A DNA stretch of 64,000 bases from Zarea fungicola. Its lineage: Eukaryota > Ascomycota > Sordariomycetes > Hypocreales > Cordycipitaceae. This document shows, piece by piece, positions 1 through 64,000 of this stretch (position 1 is the first letter of the stretch; each line of letters opens with the position of its first letter). Location of the stretch: positions 9,121-73,120 of the forward strand of contig FWCC01000028.1 in assembly GCA_900169235.1 (NCBI GenBank). Direction: 5' to 3'. The position numbers and the translations under genes are program-made. The notes under the pieces are model-generated. The model was not told the DNA's origin. It saw only the letters and a program-made list of their open reading frames with translations, and made no database searches.

Positions 1-915
1 GCGACCATCCTGCACCTGACTGGTGAACGGATCATTATGCCAGATTTGCTTCTAGCCGGTGAAGTAAAGTGGAGTAAACACTATAGAGCTGACAATTTAT
101 AATGTGATGCAAGCTACTACAAATTGGTGACTTGTACAATAGCTGTGCTGGGATTACTGTTAGGTCTCGGTTGAACGTTTTGTATAGTGTTGCATTCCCG
201 TTACGTAACTGTTTGAACGTTGAGATGTCAGGAGTAGCCTATTTACCTTTCGCTCTTCTCCCCAATTTCAGATATCGTTGATTTGAGAAAGAATAGTTTA
301 TAATTGACTCGATGTCGGAGACTGGGGGCCATGAACACTCCCCTGGTTCGCATAGAACCAGTAGTAGTAATTGCCAGCCTGCAAAAGAACATGATGAGAG
401 GCCATCTTTAGATTGCATGGCCGATAAAGGGCTTCAAAGATGTAACAAATTGATATCGCGAACCAGACCCGAAACTGCCGTTCTACTGCATTTGCGCCAG
501 AGGAGCCCGCTGCATTACCAATGTTCTCCAAGAACCCCAAATCTAACCGTGCGTAGCCCACCGTTTGGGAAAGCAGAAGCGCTATTGTAAGCATCAGTCG
601 CAGGCGGGCAACAATACGTAGATTTGCTCCTGTCGACTCTTGGACTGAAGCCTAACTCTAGCAGTGACCAGTGGTATAATGATGCGCATAAGATGTGTTC
701 CGAAATACAAAGCTAGCAAAGTTGAAAAAACAATGGCCGACGGAGCATCGCAACTGGACCAAGACGCTCATTGCACGCTGGCGGGTTCCGTCTGTGCTTC
801 AATTGTGCAATAGTTTCTAGGAAGACAGTTAATCGGTCTTGGCGTGCGAGGAAAGTCTCCCTTCTAGAGCTGGGAGAAGGAAAAGTAACTCGAAAGTCAA
901 GGGAAAAGGTCCCAT
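1..915. other. Gene-free left edge
   Basis: I see no convincing coding region here. The open frames in both directions are short, lack recognisable motifs and overlap one another antisense, as expected of non-coding sequence. The stretch ends at a 5-bp direct repeat (911-915) that borders the solo LTR. Confidence 0.5.
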
Positions 916-1231
916 TGTTGTGACTACTGAGTCAGGTCAAGCAGCTCTTCTGATGAAGCCTGACTCCTGCCGCAGCAGGCTTCCGTCGGTCAACCGGCCT
1001 GACCGACAGCAGCCTGTCGTCAATACGAAGACATCACGGCAGCTGAGGAAAGAGGAATCTTTGCTGTTTGTTGTTTGCTTTTCCTGTTCCTGAATTCCTG
1101 TATATAGAAGAGGAATTACTCCTCTATCCATAACTAAAGTTTTAGATTAATCACAATCAGTTACAATACGCATATACTTGGAGAAGCCCCTCTCAGTACT
1201 GTGCCTTGTAGCTACTCGTGATATACCAACA
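916..1231 (+). repeat. Solo LTR, probably Ty1/copia-type retrotransposon
   Basis: The element starts TGTTGTGACT and ends ACCAACA, the TG...CA termini of a long terminal repeat. It is flanked on both sides by the same 5-bp word, cccat, at 911-915 and 1232-1236, a retrotransposon target-site duplication. A second copy lies inverted at 24736-25005 and matches over most of its length, including the termini, the GCCTGACTCCTGCCG block, the TTTGTTGTTTGCTTTTCC block and the CCCCTCTCAGTA block. No internal gag-pol region is present, so this is a solo LTR left by LTR-LTR recombination. Orientation is taken from the TG to CA direction. The copia assignment rests on terminal style only. Confidence 0.85.
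976..1016. repeat. Near-perfect hairpin inserted inside the LTR
   Basis: The arms 976-992 and 1000-1016 are inverted repeats matching at 15 of 17 positions around a 7-nt loop. The other LTR copy lacks this segment: there the flanking blocks (ctcctgccg and catcacggc) are separated by much less sequence. It therefore looks like a palindromic insertion into this copy. Part of it (993-1009) resembles 4870-4886 in an intron of the methyltransferase gene. Confidence 0.7.
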
Positions 1232-1236
1232 CCCAT

Positions 1237-3763
1237 GGAACTGCTATGCTAATCATCACCACTGTGCGGAACATATGGCCTATTTTATGGTGGTTCAAGA
1301 CCTGTCAATGTACAGCAGAGATATAACGCGGCGCGACAATTAGTATTGGGTCGAGCTTCTTGTAAGCCGGTTTTAACAAGGTTCAGGTACTTCCGAGTAT
1401 GGCCTGTGATCGGAATTACTTGAGGCCCACTGCAACGGAGAAAATCAGTTGCATTTGTTTTTGAGAATAAGAGTCGATGCGACTACAATACTAGGAATAC
1501 TAGGGAGGTTTTACCTCTTATATTGCCTTTCATTAGTAGGGAGTCCCTTATAATCTGTGTGGAGACTCACAGCGTGTGGTTCCGACGCTACACGGACGGG
1601 TATTGATTGCATCGGCGGTGCGAGGCAATTTGCATAAAGTTCAAACTCTCAACCTCGCGATATCCAAGTTAAAGCTCCCATACTTTACCGGCCAACATTT
1701 TCCTGTTGGGAGCGCCTGTAAGAGAGGTCTGAGTTGACGTCGTCTGGCGACCCAAGATGGGTTACCCTACACAACAAGAAGTTGAACAAGACCTCCGCCG
1801 GCGGCGGCGGTCTTGTGCCATACAGGGCGGCCATCTCTCCAAGACAACTCAGCGCTGCACTATGCTTCCGATAATGTGCTTGGAAAGCCGCTTCCAAGCC
1901 CTGTGGTTTTGCAATGCGCCTCATAGCGGCGGGGTGGTGGATGATGCTCAGCATGAGGCAACTGACGTGACGACGAGACTTACGGCAGCTGTATCTTGAA
2001 TACTCCCCATTTCTCAATGTAAATAAAAAAATATATAGAAAAATCATATTCAAGAGTCCAACAAAAGTTATGCGATATGCTTCGCCCTGAAATGATGTGT
2101 ACTTTTGATGTTGGTATGCGAGTGGGTTCTGCCATATTTTACATGCAACTGGTATGGCGGGCTGCATATTGAATCAGCTCTTGAACGGGGGCGAAGAAAA
2201 AAACAACAAAATGCGAGAAGCGATCAAAGAAAAGAATGAAAGTTAAGGCCCTTTTATTGTATCTGTGGCCTTCAATGTTTAACAATCCAGCTCCGAACAA
2301 AGGGGTGGCCTGTCTCATTTGTACGCCTTCGTTCAAGTGATGTCTGAATTTTTGGGCGAGGAAATAAAAAAAAAAAAAAGTCAACAGCTCGTCAGTGCCG
2401 AGTTGAAGTATCAGAACTTTCGATTGCAACTTTTTCCTACCATACTGTTCTACCATTGTCGTGAGTTGGCCCTGTCATATCTCCTCCTGGCCTTTGCAGT
2501 CAACCGTGGACGACGCGATCGTGGTCATGCCGAGAACAGAAATGTCTGCGATTGGCGGGCTACACAGTGTGTAAATAAAAGGTTCTCATGACTGCAGAAT
2601 TTATAGTCGCCGATGCTCATCCTGTCCCACCAGGCCAGGGCCAGGGGTAGTTGCGCTGTTGATCGACCGGGGTCATTCCCAGGATTGCACACACGTGGCT
2701 GACCAACGAAGATGTTTAAAATAAAATAATAAATAAACTGCGATCCAGAGACACGTGCAATTAATTGCTTTTGGCACAAACAAAGTACTGTCAATGGCTG
2801 TTTAGCGGGTTCTAGCCAGGGCGGGCGCCCTCGTCGACTCAGCTCTTCACATACTTGTGGCTGTCCCCATGCTTGCGGTTGGTATACTTATTGAGGCCAG
2901 TAAGAAGCGCGCCGAAGTTGAAAGAATATCGATTTATTTTTAAACAAGCTTTTGATCTCTTATATTGCTCCCGAACGGAGGTGGTGTTTCTAATGCGTCG
3001 AAGAATTCAGCTTTATGCTCTGCTCTTGCCGGGAGCAGTTTGCGCAGGCATGTCGGCGGTACAGAACCGTCGTTTCATCATGTTTCGGCCTATGCCAATC
3101 CTTATCAGATTTTTCGCTTGGCATATAATTAAGCGTCGGCCTGTTTTCCCATCCGACGGTCTGCAGTACAGGCACGCACAAAGCAATTGAGACTGGCTTG
3201 GAATGCATGCCAAGCACACGCAAACTGCATTCAATAGATCAAATTATGTATGGAGCTGGAGTGGAGAGATGCATTTTGCGGTGCTATTTCGTGCGATAGC
3301 GGAGAAATTACCCAGTATTTCCAGTCGGCGCGATGCCCTCCCTTCCTGGCTCACTATTGGCGGAGGGGGTCGCACTCAGACAATCCTGGCATTCTGCTCG
3401 AGTTGGTCTTGTTTTGCGCGGACACAACAGAAAACGCATAATGAGAGAAAAGGACGGGCGTTGTGAGCATCAGTTCTGTGAACATGCCATCGACCATGTC
3501 ACAATACACCCTTGCACGTCAAGATCGACCCCCACGCCTACGCGCCTTGGGCTAGGTGCGTCCTGGTGGTTGCCAATAGGTGTCACCTGGCTGCCAGTCT
3601 CCATTCATTAGCTGGAACCGATAATTTGGAAAGCTGAAAACGGCGCTGGAAGTTTCCAAAGCGATATCCCATCTCCAATGTCCCCAACTGTGTACCGCAT
3701 TCCAGCCGTCCCATGCAGCTGCCCCTCCATCGCCACTTTAGCCATCAAGACCTCATGGTCAAG
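1237..3763. other. Gene-free stretch
   Basis: About 2.5 kb with no supportable gene. Several open frames of 60-160 codons exist on both strands, but none carries a recognisable domain or a plausible exon chain. An A-rich run occurs near 2368-2380. I see no tRNA- or rRNA-like sequence, but short RNAs cannot be excluded by eye. Confidence 0.5.
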
Positions 3764-3768
3764 TCATT

Positions 3769-5298
3769 TTATCGCCTCTCCGTAGTGGGTTTTCGTCCAA
3801 TAAAGACGTATCTGAAATGGAATTAGATTCGCTTCCTCCACTGGTGCTGTAGTGCCCCTCATGAAACAACTTACAGTGGGAAATATGCCTGTTACAGTGG
3901 CAGTCGCATCGATCAGTACTGGACAACAAGCAAATTTGCATTGCGACATCTTTACCTTCAATGTGGGATCACCTGCTTCATCTCTAGCGCTGCTGATCAA
4001 CCTCTCAAACTCTTCCATTGGCATCCTGCTCTCAAGGTCAGCACCACACTCTCTTGTTTCCTTTGTTGACTTGACACCGCGCACCTGCCGTGCTCCGTAA
4101 GTGGGTACAGAGCAACTGTTTCCAAAAGTTCCTTGATGTTTTCGCGGTTCGCTCGTCCTATCATTTGCTCTCGCGGCTCTGGACAACGTGTCAGCAAAGG
4201 CACAAAGCCGTCAAGCTCCACGAACCGAACCCTACCAGACGACCATGCGCTCATCGGGAGCGTTATCAACTTTGACTCGACATCGACGAATCCTGCGCTT
4301 TGCATCCAGCTGGCCATTTGCAGTGCTGCCCGTGGATTTTTGCGTCGCGACTGGATGTTTAGGTACCTACTCGACCATTTGGACAATGCATGATCTGCCC
4401 GGTCGCAGAGTGTCAGCGCAAATTCCCAACTTTGACAGTGACAGCACCGAGCAACTTGCCGTATGTCAATCTCCCATTATCTGATTGCGCATTCAGATAC
4501 ATCTCGACAAGCTGGCACCATCCTCCTTCCTTTGTCACTCGGTATATGTCTCGCACGTAGCTAGGCCAGCGGCCCGCGTCAACTCCATCAGCCACAAATT
4601 GGCTGTGGACTAGATCGAAAGAGTTTGCTTGGAATGTGAATCTACGTCATAGAATTAGCCACGTGCTATCGAGCATCAAACGCGCTTGGGCTCGGCAAAC
4701 CTCGCGTTTAGGTCGTCAATCTGGAAGTCAAGATTTCGCGGCACATCGTCGGGCAACATATGCGGGCTCACGTCCAAGCCCAACACCTGCAGTTGAGGTT
4801 TTTATTAGCATTCATCTTCATAATGCAAGAAGCTAACAAAGAATTGAGAGTTTTTTGGAACCAAAGCGCGCCGGCCTGACGGACAGTGGCCGTGCCATGC
4901 CACCCTGACCGGCCTGACCGAGACGACGCCAACCCGACCTCGACATTGAGGGACGTACCTGACATTCAGGATATCGTTCAGCTACTTCTACAGCCCAATT
5001 TGCAGCGCCGCATCCACAGTCTAGAACCCGTTGTGGTGATGGCATTGGTGGAAATATGAGCCTGTTGTCAAAGACTTTGCTGAGGACATTGTGCATCAGC
5101 TCCAGTCGTTCGATCTCTTCCTGAAACGCGCGTCAGCTGCCAGAAAGAATAAAAGGACAAAGTATGGTGCCAAACTTCATCAATAGGTGAAAAGTAAGTG
5201 CCGTGTTCGAGAGCGTACTTGTGGAATGTCCGGTCGCAGTACTCTATGGTTTCTCGAAACTCGGTGTCGAGTGTTGTTGTGTTATCGCTGACTCAAGA
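3769..5298 (-). CDS. SAM-dependent methyltransferase, LaeA/UMTA-like
   Basis: Class I methyltransferase of the fungal family that includes LaeA-type regulators and secondary-metabolite tailoring enzymes. It must be assembled from about seven exons. An early exon (about 5298-5183) reads TTLDTEFRETIEYCDRTFHK. The next starts EEIERLELMHNV and contains motif I, RVLDCGCGAANWAVEVAERYP (5130-4960). After an intron comes VLGLDVSPHMLPDDVPRNLDF (acidic motif II), then SFDLVHSQFVADGVDAGRWP, then ALQMASWMQSAGFVDVESKL, NRENIKELLETVALYPLTEH and MPMEEFERLISSARDEA. The last exon ends YVFIGRKPTTERR, the usual C-terminus of the family. Splice phases join, the last through a weak GTCGCA donor. The start codon is not resolved; the gene may begin upstream of 5298. 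No backbone synthase gene lies nearby, so its substrate is unknown. Confidence 0.75.
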
Positions 5299-5339
5299 AA
5301 TTAGTAGCACGGCAGGCCAAGAAAATAAGAATGGCGTAC

Positions 5340-8300
5340 AATTCGGCCATTTTTGTCCGCAATCAAGCTACAAGCTACTGATGTTGGAACTTGCGTGCGG
5401 CCCAGTCTTGCATCGCGGAGTGGGCAATTTGCTTTTTGCGCACCAAACGCCGAGCGTCAGTGGCTTGGTTGACCCACGAGATGGTGACGATTTACTCCCA
5501 AGTGAACTTTAGTCAGGTTTCGACCGAGAGCCGGCTCAGCAAAATTGTTAACCGAGTTGGTTGTTAAGCGAGAGCAACTTGACAAGCATCAGACCTGGTG
5601 CGAAGACTAGTCAAGCTGGGGCAATATTGCGCATGTCACATCACTCCCAAGACGTCAAACAAGGGGCAACCGAATACAAAGCGGCAAACATGCATTGGTG
5701 CTTCCCGGCTGCATACTTTAGTGGGCTAGGGTTATGTATGACAACGCTCTTTTGCGCCGCAATTGGGCAGCTGCATTTGACAGAAGCAGCTCTAGCGCGG
5801 CCAGGGTTCGCAAAAAGGCGTTTAAAAGAGATGTAGTGAGACATCCCAAAAGCCAAGCAACTATAGTTATGTCTCTACTGGATCAGATAACGTCGGGCCG
5901 ACTTAGAAGCTTGAATGCCGCTCGACTAGGCAATGCGGACGATAGAGACCTGATAACCGCACGGAATAAGGCACTGTACCTATTCATTGAGCTTCCAGGC
6001 ATACTCCATCCGTTTATTCCAGAAAGAAAAACCATGGCGGCCCCTCTCGGAACAGCTCGCCGAAACCAAACATATTCTCTTGATTGAGCTCGGCTCTGTC
6101 GTCAGACAAGCTACGAGAAAGTGCTGCGAAGTACAGTTGGCCATCAGAAAGTGTCAACTTTGACTTTCTAGTTGCCACCTTGGGGAAGCAGACATGCTAA
6201 ATTGAGACGTTTGATAGATTGGGACTGCTAAGAGATACCCAACATTGAGGCGCAGGAGGATATCCACAATCAACGTGGCCGACCGTTGGCGGATAACTGT
6301 TCTGAGGACCCTACCGGCCGGCGAACTAAGCATTATGCTAGATTTGTCTGTCGAGTCGTGAGAGGTGGGCAGCAGAGCGAAGCATTTTCAGCGACGGAAG
6401 AAGCCAGGCCAGACCACCTTTGGCAATGACAGTGACCAGCGTGAAAGCTCCAATAGCGCACCTGATTCGCCTGTTTGTACAGGGTCTCCTGTGCATTGAA
6501 AATTACTGGTTCGTTTGGCAAGCAACAGCTGACGACTGCATTCATGGGTGAGCCTTTTACGCAGTGGTGGGCCGACAGGAGGGGACATACCCACCTGGAT
6601 TGTCACGGCCAGCATCTACTTGGCCATATTACGGGCCTGGATTTGGAAGCATCTGAAAGTAAGCACAGGTCCTCTGCCTGAGGCGCGCAGCTGCGGACGA
6701 GGATGGTCTTGTGCTTTGTGGTTTCCATTTTGCACAAGCATCGGTGCAGGACTAGGCACCTATAATGCAAGCTATTGTGCGGAGTATAGATGGCAACGTC
6801 GCCAGAGCTGTCGTCGATTTTCCAAGAGAGGCAGGTGACGTCTGTGCCGGGCCGAGACTTCATTTTATTACGCCTTGACGCAGGCCTCGACCCGTGGGTA
6901 GCATGATCGCCGAAACTGCCTCGTGATCCATTGTCACGGTCCAATGGCCTTATTGGTACGAGGTAACCGTAAATTGACGGGGAGAAACTATAAATTTCTC
7001 ACTTTTCGCTTGCGGTCTGTCTCCGTGCGCGCGCCACACACCTCCAGCACCCGTTCACGGTCCTCGTCAATTGAAGTGATACATGAGCTGCCATCGGATA
7101 CCGGAAAGGCTGGCGAATTTTTTCCTTGGAAACATTTTGGTGGCTTCTACGAGTGCAAGAGAGCGGTAAGCCGGCGCGGCTAAAATGACTGACTCGGACA
7201 TGTTGGGTACGGCCAACGGGCGAACGGCCCAGCATTGCGGGACCGGACGACGGCTTCCACGGATCCCTTTTAAATGGAGAGAAACTGTCCGGGAAGCTTG
7301 TAGCAGGTAATAAACTTGTGGTCACGACCCTTGTCTTTGAGGTCTCGACTATAGAGGCAGGAATCGGACAAAGCTAGCGACGATAATTTATCACCGACAC
7401 TACCAGCCCCATACTATTTTCTGCATACCCAGATGACGCACTATGTATGGAGAACTATTGCTTCCCCACTGACAAACAGACGGAGACGAGACGAACTAAT
7501 CCGGCACCTGTGAGGCTGTGACCCTTGTTATGCTTGCCACGATCCAGGACGGAACGAGAGGCTTTGACAGAAATGATCGGGAGTAATCGGCAGCAGAAAC
7601 GGGACGGTTCTCAGCGGCAGCACTTGGATTAGTTGACCACCTGAAAGAGATTCCAGCATCAGCGGTGCAAAAGCAAGATGAGGAATAACTAATGGGCGGC
7701 CAACTACTACGGTTTAGCTGGCCGCAGGGCTGAAGTGTCCACGGACCTTGTCCGGCTACGACAGCCAGGTCTAGAAGCAGGTCTGGGGGCGACACCGAGA
7801 CAGGATGAAGACTTTTTGAATGTCGGCATGAGAAAACAAGGCGCAGAAAAGCGCCCCCAGCATCCTTTGGCCACGTTTGTGCGTGGGCCAGTAGTGGAAC
7901 GGTCCGCTCTCGGCCCGCCGCCATTTGGTAGCATCACTTCATCGTCATACGGCCATTTTTTTGCCACTCAAAGGTGACGTCTGGACGGACAGGTGCCGGA
8001 CACATTCCCAACTTATACTCCCAATCAGAGAGATGAAGAACCTGCCCAACGGACGCCTTGTAGAGTCCGAGCGGTGTGTGACCTTTTGTGTCTGGTTGCG
8101 CTGAGGCGGTGAACCCAAGCAAACTAATCATCTCATATGACCTGAAGAAGAGTCTGCCCTCACGACAATATGGAAGCAGAGGGGGAGAGCGCATTACGAT
8201 GGGGATTTTGCGATAGCTCGACAAGTGGTGCCGTTCCTATCTTGAAAGTTGAAGATTTGTCTTTTGAGATATGTTCGGGCGAAGGATACTGGGTATTTGC

Positions 8301-9318
8301 TTGCCCTCCACCTCCCCTGGTCCGGACAACGTCGGGCCAGCAGGGTTCTTCCTCGCCCCCCCTTGTAGTGGGACACCCTCATTTAAAGAGACCGTTTCTA
8401 TCAGATGCTGGCCATTCCGTCTAACTAGCTCGGGGTTCGGTTGGGAGGGGGGGGTTTTCGCCCGAAAGCAAAGAGGTTTTGCCCGTTGTGAGTAACGGAG
8501 TATGGAGAAGACTAAAACTTGTAACCCCTGTAGAACTGTACACGAGGGGGGCGGCGCGCGGGATGGGCGGCCAAATGCCGTGCTTCTTACATTGAAACTT
8601 TCTAGTTTACCCTCCTCCTCCCCCTGCCTTTTCCCTCCCCCCTGTCAAAAAGCAAGACCCCTGGCAGGCATTTGCCCCCCTGGTCGGGCTGCCAAGAATT
8701 AGACGAGAGCGAGTTTATTTTTAATCAACAGCAAAGAGGAAACAACAGCCAGAGCCCGCGCCAGCGCCGGGAGTTCCTCTTTTTCAGAAACGTCATGGAA
8801 ATATGAAAATATAAACAAGACATTTTAAATATCTGCTAGCAGGGGTTTTCATTTGGGTAAGAATGGGACGGCAAACTACTTGTAAGCTTAAAAAAAGTTG
8901 TAGCCCTTGACTTGGCACTAACATGACAACCCTGAACCCTGTGGGAGAGATGTTCGGCGCGATGTCGGCAATTGATTTCGATGTTGGCTATTTGTGTGGT
9001 TCGTTTGCTGTCGTTTCTGTTTATTTTATGTTTTGTGTTTAATTCCCATTTATTCATGAATGACAATCTATGGCAGAGAAACTGTGTGCTGCCTTTTTTT
9101 TCTTTTTGTGTATATTCAAATTCCCATTTATTCATGAATCACCAACACAATCTATGACCGAGTTTAAGAAATAATACAAAAAAAAATAATGAAATGTAGT
9201 TGTTCCCAACTCAACTTGCAACTATACTGATACAAAAAAAGACAACGGCCTTCTTAGTCTATATGCTTTCCCGGAAATTCATACTCCCTTCTCTTCTGCA
9301 TCTCCATTTTTTCCCGCC
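5340..9318. other. Gene-free stretch of about 4 kb
   Basis: No gene could be supported. Open frames are short, unordered and present on both strands. Homopolymeric and pyrimidine-rich tracts occur near 8440-8650. A 21-bp direct repeat lies at 9041-9061 and 9119-9139. The rightmost few hundred bases are probably the 3' flank of the PI4-kinase gene on the minus strand. Confidence 0.45.
9041..9139. repeat. 21-bp direct repeat, 78-bp spacing
   Basis: The word aattcccatttattcatgaa plus a following t occurs at 9041-9061 and again at 9119-9139. Both copies are followed within about 12 bases by caatctatg. This looks like a short, partly diverged tandem duplication in the 3' flank of the PI4-kinase gene. 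Confidence 0.8.
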
Positions 9319-11920
9319 TCAACACCAGGTAAAGACGGGGTTACTCGTCTTGACAGCCTCGAGACGCTCCACAATGACTTTTCGCTGATTACCCATCTGG
9401 CCCTCTGCAGCCGCATACCCGAGGTCGCCCTCGAGCAAGTCGTCCTCTCCTCCACCGCCCCCGTAATACTCATCATACGCGCCTCCAGACGGCGCGTGAT
9501 CGCCGTACATTTGCTGCGCAATGGAGTGACTGTTGCGCCGGCCGGCGGCCGTCGTGTTGAAGGAGTAGCGGCGCTGATGGCGGAGGGAGTCGCGCTGCTG
9601 GGACTGGCTCCGGGGCGGGTCGTACGTGTTGAGTGTGCGTGGAGGCACGTGGAAGGATGCGCTGAGATTGTTGCTAGTGTTGCCGCCGCGACGTTTGCCC
9701 CTACTCGTGTTTGTGCTCGTGTCGAGACTGGTTTGGCGGGAGTGGTGGCGGGACCGGGACGACGAGGGTGACAGCGATGTGATGTCGTCGCCGCCGTCTT
9801 CTGAGATTGGGGTTGTGATATTTGTAGTGGTGGTGGTGGTGGCCGTGAGCTTGGGACTTGTAATCTCGAAGCGGCCTGCCTTGGGCAGCTGGCCAGGCAG
9901 CGAGGCGTCGCCAAAGCCAAGCAAGTCGGCTGTCGGCGCCGGTGCAGCAGCGGACGAGGCCGATGCGGCGTTGTGGCCGGTTGGTGGTATGGAGCTAGCA
10001 ATGTCCAGCTCATCTGGGTCCATGGATGTGCGGGAGGCGAGAGCGTTGCGGCGCATCTCCGACGAGGTGACACGCATGGGCACGGCGACGGGTACATCGA
10101 CAAGATCGTCCCAGACGCAGACCTTGGCGCGACGGGTGAGCTCAAGAGGCCCATGATCCGCAGTCTTTAGTGCCTCCACCACGTTCCAGGCTTGACCCTT
10201 CATGACGGCGATTTGCTTGGCAAACATGCGCTCCTGAAAGTCCTCGTCGACTTGGAAGACGCGCTTTAGGGCGAGCTGCGTCTGGCTCCACCAGGCTGTC
10301 GATGTGAGAAGCGGCAGGAAGTGGTCGCGCGTCTTTTGGGAAAAGGGACGTCCGATGAGGTCGACGGGGAGGAAGAGCCAGCCAAAGGGGAAGCTGCGCC
10401 AGGCGTCTGGATGCTTCCAGGGCCAAGAGAGCGAGTTGTCAATGGCGCCGAGGACCATGGTAGTGTTCTTTTCTGCGGCCTGCTGCCGCTTGGATGCGTG
10501 CATTGGCTTCTGACGTCTGTACGGGTAGGATGCCGTGGAGGGTGTAGAGGGCATCTCGCCTGGGCCGATAGGTCTGGCTCGATCCTCATCTTGCTCCACC
10601 TCCGTCGTCTCCAGGTTGAGATGAAGCGGCTCCGTGGCAATTGAGACGGCGCCGGTGTCGTGGTCGACCTTGACCATCCAGTTATCCAGGCCTCTGTCCG
10701 TGTTGCGCATAATGTAGTCGAGAATAACCAGCTTCTCGAGCTCTTCGCGAAACGACTGCTTCAAGTCATCTGTCCAGGCAAAGCGCGGCGGCTCTTCGGG
10801 CGGCGGTGACCGGTTGGATCCATGTGACGAGTCGCCTTCCTCATCGCTGGAGTCGGGGTCCTCTTCGGCCCGGTTTGACGTTGAGGGACGGCAGGAGTCG
10901 GACCACTTCTTGTTCTTGCCGTTGCGGGCGTCCTTGTTGGTCGAGGTGCGGAAACCAGACCAGTATTGATCAGGCCAAGGGTTCTCGCGGAGGAAGACGT
11001 TGGCATCCTTGAAGCCCTTGAGGAAGACCTGGAAACTGCCGGGCTTGGGGGGGAAGGGCTTCTTCTTGCGATAGAATTTGCGACGGTCCCAGTATGGGTA
11101 GTGGAAGGACTTGGAGGATAGCCAGACGACATCAGTGTATGGGACCATGTTTGTTTGTAGCTGGCGATCGAGGACGTAGGCAGCCGCTTCGCTAACATAT
11201 GATAGATTGGGAATCAGACTATGAGAAGGTTAGTATGTGACATGGCCGGAAGTAGGTACATGACGTCTCTTCTCACCATGCTCGACCAAAGAAGCAGGGG
11301 AACAGATTTCGATGAATCCATTTGTTCCATTTGGGATTACCGGCCGCGTAGGGCTCCTCGTCCTTGGGCTTAAAGACACCGACAATCTTGCCGTCGGGGT
11401 CGCGGGCAAAGTAGCTGCCAGAGCTACCCTGGGAGATCATGCTCGGGTGTACCTCTGCTCGAATGGCAACCCTGACACTTTCTACAATAGCTTCAAACTG
11501 GGCCTTTGTGATGTCACCCTCGGGTACGTTGGCGAGGCCCTCGGGGGTGATGGGTCGAACGCCATCTGGAGCGCGGAATACGGAGTGTTGGATCTCGAGG
11601 CGCTCCTCCTCGCCGGCAAAGCTCTTGCCGCGGCCGCGCTTGAACTTGGAGGCAATCTCATCAGCCCAGCGCTCGAAGCGCGCATTGATGGCTTTGATGT
11701 CGACGCCTCCGGTACTACCGACGCGGCGTCGAAACTTGGGCCGGTTTGTGGACTGGTTGCCGCCAGTGATGGAGGAGAAGCGAGGGCGGCCGGCTGAGGC
11801 GGAAGGGTTCAGGGCGGCCGAGGCATCGGGGCCAGCAAATTCATCGTCAGAGTCGTCACTAAAGCGGTCGGCCTGGGTAAGTCGCTCGTAGCCCGTCGTG
11901 GGTGGCCGTGTCTTGGGCAT
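9319..11920 (-). CDS. Type II phosphatidylinositol 4-kinase (Lsb6-like)
   Basis: Makes phosphatidylinositol 4-phosphate on Golgi, endosomal and vacuolar membranes. Two exons, 11920-11277 and 11218-9319, joined by a 58-bp intron (donor GTGAGA, acceptor CATAG), give about 847 residues. The N-terminal region is disordered (FSDDSDDEFAGPD). The kinase core begins around residue 160 with SQGSSGSYFARDPDGKIVGV and FKPKDEEPYAAGNPKWNKW (the ATP-binding lysine follows VF). It continues FPCFFGRACLIPNLSYVSEAA and, after an acidic insert, LEKLVILDYIMRNTDRGLDN, the catalytic NTDRG motif. The C-terminal 200 residues are low complexity (Ser/Thr/Gln, poly-Gly), as in other filamentous fungal Lsb6 proteins. Housekeeping gene; the start is the first Met of the long exon. 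Confidence 0.93.
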
Positions 11921-13468
11921 CGTGGACTGGTAGGCAGGCTGACGAGCCTAAGGTACCACCCGTTATGCTTGGTCGAGGTTGGTGTGCAGTGGTGGCTTAG
12001 CTTGGTTCCATTTGCCGAGAAGCAGGACAACGTAGAGCAACCAATGTCAAACCTATCACCCAGCTGCCCTTTCGGTTCCAGGTGGCAGTGATGGCCGTAT
12101 CGAAAGCTACCCTAGCCGGGCAGCACCACGCGTGTTTGTCGTATCAGCTCTGCTGTCTAGGTAGTCGGGCGGATGGGTGACGCAGGGGTTGGCTGGCGGA
12201 CGGCAATTCCGCACAATTGCACTAGAACAGCCGGGGTTGGAATCGGTAGCAGGTTGGATTGAGCGAGTATAGCGCGATTTGATGGTGATGATGCGGCAAG
12301 CAGCAAGGCGAAGCAAAAAGGAACAGCAATAATGACGTTGGTTAGACTAGCTACGATTTTGTGACCTATTTTGGCCAGATGTCGCGAGATGGATGGGCGA
12401 ATCGGGCCCACTTTTCCAGATAGCGCAGCCTAGAGCAAGACAAAGCGAGCCTAGCGAAAACCTACTAGAAGCCCATTGTACAGGCGTTGTAGCGGGCTTT
12501 GGTTGGAGTTACAGGGAGCGCCTACAGTGGCAGTGACCTGGACTGCAGCCAGTAGCAGTGGTGCAGAAGTAGTAGAGGAGGGGGTTTTCTGACATGTAAG
12601 GGAACATGTAGCATACAAGATACTGTAGACTCAAAATGAAAAAAGAGAAGAAAAGAGAAAAAAAGAGAAGAAAAAAAGGCCTCAACCAAAGACAAACTAA
12701 ACTGCGGGACATTCAAATAATAGTTTATCCTCACTCTTTTAATTGTAGTGAACTTCTCCTTCTACCAACCGACCCGCCTGCAATGGCAATAGACATGTAC
12801 TTACTGACTGACCATTTGAGAGATATCAAGCAGAAAGAGTCATCTCGCAATACTTCGACAAAGCATAGGTTGCTTGCCCAATTACTAAATACAGGGAGCG
12901 TCTCAACATGGCTCTTCGACTGAGGCTTCATAGATGGGCTTTGACTGGACAGGTGTCTAAGAGAAGGGGCATTAAATGAGATGAGCACAGGATATATTAA
13001 AAATATAAATATATAACAAGTTGTAACTATAACTACTAGTTAACGGCCCATCTTAGATTATAAAAGCTCGTACACAAATGGCTGAACAGACTTCTCACCA
13101 ACACTTCCCCTGTCAAAACCTCCCCGCCCTCGCACAGCTGGCTGCTGCCGATGACGTTTTGAGCCCCCAAGCTGAACAGCGATCTAATCGTATTCTTCGC
13201 TTTCCACCTCAATGCCCAATACGATCACAGCGCTCGGTGTATAAATCCAGAACAGGCATCGTGCGCAAGACGCAGCAAAATTAATGTAACCAAAAGAGTC
13301 AGCAAATCATGGGCACCGTGCGGATGCAACGAGATGGTGTCGACAACATGCCTCTCCAGGTACAAATAGAAGAGGACCGCCACTGCAGCAGCAGATGAAA
13401 ATGAATCAAATCCAGCTCTTCAGCAATCATATCCAGCTCTTCAGCAATCTAATCCCACTCGATTGATC
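11921..13468. other. Divergent intergenic region, PI4-kinase / FAD oxidase
   Basis: About 1.5 kb between two divergently transcribed genes, presumably holding both promoters. It contains a purine-rich tract at about 12636-12680 (AAAAGAGAAGAAAAG type). A short direct repeat (atccagctcttcagcaat) occurs twice at about 13410-13450, just before the FAD oxidase start. No gene was found. Confidence 0.5.
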
Positions 13469-15351
13469 ATGAAGCTGATGCGCGCAATTTATATGGCAGC
13501 CTTCGTGGGCTCTGCCCGTAGCCTCACAGCCAGAAACGGCGGCACCCCAGACTGTCGATGCCGCCCGACTGATCCATGCTGGCCATCACAGAGTCAATGG
13601 GCCTCTCTCAATGCCTCCGTCAGTGGCAGCCTCATCGCTACCCAGCCTGTTGGCCATGTATGTCACGATCCCGGCTTTGATGCTGCCGCATGCAACGCCT
13701 CCATGGCCCAGTCCCAAGACTCCGTCTGGCGTGACCAACAGCCTGGCGCTGTTCAGTGGACCAACTGGGAGGCCTGGCCCGAACGCAACGAATCCTGTTT
13801 TCTTGACCTTCCCAGAGATGTGCCCTGCCGCCAGGGTCGCGTACCTTTCTACTCTGTCGTGGCCCAGACGGCCCAGCATGTCCAGCAAGCTGTCCGCTTT
13901 GCCGCCGCCCACAACATTAGACTGGCAATCAAAAACACCGGCCACTGCTTCCTCGGCCGGTCCTCAGCTCCAGAGTCTTTGCGAATCGCCACGTACCAAA
14001 TGAATAGCATAGACTTTGCCGATGACTTTGTCCCTCAAGGCGCATGCAACAACAAGTCATCAGGGCCTGCCGTCACTATTGGTGCTGGAGTTGTCCTCAT
14101 GGATCTGTATAATGCCCTCGCAAAAAACCAACGCTCTGCCGCCATTGGTCTTTCCCATACCGTTGGTGCTGCAGGTGGCTACATTCAGGGTGGTGGCCAT
14201 TCACCGCTGGGACCCTGGAAAGGCATGGCTTCGGACAATGGCTTGCAGTTTGAAGTAGTCACCGCTGATGTATGTCTGCCTACCTCTGTCGTGAACCAAC
14301 CGATACATGTTTCTGACTAACCAAACAACAGGGCAAACTGCTCGTTGCAAATGAGTTTCAAAACAGGGACCTATTTTGGGCTCTGCGAGGCGGCGGCGGC
14401 GGCACATTCGGCGTCGTCACCTCCGTCACCATCCGCACCTTTCCCGACCCTCCCGCCATGTTCCTGCAATCCAGCATTACATTCCCCGGCCCGGCCGACG
14501 ACAGATACTGGAATGTCCTTGAAGCCTTCCACAAGCGTCTTCCAGAGATTGCCGACGCAGGCGGTGCCGGCTACTATTTTTTCCTGCCCAACGACGTGGA
14601 AAACGGCACCTCGACGGCCTCCCTGACCCTCGCCCTGTTTTTCACCAACAAGACAGATCAGGCACCCATCAAAATCATTGCCGACAAATTCATCCAGGAT
14701 GCTCAGGCCTTTGCGCCTGATGCCAACTACACTCTGCAGAATGTGCCTTCCTTCATCGGTGCGATCGTGTTTGGGCTTTCCTCGCCGCCGTACGATCCAA
14801 CAGGCGGCATCGTCCTCCTGGGCTCGCGCCTCATCTCCCGCGCCTTCATCAGCCTGAGCGGCGGCCCGCAGCGCCTCGGCAAGGCCCTGCGCGCCATCTA
14901 CGAAGGGTCAGGCAATAAGACGGGCTACACGGGCCACGTCGTCGCCGACGGCGCCGTCGCGCGCAACGCGGGCAAGGTGCAGTCCGCGCTCAACCCGGCG
15001 TGGCGCAAGGCCATTGTCCACATCACCTTTGGGCGCGACTGGGCGCCCGACGCCACGCTGGCCGAGCAGATTGCCATCCGCGAGAAGCTCACCAATGTCG
15101 AGATACCCATGCTGAAGACGCTGGAGCCGGGCATGGGCACGTACCTGAACGAGGCGAATGCGTACGAGGCCGACTTTCAGACCACTTTTTGGGGCGACAA
15201 CTATAAGAGGCTGTACCGAATCAAGCAGCACATTGATCCAAAGGGGCTGTTTATTACGCGCAGCGGTGTTGGTAGCGAGGACTGGGATGGCGATGGGCTG
15301 TGCCGCGTTCGCAAGCCTTCGTACCGTCGGGAGGGGCAGAATGACCTCTAG
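13469..15351 (+). CDS. Secreted FAD-linked oxidase, BBE/VAO family
   Basis: Flavoprotein oxidase of the berberine-bridge-enzyme-like family. Exons 13469-14269 and 14332-15351 (62-bp intron, GTATGT...ACAG) give 606 residues. The first ATG opens a hydrophobic signal peptide (MKLMRAIYMAAFVGSARS). The FAD-binding PCMH domain includes IRLAIKNTGHCFLGRSS, whose His159 matches the histidine that carries covalent FAD in this family, and IGLSHTVGAAGGYIQGGGHS. Exon 2 starts GKLLVANEFQNRDLFWALRGG and FGVVTSVTIRTFPDPP, the end of the FAD domain. The C-terminal BBE segment is YKRLYRIKQHIDPKGLFI. Several N-glycosylation sequons fit secretion. The substrate cannot be told; relatives oxidise alkaloids, sugars and polyketides. 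It stands alone, with no obvious cluster partner. Confidence 0.92.
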
Positions 15352-15783
15352 CTGCAGTTTGACGGTGCCATCTATAGGTATACTATTCTTATTAGACTAA
15401 TTGAAAAAGTCATTTACATAATTATATCAAGTTTCTCCTGTCTATGCACCCGCATTTGTTGATTTCCCCACTCCGGACATTTTATCACAGCGTCGCAGAG
15501 CATGCTGCCTAGACTTACACCAGATTATTGTTACTCTTTGCATTAATTTTTTCCCCTCATCTGCTAGCTGCAGCTACCGCCGCTACTCTGTACGAGACGT
15601 GGTTTCTTCGTTGCCAACGGTCATAAATTAACTGCAATGAGTCACCAGCATTGCTTCGTTCAGCTCGGCAGCTAGCCCAATAGCACTAGTACATGACAAT
15701 TGACTTCACTGCATATAATAAAAGCTTTTACCCCAGCTTTTAGGAAGAAGAAGAAATGAGAGTAAATAAAACTACAACTAAAA
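15352..15783. other. Intergenic region
   Basis: About 430 bp between two plus-strand genes; presumably terminator of the FAD oxidase and promoter of the acetyltransferase. An A-rich stretch (aggaagaagaagaaatgagag) lies just before the downstream ATG. Nothing else was seen. Confidence 0.5.
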
Positions 15784-16434
15784 ATGTCGGCTTTCTCCGC
15801 TGCTCTCGACAACGACTTCGAGTCCAAGAGGCTCCGCTACGTGGCCGTCGAGGACCAGAGCGACGACTACAAGGCCTTTCTCAGCCAAATGATCAACAAG
15901 CCATCCCTGCAGGCGCTCTCCTCCGAGATGATTGTGCGGCCCCAGGGCAAGACGGACGTGCAGTTCCTCGCCACCATGTACCGCAAGGCTCTCTTGGGCG
16001 TCGCCATCTGCCTCCAGCCGTCCGAAGAGACTGCCACCGCTACCGAGAACAAGAAACCCACCATCATCGGCACGCTGTGCGTTGGCTGGGGCGGCATCCC
16101 GGAGTCGCTACGTCACAACCGCAACGCGTACATTGGCATCACCCTCATAAAGGGGTACCGCGGCAAAGGGTACGGCCGCGAGGCGCTGGACTGGGGTATT
16201 GACTGGGCGTTTCGGCATGCCGGCCTGCACTCGCTGTCGCTGACGACGATTTCGTTCAACGAGGTCGGCGCTAGGCTGTACGCGAGCGCCGGTTTTACGC
16301 TAGTAGGACGGCGGAGGGAGGTGCTGTGGGTGAATCGGGAGTGGCATGATGAGCTCATTTTCTCCATGACGGAGGGGGAGTGGGAGAAGCTCCGGGGTTT
16401 GGGCAAAGAGCCGGAATTGGAATTGACCAAGTGA
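15784..16434 (+). CDS. GNAT-family N-acetyltransferase
   Basis: Single-exon gene of 216 residues. The acetyl-CoA-binding motif A is clear: IGITLIKGYRGKGYGREALD, giving the R-G-x-G-x-G signature. It is followed by the LSLTTISFNEVGARLYASAG strand-helix and FTLVGRRREVLWVNREWHDE, the usual RimJ/RimL-like C-terminal half with the Asn and Tyr that sit near the acetyl group. Likely acetylates a small amine or a protein N-terminus; the substrate is not readable. The ATG at 15784 follows an A-rich leader. A second, unrelated-looking GNAT gene lies 750 bp downstream on the same strand. Confidence 0.88.
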   Translation: MSAFSAALDNDFESKRLRYVAVEDQSDDYKAFLSQMINKPSLQALSSEMIVRPQGKTDVQFLATMYRKALLGVAICLQPSEETATATENKKPTIIGTLCVGWGGIPESLRHNRNAYIGITLIKGYRGKGYGREALDWGIDWAFRHAGLHSLSLTTISFNEVGARLYASAGFTLVGRRREVLWVNREWHDELIFSMTEGEWEKLRGLGKEPELELTK

Positions 16435-17187
16435 ATTACTGGAAATAAAATTTTATGTAGCAAATTTGATTCATACCCATGATGTCTTTGGCTAGTTGGC
16501 GAATCCGATTAATACATTCAACGCAGGCCTCATATTGAGCTAGTAGTTGAAATGGGAAACCTTGAAGATGCGAACACTCTTCTCAGGCAATATGTCTGAC
16601 GTTGGGAGATCTACCGAGCCTGTTTGTTTCTCGGCTAGCATATGTCGAAATTTACTATAAGAAAGTCCAACAAAATGAAGCGGGCATAGAAACTCCAGCC
16701 CCAGTCTGCCGATCTCCAAGTCTAGATGGATTGACTCACACGGCGTGCATAATCCACTGTACTACTTTCCAGTAATTGAGGGTGAAACAAAACTTGGCGT
16801 TCTTGACTCACACGAAACGAGACCAACGACAGGCTAAAGTTATTTGTGAGCTACAGCCATTGTCAAATCCCTCTGCCCAATTTCTCTTCCCAAACATGTG
16901 CTAAAGAAATCAATTGCCTCTTGTTAAGGTTCCATTTAGGCTCTCACGTTGCAGAATCTCAGTGGCGCTCTGGGGTCTGGCTTGCGTGGCCCGCAACGGG
17001 TATAATCGGTTACGCTACCCTGGCACTATCCAAGTTCAAGTCAAACCTCTTCACAGAGCCTCGTCATTCTTCAGTTGTAGGTTAAAACTGCAGTCGGCCC
17101 AAATCTACATTGTCTCGTATCGTTTCATTTTCTTGCCGTTCTTTTTTTTTTCTCTCTGTTCTACAATAAACCCGGCCAACGCAAAAC
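16435..17187. other. Intergenic region
   Basis: About 750 bp between the two acetyltransferase genes. A pyrimidine-rich stretch (ttcttgccgttctttttttttctctctgttctacaat) lies directly before the ATG at 17188 and is a typical fungal promoter pyrimidine tract. No gene was found. Confidence 0.5.
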
Positions 17188-17926
17188 ATGTCGTCTTCTT
17201 TCAGCATCCGACCCGGCACCACAGCCAAGGATGACGGGCGTAGGCTCCTTGGCAACTTTGACTCTCAACTGCCTTGGCTTCCCAGTGTCGGCTCCGGCGA
17301 CCAGTGGGGCATGAAGAAGCTCAGCACCGACCCAAAGAAGCTGGACGAGTACCGGGCAAAGGTGCAGCGCTCCGAGGCCGAGATGAACCAGCCGTGGACC
17401 GCCGAGTCGACGCGCACGTGGTTCGTCGAGGCTACCGTGCCCAGAAACCAATTGAGCGCCGGCGAGGCCGAGCTGCTCTACGATGATGCGGTCGCGGATG
17501 AGCAGGGCATGGTGAAGCTCCCCGTCGCCGCCGTCATCATCGAGGGCAAGGCGGCTGATTACGTCCACGCGGTGCTCCCGGCGCAGGATGACGAGGATCC
17601 CTTCATCTTTGTCAAGTTTCTGCTCACGGACCGAAGGGCCGGCGCGTGGGCAAAGGGATCCGGCGCCTTTGGACTCAGGTATGCCGTCGATCGTATCAAG
17701 GAACTTGGATTCAAGAGGGCGACCCTAGACTGCTGGTCGGGGAATGACCGCAAGCTCGTTCAGTAAGTTTTCCTGTGAAGAAGATAAAAAACAATTGGGA
17801 GAAAGCTCGAGCAGTGATTAACTTTATTCCAGGTACTACGAGAGGCAGGGTTTCACCACCATTGGGGACTTCGTAACCGATGGTGAGGAGAAATGGCCAG
17901 GCACGGTTATGGAAATGAGACTGTAG
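17188..17926 (+). CDS. GNAT-family N-acetyltransferase
   Basis: Exons 17188-17762 and 17833-17926, joined across a 70-bp intron (GTAAGT...CCAG, splitting a Gln codon), give 222 residues. The C-terminal half has the GNAT core: KFLLTDRRAGAWAKGSGAFG, LRYAVDRIKELGFKRATLDC, NDRKLVQYYERQGFTTIGDF, ending in MEMRL. The acetyl-CoA pyrophosphate loop is less canonical (R-x-G-x-W-A-K-G-S-G) than in the upstream gene. The N-terminal half (WLPSVGSGDQWG; NQPWTAESTRTWFVEA) is an extension also seen in some small-molecule acetyltransferases. Substrate unknown. Confidence 0.85.
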
Positions 17927-19020
17927 CAAAAAAGCTGTTTTAGCCAGTTGTGGGAAGTAATGTCAAATTAAAATAGCATCGCTGCTTTGAGAGGGGGGGG
18001 GGGCTATTTTGTGACTGCAGTATCTTTTTGCTGGTCTGTGCCGCATAGTCCTTACATCGACTTCTGGTCTTCCTAGACTTACACTATGCTAATGCGTATG
18101 CTAGATGTAGCCGAAGTAGTTCACTCACTTTGATGAGTACAGAGGCATTTATCTGGAATATATTGATGTCATTCACACTTTGTAAAAAAATTAGTTTGCC
18201 TTTGTACGTGTTTAAGAAACAATCTATTAATATAAAGAAATTAAAACATATTGTCACATGTGCGGCCAGCCTGTGTAGCTGGCCACTACGCGATTCGTGG
18301 GTTAATATCACAAATCGATCATCCTCATCCCAATGACATCCATTATTACTCCTTTATAGGCAGGAGATATAGTTGTGGGGGCTTTAAGAAAGGAGTGCTT
18401 GTATTCACGATATGTGCAGGTAGGTCCTATGTAGCTGAAGGAATTATCGCTGGCTTCTCCNNTGCCTTATATCGTCAGGCTCCATAATACCTTCATTGGT
18501 GCCCTGACAATAGTATACCCCTAGCTGATAATAGTTGCTCTTAGTGTTGGTATGCTTTTGAATTCACTGCTAGAATAACTAATGACTTACGTCCGGCACA
18601 GATAGGCGACGATAATGGGGGGAGTGTCATGTGTGAATAGAGTGAAAAAAACATGTCTTATTAGATTTGCGTGTGAAAGTTGTAAGTTGGTCTATTTGGC
18701 CTAACCACAATAGTCCAGCTGGACTACTCTCTGCAGCAGGACAAAAGTAGTAGTTCATTGCGATAAAAGTAAGAATATATGTTGAATATACACATAGCTG
18801 TGTTGAATCCTAGCATAGAATAGCAGCCCCAGAAAGTCGATGTTGAATCTATTTCCAATAATAAAGCATTTGTGATCATACTCACCAGAAATCAACACTG
18901 ATTGACCTAAATGTAAGGCCAGACAAGCTGACACCCAGCTAATGCTATTCAGTTAAGCATTATCGCTCACCGCTTGTCATTGTTGCCGCTTTGAGCAATC
19001 AAATACCTATCATACTGTAT
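17927..19020. other. AT-rich intergenic region with two undetermined bases
   Basis: About 1.1 kb of AT-rich sequence without a supportable gene. It includes a G run near 17993-18003 and two undetermined bases (nn) at 18461-18462, which mark an assembly ambiguity. It begins the accessory region. Confidence 0.55.
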
Positions 19021-21447
19021 CTAAAACTCAGTTTTGAAATTTCTCACGTAATCCGCCACTTTGAGCAGATCATCTTTGCTCAGCTTCCTACGCTCGGCCC
19101 GCGCTAGACTCATGGCGCAGGATACAATGTTGCGAATCTGCCGGCCGTCGAACTGGACTTGACGCCGCTGCAGTTCACTTTCGATCCACTCTTTGATCCC
19201 TTCAATGTCTTCGACCTTGTTTTTGTCCTGCAGCTGCGTGAGGAATTGAAAGAATATGGCCTTGCTTTGTTCCTCTTGTAGGCCTTCATATTTAAGAGCC
19301 ACATGAATCCTAGACTGCACGGCGACATCAAACTGCGCAATCTGGTTCGTCGTGAGGAACAAAATGCCTAGCAAGCCGTTAACAGAAGCAACTATTCCTT
19401 TTACTGGGAGGAGAACGTACCTTGATAATACTCCAAAACTCGAAGAAACACAGATACTAGTGCATTTCTCTCCGTCACATTTCCATTCCCTTGTGACCGA
19501 CTTTCGAGAAAAATGTCGGCCTCGTCACTGCAGGTAAGGATCAAATTAAGGAGTGTTAGTCATTACACAACGCTGTTTTAGCCCTCAGTTTGCACTTACA
19601 TGAGCAATATAGCCTCCCAGGCTGTCGCAAGATCGAAGATTGTCTCCAAGTTGCCTTCAACGTACTTGGCCTTTGTTCCTACATCAGCCACGCTGACGGG
19701 GAATAATGGCTTTCCCGCTGCAATTGCCACCGTCTCAGCCGTTGAAGTCTTGCCTACGCCGGGTGGTCCTATTTATTATGACTCCTTTAGCGCCACATGT
19801 ACATCATGATTAGGGTATGCATTAATCCTCACCATAGAGCAATATCACGAGACCTTTACCCTTGTCCTCGATAATGTCGTCGACTTGGTCATCATCCTTA
19901 CCACCTGCTACGGCATGGTTTTGTACCAGGTTCATGAGCATTTGCTTCGTCTTAAGGCCAGATTTCCGTCCGGGAAGGATGAGTTTCTTGAAATAGGCAT
20001 CTTTGTTTTCGCTAGACCCTTTGCTGACTTGGTTGACCTGCAGCTGTGCCCATTGCTTCTCCCGTAGCACGTATCCCAAAACCCTCGGCGGGCAAAGCAT
20101 GAACTGTTCTGCAGTCCAGCCACCATCTGACTGCTCCCCAGTCGCCTTGTCGTAGTGCTTCCGCGTAAGTTTAGTCAGCTCGTCGTTTTGGCGGCACTCT
20201 TCGCAGTTACAGTCCGGTTCGTCGTCGGTAGAGGCCAGTGCACCGAGTAGGGTTACGGCTGGACCGTATCGGTTATATGACAAGAAATCAATCATGACCG
20301 TGCCCTTTACTTGAAACTGCATGACATGATCGATGAGTAAATGACTCAGAAAAGATATATAGAGTTAAGAAAGAAGCACTTGCATGAGAAGAATTTGTAG
20401 AGCTAAAACCCTGTCGACGTCGGCCATAGCGTCGGATCATCGACGACTCGTCGTCCGAGTCCTGTAACTGGTTACCTTTTTGCTCCTCAGTTTGTTGGAA
20501 AGACGGCCACTAACAGAATTATCGGGATCTTCGGAAGACCACACTCCTCTCTTGTGTAGCATCGCTTGACCATTGTAGTAAAACATCTGCTCTCCCTTTT
20601 TTGCCACGCAAAGCTGTCTGAACTTTCTTCCTCGCTCCTCGAGAGTCTTCTCTAGATTTCCGGCATCTTCATGGTAGCGCAAGGGGTAAAAGGGCAGCGA
20701 CACTATAGGCCGCGTGCCATCGAAGGGTTCAACCGTCAAAGTTATCGGCGTGCGCTGGAAGACCTCGCCGTTCCAGTCGTACATCCAACATCTGATCGCC
20801 CTGGGAGTCCGATTTTTCTTGCTGACATCCTCCCTTGGCCAGGACTTCATGCTCTCTTGTACAATAAACATTTGATCTTGCTTCTGGAAAGGTCGTCCAA
20901 AGATCCTCTCGCCGGGCGGGAAGATTGTCCAGAGCCTCTCAAATGTGATGTGTTTTTGTTCCATATTCTGAGCGCGATCTTTGAAGTACTCGTCAAGCCG
21001 GCGGTCCACCGACCTCTCAGTGATTGTATTGAGCAGTAATCTGAGGTCGGAGTGGGCCTGATCGTCTGACTTGGTACTCAGTTCCGCGTTGGCAAGCTCA
21101 TTCAGTGCGTCCCACTGAAATATGATGGTTTGAAAGGGCGATGTTATGGTCAAATCATCGCCCACCAGTGAGTGTCCAGGATAACGTTTAAGCTGAGACC
21201 TGAGCAATCTCAGCAGAGCTTCGTCATGTATCTCTATCTCAGCAGGGCGCCATGTTGGGAATTTTTCCCGCAGAGTAAAGGCACTATATCGCTGTGCCTT
21301 CTTCAGTTCTTCTTTGCCGAGTTTTCTTCCGTCGGGTAGAAAATCAGTATATCTATCTGTTTTAGGATCTTCCCTATTCTGGACAATGAGTGCTCTAGAG
21401 GCTGAACTCATAAATTTCTGCGTTCTGCTGTTACCAAAATATCGCAT
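19021..21447 (-). CDS. AAA+ ATPase with DUF7025-type N-terminal region
   Basis: Fungal AAA ATPase of the family annotated (from memory) with a DUF7025 domain; function unknown. The 5' exon starts at 21447 and carries SQLKRYPGHSLVGDDLTI, WTIFPPGERIFGRPF and PLRYHEDAGNLEKTLEERGR. An exon ending at 19833 carries VMIDFLSYNRYGP and CPPRVLGYVLREKQWAQLQV. The next (19768-19600) holds Walker A, GPPGVGKTSTAETVA. The join 19600/19527 recreates Walker B, AILLIDEADIFLESRSQGNV. Exons 19527-19421 and 19367-19021 carry sensor 1 (ILFLTTNQ), the arginine finger region (DVAVQSRIHVALKYEGL) and a helical lid. The join near 20335-20480 is uncertain. A coiled-coil reading frame, 21694-21544 (SLEAKLAEMEARLGLL), may be a true first exon, but no phase-consistent splice was found. 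Confidence 0.85.
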
Positions 21448-22250
21448 GCTGGAATGAGCCTCTCGTTATCTGCTTCGTCTTACCTCTTCGTTCATACTTC
21501 CTTTCCCTGATTCATCCTATCAGTTGTCAATTACCGGGACTAGTTGCATTCGGTAAATTGCACGCGTACGTCATCCGTATCATCTGAGACGGTTCCAGCA
21601 ACTACCCTTTCCGAAAGCTTCCTACACTCGCCTTCCAAAAGGCCGAGCCTTGCTTCCATCTCTGCCAGCTTGGCTTCCAAACTCTCTGACGGCATGGTGC
21701 CTCGTCGTTTGATTCAGTATGGAGATAACTATGTGCTTATTTTCTCAGCTGCGTAGGCTATTTGCAAAGATATTAAGAGTCGTATGCAAGCAAAAAGAAG
21801 TGTAACGGATATATAGAAGAGAGCAATTTGAGGTGTGCCTGCTGCTTCTCAATAAAAGCTCAATTGGTCACAATGTCCCTCGTCCGGGGAAGTCGTTTTA
21901 TTTAGATAGAGTTCTGACACGTGACGGGACATGAGACGTGCAAGAATCCCTACCCCGGCAGTTGGCAGTTACCATCTTCTTTGTTGGGGCAGGAGATGCA
22001 CGTAACTAAGCTATGGATAAGCTTGTTTTTAAGAGCTACGTTATTGACCCTTAGTTTGCCAGGATATGGTATTGGCCCCGGCGTAATGTCGGTGACACGC
22101 ATTGATACCTATATGGATGCCCGTTGTGATATGTTCTCATAACTATTATAAAGATATCTCCGGGCCTAGTCTAGGTTAGGCAATTCTCTGCTCCGTTCTG
22201 TGAAGTCGATACCTAGCCCTATAGCATTCAAACGCCAAGGCTGGCGTTAC
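21448..22250. other. Intergenic region with possible first exon of the ATPase
   Basis: The minus-strand frame 21694-21544 starts with ATG and encodes a short coiled coil typical of the N-terminus of this ATPase family. It ends in a stop and could not be spliced in phase. The rest lacks supportable genes. Confidence 0.4.
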
Positions 22251-22340
22251 CAATATTGTGACGAGGTGCGGGTAGGCTGGCCTGGGTAGTATTATGACGG
22301 GGTGCAAGCAGGTTGGCCTGGGCAATACGGTGACGTATGG
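22251..22340. repeat. 36-bp tandem repeat, about 2.5 units
   Basis: Units 22251-22286 and 22287-22322 share the tail ggctggcctggg/ggttggcctggg and an internal tgacg-ggtgc core. A third partial unit (22323-22340) repeats caatacggtgacg. The exact 36-bp period indicates a minisatellite. No transcript can be assigned. Confidence 0.75.
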
Positions 22341-22719
22341 CAACGCCGGCTTTCTTAGCTGCGTAAAAGTGTCGCCGAAAATGGATCTATGTAGACGTAT
22401 TATACAACTGTACGAAAAGCCCACTCTTATCTATGAATACATTTGCCGAATTCTGGAATTATAAGCTGCTCAGCTGAATTTGTTACGCTGATATTATGAA
22501 CCAGCGGCCGGAAACTTTTCTTACTTGAGGACAGGCAGTACACCGAAGCAAAGGCACCCCAAAGGTGGTGACGGCAAACCAAGTACGACATCTGTTTGCC
22601 GAAATGGCTGACTCTAAAGCAGCTGATAACTCTAGGCCAGGAAGTGTCTTGACAGGAAGCCAAAGGTTGTCCTCAAGCAATTCGAGACACATATTTTCAT
22701 CGAGTGCTAAAGAATTTTG

Positions 22720-24439
22720 AATAGAGAGCGGCTTGACGTTGTAACGAACAAACAGTTACGATTGAGGCAGTGGCTTGCAACTAGACAGGACTACTCAGAG
22801 GAAGAAAAGAGCGCGATAGAATGCCGAAACTATAGCGATTTTGCCACTTATTGGCTCGGAGTTGCAGAGTGTGGAAAGGATGACCTGGAACAAGGTCGCC
22901 AGCGAGGCTGGAAGAAATGGGCCGCCAAGTACCAGAGCTATGGCAAAGGGGTGCATCGGTTCATGCAGGATTGGGAACCCCTTGTTGGTGTTGTGAAAGG
23001 CTTTGGAGGAGGATATGGCGATCTAGCCATCGGCACGATTTTGCTTGTTTTCGTGGTACATTATGCATTCGGATTAAAATTGACCAGACACGACTAACAA
23101 CGGACAGATAGCCAAGAATAAGAATGAGTCCGAAAGTTTCGTCGCGGCAGCGTTTGCAAACATAAAGGACCGCATGATGGGTTTTGCGATGTATGAAAAC
23201 ATGTACACGGAAAGCACGGAGCTTGAAAGTGATCTTCGAACCAAAATTGTGCATGCATACTCGGTTTTCATTGAGTTGGCCATTGAAGCGATCAAATACT
23301 ATAAGGGCGGAGGACCCTGTAAGCCCTGTCATGAGATAAATGGGAACCGATGGGAGCTAATCTTGTTTGTTTTGAATAGGGCGCTGGCTGAGAACAATTA
23401 AAAGTCCTGGAAGGTTCAAAAGAATGGCCGCGGAAGTTGAGGACTCCATAGTGGCTGTTCGGCTGCGATGCGAGGATCTGCTGAGCCAAAATATTAACGG
23501 TAAGAGGCACCAACAGTCATCGGCCGACAAGTGTTAACAATTGGAAATTATGGCAGAAATTAAATTACAACTGACGCGTTTGTTGACCTCAGCCACACAA
23601 AACCACAAACTTCAACTAACAAGACAGTAGAACTCCAGCAAAAAACGGACTACTCATCATGGCAGGAGATTTGCAGTGTCTGGAAACATGCAGAATTCTA
23701 TTCAAAGGAACAACGAGATAAATCCCTGACCAAATATCGTACGAATCTCAACGAGAATCTCCGTCCTGGATGGCAGCAGTTTTCCGCGCACGAAAGCCAA
23801 CGCCTCGCGTTTGAATCCAGTGAGGAGTACTGCCGCTGGACAGAGCCAAATCAGTCAAAGCTGCTGATTCTGATTGGCTACAGTGAGCGCAGCATCGCAA
23901 TACACCAGTACTACTGCTGGTTATCTCCGTGGGTGCTGGATCTCATTAAGGAATGTGAGCAGGAGCGTAGAGACCATGCCTACTACATTCTCCCCGTCGA
24001 CGGCGAGAGAGCCCTTGACGAGGTGGTCGCGTCGCTGCTGCTGCAGCTGCTGCACACCAAGATAGCCGCACTCCGAGACTACGACTGCCGCCAGAACCTA
24101 AATAGTATGTATACGAACGCTACCGACAAACAGACGAGCGCAGGACATCGATCAGGTGCATTCAAAGACCTCGCGACAAAGGTCATCGATTTCTTTGCCG
24201 CGACGGAGCGAGTGGATGTGTTTGTGGACCGGCTGGACAGGTGTCGCAAGGAGCAGCGAATAGCTCTACTCGACATTCTCGCACATATGACACAAACAGC
24301 GAGATGCACGCTCAAAGTGGTGATTATTATCAGTGGATCAGATTGGATTTTTCCAGATAGCGAGCTGGACATGGCCTATGCAAAGCACGTCGAAGTCCGT
24401 AGGGCGGTTCAAGAGATTGAGGAGTCTGCGGACGAGTAG
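22720..24439 (+). CDS. DUF7708 / STAND-like protein (NLR-related)
   Basis: Member of a fungal family related to NOD-like receptors. Exons: about 22720-23055, 23108 to about 23319, one containing RWLRTIKSPGRFKRMAAEVE, and about 23630-24439. The DUF7708-like N-terminal domain reads FMQDWEPLVGVVKGFGGGYG, LAIGTILLVFV and, after the intron, IAKNKNESESFVAAAFANIK, MYTESTELESDLRTKIVHAY, IEAIKYYKGGG. The C-terminal part has the degenerate NTPase-like segment LLILIGYSERSIAIHQYYCW and Walker-B-like VDVFVDRLDRCRKEQR, then LKVVIIISGSDW. No GxxxxGK[ST] P-loop is visible, as usual in this family. No start codon lies in the first exon: an in-frame TAA is at 22708, and the nearest ATG (22604) is in another frame ending at 22718. 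So the 5' end is unresolved or broken. Roles in non-self recognition are inference from relatives. Confidence 0.7.
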
Positions 24440-24735
24440 TTCTTAATGGTAACACTGGTCGAGTAGAAGCATTCCACATAGGACCAACCGGGGGCACACC
24501 CTTATAAATAAGGGCCCAGTAGCAACATTTCGCCTCTTCTTGTATGGAGAATCGATACTCATTAGACCTTTCCTATCAATGGATCTAAGCTTATTCTAAG
24601 ATATAATATCTGCTGTGTCAAAGCAGGAATGTTACATCAGCAGGCGTCAAAACAAGGCCAATACTACTATATATAATTAAATATAACTACTAGACAAGCT
24701 AGTGACTATATATTTCAGACCTTTCAATGCTCTCT
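24440..24735. other. AT-rich flank of LTR copy 2
   Basis: AT-rich sequence (atatataattaaatataactactag) between the STAND-like gene and the second LTR copy. No gene seen; its base composition resembles degenerate repeat DNA. Confidence 0.45.
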
Positions 24736-25005
24736 TGTTGGTATGAGCACAAGCAGTTACGAGGCACGTTACTGAGAGGGGCGTCTCCCAGTAGGTATGC
24801 TTATTCTAACTTGATTGTGATTGAAAATCTAGCAATTGCTAAGGGATCAGATCCTCTTCTATATACATAAATTCAGAAGCAGGGAAAAGCAAACAACAAA
24901 CAGGAAATCTCCCTTTCCTCCTTGGCCGCCGTGATGACCTCATATAGACGGCAGGAGTCAGGCCCCACAGGAAGAGATGCTGGACCTGGTTCAGCAGTCA
25001 CAACA
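24736..25005 (-). repeat. Second copy of the solo LTR (inverted)
   Basis: The reverse complement begins TGTTGTGACTGCTGAACCAG and ends ACCAACA, matching the LTR at 916-1231 along its length but without the hairpin insertion. The bordering 5-mers (tctct and gttgg) do not match, so no target-site duplication is visible. It may be the product of recombination between different copies, or its flanks may have mutated. No internal retrotransposon domain adjoins it. Confidence 0.8.
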
Positions 25006-25225
25006 GTTGGCAATATAGGATCAAGTATGGCTTGCAATAAAGACTAAAGGCTTAGGCTATTCTAAGCATCAGCCTATTAAGCCTTTTGCCTTTATATAAG
25101 TATATCTCTAAAGCCTAGAGAGGAGGGTACTAGTTATTCTAATAACCTTTGCTTAAAGCAGTACTAACTGATGTTCAATTGCAACGGCCCGTAAATGGCA
25201 TGCGGCTCAATTCAAATCATAATGG
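25006..25225. other. AT-rich sequence beyond LTR copy 2
   Basis: Low-complexity-like sequence with repeated aagcct/ggctta words, probably decayed repeat DNA between the LTR and the small three-exon gene. No coding potential seen. Confidence 0.4.
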
Positions 25226-25709
25226 CTATCGAAACCACTGTTCTAGAAGTGGCTCGACTGTCGCAACTAGATACTCGACAACAGCATCCGGGCCTTGCTC
25301 TACCTGAAGACCTGTTGGTATTGCGTGTGTCTTGATGTTTGGAACTGTTGATCGAGCAATTTCATGGATCTGCTGAGCTTCGTCGGGAGTCCACATTGAC
25401 GCAGAAAACTAAGAAAAGAAAAGTGAGCTCTGTGGTCCCAAGACGAGCTCCACCGGCAAAGAACACATACCAGAACGTCTGGCTGGTGTTGGGCCAATTT
25501 TTGGGCAACATCGCCGATTGCTGTACTGGCACGTTAGTGCCCGAATTCTGGCCTTGTAGTCGATATTCTGACTTACTGCTACAGTTATCAACGTAGGAAA
25601 TGACATATTTGCTCGGTAGCCGCTTAGCAAACCTCCCTATAAGCAGCTTTGCTCGCTCCGGGGCAGTGTTGACAGTGATTAATTTAATCGTCCTCTGGCT
25701 ACTGCTCAT
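25226..25709 (-). CDS. Small unrecognised protein, three exons
   Basis: I do not recognise this gene, but its structure is convincing. Exons 25709-25577, 25520-25471 and 25408-25226 join in phase across two introns with good donors (GTAAGT, GTATGT) and AG acceptors, giving 121 residues. The protein reads SSSQRTIKLITVNTAPERAK at the start, then VISYVDNCSTIGDVAQKLAQ, VLFSASMWTPDEAQQIHEIA, and VEYLVATVEPLLEQWFR at the end. Alternating hydrophobic strands and amphipathic helices suggest a small alpha/beta fold resembling half of a Rossmann-like domain; no catalytic motif is evident. The coding sequence is continuous only after splicing, which argues against a chance frame. Confidence 0.65.
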
Positions 25710-26363
25710 GTTAGGCAATGTTGTTTAACTTGATATCAACAATTTCTGGAATGTACTACTGGTCTTGGTCCGTGTATCATAAACCAGCTACACAAGGTCA
25801 TGCTGTCTTAAGCACCGGCTGCATGACTTTATGCGTGTTCAGCGCCCGTTTCGGGCCAACCGGACCCCACCACTTGTAGCATCCATCCAGGATTTGTCCC
25901 GTCCCGTTCCTCACCTCAGACCGAACTATGCCCAATCTTCCGATTGGTTATCACATGAAGGGTAAGAAGCTGACATGGCTGTTGCTATGCAGCGCAGCGA
26001 AGTACACCTCTGCCTGCATCGGCTTTAAGGAGTATCGCATGTCGTAGTAGGGGCCGAAACCTTACCATTGTTAGGTTCTGACACTGTCCATTCGGATCAC
26101 GTTCCTCGGACTAGCCAACAGCCCCACCTCCCAATGCCATCCGTGAGGTTTCAAGGTCCGCGGAGACAGGGGACTTATGCCCAAATGAGTGAAGGAAGCT
26201 GAAAAACTCCCATTAGCAGAATGTTGAGCACAATGGGGAAGGCACGGGCAGCGATTTCAGCATGTGTGTCAGAAAGATAAGAGGATTGCCTGAGACGACG
26301 AAGAGCCTGTACGACACCAAGTATCCAAGTCGAAACGTGGGAAGGTACATTTGAGAAATCATC
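25710..26363. other. Divergent intergenic region
   Basis: About 650 bp between the small minus-strand gene and the plus-strand flavin monooxygenase; presumably both promoters. No gene was seen. Confidence 0.5.
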
Positions 26364-28557
26364 ATGTCAGTACTACCAGAATACATGCCTACTGCGAGTG
26401 GCAACGAGTTCAAGCAATCTTGGCCACGAGATGAGAACCCCCAATCCATCGCGGCCACTGTCCTCATCGTTGGCGGCGGCCCGACAGGCCTCCTGTCAGC
26501 CTACATGCTTTCTAAACTCGGTGGTATGCTCAGCTCCCTGCCTGACCTTCTGGTCTTACTGACTTTTTAAGTCAAATCTCTCGTGATTGAAAAATACGCC
26601 CAACGCTTGGCCGCACCAAAGGCTCACGCGCTTTCTCCCAGAAGCCTGGAAATTTGCCGCCAGTTTGGCCTTGACACAAAAGAGATGCGTAATATTGGCG
26701 CTCCGCGAGACAAAGCGTACTGGGTTAACTTCCTGACCAACCTCAGTGGAGACCAGATTGGAGTCCTCCCATACGAAAGGATGGACCCCGGGGTCTTGGA
26801 GCATACGCCAGAGGTCAGCTCCCACTCCACGATTTCAGTCATACGTGTTAATTGAGAGTAACACAGATGATTCACAACATACCGCAGCCCGATTTCGAGC
26901 ATTTTGTGGCACAGGAAACAGAACATGACCCCAATGTAAAGGTTCAAAAGAATATGGCGTTCGTTTCGTCGAGGCAAGTATGTGACATACCCGATTTTTT
27001 TTGGTTTGTACTGCGGCTAAAATACCTCCAAGGTCTGCAATACGGTAATTTCCACTATTGAGGACCGTTGCACGCATGTGCAGCGGGATGTTTATTCGAC
27101 ATATGTATTAGCCTGCGATGGGGCAAGGAGCTCTGTCCGTCAAAGCCTAGGCATAGAATGCGAAGGCGAGGATGGCTGTATGTATTGCAAACCTCGTGAT
27201 TCTATAGATGCAAGCCGACTAAGTTTACGAAAAGATGAAACAATGATGACTATTCATTTTCAGGCCGACCTAGCTCCCATTGTTGGCGAGCGAGTAGGCA
27301 TGCTTCACTGGATTACAGACCCTGAATGTTCCGGGTTTATTATTGCATATGAGCTGTCCGGAAACCAGGTGCTGATCAGTAACTTTGATGTACGTGCAGA
27401 ACCTTGATTACCCGGCTTTCGCTAATACTGCTCAGTCTAAGAAGCACCCAGCTCACATGTGGACTCACGAACTGGCTTGCAAGACTGTTTCCGCCGCTAT
27501 CGGGACAAATACATCGTTCAAGGTGCTGAGTTATCGCCCATGGCTGCTCAGCAGAAAGGTCGCAAACCATTACAGAAAAGGAAACATTTTTTTGTATGTC
27601 CCTAAAGAGAATTTATCAGGTACTGTACTAACTATCATCATAGGGTCGGCGATGCAGCTCATTCATTCCCACCTACTGGCGGACTGGGTCTTAATTCTTG
27701 TGTTGCTGATGCGCACAATCTCGCGTACAAACTTGCTGCAGTCCACCACGGATGGGCGGCGGCGTCCCTCTTAGATACATACGAATCTGAGCGGCGACAG
27801 ATAGCCCTCATAAACTCGGCCCAGAGCGTGAAGAATGGGGAAAGGATCTTTTCGTTTCTCAAGAGCCTTGGCGTCGCTGGTATAGATGATGTGGAACAGG
27901 CCCGAGCCAATCTTCACCAATCAATACATGATCCCACGAAACAGGGCCTGATTGCAGCCGAAGTTGAGGCTCAACGCGAACACTTTGATAACGTGAGCCT
28001 ATTGACCACCGCTCTAAGAGAACTTTTCTGACGCAACTCAGCTCCGGCTTCATATTGGTTATGTTTATGGCTACCCACAACTACCAGCAAATGCGTCGGA
28101 TTATCGTCCCCGGTTCGTCACTGGCGCTCGCTTGCCGCATGCTTGGATCAAGCCGAAACTGCGAAATGACGCTTTTGGTCTCTCCCCAGTTGATACCTCG
28201 TACGTCAAGGAGTTTAGCTCTGAAGAAGTCAGCGTACGTCAGTTCTCAACGTTGGACCTCATTGCAGTGGATTGCTTTACTCTCCTTGTCTCGTCAAAGA
28301 TAGTCTGGGACACAAGAGTTCAGCAAGTATGCGCTAGAATGCCGTTCTTGACCGTTAAACTCCGATTATTTTGTCTGGATGATGACTTTGAGTTCGCGGT
28401 ATCTCAGCAAAAGGACTTGTTCGAGGCCGGTGTCAACCTCTCGACCGGCGGCGGATTACTTATCCGGCCCGACCAGCACATTCTCGGGCGGGTGAGAGAA
28501 GAAACAACGGCGCAGGATATTGTGGCTTTGATAGGAGGCCATCTCGGTTTGCCATGA
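26364..28557 (+). CDS. Class A flavin monooxygenase (PHBH-fold)
   Basis: NAD(P)H-dependent aromatic hydroxylase family. Eight exons join in phase: 26364-26523, 26572-26813, 26867-26977, 27033-27177, 27235-27389, 27436-27593, 27644-27992 and 28042-28557, giving 611 residues. The FAD Rossmann motif is VLIVGGGPTGLLSAYMLSKL. The second FAD/NADPH motif is VLACDGARSSVRQSLGI. The third is VGDAAHSFPPTGGLGLN, recreated exactly across the 27593/27644 junction. The C-terminal 150 residues have the thioredoxin-like fold of phenol 2-monooxygenase relatives (GLLIRPDQHILGRV). Intron 4 (27178-27234) is 57 bp and contains no in-frame stop, so its retention would add 19 residues. It is convergent with an FAH-family hydrolase, a usual partner in aromatic ring catabolism. 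The substrate cannot be read from sequence. Confidence 0.92.
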
Positions 28558-29114
28558 TTGTAGTTAATTGCCGTGCCGGATGCAAAATACTGCTTTGGCC
28601 TCAAGGATCCTTGTAGTAAATATATCCACTCTCAAGGCTGCACCATGGCCAGCTCCCAAAAGTTTCGCCATGTGATTCGTACCCCTTGAACTGAAATACT
28701 CAGGCATGACCACCCAGCCCAAAGTGACAGCTTGATTTGGATACTGGTCGTGGCAGCATTTACAGTGCATCACAGCAGAGCGCGTAGAACTGACCTCTGA
28801 TGTCTATTTTGGCCGGCAAAGGGCGTCTTGAGACCACCTAGTAACTCAAATGGGACCCAGAACGAAGAGTATGTCATTTTGTTGCTTGATGTGCGCTAGT
28901 GCCATCTTTGCATATGCGTATCTCTAGAAGGGCATCGATCGATTGCGTCAGTGGAAGCGTTCACAACACAACTGTCTAGTGTCCTGTACTCAAAGTGTCC
29001 TACTTGATATTGGCATTGGCTATATGTGCGGCAAAGGACGATGCTCTTAAGAAGTGGAGAGTACAGCTAAATTACTTCTTCATGTTGTAGTGGACACTTG
29101 TTTTAAAAATATGA
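28558..29114. other. Convergent intergenic region
   Basis: About 560 bp between the 3' ends of the monooxygenase and the FAH-family hydrolase. No gene or notable structure was seen. Confidence 0.5.
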
Positions 29115-30261
29115 TCACAGCTCATTCTCAAACACACTAAATAATGTTCCAATATGCGGGAGTATCTCGACACAAAATTCATCCCCATGCCTCAATGTCT
29201 CCTTTGGGCTTCTGCTCATCCCCACGCCAGCAGGAGTCCCAGTAATGATCACACTACCAGCAAAAAGGGTGGTGCTTTTTGAGAGAAAGCTTACGAGTTT
29301 TGCCACGTTGAAGATACAATCACTATAGAAACGTCAGCGGTTGGAACCCTCTGACGCTGGGACATAAGATACTTACTCTGTGCCGCAAGCCTGGAGCTGC
29401 TTACCATTTTTCAGTCCACGGATTGAGAGGGTGGAAGGGTCTGGAATTATGGACGTGGATACCAGAAGTGGCCCTGGCCACAGAGTCAGTAACACATGGA
29501 TCAAGATCCAGAATCAACTCACCTAGTGGGCAAGACCCGTCAAACCCTTTTGAAAAGCACCACTGGGATTGGTTGAACTGGGACGTTCAACTTGACACAT
29601 CATTTGCTGCTGTGTATCCTAGGACATAGTCCAGAGCCTGGTCTTCGGGGATGTTCCTTGCAGTTCTTCCAATCACAACTGCAAGCTCCGATTCATAATC
29701 GCCACAATCGTCAGCCTGTGTAAGCTTCGGGAGCATAGTTGGAGCTGGCCAAGGGTCACCGATGGCAGCGGGTGGTTTCCTAGGAATGCCTTCTTAGAGC
29801 CTGTTCAAAGAGCGTGGGAACAGCACCATACATGAAGAGAGTAGGGCAGGAGGGCAGCTCCATATTGACTTCCGCAGCATGTTGTTTGTACTGAGTGGCA
29901 GTTGGGTCAACGGCTTGTTCATACTGACGGGCAAGACTTCAACTAACATTCAGGCCGATACACCGTATAATGTCGACTTCTTCTCCTGCCACGGGAGAAA
30001 GAATTCGCTCTATCAACTCAATCTTTCCTGTGTCACATCCGGGGGAGAGCATGGAGCTCCCGGAAAAGATGCTGACGGCAACGGTCTCTCCTCTCCGAAC
30101 CGCCACACCGATATCCAACTTATTGTTCAGTGGTTGGCCAATATGGATGTGCGAATGATTTGATTTGGGCACGAATCGCACAAGTCCTGTACTATTAGTT
30201 ACGCTCTGCGAGCATTATAGTTGAAGCGGAACATACGGGTAAAGATTGGCAGAGGATTCAT
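29115..30261 (-). CDS. Fumarylacetoacetate hydrolase-family protein
   Basis: C-C bond hydrolase or decarboxylase family (fumarylacetoacetate, fumarylpyruvate or acylpyruvate hydrolases; Mg2+-dependent). About six exons on the minus strand. A tiny first exon, MNPLPIFT, joins [20 protein letters not shown], the small N-terminal domain. After an intron comes [20 protein letters not shown], then [20 protein letters not shown] and [20 protein letters not shown], with the acidic metal ligands of the family, then [17 protein letters not shown] and [12 protein letters not shown]. The last exon (to 29115) has [20 protein letters not shown] and [15 protein letters not shown], the conserved TGTPAGVG loop. 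The context beside a flavin monooxygenase and a CocE hydrolase suggests late steps of an aromatic-acid degradation route; this is inference. Confidence 0.88.
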
Positions 30262-30908
30262 GGTAGTAGCTAGCTTTCAATGATTGCTACCTCACAATTT
30301 TGGCAAGTCTTGAAATTAGGAGAGAAGTGAAAGCTATAACCCTGGCGGCGAAATCGGACATTATCAGGCCGGTTGGACAACTTTCAGACCATGAGCTACA
30401 GCGCGTTCTCCCGTGGCCGCCATATCCAGTCGTCGCACTCCGCGTCATGCCTGAGGTCCCCTTCCGCCATTCTAGGCCAACCGGAATCGCGAACCTGCCG
30501 CCGGGTCGACGGGGTAAGTGGTTCTTATTTGGCGGAGGTAGTGCTCGGGATTTGGCGGAGCCTTCGCCAGGAAGTTCCACAGGCGCTGCCAGAACCATTG
30601 GGCTTTCACCTCAGTGGCCTTACAAGCCTGTAGAGAAGACATGTGGAGCTTGCAGGTTAGCTTTCTTCGGCCTCGGGTCGGCATGCTTCCGCGGGTCGGC
30701 ATGTTTCTGCGGCCGACAGAATATTAAGTTCCGGCTCGCTTCGCGAGGGAACGGTAATGTGTGGCGGATTGGCCGACAATCAGCTGAATTGAGTGGAAGC
30801 CTGGTGGTATAAAACACGTTCATTCCGCGGTAGTAGATTGATGGCAGTGGATACTGGGCAATTACAACAAAACCGTTTCACGAGCTATTTGATCCTTCAC
30901 TAACTACC
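30262..30908. other. Divergent intergenic region
   Basis: About 650 bp between divergent genes; holds their promoters and an 18-bp repeat in two tandem units (30674-30691, 30692-30709; cgggtcggcatg core). An open frame crosses part of it but has no recognisable domain. Confidence 0.5.
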
Positions 30909-32893
30909 ATGATTGTGGCTGACCATATGGGGCAGTCTTCGGCAAAAACTCTTGCCCAATTCCCAGACACGGTTGTCACAAAGATTAGACCAGCGACCGA
31001 ACACCCCGGCTTTAATTATGATGGCTTCAGGCCCGAAACCAAGGTCCTGGAGGTGGGACATACCAGATCCACAGGCCGTCGACCGTTTAGCGTTCCAACA
31101 AACTATACTCGTGATCTAGCCATTACTGTCCGCGATGGCGCTCGCTTGTATGCCGATATCTTTCGTCCCGCAACCTCAGATGCGGAAGCGGTTCCTTGCA
31201 TCATTCCATGGAGCCCTTACGGCAAGACTGGTACTGGGCCTCAGAGCTACGACTCCATGGCTCCACACCGAGCTGGCCTTGAACTCGACAGGACCTCCGG
31301 GTACGAGAAGTTTGAGGCTCCTGACCCAGCCGAATGGGCAGAGCGTGATTATGCGGTTGCAAATGTCGACCCTCGAGGTGTCGGACATAGTGAGGGAATC
31401 ATTGCTGCTTGGGGGCTTCAGGAAGCGGAAGATGTCTATGATGTAATTGATTGGATTTCCAAACAACCATGGTGTAATGGATCCGTTGTCATGGCGGGCA
31501 ACTCCTGGTTAGCCATAGCCCAGATCAACTTTGCCTCCAGGATGCACCACCCCGCCCTGAAGGCTATCGCACCATGGGAGGCCCTTACCGACCCGTATCG
31601 GCATTTTATCGCCCGCGGCGGCCGACCACATATTACCAAGTTCCATCAGTTGATCATGGGCGGCTTCGCTGGGCCGGAGGGAGCAGAGTACCCGGCTCCA
31701 ATGCTTGGGAAGCGGCCACTGTATGATGACTATTGGGAGAACAAGAGGATCCCTGTTGAGAATATTGACAACATTCCCATGTACGTCGTTGCCTCGTACT
31801 CAAGCATGCTGCACACGTATGGGTCATTCCAGACATTCCGTCTCGCAAAAACTACAAAGAAATGGCTTCGCATTCATCCATACCAAGAATGTAAGTGCCC
31901 AAGTTCTCAATGTGCGGTGATTAACGCTAACAGGAATCTAGGGTACGACATCTATCGCCCCTCCGTGTCTGATGAGCTTCAGGAATTTTTCGACTTTTAT
32001 TGTAAACCAGCTGCCACTCATACCAAGAATTGGGAAACCTCAACACCGCATGTTAGACTCTCACTTCTAGGGTTTGAAGCTTCGGGAAGCCCTGCCGTCA
32101 CAGTTGTCGAGCGGCCCGAAACATCTTATCCCCTTCAACGCCAAGAGCTGCGAACATTATTCCTAAACGCAGAAAATGGGAGTTTAAGCTCCGCCCCGGT
32201 GCCCAGAAAGGCGACAATGGCTTATCAGGGGAGAAGCCTGCACGACAGTTTGGTAAGTAGGGCCATCTCAGGCTGCTGCCCGCTCTGGGTCGCGTCCACC
32301 ATGTAGTTTCATGTGTATCTACTAATGTCTTCGCACAGACCTTCACCGCGACTTTCGATGTTCCCACAGAGTTGGCTGGATACCCAAAGGCAATCTTGCA
32401 TATGTCTTGCGCCGACCATGATGACATGGATGTTGTCGTACAGATCCGGAAGATCGACGCATCGGGAAAACAGCTAATGCACCTCAATTATCCCTGCCCC
32501 GTGTCAATAGACAAAATCCCCAACGTTAACGTAGCGAAAACGCTGGGACCACAAGGATTCCTTCGAGCCTCCCACCACGTGTCCAGAATTGACCCTGGAC
32601 TGGCCGCTGCTGACGACATGTGTCAAGAAACAAATATATTTTATAGCCACCGCACGAGGGAGCCAATTCCGCGGGGGAAGATAGTTCGTCTCGAAATACC
32701 GATCTGGCCTATTGGCATGACATTTGCGCCTGGTGAAGGAATCGCACTGAACGTGTCAGGCCATGACATGTGCCTGCCTGAGACTGAACACTGTCTTTTG
32801 ACAGAACCAGAAGATGAGAATGTGGGACAGCATTCCCTCCATACTGGAGGTGAATATGACAGCTGCATAGTCATACCAGTTGTCAAAGGTTGA
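30909..32893 (+). CDS. CocE/NonD-type serine hydrolase (peptidase S15 family)
   Basis: Alpha/beta-hydrolase that cleaves esters, acyl groups or X-Pro-like substrates. Exons 30909-31890, 31942-32252 and 32339-32893 join in phase to 615 residues. The N-terminal hydrolase domain has LAITVRDGARLYADIFRP, CIIPWSPYGK (oxyanion Tyr), YAVANVDPRGVGHSEG and the nucleophile region VVMAGNSWLAIAQ, where Ser199 is the predicted catalytic serine. Usual relatives have G-x-S-Y-x-G, so Trp and Leu here are slight departures. The C-terminal jelly-roll domain runs from about residue 380 (GFEASGSPAVTVVERPETSY) to YDSCIVIPVVKG. No signal peptide, so probably cytosolic. It is adjacent to and divergent from the FAH-family hydrolase. 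Confidence 0.9.
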
Positions 32894-33870
32894 GCAAGAC
32901 TTGGGCCTCAAAGCAATTAGTAGTTTCACAGTAGCTTTTAACCGAATATGACTGAATTTGTTGAGGCTACTATTAATTCGATGGTGATGTGTTATTTATT
33001 TTACTATCTACCAGAGACAAGAGAGTACCGAGGCGATGCGCATGAGCCCTAGTAGGCAACTTGCGGACGCCCAGCAGTGGCTGCCCTGGAAAACAGAACA
33101 GGTTCAATGTGATAGACTGAGCGTTCTTTTCGTGCGAGTAGGGAAATCTAACAAGTAAATTTTCATCCGACGTTGGCAGAATTCCTAAACCCAGAGAGTA
33201 GAGAGTAAGGAAGTCGGATATCAGGCTATGATGGGCTAAGCCGGAGCATTTACAACGTCGTGTCGCAGCAGGCGTGCCACTCGCGGCTCCTTCTCTTGCA
33301 ACTGTATCAGATATGGCTATTGGCTACAGTCTTGCCGAGGCGGCGAGGCGCTTAGAAGATAAACAGCCTTTTTCGATTACTGTCTTTCATTATGCCAAGA
33401 AATAGAAATATCAAGGTGATGTCTGCCAACATGGAACCAGCTAGCTGTCTAACCAGCCTACAAATTACGACCAGCCCCATACGGACTAGCATAAAAGAAG
33501 AAAGTCTACATTTTCTGGACAGCTATGTTAATCAAACGCCTCATCTACAATCAATGATGTGGCTTGGTCAAACTTAATCCACTGTACTAGATTCAGAAGA
33601 ATATTAGCTCGACAAAGGTGCCCAAAGCTCAAACTCTGCCTCCTTGTTCATAGTCAACTCCAGCAAGTCCCAATCTGACTGTAGCCGACTTTGAGTTTCA
33701 CCATAATGGTCTGTGAGTTTGAGACAATTAAGCAACCAGAAACGGTCAAATCCGTCATTTACCAGGGGAAGAGGGCTCGACAACCTTAGTCATTATAAGC
33801 TCAACTAATTACGCTGTCGCCATACGACACAACTTGGGCGAATGTATAGCTAATTAAGGAGCAACTGTGC
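32894..33870. other. Convergent intergenic region
   Basis: About 980 bp between the 3' ends of the CocE-type and DUF3500 genes. Short open frames only; nothing supportable. Confidence 0.5.
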
Positions 33871-35233
33871 TTATAGCCCAGAGTCACCAATGGTGCTGGG
33901 TGGTTCAGCTTCCCAAGTAAACTCTTGAGGAATTAATGGTATGAGTGGCCTCAGCGCCATGCCATAATCCCCTGCGTTGGGCGTCCTGAGCAGTGTATGA
34001 ATGTGAAACCTTGCTGGCTCTTTATTCGCCAAGAAAACACCCGAATGGTGGTCGAATTCGACGATGATCACCGGGCTCTGAATTCGGTAATAAAAAGGGT
34101 CTTGTTCACCATAACCTCCAATCCAACTCCAGTAGGTTTCATGGAACCAACTCTTGATATGAGCCAAACGCTTGAGCTGCGCAGAGCGCGGCAAGTACGA
34201 CAAGTACTCTTCACATATCTTCAGTACCAGACTTTGTTGTGGAGATGTCATATCAGAAACCAGTATACCTTCGCAGGGGACAACGCGGTTGTCGCGATAA
34301 GCACCACAAAGGTGCCGTTGGTCGTCATGATTCCAGCGGCCCCATGGCATATTTGGATCTTTAAGTTTCTTGTATGTCTGTGCTGCATTCTGGTCCTCAG
34401 CCGACAGACCCTGCATCAGACGCAGCCCCAGCACTTCTTCTGCAGCCAATATTCTTGTTCCTAGATGCGTGCCGTGGTCAATAATGTTCGGCTCGGCGCC
34501 GGTGAAACAAGGCGACGCAACAATTTGTGTCCGATACAGAAAGATATTTAGACACAGGTGGTGCCCGTAAAATGAGAACCCCCATGGCCTCGAGGTTGAT
34601 GGCTCGCCGAATATAACAAAATTATATGAATATTCGTTCAGAACTAATGGCGATCCCACCAGTTCGCCCAAGAACTTGTTCATCCTCATAGCACCAATGG
34701 CCTTTTTAAATCCTTCCTGAGAAAGTGTAGCTTCAAGTAGTTTAAGAATGTTTGCACGGTTTGGCTCCGTCAGTTCATCTAGCCTCAACCCCTTATTGCT
34801 GAGTAAATACTCTGGGTTGGACCACGAGCGCCACTCTGGGGAATCAATGTGCAACAGTATATTATGTCGTTGTCCCGAGTCAAGGTTTTGAAGGACATTC
34901 GAGGCGGCTTCTACAATGGACTCGATCGGTACTCCTTCATCCTGGATTGTAAATAGGCCATCTCGGACTGTGCCTGTGTTTTATTAGCTTTGACACCAAC
35001 GCACTAGCCTAAGTTCTCAAACCGTTTGTTGTAATGCCACGATAGGGCTCATTAAACAGTTTGCGCCAATGTTTAACAAGCGAATGCAGCCAAGGCGGAT
35101 GTCCAGTCTCTTCAAAACTGGAGGTATACTCATGTATATTCTGATTCTTCATGCTAGTAAAACGTTTATCGCCCAAATCCGGCAGAAAAGCCCGGAATCC
35201 TGCTGGAGGTTCCGATCCTGTTTTCGAAGTCAT
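33871..35233 (-). CDS. DUF3500 family protein
   Basis: Conserved protein of unknown function in fungi and bacteria. Exons 35233-35023 and 34973-33871 (49-bp intron, GTTTGA...ACAG) give 437 residues. Diagnostic segments: ITTNGTVRDGLFTIQ at the splice join; NEYSYNFVIFGEPSTSRPWG; FSFYGHHLCLNIFLYRTQIV; PCFTGAEPNIIDHGTHLGTR; and, near the C-terminus, SPVIIVEFDHHSGVFLANKE, then RFHIHTLLRTPNAGDYGMAL. The His-rich conserved positions (GHHL, DHHSG, HIHT) suggest metal binding, but I know of no established activity. DUF3500 genes are often beside catabolic hydrolases and transporters, as here. The start is the first ATG; an upstream extension has no ATG. Confidence 0.87.
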
Positions 35234-35964
35234 CTTGAGCAAGAATTAGCAGCACTTGGGAGTGATTGCAATGTGTTAAGAACAGTAAGGCCATATCATA
35301 TATAACACAACTGGCCTTTCCGGCCGGTGCGCCTGGGTTACCATTACCGGGCCTGATTCCGCGGCAATCAACCTCATTGGTTGACGCCTTTTGTGCAGCC
35401 AGGTTCACTAATCCACGCAGGATATGGGGCAAGCCCTTGGCGACGGAGCGCAGCCCTTGGCACATTCGCTAAGTGGATATTACTTGCCAAGGGCCTCGGC
35501 GCTGCCATCCCATCAGTCAGACTACCGATCAACTTGACTACAGAGACCCCAGGACAGGAAGCAGCGGCGGTAATCACCTCCATTCTATCTGGCTGAAGCC
35601 CATGGCGCTTTGGCCTGCCAGAAGTAACCAAAGCAAGGAAACGTAGCCTACTTGGCTTATCCCACTTAGCGTATTATTCTGCCATTCCATCACACCAAAG
35701 TAGCCGGGGGCTTTTAACATGGTATCAGACCAACAAACAAAGCGACTATCAGCATGCTAAAGGAACGTGAATATGAACAGCAGGCGAATGCGCTTATTTA
35801 ATCTAGTCACAATATATTAACCAGAGAGCTAGGAGTCGCAATATCTGGCGACTTCGTAATTTGCTAGTAAAATGGGACTGGCGGCGCGGGGAATACATAA
35901 CGATACACCGGTTATCTCAGGATACATACAGGCCGAAATTACATCTTCGCATCAGGCCTTTCTC
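35234..35964. other. Intergenic region
   Basis: About 730 bp between two minus-strand genes. A 71-codon frame at 35381-35596 (KGLGAAIPSVRLPINLTTET) looks faintly protein-like and may be a gene remnant, but I cannot assign it. Confidence 0.4.
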
Positions 35965-37800
35965 TCAGCTCAGCCCACACCGCTCAAACATAGCTTTCTC
36001 ATGAATCCAAATGCGTATAGCTTTGCCCTTCCAGAACATTACCGTCGTGGTCAAGTGCACAAGTACGTTGATGCCCGCAATCACCATGAAAACCATCAAC
36101 ACCCCATTGTCGACAATCCAGTCGTTGATAACCCAAGTCCAAATCCAGGCTATCAGAGATTTTACAGACGCAATCGTTACCATTAGCTCGACAGATAGCT
36201 ATCACTCGTGTTAGACCAAATCTTCAAATTACGAGTCTGGTGCACTGACTTCTTTATGGCAATCCAATGCGTAGCTCATGGATAATGAGACGCCCATCTG
36301 TGCCCCTGCAGTCAAGATGCCAAGGCCCACCACTGGCCCGGCCCAATGGGTGTGATAATGGTAAGTTAAGCTCGCTGTAACTGCCCCCAAGGAAGTCAGG
36401 AGAGTTGCAATGCATATGGTCGGAAGTCTCATTTCAGGCTCTCGAATGCCGCCATTCTTGCGAGTGAAATAATTGGCCATGGAATCAGAGCAAGAGCCAC
36501 AAAGCCAAGAGCCTATCAGCGATCCCACAAAAGGGGATAGAAACACTAGGCCTTGAGCCTGTGAGTCAAACCCGTAGGGTTCTGCAAAGAGCTGGGCAAC
36601 CGTCACTCCAAGAATAATGTTCCAACCCAGCGAAACGCCGTAGACCACGCATGCCCATAGAACTGTAGGATATAAAGCGAGGATGAATGGGCGAAAAAAG
36701 ATCTTCATCAGGTTCTCATCCTGGTCGCTTTTCCGGAAGAGCTGCAACTCACTGCAGTATTTTCTTTTGGGGGCGCGACGGAAGTGGCCTCCATTATCGT
36801 CCTGTGCTCTCTAGCATACTCACGGATTTGGGCGGAAGCAGTTTGGTCCTTTTCCTCTCGAGGCATGCCGGCCTGCATGGAGTTGTTGGGGCGCTCGCCA
36901 CAATACTGCGTTTCGGGCATGAAAAGAATCATTGTAATGGCGTTGAGGCCGATAAACATTGCCACAATGTAGAAGGCCCAGGCTATACTGAAGTGCTGAA
37001 TTATCAGGGCGGAGAACTTTCAATACTTGCGGGTTAATAATCTCTTCTGTGGCGGCCTACTGCAATGAGCTGGCTGTCTACGTACCAGTGGCCCAAGCTC
37101 ATTACCGGCCAACACTGCGAGGCCATAGAGAGATACCATCTCTCCTCGGTCATGGAGGAAGAATATGTCGGTGATGGTACTTGGCACAATGGATTCGATG
37201 GGTGCTTCAAAAAGACCAAGGAAAGCCCGGCCGATAACAAAAGGAATATAGGAGGCATTGGACGCGAGGCCAAGCCATACGCATGCAATGCCCATCAAGA
37301 GGTTGGAGAGCATGTATACCGGTCGTCGCCCAAACTTGACAGCCAGCGGCCTGGGCATAGGTTAGTAGTCTGTAGCTTGGATGCCCTAGCATAGGATATA
37401 CTGACATCCAGAATATATTCCCAAAGCCTTGACAAATCAATGTAGCTCCGCTCGCATAGCTCAATTTTGACAGGGGGACCCGAAACTTGTCAGCCAGCGG
37501 TATCATACCTGCGGCTATAATTGGCCCGGTGACACTTCCCATGAAGGCATTTGCCAGGCCGTTGAGGAAAACAAGCCATTTCTTGGTCTTTGACCACCTC
37601 AGTGGGTCATTTGGGTCGGCGATAGACGGCTGTGGAACAAGAATGATGCGATTACCACCATGGGCTTGCACAGTCTGTAAATGGTGTGCTGGGGCGCCTG
37701 GTTCGTCACTATCAAGAAGAAATGCCGTGCCGGGTGCATCTGTAGTGAGATTTGCGGCGATCTCGCAATGTTGGCTCGCGCCTCGGCGGTTCGACATCAT
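35965..37800 (-). CDS. MFS transporter, DHA1-type
   Basis: Twelve-helix major facilitator permease of the fungal drug/proton antiporter type. Five exons join in phase: 37800-37406, 37350-37086, 37016-36820, 36751-36250 and 36198-35965, giving 530 residues. The soluble N-terminus contains DPNDPLRWSKTKKWLVFLNG, the signature before helix 1. Loop 2-3 has motif A-like FGRRPVYMLSNLLMG. Helix 5 region: SYIPFVIGRAFLGLFEAPIE. The centre has ITMILFMPETQYCGE and a long cytosolic loop. The second half carries FIRPF-like FFRPFILALYPTVLWACVVY, GLVFLSPFVGSLIG and DCHKELSVELMVTIASVKSL across the last junction. Efflux or uptake direction is unknown; the position in a catabolic-looking cluster would suit either substrate import or product export. 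Confidence 0.9.
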
Positions 37801-39209
37801 TGTATATTGGCTAATGAAGAGTACTGGCTGTATTGTGGCTGTGGCCAGATATGAGGGGAGCTTTTCAGTGAGAAGTAATCCTCTTTATATATGTCAACCA
37901 AAGCAGCGCCGCAATCAGTAAACATTAATTACACTCCATGGGGCAATTGCAATTCATGGGGTAATCGCGGGGAAGGGTCGTGGGATCGGCGTAGCCAGTT
38001 TGGTATGTAAGCCGATCTTGGGAAGTCCCAGGTGCTCGTCAAGTTATACATACTGCGTTGCCCAGAGGAGTCACTGCTGACAGTCAATGCCAGCCGAGAT
38101 TCCATTTGGCGTTCAGTCAAAAGACCTTGGGGAATGCCGATGCTAATCTGGCGAATCGGAATGCGGCCCTCGGGAAACCCGTACCACATTTGGCAGGGGC
38201 TCCAGTGGCTATTGATGTGCCGTCGTGCCAGCGAAGGACAGGTTGGCTTGGACACGCCTGAACAACGTGCAACGTGTGTGAGTAAGATTTAAGAAGGCTA
38301 CTGATATACATGCATGGCTGCTCCTCTGTTTCCCTCCACTCTCTTGAAAAGATTTCTACAATCGAACTAATAGCCAGCCTGCGTTTTTGTCTTGGCTTGT
38401 CTACACATTTCGCAACGGTTATAGGGCTACTTGTGTCTTGGGAAAATAGGGGTTCCACCAACAAATCGCAATAATTTTAGCGCCTGCACGAACGTGGTCA
38501 TTCTGCTGCTTGACAGTTTTGTCTAGCTACGCGCGCAAGAGCTACTGTGGGAGGGCCTTTTGGAAGCCTTTTGGACGTGGACGCGTCCCCCACGCCTACC
38601 CTGAATAGGATCCAATACATCTAGCAATTATGATTAGTACGCCTAATGCCTACACTAGGGCTTGCATACAGATGAAAATAAACCAACTAACTGATTATCA
38701 TGGGGGAGGGGGAGGGATGAGGAAAGAATTTTGTGGCATTTTGACAGATCTGCCGTATCGTCGAGGATAAGTCGCAATGGGCACGGAAGCGACTCGCAAG
38801 CTTCAAATAGCCTTCGCCAGATGAGTAGTTTGCGGAGAATAGGCCAGGTCGATCAGTCGAGACTTGGCCCCCAAGCCCTTAGCTAACCGAGTAATGTACT
38901 ATAAGTGTTACGCAGCAGCTAAATAAGTTGTTATGTACCGATGCCATTTGTAGGCATCTACTTTTTGCGCAACACTAAGTCACGTTTCGGGCCTGTAACG
39001 CCTCCAAAAGCTACAGGTCCCATAAACCCAATGCTGGCTCCAATCCGATGACTTGTTCTCCCACCACACGGATGCCGACGATGCCGCAAAGATTCCATAG
39101 AGCATACCCGTCTTTTTCCACCTGATTCGGCTGAAATTTGCATCATCATCGCGATTGTTGCTACAATTTCCACTCAGCTGGCGTTGCTTTGCAAGGTGCT
39201 CTCTTTCCC
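37801..39209. other. Divergent intergenic region
   Basis: About 1.4 kb between the MFS gene and the Zn2Cys6 gene. A G-rich tract (gggggagggggaggg) lies near 38701-38716. No gene supported. Confidence 0.5.
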
Positions 39210-41649
39210 ATGTCGAGGCCAACAAATGTACAACAAGGGAGCTTGAGAAGACATCGAGCGCCCCGTGCAGCCATTGCCTGTGACTCTTGTCGGGCACGCA
39301 AGGTCAAGGTCGTGATTCCCCCCAACCGCAATGAAAATCGATGGACTGATTGGCAGTGGTACAGTGCGATGGATCTCAACCTTGCTCAAGCTGTGTTCGT
39401 GAGTCTCCATGCACTTCTCAAAGCCCCGCCAATTCACAAGTTAACGCGCTCATCCCACCAGTGCATGGCTTTGGCTGCTCGTTTGCGCATCGGCACCGGT
39501 CAGAACAGGTAGACCCGACCCGCCCGGGGCAAGGGCATCGCGGGAGCCCCATAGCAGGATCGAGGTGAGAACACCACAAACTGTGGTTCATTCAGTGGCT
39601 CATGCCGAGAATTAGACTGGCCTCGGCCTCCAGCACAGCACAAGCGGCAAGTGGGAGTTTGTCGGGCGCGCATCTCGCTCATGACGTAACTCCACCGTTG
39701 AACTGTGCGCACCGTTCGCAGGCTGAAGAGAGCGATATCGTACAAGCCAGCCCTGTTGCTCATCCCGCACAATACTCAGGCGGAATAGGTGAGGTCAACC
39801 AGCAAACAAATGGGTCGGAGTTTTATGGATCAACTGGAACATTCTATTTTCTCTCAAAGCTGCGATCAAGAGCGAATGCTCAGAGGCTCTCCGCCGCTGC
39901 TCCAATCGCCGAACCAGCGGCCAGCCCTGAGCCTTCAGTGATTAATCTTTTGCACAGTTCGGATTACTCTATCCGCACAGCCAACAGAGAGGCCGACGAA
40001 CGATCACACGGCACACTTCCTAGTGTTCTGGACGCAACCCACGACAGTGGCAAAGGCAAAGCAGCGAAGCAATTAGGCATAGAGCATGAATGTGTGCGCC
40101 TGTACTTCCAGAACTTGCACTGTATTCATCCGATTTTGGATCAGACAGACTTTGTCTCTCGTTGCGCGACGCACGCTTGGGCTACTGTGCCAGGGCAGAA
40201 CTCTGCATCTGCCGACGAAAATCGTATATCTCGGCGGTTTCTTGCCCTGTTTAATGCTGTTCTTGCCGTTGGCGCAATAACAGCTGGTGAATCCTCGATT
40301 TTGATGTGGCAAAGCGAAAGCATGTGTACCGATCTAAGCCAGGGTGACCAGACCGTTCTGGCCAACCGTATGCTCTACCCTCCCATTCGATATGCACGAT
40401 ACTTTTTTGAAATGGCTAAAGTGTACCTTGATGATGTTTACGAGTCAAGCTCTTTCGAAACAGCGCAGACTCTTTTTCTCATGGTTCGCCGTTGAAACGT
40501 AGACTTCCCACTCCGCGAGTTTCGCTGACTTTTGCAAAGTCTGTTTTCTGCCAAAATGCACTGAAGCCACATAGTTGCTACATGTATTCTGGTATGGCGA
40601 TTCGAACTGTGTTCGTCTGCTGGCCGGCAGACGTTTCTTGGAGCGCCGGATACTTACAGACTGGAATTTCCCAACTGCCTTGTACGTATGTGTTTTATTT
40701 TTAAGATTCTTGACCTTATAATTCTTGTAGGACACTTCCACACCGTCATTACGTCTTGTGCAAATCATGGCAGATTTTGCCAGAATACTTCTCAAGATCC
40801 CCGCCGTGGCGAAACTACCCGACTCCGAGAAAGCAGCTCGATCTTTAGAGATGGAGCAACGACTTTCGGAATGGAAATCCGGGCTACCAAAAAACTTGGA
40901 TTTTACTGTCACATCCCTGGGCGAGAGCGAATTGATAACTCGACAGAAGATTGCCCTGAAACTAAGTAAGGCACTCGAACGGAGCAGTATGAAAGTTTCT
41001 TAACATGAAGCATCCGCAGGGTTTCTCAATGCGAACATACTCATATTCCGACTGTTTCTTATTTTGGGAGTGAATGAGCACCAAGCAAATACATTCTCCC
41101 ACCAAATTCAAGCCTGTATCGAGGCTGCAAGAGAAACTGTGCGGTTCTTGCATGCGACTTATTTGAACCGCCCCTTCTTTCGAACCTGGTATAGGACTAC
41201 GAAAGCTCCCCCGAGAGAACAGGTTTACTAACTGTAACAGGTGGTATAATTGCACATATGCTCTAGATGCCACCATGGTCCTTCTACATGCCGCCCTGTC
41301 CAAGACATCATCACCGAACTGGGTGAATGATGTGATGGATGATATAGAGAAGAGCATGGAAATATTTTCGGTGATGAGCCCGTTGGCTGTGGCTCGTAGG
41401 AGCGCGGAGATGATTGCCGACATGCTCGAAGTCGCAAAGTCCTTGCACATGCGCCGTCAAAGGGAACAGGGGACCGAAATTGACAATTCGAGCCAAGCGC
41501 CGGGCGCAAGAGGCCATGCTCCGCTAGTAGAATCGTCCAGCACTGCTACCTACTTTACTCATGGCGAAGAAAACCCAGGGTCTGATATGCTTGAACAAGA
41601 GGGCATATCGCAAATCTTGTGGATAGTAATCTGGTGGCCGCCTCTTTGA
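39210..41649 (+). pseudogene. Zn(II)2Cys6 transcription factor, probably damaged
   Basis: Fungal regulator with N-terminal binuclear zinc cluster and Fungal_trans domain. Splicing of two small introns recreates CDSCRARKVKCDGSQPCSSC then VLHGFGC, a complete C-x2-C-x6-C-x5-C-x2-C-x6-C zinc cluster. The middle homology region starts at IEHECVRLYFQNLHCIHPIL and continues YPPIRYARYFFEMAKVYLDD, ETAQTLFLM, SVFCQNALKPHSCYMYSGMA. At about 40610-40740 the family's expected stretch (about 60-90 residues following GMAIRT) is shortened. Only VSWSAGYLQTGISQLP-like residues remain, and I found no splice that returns to the frame of IMADFARILLKIPAVAKLP downstream. The rest (WFLNANILIFRLFLILGVNE; LHAALSKTSSPNWVNDVMDD) looks conserved. 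Best read as a regulator with an internal deletion or frameshift; a missed exon is the alternative. Confidence 0.6.
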
Positions 41650-42713
41650 ACTTTGAGGATTGGAACGCATGGCTTGACACAGGTTATTGTAATGCGAGCA
41701 GCTAGTTTTGCTTAAGAATATATGGCGGACCTAAATGCAAAGGAACTGCTGATTGGCTTTGGAGCGCGGTATAAAGAAGTTTACGACGACTTACACGTAC
41801 CCGCTGTCAAGTTACAGAACCCCGCTAGCATTAATGGCGACCCGTAAGTCGGGCTGACCCGTAAGGGGTGGTTAACGCTTAGCGCAAGAGTAAATGAAAT
41901 TAAAACCAACAACAGACAGGCCTGTTGCTTTTATTCGGGCAGACTACTCGGTCAAATGGCAGCCAGCGCCGGCTGGAACCTGCTCGAAACTTGTGACACT
42001 GAGCCTTGTGTCGAGGTGAAGATCCGAATGGAGGCAAAGACGCCAAGCGAAAGGAAAGACAGGCCAAGGAAGAGCATGATAGCCGGTAGCTCGAATCCGA
42101 TTCGTCATCTTGCTGACACCATCACTGAAAAAAAAAACGTCTAACAAAACCATGTCCTAGTTTGTTAATCAAACGCGGGCCTCTGGTGAGCTAATACAGG
42201 GTCGCCGATGCTTCGGATGCTTACCCGAGGAAACGCGAGTCATTCGCCGTCATGCAACACCATGCTCCAAATTACTCCGTCATGTCCAGGGCACAGCTCA
42301 ACTACTCTCTTCATTATTGAAGGCTTCCCAGGTAAGGCCTTTATTAATTGTGCGGGATTGGTTGGTAATTTTCATACCTCCGTGCCGTTCGAGCAATAGC
42401 TATAAATAGCCTATCTCCTTACCACTAAGGTGGCGTTCTGGCTCCTGTTTAGTAACGCAAGGTTTATTGCCTTCATTAGGCTTTCCCCTACTTTCCGTCA
42501 GCAGCCCCTCCTGATTAACTAGCCTCCGCGTCCTCCGCGTTGTTGAAGGGGCTGGCGACGAATCGTTAGCGCTTATGCCACCACCGTTACGTATAACCGT
42601 ACGCTACTATACTGGCGCTCGGCCCGTAAAACTTGCACTGCAAGGGTTTGAAATAAAGATGGTCGCTATCCCAGAATACTGTTCCGTGTCGCGCAACTAT
42701 CCATCACACCACC
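41650..42713. other. Intergenic region
   Basis: About 1.06 kb before the PhyH gene. It holds a small direct repeat (gacccgtaag at about 41838 and 41857). No gene supported. Confidence 0.5.
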
Positions 42714-43678
42714 ATGAGCCAGAAAATCACAGTATCCGTCGACCGCGAGGTTGGTGCCGACAAGCGGGTTTCTCACCGAGCATCCGATGATCCTCGAGTT
42801 AAAAAGCTCATTGAGCATACCATTGAGCATGGCTATGTCATTATTGAAAATGCCTTTACAAAGGCCGAAGTCGAGGAAACCAAGGCCGAGTTGGCTCGTA
42901 TCGCAAGCTCGCCCGAGGCCGGGCCAGCCGCGGCACACGGTCGCAACTCATTCGAAGGACTAAAAACATCACGAATTTACTCACTGCTCAACAAGTCAAA
43001 AGATTTCGAGAAATACGTGATCCACCCGGATATTCTAGCCCTGAATGATTATTTCCTGGATCCTGCCTACCTGCTCAACTCGTACCACAGTGTGAGCATT
43101 CAGCCTGGAGAAGACCCGCAGACAATTCACCAAGACGATGGCAGCATTATCATTGAGCGACCACATCGACCATTTGGGACGGTAAGTGATGGGTTTAGGA
43201 TTTCACCGATTATTTTCTTGTGTTCCAAAACTGTTCTGACCATCTGCAGGCAATTATGGTAGCTCTTGATGAGTACACTGCTACCAATGGGTCAACCGTC
43301 ATTATCCCCAAGTCGCATAATTGGGGCTCGGACCGCCTCCCGAAGCGATCCGAGGCCGAACCCGTCATCATGCCAGCGGGCAGCGTGGTGTTCTTTGTTG
43401 GAACACTATACCATGGAGGTGGCAAGAATACATCCGATACTACGCGCCACGCGCTCACCGTGCAGTATTGCCAGCCTTGGGTGCGACCAGTCGAGAACCA
43501 AATTTTGGCCGTGGACTGGAATAAACTCGGCGATATGCCTCCGCAACTTGTAGACTTGCTCGGTTTCAAAGTTGGAAGACCATTTATCGGGCATGTGGAT
43601 GGAAGAAGTCCTCGCGCTGCCCTTCCGCGACTTGTGAGCAACTTTGCCAAATTTGAGCAATTAGGGTCCAAACTGTGA
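42714..43678 (+). CDS. Phytanoyl-CoA dioxygenase (PhyH) family oxygenase
   Basis: Fe(II)/2-oxoglutarate-dependent oxygenase. Exons 42714-43181 and 43250-43678 (68-bp intron GTAAGT...TGCAG) give 298 residues. Metal ligands are visible as His139 and Asp141 in QTIHQDDGSIII and His211 in GTLYHGGGKNTSDTTRHALT, with Arg222 placed to hold 2-oxoglutarate. The helix GYVIIENAFTKAEVEETKAE at the N-terminus is typical of the family. Fungal relatives include secondary-metabolite tailoring oxygenases as well as catabolic hydroxylases. The intact active site predicts an active enzyme; substrate unknown. It lies between the damaged regulator and a phosphatase gene. Confidence 0.9.
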
Positions 43679-43878
43679 AGCAGCTCTAGAGCTGCAAGGC
43701 ATACATCATTTCTCGTTAGAGACAGCGTTAATGGTCGGCAACGGCCACTCTGGAACATAAGGAATTCACCCCCATCCAGGTTATCATTACTCCTCGTACA
43801 CTACTTTTTTTTATCTTGTATTTTTATTTAGGAATGTTTCAATGCAAGATGCTTGCGCTGCCATGCCAAGCAGTGTTC

Positions 43879-44817
43879 CTAATAAGTGGTGCGATCATCG
43901 CCAATGATGGACCAAAATTCTTCCACAAATTCTCGCTGCCCCGCGGTCGCCGGTCTCACTGCAAGATACCTCCTATTGTCTACTGGAGGGCTCCATTCCC
44001 CCGGATGACCATCTACCATGATTCCACCGGCCTCGACCAAGATGCACCAAGCTGCCGCAACATCCCACGCCCACGAGCCGCACTCCCAGAATGCCTCCTG
44101 CTGACCATTGGCCACTCTGCATATCGTTATTGCGGCTGAACCGGTGCAGCGAAGCGAATTGACAAAGCGGCCCCCAGTGGCTGTTGTCCGTGCTAGTGTT
44201 GTAAAGACCTTGAGATTGAGCTCAAAGTTGGGACCTTCCCTGTCGCTACCCCACTCGATTCCAATACACGCTGGACCTAAGCCTTGCAGAGGGCTTGAGG
44301 TGAGTGGAAGCTTGGCAGGTTCGCTTCCTGCGACTGAAGTGTAGGCGCCATGGCCATGAGCAGCCTTCCAAAGCTCTTGGCGGAAGGGATTGTATACGAC
44401 GCCGACTTTCGGGACCCTGTTTACCACGAGTCCGATCGAAACGCAAACCGCGGGGAAACCGTGGACAAAGTTTGACGTTCCATCGATAGGATCAACTATG
44501 AATGTTGGTTCGTCCGTGATGACGACACCATCATGGTACGTCTCCTCGCCAACAAAGGCGAATGTCGGATACTTGGCACTCAGACGATCCCGGATAAGTC
44601 GTTCAACGGCCTTGTCGGTTTCTGTCACAATGTCCGCAGCTTATTAAGTCAGCATGACTTTATATTTGCCTAACGAGGATGCGCTATTCCTACTATTTTT
44701 CTTCGTTATCGTTGTAATCGACGTGGGTTTTGCATCATGGATAATCTTGCCCGCTTCTTTAGTTACTTCAACCACGTAGCTGCAGATGCTCTCAAGATCA
44801 AGGCTATGGTCGTCCAT
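43879..44817 (-). CDS. Inositol monophosphatase-family phosphatase (QutG-like)
   Basis: Mg2+-dependent sugar/inositol phosphatase. Exons 44817-44694 and 44639-43879 (54-bp intron GTAGGA...ATAAG) give 294 residues. All family signatures are present: TADIVTETDKAVERLI formed at the splice, FAFVGEETYHDG (metal-binding Glu), IVDPIDGTSNFVHGFP (motif D-P-I-D-G-T) and WAWDVAAAWCILVEAGGIMV (motif W-D-x-A-A...E-A-G-G). Fungal members include QutG of quinate gene clusters, so a role linked to a catabolic cluster is possible but unproven. It is convergent with the PhyH gene; only 200 bp separate their ends. Confidence 0.9.
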
Positions 44818-45197
44818 TATGATCACCCAAACTTTGGTATTACTTGGGTGCAAAATGAACAGAAACAAGCAGTAAGAGATTCGTTCACTCATGCATCCTT
44901 TATAAAGCGAAGGGGCAGCTAGTGTCTTCCGAAAGAGGCAATGTTCCACCCACGTGCATTTCAGCCCCAGAACTATTCTGCAGAGTCATTCGGTACCACG
45001 GCCTATTGGCCATTCGGCTCGAGATAAGCCTATTTCGCTAAAAGATAAGAACAACAGTGACATCTAGGTCGCCATCGGCTCGAGATGCAGGTCCCCATCG
45101 CGGAATTGGCTCATGCAGAACATTCCGGCACTTGCAAATCATAATCAAGTCGGTAAGCTTATCAGACATTTTACCAGGATTGAGGCCCATCTAATAG
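44818..45197. other. Divergent intergenic region
   Basis: About 380 bp between the phosphatase and a Zn2Cys6 regulator; likely a shared bidirectional promoter. The word atcggctcgag and the similar attcggctcgag occur near 45011 and 45072. Nothing else seen. Confidence 0.5.
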
Positions 45198-47015
45198 ATG
45201 CTATTGTCCAGATTAGAGATGGCTACCAGTCCAGAGTCGATATCTCCCGAGGCAACCCATCCCGCACCATATCGGGGCCGTGTTAGAAGTGGTTGCTTAA
45301 CATGCCGCAGTAGAAAGGTGAAATGCGACGAGCAGCGACCAATTTGCAACAACTGCTCACGGCTGAAACGTATCTGTGTGTACAAGCCACGTCAGACTCG
45401 GCAGCACAACCACGATTATGTGAATCATGGGAAAAGTCCAGTGTCGCCCGCCTCGTTTGGGTTCAGCGGCGATGCTGTGAGCAGCGGCAAACATTCCGCC
45501 TCGCCGACGCTCCAAACGCCGCTGTCCGAATACCATTTTGAGGTACCTGTCGCGGATGCAGCAAGCCACCCACAAAGTTCAACAGAGCATCAATTGGAAA
45601 GCACGCACAACCCATTCCAGCATCCGGATGAGGCGATAGTGGCTGTGACGTCACGGCTTGAACGAGCCCTACAGCGACAGCGGGTAGGCGCCGCGACCGA
45701 TCACGATGATTTTGACCAAAACTCACCGTCAGTGCTAATTTCGCGAGATATCGAATTAACCACGACTATGGATATTCTTGCTGCTGGCGAAATCTCTTAT
45801 GAGCCTTCATTTTCGTACTTTATTGACAAGGTGGAGCTCCCAGCAATTACTATATACGACAGCGTCAACTGGGCCGAAATGAAATTACGTGTTGTCCAGA
45901 TGGGGTTTTCAAGCCCTGCAGTCGCTATGGCAATAATATCTGTGTCAATGGTCCAAAAGGCACTGCTACACAGCATTCCACTGTCCAAAGCCATGTCCAT
46001 GTATCATTCAGCAAAGAGTGCATTTAATGAGCTTGTGGAGGATGACTCGAAAGACTTTGATACAATACTTGTGGCCGCTTTCCTCTTATGTCTGTTTGAT
46101 CTCATAAACTATGACATGAGTCCGATACTTGCGGCACCAAGCCCCCGGTTGGTGCAGAGATTTGAGAAGTGGTCCTTGTCAGATCCTTCGCATCATTCCT
46201 CGCTGTCGTTGAGAATCATTCTTTGGATGAGGCTATTACGAACCATAGCCTTTCGGGGAGGTGGCAGGGCACTTATATCAGAAGATATCTGCAACTTGTT
46301 TCCTAGTATTCGTGCGAGCGGAGCCAATACATCCTCGTTGGCCAGCCCGAGTGCCGACGCCTCCAGTCACTTGTACGAGATGCTAAGCACTCCACTTTTC
46401 GAGTTTTACCTAGAACTGCAGATCATATCTGGTGACACGGCGAGACTCACCCATTACCACCGGTCAAGGACGAGAGGGGCAGATCAGGAAGAGGTTGCCG
46501 CACACATTGCGCGGATCAAATCACGACTATTGCGACTCTGGGAGGGCAGGCCAGCGACGCTACGACAGAACCCAGAAGACATTCGCTCCAATCTCGCCCC
46601 AAAGGTAGCAGATCCCATCATATCAATGGCGGGTGTCTGCTCAGCCGCATATCATGCCGAGTTTATAGAAATCGGCCGCCTGCTCGGGGACCCGGTCACG
46701 GAGAACACGGATTCGAAGCAGGCCATGCTGCAAGTTCGAAAAATCATACAGGGTGACTGGAATGTGTACCAGGACGGCAAGCTCAATGCGGGCTACCTCA
46801 GGCCCCTGTTTCTCTACGTCATTGAGTGCATGGATCGCGAGGCAAGCCAGTGGGCCGTGGCAAAGCTGCGACAGATTAAAAACATTGTCTGCCGAAGTGA
46901 CTTTTTTGCCACCTTTGGGGAGGAACTGGCCAATGCTGAGCTTCGCAAGGAGAGGAGGGTCACTTCCAAGTATTTCTGCATTTGGTATTTTGGTGTGCCA
47001 CCGCCGTATCTTTAG
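45198..47015 (+). CDS. Zn(II)2Cys6 transcription factor
   Basis: Intronless gene of 605 residues. The DNA-binding cluster is CLTCRSRKVKCDEQRPICNN followed by CSRLKRIC, fitting C-x2-C-x6-C-x6-C-x2-C-x6-C, preceded by the basic RGRVRSG. A Ser/Pro-rich linker follows. The remainder reads as the helical fungal-specific regulatory domain of the type often annotated fungal TF domain 2 (YFIDKVELPAITIYDSVNWA; FDTILVAAFLLCLFDLINYD; DREASQWAVAKLRQIKN). A second in-frame ATG at 45219 fits the family's usual short N-terminus equally well. It lies between the phosphatase gene and a sugar transporter, convergent with the latter, and could regulate either. Confidence 0.9.
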   Translation: MLLSRLEMATSPESISPEATHPAPYRGRVRSGCLTCRSRKVKCDEQRPICNNCSRLKRICVYKPRQTRQHNHDYVNHGKSPVSPASFGFSGDAVSSGKHSASPTLQTPLSEYHFEVPVADAASHPQSSTEHQLESTHNPFQHPDEAIVAVTSRLERALQRQRVGAATDHDDFDQNSPSVLISRDIELTTTMDILAAGEISYEPSFSYFIDKVELPAITIYDSVNWAEMKLRVVQMGFSSPAVAMAIISVSMVQKALLHSIPLSKAMSMYHSAKSAFNELVEDDSKDFDTILVAAFLLCLFDLINYDMSPILAAPSPRLVQRFEKWSLSDPSHHSSLSLRIILWMRLLRTIAFRGGGRALISEDICNLFPSIRASGANTSSLASPSADASSHLYEMLSTPLFEFYLELQIISGDTARLTHYHRSRTRGADQEEVAAHIARIKSRLLRLWEGRPATLRQNPEDIRSNLAPKVADPIISMAGVCSAAYHAEFIEIGRLLGDPVTENTDSKQAMLQVRKIIQGDWNVYQDGKLNAGYLRPLFLYVIECMDREASQWAVAKLRQIKNIVCRSDFFATFGEELANAELRKERRVTSKYFCIWYFGVPPPYL

Positions 47016-47201
47016 CTCACAAACGTTGACAACGTAATTGAAAGTTGATCCCGCATGAAATAGTCAGCAATGAAGAAACGGTACATAGAAACTACATATA
47101 AGAACATCTCTTCTGCGCTGTCTTGAGGCTCCTATTCGCCTTTTTTTCGCCATTGCACGACCAAGTCCCACCGTCGGATTAAACAGCTGTCAACCCATTG
47201 A

Positions 47202-49039
47202 CTATGCGTCCTCAAGCTTACTATTGCCAATCAGTGCCTCTGGCAAGCTGACTGCAGTCGTGGCAAAGTGACGGGCCGAAACTCCAGTCTCAAAGAGAAT
47301 ATCCAGCTCAGCCGTCGTGCGGCCCTTGGGCTCAGGAACGAAAAAGTACGCAAACAAGGCTGACAGGAAGCAGCTGCCGCCCCAGAAGAATCCCGTCTTT
47401 GCACCCCAGTTCCAGGCCGTTGGGTTCAGCTGGTACGGCGTCAGCACGCCCGCAATGATGGTGGTAATGATGTATGTCCATCGGGCGAGGGCAATGGATT
47501 TGCTGCGGAGAATGGAAGACGGGATCTCGGAGCAGAGCGTGTTGGTCAGGGGTCCGATGCTGCAGTTGTACAGGAAGGAAGAGACGATGAGCAGTGAGCC
47601 GATGGCGTACGGGTACGACGGCTTAGAATCCTTGGCCTTGAGAACTCCCAGAATTCCAATGAGGAGCAGTAGCACGCACATTTGGACGAGAGACCAAAAG
47701 TAAATTGCTCGTCGACCAAAAGGCTGCAATAGAACCCACTGTGACGATTGTTAGATTATCTGTGAGGATGCCTGCGGTGCATGCGTTTGTAACTTACTGA
47801 GAAGAAGCCGCCAACGATGGCAACTGCAAAGCCAACAATGGTCAGGTTGAATGCCTGTGTGGTCGGTACACCGGCCTGCTGCAGAAAGTAGGTCGAGTAT
47901 CCACGGAGCGGGTTGCCGTTGAACGTCTGAATAGAGTAGATGCCGAGAACAATCAGGGTGCGGCGAAGATTGACACCCTTGAAACAGGCAATATATGTCG
48001 TCTCACTTTGGATTCGGCGCTCATGCTCAGTTGTTACAACCATCAGATCAACGTTCTTGTCGAGGTCGTAATTGACGTTGCGTGGGGAAACCAGTCGTTC
48101 AAGGACCTGTCTGGCCTCGTCCTTTCGACCAGCACGAACAAGCCACCAGGGAGACTCTGGGGCAAAGAAAATGAGAGGAATCAAAAGTACAGGCCAGAAC
48201 CATCTGTCTATGGTTAGCAAATACGTCTGACTAGTAACAAATATCATGGTGATGCATACTGGATAGCAAAAGGGATTCGATAAGCCCATGGAGCAGGCTG
48301 GCTAAGCATGCCTCGAAGTATACCGGTTGCTATTAGCTGGCCAAATGCCTATTCGCTGTTAGTTCCAACGTCACATCACAAGAGATTCCATCACATACCC
48401 AGCAGAAGTTGACATAGTTGGTAAAGTAGGCACGCAACTTCAAGGGGGCCAGCTCCAGCGCATAGATGACTGTGGTGACTTGGAAGATGGCGAGCGGGAC
48501 ACCTAGAGCTGGTTAGAAGCCAGTATTCTGGAGTGGTTCAACGTGATACGCTGCGTACCGAGCAAAGATTGTCCAACAACAAGAATGGTCAGATTCGGGG
48601 CGAAAAACGTGATGAAAAGAATGGCCGACATGCCGAAAAGCCCTCCGATGATGGTCTTTCTGAAACCCAGTCGCTCGCTGAGATAACCAGCCAACAGCAG
48701 CCCAACAAGCTGTCCGCAGGCTGAGCCGTTGGAGAGACCCGTCTGCCACGGCGCCGAGATTTGGTACGAGTCTGGCTTCTTGACCAAGTGTCCATACTTT
48801 TTCTGGAACACGGGCTGTGCGAACAGGGTGCCGATGAGCTTGGTGTCGTAGCCCTCCATGACGACGGCTGTAGACATGACGAAGCTCCAGAACATGGCCT
48901 TGGGATACATCCGGACGGCCTCGAGCAGGCTCAGGTCATGCTCCTGCTCCGTCGCATCTTGGGCGTTGACGACGGTCTCAATCTCGGCGACAGCGATTGT
49001 GCCGGGCACCGCAGACTTTTCCTCGATTTCGCGACTCAT
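47202..49039 (-). CDS. MFS sugar transporter, maltose/alpha-glucoside type
   Basis: Proton-coupled sugar porter. Exons 49039-48559, 48502-48399, 48348-48260, 48203-47798 and 47738-47202 join in phase to 538 residues. Family hallmarks: VMEGYDTKLIGTLFAQPVFQ in helix 1, GLSNGSACGQLVGLLLAGYL, SERLGFRKTIIGG (the R-x-G-R/K loop), PESPWWLVRAGRKDEAR after helix 6, QTFNGNPLRGYSTYFLQQAG in helix 7 and YFFVPEPKGRTTAELDILFE at the end (the PE-x-K-G-R-T motif). The N-terminal acidic cytosolic leader and these sequences place it with Mal/alpha-glucoside permeases. It is presumably regulated by the convergent Zn2Cys6 gene; this is inference. Confidence 0.92.
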
Positions 49040-49884
49040 TGGCGCTGTTCCCTTTTTGCAGTGACTAGAAGGTACACAGGTCGGCGTGCAAGAGGTGGTA
49101 GTGACTGCTGCTGAGCTTTCTCTCTGATCGTGTAAGTCGTTGTGGACATTGGCATCTTTTATCTAAATCTTTGAAAGGATCCAACGGGAGCGCATGGTCC
49201 AACCCCAGGTTTCGATTGGCTCTTTACCCCAGACAAGCCCTCCTCGTGGTCTTGACCCCATCGTGCGAGCTATTTTGGTAAAAGCAGGCAAGCGTAGCTC
49301 GCGAGGGAACTGACTCGCCGACGCCTATCTGCTACCGACGGGTCTTATCTGTTGCCGATGAGCGTCCAAGTAGTTTCCAGGTTTCGGGTGGGCCACCGAC
49401 GCAACTGGTCGGCATGGCGTCGGCTGGAACACATCTTTTTCAGTTTTTGGTCAAGCCAATGCATTGGGGGCCACGATATTTTGTCTGGCATGGGTCGGCT
49501 GGTTGGGAACAAGCCGCGAAATCGAGGCGAAAATTGGTGGCTTGGTGACAGATGGAGAATTCAAATCAACCTCATTTCTGTATCGGCAGTTACAAAAACT
49601 CGTGCCGGCAGTTACAAGAGGCATTGAAGTCACGACCACAACATAGTTGTTTATACTGGTAGTCATAGGCCATTGCGCCGTCGCTTACACAACCGACATC
49701 AAGGTGTCTGGCCGACAACATTACACTGCACGATTCGAAATCCACACGGTTGCATTAAAATCGCTTACCAGTTAATTTTCATAAATTAATTGGAGGCCTA
49801 ATTTTAGTCTCTACTGATCTACCGTCTCTCGACTATACGCAACGTACAGAGAGGGCCTTGTTTCCTCTCGTCTACCCTGGGCAG
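49040..49884. other. Intergenic region
   Basis: About 850 bp; upstream region of the sugar transporter and 3' flank of the 2H phosphoesterase. No gene supported. Confidence 0.5.
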
Positions 49885-50646
49885 CTAATTTTCCGTCTCG
49901 CCAAGATAAAACTGCCTTGGAAACGAGCGCATGTCCTCAAACGTACAAAACTCCACAGCTCCGAGGTCAAACTCGACCTTAATTTGCTTCTCGTGCTCTG
50001 CGAATACTGCGTTGAGGGCTTTCCGATCCTCTCCATCCACGTGGCTGAGCAGGTACGCCATGCTGAGGTGAAACTCGTACACCCAATGGTTGGGGGCCTT
50101 GAACCCAAGAATGTCCCCGAGCCTGTCGCGCAGGCGACGCATCCTGGCCTGCTCCTCGTCTGTGACGCCGACAATCTCCAGGCCGACTCCAACAACAGCC
50201 GCGTCGTAGTTGCGCACGCGCATGTGGTACGGCGGTGCCAGGCCTTCCCTTTCCAGCTCCGGGCCGTACTGTCGCAGCAGCGCGGCAAAGTCGCGCGTGC
50301 TCTCCTCTACGGTCTGCTTCTCCTTGCCTGCGGGCCACATGCCCGGCTCACACTCCTTTTCGCGGACGCCGTCAAAGACAGTCATGTGCCAGGAGCTGGG
50401 CGGCAAAAGGCTCATCTTCTTGGACAGGACTGGATGGCTCTTGAGCGCGTTATGGAGCGCCTTGAGACCGGGCTGGAGTGGCGAGTCCGCGGGAAGATGG
50501 CATAGTGTTGTGTTTCCGGGGTAGCGTTGGAAAACGCCATCCAAGTTGACCTTTTCAGGCACGCCAATGGGATACTTGGGGCGTTTAAGTGTCGTGCCAT
50601 TGATGGTGGTTGTAACCACCTCCGTAGTGCTTTGTGTTGCCGACAT
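49885..50646 (-). CDS. 2H phosphoesterase-like protein (DUF1868)
   Basis: Single-exon protein of 253 residues in the 2H superfamily of RNA-ligase/cyclic-phosphodiesterase folds. Two H-x-[ST] motifs are present, the catalytic signature: His87-Met-Thr89 in SSWHMTVFDGV and His193-Leu-Ser195 in VYEFHLSMAYLL, at the spacing expected. Relatives hydrolyse 2',3'-cyclic phosphates in RNA or nucleotides; the actual substrate is unknown for this subgroup. The start is the only plausible ATG, followed by a short Thr-rich leader. Confidence 0.88.
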   Translation of the reverse strand: MSATQSTTEVVTTTINGTTLKRPKYPIGVPEKVNLDGVFQRYPGNTTLCHLPADSPLQPGLKALHNALKSHPVLSKKMSLLPPSSWHMTVFDGVREKECEPGMWPAGKEKQTVEESTRDFAALLRQYGPELEREGLAPPYHMRVRNYDAAVVGVGLEIVGVTDEEQARMRRLRDRLGDILGFKAPNHWVYEFHLSMAYLLSHVDGEDRKALNAVFAEHEKQIKVEFDLGAVEFCTFEDMRSFPRQFYLGETEN

Positions 50647-51199
50647 TGTGGTGGTGCGTAAAGTAGAGGAATTGGTTGGCTGGAAACACGATGAAAGTAA
50701 ATTATATTATGTTTTTAAGTATTATTCGACACCTTCATAAGCCATGATTAATACACTGTCGTCCAACAAGTGTGGCGCTTTCTAGCAGTTCTGCCTCCGG
50801 GAGGGGAAGTCCGTCGGCAAGCGATAAGCGTCGGCTGGAGATAGGAAATGAGGAATGTCAAAACTAGTTTGGCAATGAAGTAAACGGCATCGCCAGTCGG
50901 CAATGAGATTGCCAACGAAAACGGCATTTATCTTGGGACCAACACCATGGGCAAGCTGTACGCCACGTGCAACAAAAATATAATGTCGATGCTCTGGTGG
51001 TGCTCTTATTTGAACGTGGTCGCCGACACGAGGCCTTGTGTCGGCTCAAGGGTTGGTTAGCTTAAATCAACACATGTATCTCCTCGCCAAAGGTTGTGCA
51101 TCGTAGGCTTATTGCTTATTTTATTCGGTCTATTTCGGTTATTCAAGTAATAGAAGACACATATACTACATAGGTTGTCGTGCAGACGCTGGGTTGAGG
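50647..51199. other. Intergenic region
   Basis: About 550 bp between two minus-strand genes; no gene or notable repeat was seen. Confidence 0.5.
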
Positions 51200-51741
51200 C
51201 TAGGCCAAGACCATGTAAATAGCTGCGGACGCGCTAAATCCGAGGAGGGACTTGGAGACACCAGCAACGGACGCCAAACCAGGCTTCTTGCCATCTGCTT
51301 TCTTGCTGCAAACAAGAAAACTATTTCCTTGGGCGCCCTGGTTAGTTATAACTCCGGCGTTGGTGCAATTGGCAGTAATGACAACGCGATCGACGCCAGG
51401 TGGACCTGTTGAGACCGTTAGCTGTTTAATCAAGCTGTTTGTCGCAGGACAGGTCAACACTACGTACCACCGTCATAAGTTCCGTTTTGAACAATTGGAA
51501 ATGACTGGTAAGGGGGGAGAGTTCCGCCAAGATTCAGGTTGTCAAAATTGCTGAATGACGTGGGGTATCGGCCGAGATTGCTATCTCCCACAGTAGAATT
51601 TGACTTGAATAGCTCGCAAGCCCTGTCGACAGCGTCGCTGACGGCATTAGATGAGTATGTTCTATCACCACACGTAGTCGTGTCGGCCAGGGCAACGGCC
51701 AGGGAGGGGATAAGTAGCAGTAAAGCAGATGGTATTTGCAT
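51200..51741 (-). CDS. Secreted RNase T1/N1-fold protein, catalytically degenerate
   Basis: Exons 51741-51468 and 51405-51200 (62-bp intron GTACGT...AACAG) give 159 residues. A signal peptide (about 1-19) is followed by a guanyl-specific ribonuclease fold: TTCGDRTYSSNAVSDAVDRA, YPTSFSNFDNL, PPYQSFPIV, GGPPGVDRVVITANCTNAGV, ITNQGAQGNSFLVC. Compared from memory with RNase T1, the catalytic His40 is replaced by Thr61, Glu58 by Ser80 (or Gln79) and His92 by Asn113, while the Arg77 equivalent remains as Arg98. So it probably does not cleave RNA. Four cysteines (24, 42, 105, 124) suggest disulfides. The tail after residue 125 ends in a short hydrophobic stretch (LLGFSASAAIYMVLA), compatible with GPI anchoring. 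Fold assignment is fairly sure; loss of activity is inferred. Confidence 0.8.
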
Positions 51742-52567
51742 TATGAACGGTAATTTGCAGCAGAATAACTGGTGGGACGAAAGAAACGCATGAGAATGGA
51801 AGTGCGCCTTTTAAACGCGGTTGAGTCTGCCGACGATCATCTCAAACTTAAAACCGTTAATCTACCAAGTTATTTTTATCGTATACCTACTGTTGGTTAT
51901 GCATGGTGCCTCGCAATAGCATGAAGATCGGCGGGTTTTGCTTGGAAATAGTGCTTACTAGCAAAAGTAAGCTTACAATAGTTAAATCCGTTGACAAAGC
52001 ACCTGTCGTGCTTGCGTTCCTAGAATCCGACTAGGAATTATCTTCCGAACTAATGACGTCAAATTAAACTAGCCGTCTCCGTTCTGCGGCGACTTGTCTG
52101 TATTTGAAGGACTAGATGCAAGTAGTGACACAATGTGGACCAGACCAATTTCAAGTGTTGGAGCTATAGTTCCCATTTATTATTGTTAGGATACGTGCGA
52201 TTGAAGCTTTTACGAGACATGGCAAGCAGCTGACCGTGAAATTGACGTCATGTCAACACTTCCCATCCGTTTCTCTCCTCTGTTGTTGCTGATCTAGCAA
52301 CACACAGGGTAAGGACTGAAATTATTACAGTATGGGGAGGCTGCTAGCACTGGCACCAATGCCAAGACATTGATTGGAGAGAATTATTTCAAGGAGTCTT
52401 CGGCCTTACGAGGCGTTCTTATAGTCTAATAAGTAGCTAATATTGGGACCGCTAACTCTATACTCCGTAATAGCCGGTGCATGCCGTCATGGCAAGCTCT
52501 CAATGATTAGCGAGCGAACAAAGCGTGACCAGCACCAAATAACCTCTTTTGGGCATCAAGTACAATA
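51742..52567. other. Intergenic region
   Basis: About 825 bp upstream of the RNase-like gene and beyond the 3' end of the reductase gene. No gene supported. Confidence 0.5.
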
Positions 52568-53690
52568 CTAGCGACCCTCTCCAATGACGAGAACATCTCG
52601 GATACTCTTTGGCTTAAAGTCTGTCACTTTCTCATTGAGAGACTCGGCGGCAGGTATGTTAAAAAAACCCTCTGCAGTCCACAGTCCAAGAATCGCGACA
52701 AGCTGTCGAGCAAGAGCCTCAGGAAAGGGCGATGCAGCGATTTCGGCGGCATGAGGCGGAAGCTCAGTGAATTTCCCGGTCGCAAGCTGCTCGACTGAAT
52801 CGTACGTCACATCAAAGGGCGTTCCTATTTTTTTTTTTAAAAAAAAATACCTCGTCAACGCCACCTCTCAAGAAGTGCATGATTGGTGGTATCGTGAGCG
52901 ACTCACCAGTAACGTCTTCCGCAACCTGGATAAATTCATTCCACGTCATTTTTTCTCCATAGCAGTATGTTGTCTCCTGCCACTCATTCATGTCCAGTAT
53001 CTTGGAAACAAACTTGGCAACATCATACGAATAGGTAAAGGCAACAGGCTCGTTTCCAGTACCAGGAATGGCTGCCTTCCTGCTCTTCATGTCAATGGCA
53101 AGAGTAATAGTCGGCAGGTTACTCTGGATGTGCGGTGCACCATAGTAGTCAAGGAAGAAGCCGTTGACAAACTTTGTCCACTCGAGGTTGGTTTTCCTCA
53201 ACTCTATCTCGGCAGCGTGGAGGAAGCCATAAGTGGGTGCACTACTCCCCCGTTAGCATGATGCCTTTGTCAGATTGTTGCTCTTTGGGTGCTTTTACTT
53301 TTCGTTGGGCATGGCACCCCAGCCAGTCGCAATAAATCGGCGAACAGAGCCTGACTGGGCCGCTGCCTTGACGAGATCTACCTGGGCCTTGGAGGTAATC
53401 GACTCGGCAACTTGGATGGCGGACACAACAGTATGCACATTGTGGTGGGCCAGGATCTGCTGGGTCTCGGCAATGTTGGAGTAGTCGACAGCCACGGAGA
53501 GTGCGCCATCTGGAACATTGCTTGTCTGAAATCAATTTGTTAGCGCACTTGACCCAGGTTCGTTTCTACAAGGCATGAATAATACCTTGCGACTCAACAC
53601 GATGACTTTGTGGATGCCATCCTCGACAAGAGTCTCAACGATGGTACGACCAACGTTTCCAGATCCTCCAGCAACAGCAATAACAGCCAT
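52568..53690 (-). CDS. NmrA-like NAD(P)-binding reductase, frame interrupted
   Basis: Atypical short-chain reductase of the NmrA/isoflavone-reductase group. Exons 53690-53586, 53525-53299 and 53241-52851 join in phase. The start is the Rossmann motif AVIAVAGGSGNVGRTIVETL. It continues AVDYSNIAETQQILAHHNVH, VDLVKAAAQSGSVRRFIATG, WGAMPNENAPTYGFLHAAEI at the splice, and FTYSYDVAKFVSKILDMNEW. The C-terminus (GTPFDVTYDSVEQLATGKFT to VLVIGEGR) is in a frame one base off, separated by a tract of 9 T and 11 A (coding strand, 52847-52828). A 26-nt GT...AG interval spans the tract, but removing it still gives the wrong frame. Either the tract length is misread, or this copy is frameshifted. Substrate unknown. 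Confidence 0.8.
52828..52847. repeat. T11A9 homopolymer palindrome in coding sequence
   Basis: Eleven T are followed directly by nine A on the plus strand, inside the 3' part of the NmrA-like gene. One base fewer would leave the flanking reading frames continuous. Such tracts are prone to slippage in replication and in sequencing. Confidence 0.85.
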
Positions 53691-54263
53691 CTTTGTAAGT
53701 GTGTAATTGAAATTTGAAATTTGAAATTTGAAAGTGTTTGATTGTAAAAGTGATCAGATTAAGAGTAGCCCTGTGGTGTGAGTAGGACAAGATCTAGTCA
53801 GTATCTGCGTCAGGAATGGCGGTACTTAAACCTTTTCGAGGCCGACTACTTTAATATGTAGTTGAAGTTTTCTAATGCATTTCAAATCAATACATCGAGT
53901 AAACGAACTGGTAAGCATTTCTAGGAATTATTCATGATTCTGCAATGGGAACAGATCGCTGAGGCGCGCGCTGTCCAAATCTGGAAGGTGGAGCTCAAGA
54001 ACCAATCAAGCACTCTGTTGCTTTACGACAGTGAGCATCACCAAAATTAGGCAAGCTGTCGGTCGTGCCAAAGGTCTCAGTAGAGTAGTGGGAAGAAAAT
54101 TGAAAGCAAGTCGGAAGAGGAACACGCGCGTATGAATCCGTATCGCCGGCCAAACAGACTTGCGCTTACCCTGTAAGTATAGTATGTCCTTGACATTTTC
54201 TGAGGTGACTTTTAGAGCCAGAACATGGCTGGCAGTTTATATTCGATTCTGACGGTGGTCTTG
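53691..54263. other. Intergenic region with aaatttg microrepeat
   Basis: Upstream region of the NmrA-like gene. It carries a short tandem repeat of the heptamer gaaattt (about 53709-53733) in the presumed 5' untranslated leader. No gene supported. Confidence 0.5.
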
Positions 54264-56039
54264 TTATTTTGGACTTGAGCCATGCAGCCTCTTTACCCGC
54301 CAGTTTCCAGATGTTTGCGCCGAGATGTGCTCCACGCCTGTCCTTGGTTTTAAATCGCCGACTAAATGAAAAGACCAAGTCCATTTGTTGCCCTCAAACA
54401 CTCTAAAAATATCCATAGTAGCAGATGATTGTCCCCGACTTCTCCAAGCCCGTTCCAAAATATTCAAAATTTCCCGATTTGCGCCAAAGCTTGAAAACGG
54501 TCCCATTCCATCCAGAAGCCGCCTAAAGTGCTGCTCCTCCTGCTCGGTATTGGCCATGCACCCGGCCATGCACAGTGGCCAGACGGGGCACCGGCGGCCA
54601 AGCTGTCCGGAGATGATGTCGGCGACGACAAGCACGCCGCTAAGACTGACCCTAACAATCATTCGTTGTGGTTGCCATCCGTGTATGACGGTTGACAGGT
54701 ATATCCAAGCAGCGTGAAGCCACATTTTGGTCACAAGTCGATGGTGCTCTTCCTGGTCCGCCGGGCTCTGCAGCTGAGGCGGCTCAGTGACGGGCCCGAG
54801 ACTTTCTAATCCTTCAAAAATTGCATTCTGTAATTCTTGGCCACGCATGGCAAGGTATTCCTCTGACGCATCAAGACTGTGTAGCGTCGCAATTTGTCCA
54901 ACAAGCGCAAGTGCCCAGCCATGACATCCAACGTAATCCTGCATGGGCAAGAATGCTTCGTCTCGGGGCAGTGCGCTACCAACCGCCCGTGGTGCTAATA
55001 TCGTGTGATACTTTTGTAGTGTTGGACTTTGCTTAAGTGACGTACTCAAAATTATGTCTGCGTATAGGAACACAGCTAGTGAAAACTGAAACGAAGTCTG
55101 ACTGGCATTGCGCAGCCTGGCGACAACGCCAGTAGTATCAAAAGTTGGAGGCTTTTCCAGCGCCAAAAGCATATTCTCCAGTGAGATATTCTTTCCATCC
55201 ACGCACCCGTACGCCTGCAGGGTTTCCTTGAGCAGGGCGGAACCGGCCTCCCAATAGCTGTAGACATTCTGCCCATCGGCAATGGAGGCCTCGGCGACCA
55301 AGACATGCGCAATAGTATCCAAGATGGAGGCAATCTGCGTGAATTTCAGGCTCGTCGTCGGTGCAGCATGCAGATTAATGCCATGGCGAAGACTTTTCTG
55401 AATCATTTGCAACGATTGATTCCTGTGCTTGGCGACTGTGTCCCAGACGTGCTGCTCGCAAGGCGTTTGAACAGTTTCTGGCGCGTCTCTTGCTAGCACA
55501 AGCGTAAAGTAATACCCGCTGGCCGTTATCGCGGCGTGACGGAAGCCCTCGTTCGCCTCCAACGTGGAAAGAATCCAACTGCGACCACCTGAAAGCGTAG
55601 AAGGGCAATACCAGGGGAAGAGCGCTGGAAATACCGTCTCCCAGTACAGGGCCGTCAAAAACGTTGCAGTCTCAGCTGCTTCCGATGACGAATGTGTCGG
55701 ATTCGGCTCCTTGGATTGAGCAGAACTGCTTGTCACTGTTTGCTCATTGTTTATTGTCGTCTCAATCGATCCTGGTGGTGGTTGGTTCGGTGGTGTGGCA
55801 ACTTGGAAAGCGTGAACGGCGAAGCCCTTGGATGAGCTAGCTGTACTCGCACGGCGCTGTTTAATGATGGCTGCAAGCTTTCTAGCCTTCTCAGACTGCT
55901 TCTTGCCGCCGTCCATCCATTCTGGGCGCGCGGTACTGTATTCGCAGGAAATTTGTAGCCTGGAACAGTCTGCGCAGACTGGTCTTGCACGGTCGCATTT
56001 CTTCCTCCGCAAGCGGCAAGTCCAACAAGCCGCCATCAT
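54264..56039 (-). CDS. Zn(II)2Cys6 transcription factor
   Basis: Intronless gene of 591 residues. The zinc cluster is at the extreme N-terminus: CWTCRLRRKKCDRARPVCAD then CSRLQISC, fitting C-x2-C-x6-C-x6-C-x2-C-x6-C. A basic linker follows (GGKKQSEKARKLAAIIKQRR), then a Ser/Pro/Gln-rich region. The C-terminal 430 residues resemble the fungal-specific TF domain 2 family (ATFLTALYWETVFPALFPWY; EGFRHAAITASGYYFTLVLA; VTKMWLHAAWIYLSTVIHGW). It lies on the same strand and immediately downstream of the ArnB-like aminotransferase gene, with 630 bp between them, so it is a candidate regulator of the ArnB/ArnA pair. That link is inference from position. Confidence 0.9.
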   Translation of the reverse strand: MMAACWTCRLRRKKCDRARPVCADCSRLQISCEYSTARPEWMDGGKKQSEKARKLAAIIKQRRASTASSSKGFAVHAFQVATPPNQPPPGSIETTINNEQTVTSSSAQSKEPNPTHSSSEAAETATFLTALYWETVFPALFPWYCPSTLSGGRSWILSTLEANEGFRHAAITASGYYFTLVLARDAPETVQTPCEQHVWDTVAKHRNQSLQMIQKSLRHGINLHAAPTTSLKFTQIASILDTIAHVLVAEASIADGQNVYSYWEAGSALLKETLQAYGCVDGKNISLENMLLALEKPPTFDTTGVVARLRNASQTSFQFSLAVFLYADIILSTSLKQSPTLQKYHTILAPRAVGSALPRDEAFLPMQDYVGCHGWALALVGQIATLHSLDASEEYLAMRGQELQNAIFEGLESLGPVTEPPQLQSPADQEEHHRLVTKMWLHAAWIYLSTVIHGWQPQRMIVRVSLSGVLVVADIISGQLGRRCPVWPLCMAGCMANTEQEEQHFRRLLDGMGPFSSFGANREILNILERAWRSRGQSSATMDIFRVFEGNKWTWSFHLVGDLKPRTGVEHISAQTSGNWRVKRLHGSSPK

Positions 56040-56667
56040 GACAGTGACCGCTGAATTTCAGCAATGAGACCTCCTTTTAACGAGTCGTGTTCATCTTGCA
56101 AGAAGAAGAAAAGCGGTGATGTTCAATGAAAGTAGATCTCCCGCCTTAACACGGATGACAGTGGCTGAGTGCAAAATCTGGGTCTTGGGCAGTTCACTGT
56201 CACGGTCTAAAATCGCCTGGAATCGGTTAGGCTTGGTGTTTCATTGCTGTGCTTACTTGCTGGCAGCTTGACAACGAGTACAGCGAGATAACTACGCACC
56301 ACTTTCATTCGGCTCCTGGAAAGGGCGTTATTTTATCACATAATTTAAATCATTGGCTGGGCACGCTCTCTGGGGCTGTCTATGGGTGTTCTAGTTACAT
56401 GTCCAGCTTCGATATTCACACCACGATTTTTTAATCACCGAGATAACAAGAAAGTACTAATGGTACTGCGACGGCTTCTTGCGATCTCTCAAACAAGTCA
56501 GAATTAGGTAAGACACGTATTTTATCGGAGATTAACTCTTAAATCTTAGATGGTCCTTATCACTAGCGAGTCACTAGTTATTTTTGATCCTCCAGTGGAA
56601 GTAATTAGCTGGCCATCGAAGTCTAACTTGAAACTTTGCGCGATACAATTGCCACGACCGAGGCTCT
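56040..56667. other. Intergenic region
   Basis: About 630 bp between the regulator and the ArnB-like gene. No gene supported. Confidence 0.5.
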
Positions 56668-57816
56668 CTAAGAACCAAAATGAGACTCGAAAACGCGCTC
56701 AATGGCATTCACTACTCTTTTCACATCATCTTCTTCCATGGCTGGAAAGAGTGGCAAGGTAACGATTGCCTTTCCAGTCTGTTCTGCCACAGGTAGCATG
56801 CCCTCTTTAAACCCCAAGTCCCGGTATAACTGGAAGAGATGAATCGCTGGGTAATGGCATCCTGTGCCAATCTGGAATCGCGTTTTCATGGCCTCCTGAA
56901 AAGAAGCTCTCGGCAAGCCAGGGGGCAGAATCAATTGAAAGAGGTGCCAGTTTGGCTCAAAATCCTCTGTATTATCCAATGGCAAAACGGTGCCGTGCCA
57001 GCGCCTCTCAAGATCCACACCAAACGCCGCGAAATACATCGTCGCCAGCTGTCTGCGTTTGGCGCCGATGGATTCTAGTCTGGAGAGCTCACAGAGCCCA
57101 ATTGCTGCGGCCACGTCTGTCATGTTGTGTTTACCTCCAAGGATATCCACGTCCATTTCGTACCCGATCCGCGTCACGCCCTGCAGGCGAATCTTTTCCG
57201 CCAGCGTCGCTTCGCTATCATCGTTTAGAACAATGCACCCGCCTTCGCCACCTGTTGTGATGTTTTTGGTGGCTTGAAAGCTAAAAGATACAATGTCACC
57301 AAAGGAACCTATGCGCTTTCCTTTCCATTTCGAGCCAAGAGCCTGTGCTGCATCCTCTACCACACGCAGGTGGTGTCGTCTCGCCAATTCATAGAGCTGA
57401 TCCATGTCGACAGGCCTTCCCGCCAGATGGACGGGTAAAATCGCCTTTGTTCTTTCTGTAATGGCCTGCTCTACCAGATCAAGGTTCATGTTTCTCGTGC
57501 GCGGATCAATATCAACAAAGACGGGAGTCGCCCCCACAGAGAGAATAACATTGGAGGTTGCGACCCATGAAAGTGGCGTGGTGATGACTTCACTTCCTTC
57601 CCCGACTCCAGCCACACGCAATGCCACTTCTAGACTGGCCGTCCCTGAACTAAATGTTCGCGTTGGTCTGCCACCAAAGTATTCTGACAGGGCGTCTTCA
57701 AATTCGGTTACTTTGGGGCCGTTGGTCAGCCACCCCGAGCGCAGGACGGCAGTGGCGGCTTCGATTGCTTCCTCCGATAGCTCTGGCTTGCAGAATGGTA
57801 GATGCCCCTCAATCAT
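56668..57816 (-). CDS. DegT/ArnB-like PLP sugar aminotransferase
   Basis: Intronless, 382 residues, the length of bacterial ArnB (UDP-4-amino-4-deoxy-L-arabinose synthase). Expected reaction: glutamate-dependent amination of a UDP-4-keto sugar, with PLP. Visible signatures: LPFCKPELSEEAIEAATAVL and LRSGWLTNGPKVTEFE at the start, FSSGTASLEVALRVAG (phosphate-binding), TPLSWVATSNVILSVGATPV, VVEDAAQALGS (Asp155 to the pyridine nitrogen, Gln158), and FSFQATKNITTGGEGG, with Lys184 as the PLP Schiff-base lysine. The C-terminal substrate loop is ETGCHYPAIHLF-like (GTGCHYPAIHLFQLYRDLGF). It is divergent from the formyltransferase at 58512 over a 695-bp spacer. The bacterial style and lack of introns suggest horizontal transfer. 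It could act on another UDP- or dTDP-4-keto sugar; the specificity call is by resemblance. Confidence 0.9.
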   Translation of the reverse strand: MIEGHLPFCKPELSEEAIEAATAVLRSGWLTNGPKVTEFEDALSEYFGGRPTRTFSSGTASLEVALRVAGVGEGSEVITTPLSWVATSNVILSVGATPVFVDIDPRTRNMNLDLVEQAITERTKAILPVHLAGRPVDMDQLYELARRHHLRVVEDAAQALGSKWKGKRIGSFGDIVSFSFQATKNITTGGEGGCIVLNDDSEATLAEKIRLQGVTRIGYEMDVDILGGKHNMTDVAAAIGLCELSRLESIGAKRRQLATMYFAAFGVDLERRWHGTVLPLDNTEDFEPNWHLFQLILPPGLPRASFQEAMKTRFQIGTGCHYPAIHLFQLYRDLGFKEGMLPVAEQTGKAIVTLPLFPAMEEDDVKRVVNAIERVFESHFGS

Positions 57817-58511
57817 TGTGCAGAGAATAAATAGATAAGCGAAAGAAAGAGAACGGGAACAAATGAGAGAACCTCTGAAATCTCCTGTCCGTGTCCAATC
57901 TGCTTCAACTTGAGCGGAGTCTCATATTGCTTCCAGGCCAGTCGCTCTGAAATGGCAGGATGTGGGCGAGGGCCGACGTATCGCTAAATCCCAACTAATG
58001 CCGACTTTCTCCGTAAATGAGATATTTCGTTTTTAGATTGCCAGGGTATTCAATATTAAACAATCGAGGTCTAATCAAACAGTTCAAAGTCCGGAGGCCA
58101 GAAAAACGATAAAATGCCTGAATCCTTCGACTTGGACGGCAAGGGAATAGAGATGGAGAAATGAGCTCACATAAACTGAGTTTTAGAAATACTTCACGAA
58201 TAAAGAATTGAGTAGTACTGCAATATATATTCCGTCACGTGTCGTATTTCCTTTTGCCGTCATCTGGCATGCATTAGTGTCGCCGCTTGCTGCAAACTCG
58301 GCATTGCGCTTGCGCCACCTCAGTCTGCCAATTCGCCAGATTCAAGCTAAAGAGGCTTTGAAGCTCGAGCTGAATATGCAATGCTACCATTATCATGCTT
58401 GTGGACCCGCCCACAAAATTGCTTTGCTTAATCAATCCTCCATATACCTGGATACACCAACGCAGCCTGCCTGTGACAGACCTAAACCTGTCAGGCATCC
58501 ATTATTTCACA
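57817..58511. promoter_or_regulatory. Divergent promoter region of the ArnB/ArnA-like pair
   Basis: A 695-bp spacer separates two divergent start codons (57816 and 58512), so one bidirectional promoter could coordinate both genes. An ATG at 58395 is in frame with the formyltransferase and would extend it by 39 residues. That extension has no counterpart in bacterial enzymes, so it is probably leader. No specific operator was identified. Confidence 0.5.
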
Positions 58512-59483
58512 ATGGCAGAACATCCACGTTCTGCCGTCGTATTTGCATATCATAATGTCGGAGTTTCATGTCTCAAAATCCTCTTAGCAAGTGAAGTCCA
58601 GGTGCCGCTTGTGGTGACGCATGCGGATGACGCTTCTGAGAACATATGGTTCGCGTCCGTCGCCGACGTGTGCAAAGAGCACAATATTCCATGTATAACG
58701 CCAGAGGGCCCCAAATCGCCCGACCTCGCGCAGCGCTTACAAGCCATCAAGCCATCTTACATCTTCAGCTTCTACTACCGCTTCATGCTCCCGCATGCCA
58801 TCCTCGAGCAGGCCCGCATGGGCGCGTACAACATGCACGGATCCCTGCTGCCCAAGTATCGCGGCAGAGTTCCTGTGAACTGGGCTATCCTCCATGGCGA
58901 GACAGAGACGGGCGTTACGCTACACGAAATGGTGGCCAACCCGGACGCCGGCCCCATCATTGCGCAGACAACGGTGCCCATCTTGCCAGATGAGACGGCA
59001 TTTGACGTATTTGGCAAGTTGACTGCGGCTGCGGAAAAGACCCTCAGCGAGGTTTTGCCGCGAATGCTGCGCGGGGAGGTGCAAGTTGTGCCCAATGATA
59101 TCGCCAAGGGGAGCTACTTTGGTCGTCGACGACCAGAGGATGGGCAGATTGACTGGTCGCAGCCTGCGCAGAGCGTTTACAACCTGCATCGGGCTGTCGC
59201 GCCACCGTACCCAGGGGCATGGACTCTTGTCAATGGCCACAGGTTTGTGCTGGGCAAAGCAAGAATGTCAGATGTGACACTGGACTCCGCGGAGAGAGGG
59301 CTCACTGTCATTGATGGCACGATATTTGGCGTCTGCGGTGACGGGCAATGTCTTGCGATCCACGAGCTATTACAAGGTGACATTACCGTTGCGCCTCAAC
59401 ATCTACAGAAGTTCTTGTCTTCCCAGAAAGAGAGTAGTGAGAAACAAGAGCGTACCTCGACAGCGGTATTGAACACCCGCTGA
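58512..59483 (+). CDS. ArnA-type UDP-amino-sugar formyltransferase
   Basis: Intronless, 323 residues, about the size of the N-terminal formyltransferase domain of bacterial ArnA. Expected reaction: 10-formyl-tetrahydrofolate-dependent N-formylation of UDP-4-amino-4-deoxy-L-arabinose. The N-terminus AVVFAYHNVGVSCLKILLAS matches the ArnA style. The formyltransferase catalytic triad is present: Asn107 and His109 in AYNMHGSLLPKYRGRVPVNW and Asp145 in HEMVANPDAGPIIAQ. The segment FSFYYRFMLP and the C-terminal subdomain with YFGRRRPEDGQIDWSQPAQS and RAVAPPYPGAWTLV also fit. The C-terminal dehydrogenase/decarboxylase domain of bifunctional ArnA is absent and not encoded nearby. The start at 58512 is chosen because it aligns with bacterial enzymes. 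Alternative: a formyltransferase for another nucleotide-4-amino sugar. Confidence 0.9.
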   Translation: MAEHPRSAVVFAYHNVGVSCLKILLASEVQVPLVVTHADDASENIWFASVADVCKEHNIPCITPEGPKSPDLAQRLQAIKPSYIFSFYYRFMLPHAILEQARMGAYNMHGSLLPKYRGRVPVNWAILHGETETGVTLHEMVANPDAGPIIAQTTVPILPDETAFDVFGKLTAAAEKTLSEVLPRMLRGEVQVVPNDIAKGSYFGRRRPEDGQIDWSQPAQSVYNLHRAVAPPYPGAWTLVNGHRFVLGKARMSDVTLDSAERGLTVIDGTIFGVCGDGQCLAIHELLQGDITVAPQHLQKFLSSQKESSEKQERTSTAVLNTR

Positions 59484-60177
59484 CTCTAAAATCATCACGT
59501 ACAGCTTAACCAAATCCGGAAGGATAACCAAAGGCGCACAGGCCTCCACGCTCTATTGCATGGTATAGGGAGTCTGTATTCGTTCTATAACCAATAGCGA
59601 CGCAGTGTGAAGGGTTAGAAGTTGGTTTGGTTCATGGCGCAAGCTCATGTAAGTGAAGCGCTCGTGTGGTTGTCCATGATACCAATTACATCTTCTTATA
59701 GGCAAGACACTGCCACTTTGACAGATATTCGGCAGGAAATACATTTTAGTTAGTAATATGTATAGGTCCAAGGTAATAGAAGGGGCTAGCAGCCGTGGTT
59801 ACCGTCTCTGGGCTCTCGGTGACAAACTGCGACGTGAGAGTACAAAATCAATCGTTAGCTCAGCTGCTCACTCTCATCCTATGGCTCGTCAAGCCCCTCC
59901 TCCGGTATCTCTCCACGTGTCGCCGAATGCCAGATCTATCATCGAAGTGCCTCCCACAGATGCATGTTTCCTTATCCAAGTGCACCCTGTGGAATGTAGT
60001 TAGAAAGGCACAGAAGTCCCATTAGTAGGGTGGACTTACTCTAAACGCCTCTGGCTCTCGAATCGTAGAATGCAGTTGGGATCTGGGCAGTCGAGCCTCC
60101 CGTCCGAAACAGAACCGCCAACTTTTAATTATTAGCACCCCTCAGAGTCGACAGAACAGTATTCCTTCTACCACTTA
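59484..60177. other. Convergent intergenic region
   Basis: About 690 bp between the 3' ends of the formyltransferase and the membrane protein gene. Nothing supportable. Confidence 0.5.
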
Positions 60178-60693
60178 TCACACTGGCTTACTGGGGTTTC
60201 GTCCACGTGGAAGGATTGGACGATTCTGTGAAACGCTGTGATGAATCTCATGCATTGGCATAAGATTCATTGCGGTTGGTGCCATTGGGCTATCGATCTG
60301 CGCCCTGCTTTGTGCTGTCCCAATCGGGGAGGGGCCTGTCACTTGTTCTCTAAGATGATTCTGTCGTGCTAGCAATGCGCTTCTTTCCTCCTCTGTTGTA
60401 GGTAGGCTGATCTCTGTCAGGTCGACAAAAGCCGGCAGATCAAAATCTGGATGGGTATTCCAGGGCGGCCTATCAGGTCCCTCACGTCCCTCACGTCTGA
60501 CAGATGGTGGTCTGTGCCGCCCTCTTTCTCTCACAGGCTTTCTTCCACATCTCACAAACCAGAGGTATGATGAAACCAAAAGAACAATGTGAAGTGTAAC
60601 CAGGGCGATGGCGACAGCTAGCACCAACCGCGCTGAGGATTCGGACGGTGATCGCCGCTGGACTGCACCCGACTTTCTGGATGGTAAATGCAT
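60178..60693 (-). CDS. Hypothetical single-pass membrane protein
   Basis: I do not recognise a family. A 171-residue frame from a good ATG has a basic N-terminus (MHLPSRKSGAVQRRSPSES), one clear transmembrane segment at about residues 22-47 (LVLAVAIALVTLHIVLLVSS), a basic stop-transfer region (RCGRKPVRERGRHR) and a Pro/Ser-rich tail. The positive charges on both sides leave topology open. It could be a real small fungal gene or a chance frame; the well-formed membrane helix favours a gene. Confidence 0.5.
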   Translation of the reverse strand: MHLPSRKSGAVQRRSPSESSARLVLAVAIALVTLHIVLLVSSYLWFVRCGRKPVRERGRHRPPSVRREGREGPDRPPWNTHPDFDLPAFVDLTEISLPTTEEERSALLARQNHLREQVTGPSPIGTAQSRAQIDSPMAPTAMNLMPMHEIHHSVSQNRPILPRGRNPSKPV

Positions 60694-61606
60694 CGCAAGG
60701 CAATTCTCGGACGAGAGAAAAAGTTGAACTTATGATGAAAGGAAGCACTGTTGTTTTTCTCTTGTTTTATATTCTCCGCCAGGAAAACTTGATGCAATCC
60801 TCCGACTTTTAACTGCTTGCAAGCTGCGCAAAGTGGTCGCATCCAATCATGATCTCTGCTTTCCTCCAAAATATGCACCTCAAAATCTTGCGATTCTATT
60901 GGCCATGCTTGCAGGTTGCCGAAGCCACACCCACTGTAAGAAGAAATTATCGTACAAGCATTCTAATAAGGCGCCAGCTGACTCAAATACAAATCACAAA
61001 ACCAGGTGCGAGGACGCGGATGGAACTGTGGCGTGGTAGAGTATAGACTTGACTTTTCGTTTTGTGTTAGCCTTTTTTCTCACCCCGCATCTTCCTACTT
61101 CCGTTCTTTTTTTCATTCTTTTAATTAAATTCTTTTCATCAGGAACTGATGGAGCTCACATGCGTAGTGCTACTGGGCTCACTAATACCTCGACGTAACA
61201 ATCTCTGGCTTAACGCTAGTTCTCACACGCTGCCGCTACTCAAAGCAAAAACCGAATTTATCTCACAAATATTTTAGTAAATGTAATGCTTCGTGCGTTT
61301 AAATAGTTTCTGCGGTTTCTGCTTGCAATTTTGCTCAAGGCTCTCCGTCCCTATAACCTGAAATGTGTGTTTTCCCAACATTGACGATTGGTGCCTACCC
61401 AAGAATTTCCGCCAATTTGACGTCACCTTGGAAAAATAAATAAATGATGAGCAATTTGATATATTCCTCTTGATAAATGTGACCGGAAAAGAACAATTCA
61501 GAGTTTTGGGAAGTGAAGGCATTTTAGTTGGAGTCTGTTAACGCTTCCTCTGGCGCGCCTGCTTGACAAGCAGCGCCAGCTCAATTCACACAAAGTACTT
61601 GCCAAT
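60694..61606. other. Intergenic region
   Basis: About 910 bp without a supportable gene. T-rich runs near 61105-61140. Confidence 0.5.
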
Positions 61607-62367
61607 TTAGGGTTCGCTCATCCGGGGCTCATTCAGTGGGTGTTCGCTCATCTGGGCTTCGCTCATCCGAGGCTCGGAGCTCGTGCTATTCTTAGCCACA
61701 GCTGGTGCGTGTTCCTGCTTGCGGGAGCCCTTGGTGAGATATGTTCGCCATACGTAGATACCCTATAGTTCCCCCCCAAGTCAGCAACACAACACATTGT
61801 ACTTTGTAAAATTCGGTGCAACTTACAAGAATTGTGCTAGCAGCATGGAGAAGGCTGGCGATGAAAGAAAAAGCCAGTGCCGTCCTCCAGGGCGCGCAAC
61901 CGGGTCCATTCACGCGGACGACTCCAAACCGGCGGCCCCAACCAACCCAGTTCGGACCCCAATAAGTGCGAAAGTACTGTGATTCGCAGGTATGAATACC
62001 AGTTCTCTATATCACCAAAGAAAGTTATTAGTATGAGATCTCACTCCCCAAGGATACGTTGCAGCTTTTCGCATACCACTTCCAAAAGGCAAAAGGCCGT
62101 CAGCCACATGACAAAGAGGGCAAAGTCCATTGGCCATGCCCAATACTGGAGCTTGAACGGAATGATGCATGCCAGCGAGTACACGAGGCAGATGGCGCTG
62201 AGAGCCAAGGTGTAGACGATGCGGTTATCAACAGACTCGTCATTGCTTTTGGTGCGGGCAGTGAATTCACCGAGGATACCGAGGACGATGGAGGCACAGA
62301 CAATCTGGAAGAATCGGAGAATGGCAGACGCCACCTTGTGTCCATAGCTTTCTTCAGAATATGCCAT
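61607..62367 (-). CDS. MARVEL-like four-helix membrane protein
   Basis: Exons 62367-62045, 62004-61827 and 61762-61607 join in phase to 218 residues. Four hydrophobic helices: ASAILRFFQIVCASIVLGIL, IVYTLALSAICLVYSLACII, WPMDFALFVMWLTAFCLLEV and WRTALAFSFIASLLHAASTI, with a conserved Cys-rich, Trp-rich loop before helix 4 (YFRTYWGPNWVGWG; NGPGCAPWR). This is the layout of fungal MARVEL-domain proteins, which associate with membrane subdomains. The cytosolic tail ends in imperfect repeats of EPRMSEAQMSE type. The acceptor of intron 1 is the second of two overlapping AGs, chosen because only it keeps the frame. Confidence 0.8.
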
Positions 62368-63655
62368 GTTTGCCAAGTATGAATGAATCTGTTTTATAGC
62401 TGGAGAAAGTGAAACTTATGGAATCAGTTTGAGGAAGCTGATCAAGTACATTGTAGAAACGACTTCTTTCAACACCTGAAACGGGAAAGGTTGGTCTTAA
62501 ATATATGTGTGGTTTTCTCTTGTTTTACTTGGCCAAACTTTGAATTTCTCGTCTAATATTGGCATCCCCTCGCCACGGAGCTGTGGGTGGGAAGCAACGG
62601 TAATGGGGCTTAAACTCTGAATGCCTCAAAGTTCAGCGGTCCACGTCCGCATGTGGTTTCCATGTGACTAAATGCCGGCTCCTGAAAGTTAATAAATCGG
62701 GCTAAAATGGTCTATATGCTAAGTTATTATCCAGCTTATAGGTACAGACATAGGTCATTGTACGTTTGAAGGTCGGAGCTCGAAACTTGCAGCTTCTAGT
62801 TTGAATAGATGATTCCTCTCCTAGATGCAGGCTTGAGCTTTGGGTAGCTAATTCCTTCTGCCGAGTCAAGCCTGTTCTAATTTAACGTATAAAACTGAAT
62901 AAATGAAGTGAGGGGGCCACCTGTGACTATGAGCTGGCTCTAAAGCTACTGCGCAGAGCTGCTGTCATTGTCCAGTTATTACCGTACGTATCACCGCCAC
63001 AGTAAATGCAAACGGCAGCCTCCGGAATGCTCGGGAGTGCAAAAGAATAGCCTATACCAGCCAACGAATACAGTGGATCAAGTTCATCTATTATCGTATG
63101 ATGGTGAGTGATTCCTGTACTGGATGGTGTAGGTTTGCGACCGTTGAAGTGTGTCGGCGGAGCTGTTAAAGCAGTTGTGCGGGAAATTTATGAGTGGATG
63201 GTGGCCATTCTTTAAACTTTAGCCAGGGGCTTCGGACGACACACTCGAAGAGACTTTTATCCAATAAGTATTTAGTAAACCACACCACGATGCTGTATTG
63301 TGGAAAATGCACATGAAAAGCTGCATTTGGTCGAGAGGACCCATACGCCGGATTAAGGCACGCCATACGAGTCTTTGCCAAGAGTCCCAAGGAATGCCAA
63401 CCAGGGCCGCCATCTGGCATTGACGCAATGCCGAGAAGTTTGTCACGCATCGAAAAAGGCATGAATCCGGGTTTTGCAATGTTGCAGTTGCGGACACGTC
63501 CTTGGTGGCTAAACCCGGCAGTCCACTGTCCCGCCTGGGTTTCATGCATGACGTTTTGTATAGGAGACTAAACTTTTATGTTTAAACATTTTCAGGTCTT
63601 TTACTTTTGTACCTGAAATTACTTTTCAAGTCGAGGGAAAAACTCATTTACGATA
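62368..63655. other. Divergent intergenic region
   Basis: About 1.3 kb between the MARVEL-like gene and the EF-hand gene. A 127-codon minus-strand frame at 63166-63549 has no recognisable domain and is probably chance. Nothing else supported. Confidence 0.5.
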
Positions 63656-64000
63656 ATGGAAGACAGCCAACAGCCTCTAGGGGCAGTGTCAACAGGGCAG
63701 CACCAACAGCACCAACACCCCCATACCAGCAGCAAGTTCCTCTGCCTCAGCGACGATGAAATCGCCCAATTCATCGACGAGCTGGACGAGAATAAAGACG
63801 GGCTCGTCGAATACAGCGAGATTGAAAAGAAGCTCGACGAGGTGCACGACTCGCTCGTCGGGCCAGACCACGCCGAGGACCACGCGCGCCGCCACGCCTT
63901 TCTGCGCAGCATCATGGGACCGGAAGACCAACTGACGCGCGCTGCCTTTACAAAGGTCGTGCGCGGCTGGAACGTGCCATCGCTCAAGCAGCTAAAGAAG
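63656..64000 (+). CDS. EF-hand protein, probable NADPH oxidase N-terminus (partial)
   Basis: Runs off the right edge; 115 codons visible from the ATG at 63656. After a Gln/His-rich leader, LSDDEIAQFIDELDENKDGL and VEYSEIEKKLDEVHDSLVG form an EF-hand, with loop residues Asp, Asn, Asp, Glu, Glu at calcium positions 1, 3, 5, 9 and 12. It continues RHAFLRSIMGPEDQLTRAAF and TKVVRGWNVPSLKQLKK. This arrangement resembles the cytosolic start of EF-hand-bearing fungal NADPH oxidases (NoxC type) that produce superoxide. The transmembrane and FAD/NADPH domains would lie outside the window, so the oxidase call is a prediction. Confidence 0.7.
   Translation, partial: MEDSQQPLGAVSTGQHQQHQHPHTSSKFLCLSDDEIAQFIDELDENKDGLVEYSEIEKKLDEVHDSLVGPDHAEDHARRHAFLRSIMGPEDQLTRAAFTKVVRGWNVPSLKQLKK

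Follow-up and report, generated by a model that had tools for sequence, protein, structure and literature searches.

A putative bacterial-derived pathway to a 4-amino/4-formamido-arabinose nucleotide sugar in fungi of the Hypocreales

In E. coli, ArnA and ArnB serve the formation of UDP-L-Ara4N for lipid A modification and polymyxin resistance, and ArnA is one fused protein. The arn operon of Burkholderiales is a version with split ArnA, consisting of ArnT, ArnB, ArnC, a formyltransferase (PRK06988), U4kpxs (PRK11908) and ArnD. Fungi have no lipid A, and to our knowledge a 4-amino- or 4-formamido-arabinose nucleotide sugar is known only from bacteria. The fungus described here has the same three enzyme families as the Burkholderiales operon (55-66% identity, same position in trees), but only three of the six genes, on two contigs and in no operon, with a divergent pair, no detected ArnD or ArnT, weak matches to ArnC and a eukaryotic host. 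It shares the proposed reactions and the catalytic residues with E. coli ArnA and ArnB, but has separate genes where E. coli has one fused protein. By description rather than by sequence, the predicted route also resembles the CalS9/AtmS9 routes of bacterial metabolites, in which a UDP-glucuronate decarboxylase makes a 4-keto-pentose that then undergoes PLP-dependent transamination; unlike the fungal route, these have no formyltransferase step named in the passages of PMC10338323 that describe them. We put at about even the chance that fungi of the Hypocreales produce a 4-amino/4-formamido-arabinose nucleotide sugar by a bacterial pathway acquired once, in which an ArnA-like fusion arose independently and later came apart in one lineage, and that the sugar is destined for a fungal glycan or secreted metabolite rather than lipid A.

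The window (the whole stretch of 64,000 nucleotides that was analysed) contains an aminotransferase gene and a formyltransferase gene in divergent orientation (Table 1); their intronless structure, their intact active-site residues and the Zn2Cys6 regulator gene beside them are as the preliminary description had them. From its first ATG the formyltransferase open reading frame spans 58395-59483, and its start was placed at an inner ATG because the aligned bacterial homologues begin near there. The contig that carries the pair is 155,956 bp long, in an assembly of 43.1 Mb and 456 contigs, and the pair is surrounded, as far as its neighbours are recognised, by genes usual in fungi (those of a PI4-kinase, a sugar transporter, a MARVEL protein and a ferric reductase). 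A Pfam scan of 21 open frames of the window, small exons being outside its scope, found no glycosyltransferase, decarboxylase or deacetylase.

Table 1. Positions of the gene pair and adjoining features in the window
Feature	Position	Strand	Details
Aminotransferase, predicted ArnB-like UDP-4-keto-pentose type (DegT/DnrJ/EryC1/StrS family)	56668..57816	-	382 aa, intronless; PLP lysine K184, D155
Formyltransferase, predicted ArnA-type UDP-4-amino-4-deoxy-L-arabinose	58512..59483	+	323 aa, intronless; N107/H109/D145
Intergenic region of the divergent pair, probable shared promoter region (from position and composition)	57817..58511		695 bp, GC 0.447
Zn2Cys6 transcription factor adjoining the pair	54264..56039	-	PF00172 37.1 bits, PF11951 131.1 bits

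The aminotransferase belongs to the DegT/DnrJ/EryC1/StrS family, with a full-length match to PF01041 (369.6 bits, profile positions 3-359 of 360) and a PLP lysine that is kept in all 78 rows of the alignment. Its closest solved relative is 4lc3, entitled 'putative UDP-Ara4N aminotransferase' (469 bits), and among the matches listed it is 92% identical to a Zarea fungicola protein, 65-67% to F. graminearum proteins and up to 67% to bacterial proteins. The ArnB equivalog model (NCBIfam PRK11658, cut-off 631) is missed by this protein (296.7 bits) and by the enzymes of two Burkholderiales operons, L012 and L016 (312.6 and 330.0 bits), and E. coli ArnB (739.5 bits) is the only enzyme above the cut-off among those tested; because the operon enzymes miss it too, the label given here is ArnB-like of the betaproteobacterial type, not ArnB equivalog. 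Only two of the 78 rows, this protein and that of Zarea, have one glycine more behind the PLP lysine (KNITTGGEGG), a spacing also found in E. coli WecE.

The formyltransferase, composed of PF00551 and PF02911, passes the model of stand-alone ArnA-type formyltransferases (NCBIfam PRK06988, cut-off 316) with 443.2 bits; the model accepts the L012 enzyme (503.6 bits) and also E. coli ArnA (331.2 bits), and the best matches in the PDB are ArnA chains. Its residues N107, H109 and D145 align with N102, H104 and D140 of E. coli ArnA, which we take to be catalytic, and are present in 58 of 59 rows. It is the only strong match of its kind in the genome (next, 24.4 bits). An AlphaFold model of this protein from a 15-row alignment had a mean pLDDT of 71, with residues 109-146 below 50, and was too poor for use.

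The preliminary description had found no arn partners for the pair. This stands for ArnD and ArnT, which have no match in the genome at E 1e-3 by a search that intron-split genes could escape (the same queries matched in three of three bacterial genomes searched), while ArnC has weak matches of 26-30% over parts, its query being outside that control; the complete bacterial arn system for lipid A Ara4N is thus not found in this genome. For the decarboxylase it holds in the window frames, but a decarboxylase gene is located on a different contig of the same fungal genome (C208:132174-133331; 183 kb). The encoded protein carries an N-terminal leader of about 50 residues, shares 61% identity with the corresponding protein of the bacterial operon and passes the equivalog model with 502.7 bits, the same model accepting E. 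coli ArnA with 504. Its catalytic residues are kept: T432, S433, E434, Y463 and K467 are present in 62 of 62 rows, the C208 protein included, and R619 in 61, the remaining row having a gap. The neighbours of the gene (on one side a carbonic-anhydrase-like gene, on the other an unassigned frame and then a sulfatase) give no clue to the pathway. The formyltransferase and decarboxylase being two genes here, the bifunctional ArnA model (PRK08125, cut-off 777) is not matched, and tblastn with four fused proteins found no trace of a decarboxylase in the window plus 10 kb beyond it, nor of a formyltransferase in 30 kb of C208. The intergenic region of the pair and the region upstream of the decarboxylase have 35 8-mers in common versus 17 expected (none of 200 approximate shuffles as high), nine 9-mers versus 4.6 expected (16 of 200 shuffles as high) and no 10-mers, which is only a weak hint of a common promoter motif. 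The genome also contains a UDP-glucose dehydrogenase gene (C168) with all three Pfam domains; with this and the C208 decarboxylase, the predicted gene set covers the whole route that leads from UDP-glucose to UDP-4-formamido-4-deoxy-L-arabinose.

The bacterial relatives are encoded by neighbouring genes. Among the best 80 of at least 586 related loci, the aminotransferase, an ArnC-type glycosyltransferase (GT) and the formyltransferase are on one strand in all 80, the decarboxylase adjoins the formyltransferase in all 76 that have both, and the full order ArnT, aminotransferase (AT), GT, formyltransferase (FT), decarboxylase (DH), ArnD is found in 72. For the first trees, 40 of the 80 loci were taken (36 of the 40 for DH), and E. 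coli was the sole outgroup. The second trees added enterobacterial plasmid copies and class-mates, and left out P0253, a degenerate row with an end branch of 5.3, plus eight near-copies for FT; P0258, P0284, P0250 and ten near-copies for DH; and P0127, P0135 and ten near-copies for AT. The named fungal rows besides our own were P0251 and P0254 for FT; P0245, P0246, P0251, P0252 and P0254 for DH; and P0124, P0126, P0132, P0137 and P0203 for AT; P0125, P0127, P0135, P0146, P0247, P0248, P0249, P0253 and P0260 were counted as fungal by their place in the trees. Because P0258 and P0146 lie inside the fungal clade without a fungal label in two of the first-tree tables, two changes are reported there.

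Each tree has a single fungal clade (support 100/99 for FT, 100/100 for DH, 100/100 for AT) that joins Oxalobacteraceae-type rows (100/99, 100/98 and 99/96, respectively), so that all three enzymes group with Burkholderiales and most closely with those rows. A grouping of the fungi with E. coli ArnA was not excluded in the first trees (AU p 0.47 for FT, 0.34 for DH), but in the second trees a grouping with the enterobacterial copies was rejected for FT (AU p 0.0002), DH (0.005) and AT (0.0002), and with it, by the FT and DH values, descent of the fungal fusion from enterobacterial ArnA; a position of the fungi just outside all sampled Burkholderiales was not rejected in the three trees (p 0.09, 0.25, 0.44). 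Horizontal transfer of bacterial genes into the fungus, as proposed for the pair in the preliminary description, is near certain, and both genes of the pair fall in one part of the bacterial tree. It is also probable that the genes encode the bacterial UDP-L-Ara4FN route and that a hypocrealean ancestor gained them, with an arn operon of Burkholderiales (Oxalobacteraceae-like) as candidate donor.

The named relatives come from four families of Hypocreales and form one clade, by which the acquisition looks old. Among the matches listed, in lists of 120, F. graminearum is the only named relative in which all three activities are predicted; Zarea has the aminotransferase and the decarboxylase (each 92% identical to ours) with no formyltransferase, Lecanicillium saksenae the decarboxylase alone, and Aphanocladium and Hirsutella the aminotransferase alone. 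The expectation that other fungi would keep the same gene pair finds no support in these matches, which include no named stand-alone fungal formyltransferase. A formyltransferase-decarboxylase fusion as in E. coli ArnA occurs in F. graminearum (P0251, with both ArnA halves in one protein) and in Cladobotryum; with PRK08125, the fused P0251 scores 700.5 bits and P0254 and P0260 score 683.9 and 724.6, all below the cut-off that E. coli ArnA exceeds (1259.7 bits). Another fusion of the fungal clade, P0253, has lost all three formyltransferase residues (N, H, D), and the clade has several stand-alone decarboxylases, which suggests that formylation may be dispensable.

In the proposed pathway, with activities, substrates and product as predicted from the sequences, the fungal UDP-glucose dehydrogenase would supply UDP-glucuronate, the C208 enzyme would convert it by ArnA-type oxidative decarboxylation to UDP-4-keto-pentose and some UDP-xylose, the aminotransferase would form UDP-L-Ara4N, and the formyltransferase would use 10-formyl-THF to form UDP-L-Ara4FN. 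The amination and formylation of a nucleotide sugar attributed earlier to the pair agree with this predicted chemistry, but a two-step stub does not, since the decarboxylase completes the predicted route from UDP-glucuronate. With ArnD and ArnT not found and ArnC only weakly matched, the sugar is probably placed on a glycan or secreted metabolite by a fungal glycosyltransferase. Fusion of the formyltransferase and decarboxylase would have happened in fungi or on the way to them, as an event apart from the enterobacterial one, and the simplest account of the two genes seen here is that the Cordycipitaceae-like lineage of the source fungus split them once more.

Two other uses of these enzymes have to be weighed. 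The aminotransferase and formyltransferase may have been re-purposed for another 4-keto sugar, such as UDP-4-keto-6-deoxyglucose from the NDP-glucose 4,6-dehydratase of the fungus, to make a UDP-4-formamido-4,6-dideoxyhexose, with the C208 decarboxylase serving otherwise. The DegT family accepts many 4-keto sugars, the aminotransferase (P0001) scores 294 bits with the PseC model as well, the pair and the decarboxylase are unlinked, and a 4,6-dehydratase-like gene exists in two pieces (C105:203785-204820; 175.3 and 107 bits, both below the bacterial-model cut-off of 365.1). We nevertheless consider this unlikely, as all three enzymes trace back to one region of the bacterial tree and to neighbour genes of one operon, two of them are one polypeptide in Fusarium and Cladobotryum, and the formyltransferase is far from the model of dTDP-4-amino-4,6-dideoxyglucose formyltransferase (38.5 of 238 bits). 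The decarboxylase might alternatively be kept as a UDP-xylose synthase, the pair being a relic in the course of loss: a Ralstonia enzyme of this kind makes UDP-xylose as well as UDP-4-keto-pentose, as cited in PMC3220709 and PMC5607165; the fungal clade has decarboxylase-only proteins and, in P0253, a dead-looking formyltransferase half; and after the C208 gene the next genome match to a bacterial decarboxylase query has only 24 bits. The open reading frames of the pair are open, however, the residues checked in both enzymes are intact and the aminotransferase is conserved in Zarea equally with the decarboxylase, all of which makes a relic quite improbable.

The remaining explanations concern the origin of the genes, and contamination and a vertically inherited fungal family had been named beforehand as findings that would overturn the claim of transfer. 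Bacterial contamination or a chimeric assembly would account for genes that are bacterial-type and intronless, and their GC3 (0.54-0.62), which fits seven fungal frames (0.50-0.77) yet overlaps the bacterial copies (0.56-0.81), does not discriminate; but fungal genes lie on both sides, on contigs of 156 kb and 183 kb, and the proteins fall in their own fungal clade, with a best bacterial identity of at most 68% among the matches listed against 92% in Zarea, so that contamination is refuted for practical purposes. It is just as improbable that these are ordinary vertically inherited enzymes, with the formyltransferase a mitochondrial methionyl-tRNA formyltransferase (Fmt) and the aminotransferase one of the common PLP enzymes. 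Fmt and numerous PLP enzymes do occur in fungi, but the formyltransferase falls below the Fmt cut-off (146.5 of 201.5 bits) while exceeding that of PRK06988 (443 of 316), it groups with Burkholderiales in trees of bacterial and fungal-clade rows, and P0001 (369.4 bits) is the sole DegT match of nearly full length that the genome has, the next one scoring 37.3 bits.

No description of a fungal ArnA/ArnB-type pathway was found among the papers listed by searches of open-access literature, subscription journals being mostly outside it, and two articles that survey genes transferred to fungi (PMC11708051, PMC11898892) have no occurrence of the terms looked up in their main text, though supplementary tables could list these genes. 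The genes are a clear case of the entry of several neighbouring bacterial genes into fungi, with active sites kept across four families, and of a gene fusion that matches enterobacterial ArnA yet is separate in origin, with later fission probable. If the enzymes work as implied, a eukaryote makes a sugar that Gram-negative bacteria use against polymyxins and cationic peptides, which raises the question of whether a cationic or formylated pentose is present on a fungal glycan or metabolite, perhaps facing bacteria, insects or other fungi. The data suggest that one group of fungi has adopted a sugar pathway from bacteria and turned it to a purpose of its own.

Open reading frame coordinates place the aminotransferase (P0001) and the formyltransferase (P0002) where the preliminary description had located them, and the catalytic residues that it reported are intact, namely D155 and K184 in the active site of P0001 (residue check) and N107, H109 and D145 in P0002 (alignment). 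The start of P0002 was set at the inner ATG rather than at the opening of its frame because aligned bacterial homologues begin near the former. The nearest relative of P0002 in the PDB is ArnA. For P0001 a structure-sequence search gave 4lc3 as the nearest solved structure (469 bits; deposited as a putative UDP-Ara4N aminotransferase), with ArnB 1mdo at 239 bits. By model score P0001 falls below the strict ArnB cut-off, as do the two betaproteobacterial operon aminotransferases tested. A single additional glycine follows the PLP lysine K184 of P0001 (KNITTGGEGG); it is found otherwise only in Zarea (2 of 78 rows), and E. coli WecE has this same spacing after its PLP lysine. Elsewhere in the window, at 42657-49162, genes for a PhyH dioxygenase, an inositol-phosphatase-family protein, a Zn2Cys6 regulator and a sugar transporter adjoin; these may form a small catabolic cluster with no relation to the arn-type genes.

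Location of the arn-type genes and of a further dehydrogenase in the genome that holds the window
Feature	Location	Strand	Description
P0001, aminotransferase	window 56668-57816	minus	full-length DegT/DnrJ/EryC1/StrS aminotransferase
P0002, formyltransferase	window 58512-59483	plus	N- and C-terminal domains; ORF opens at 58395
Decarboxylase gene	C208:132174-133331		counted from first ATG; contig of 183,107 bases
L100, nucleotide-sugar dehydrogenase	C391:144452-144790 and flanks		UDPG_MGDP_dh type

The decarboxylase, which had not been seen, is indeed missing from the window frames scanned but is present in the genome. A search of all 43.1 Mb (456 contigs, the window being C357:9121-73120) with the ArnA model located a 389-codon open frame, matched at C208:132177-133190 (ArnA positions 314-648; 418.9 bits). 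Over 331 residues the encoded protein shares 61% identity with its counterpart in the Noviherbaspirillum autotrophicum operon; with that bacterial decarboxylase as query the next-best match in the fungal genome scores 24 bits. Alignment shows that it keeps T432, S433, E434, Y463, K467 and R619 of E. coli ArnA, which also passes the equivalog model that the C208 protein passes. Its neighbours are a carbonic-anhydrase-like gene to one side and, to the other, an unassigned frame followed by a sulfatase. Window positions 57817-58511 and the 700 bases upstream of the decarboxylase have 35 common 8-mers (17 expected) and no common 10-mer, an excess that hints weakly at common regulation or reflects composition only. 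Contig C168 carries a gene for UDP-glucose dehydrogenase in which all three Pfam domains are present, and L100 is a second, distinct enzyme. The reported absence of the other partners stands for ArnD and ArnT, bacterial queries for which had no match in a six-frame search of the fungal genome and matched in all three bacterial genomes searched as a positive control; an intron-rich homologue could escape such a search because frames are read exon by exon. The ArnC query gave just two partial matches (26-30% identity), which would fit dolichol-phosphate-type transferases. No glycosyltransferase was recognised in the 21 window frames scanned.

Trees of formyltransferase, decarboxylase and aminotransferase (59, 62 and 68 rows) with an E. 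coli outgroup grouped the fungal rows together in each case, with one protein lacking a fungal label inside the fungal clade of the decarboxylase tree (P0258) and one in that of the aminotransferase tree (P0146). Second trees were better rooted by the addition of enterobacterial ArnA and ArnB copies, a Cupriavidus copy and class-mates. There the fungi form one clade of formyltransferases (57 rows; 100/99) and one of decarboxylases (61 rows; 100/100), each joined to Oxalobacteraceae-type rows (100/99 and 100/98), and one of aminotransferases (66 rows; 100/100) joined to Oxalobacteraceae and Nitrosomonadales/Gallionellaceae-type rows (99/96); among the bacterial rows that join them, two carry the title Burkholderiaceae (Paucimonas, L019, and a MAG, L014). 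Thus both members of the pair, for which horizontal acquisition had been proposed, group with one part of the bacterial tree. Joining of the fungi to enterobacterial sequences was rejected (AU p 0.0002 for formyltransferase, 0.005 for decarboxylase, 0.0002 for aminotransferase), and a position just outside all sampled Burkholderiales is compatible with the data (AU p 0.09, 0.25 and 0.44). The donor was a member of Burkholderiales or a close ally, most likely one similar to Oxalobacteraceae.

A scan of GTDB species genomes, from which the best 80 of 586 relatives were kept, gave 79 loci labelled as Burkholderiales taxa and one labelled just "Proteobacteria bacterium". In every one of these best 80 loci the formyltransferase shares its strand with the aminotransferase and an ArnC-type glycosyltransferase; the decarboxylase adjoins the formyltransferase in all 76 loci having both, and the order ArnT, aminotransferase, glycosyltransferase, formyltransferase, decarboxylase, ArnD occurs in 72. 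Fungal identities to the same kept loci are 56.5-66.3% for formyltransferase (80/80), 55.1-63.2% for aminotransferase (80/80) and 55.1-61.7% for decarboxylase (76/80), which together with the linkage makes the three fungal enzymes counterparts of three genes of one bacterial operon. Of 143 genomes drawn from the bacterial class, 19 hold a match to the Fusarium fusion at E 1e-50, and five of these show both halves. Three of seven stretches examined (L132, L133 and L134, in genomes G132, G076 and G068) have the aminotransferase, ArnC-type glycosyltransferase and decarboxylase together, with ArnT also in L133 and L134, and no formyltransferase or ArnD frame matched within 10 kb; these may be arn-like clusters that do without a formylation step.

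Fungal aminotransferases related to P0001 were found in Zarea fungicola (92% identity), Aphanocladium album (73%), Fusarium graminearum (65-67%), F. culmorum (66%) and Hirsutella minnesotensis (62%), and decarboxylases in Zarea (92%), Lecanicillium saksenae (78%), F. graminearum and Cladobotryum mycophilum (both fused to formyltransferase) and F. pseudograminearum (a 378-aa model that starts inside the formyltransferase end). The named relatives span Cordycipitaceae, Nectriaceae, Hypocreaceae and Ophiocordycipitaceae plus one genus of uncertain placement; because this distribution was read from lists of the best 120 matches, absence from it is weak evidence. Among the best 120 formyltransferase matches listed, no stand-alone protein comes from a named fungus, so the pair in the window has been seen in one named species so far.

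Both halves are present in P0251 of F. graminearum (662 aa) and P0254 of C. mycophilum (656 aa). Because the fungi do not group with enterobacterial ArnA in the trees, their fusion is separate from the enterobacterial one. The six split fungal decarboxylases form one clade (98/96) in the second tree, and a single group of the remaining fungal rows (the fusions together with P0252 and P0258, which have the decarboxylase only) was rejected (p 0.017). The simplest reading is that one fungal fusion was later split in the lineage of the window's fungus, although more than one fusion may have occurred within fungi; P0260 is the deepest fusion row. Neither the window formyltransferase locus nor the C208 decarboxylase locus showed a remnant of the missing half. 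A bacterial-looking fusion, P0318 (665 aa), groups with a Duganella protein (98/93) apart from the fungi; it may be one more fusion of the ArnA kind that arose independently, or two neighbouring genes run together by a sequencing error. The enzyme families and their chemistry are already known, and P0254 is named "Bifunctional polymyxin resistance protein ArnA" by its source; no description of a eukaryotic set, a separate fusion or a later split was found in the open-access literature searched.

In the proposed route UDP-Glc would be converted to UDP-GlcA, UDP-GlcA to UDP-4-keto-pentose, the 4-keto-pentose to UDP-L-Ara4N, and UDP-L-Ara4N to UDP-L-Ara4FN, steps predicted from the enzyme families, the conserved catalytic residues and the shared origin of the genes in a single operon. 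Against it weigh the ArnB score and the additional glycine of P0001, and the formyltransferase triad lost from P0253 together with decarboxylases that stand alone in several cases. Another 4-keto sugar is a possible substrate, as a 4,6-dehydratase-like gene is present in the fungal genome. Release of the 4-keto-pentose and of some UDP-xylose is reported for decarboxylases of the ArnA type (PMC5607165), and the 4-keto-pentose is transaminated in bacterial metabolite pathways too (PMC10338323). The formyltransferase half of P0253, a fused ArnA-like protein of 659 aa, has lost the Asn, His and Asp, and its decarboxylase half keeps the catalytic residues. Given this loss and the several stand-alone decarboxylases, the route may end at UDP-Ara4N or UDP-xylose in some fungi.
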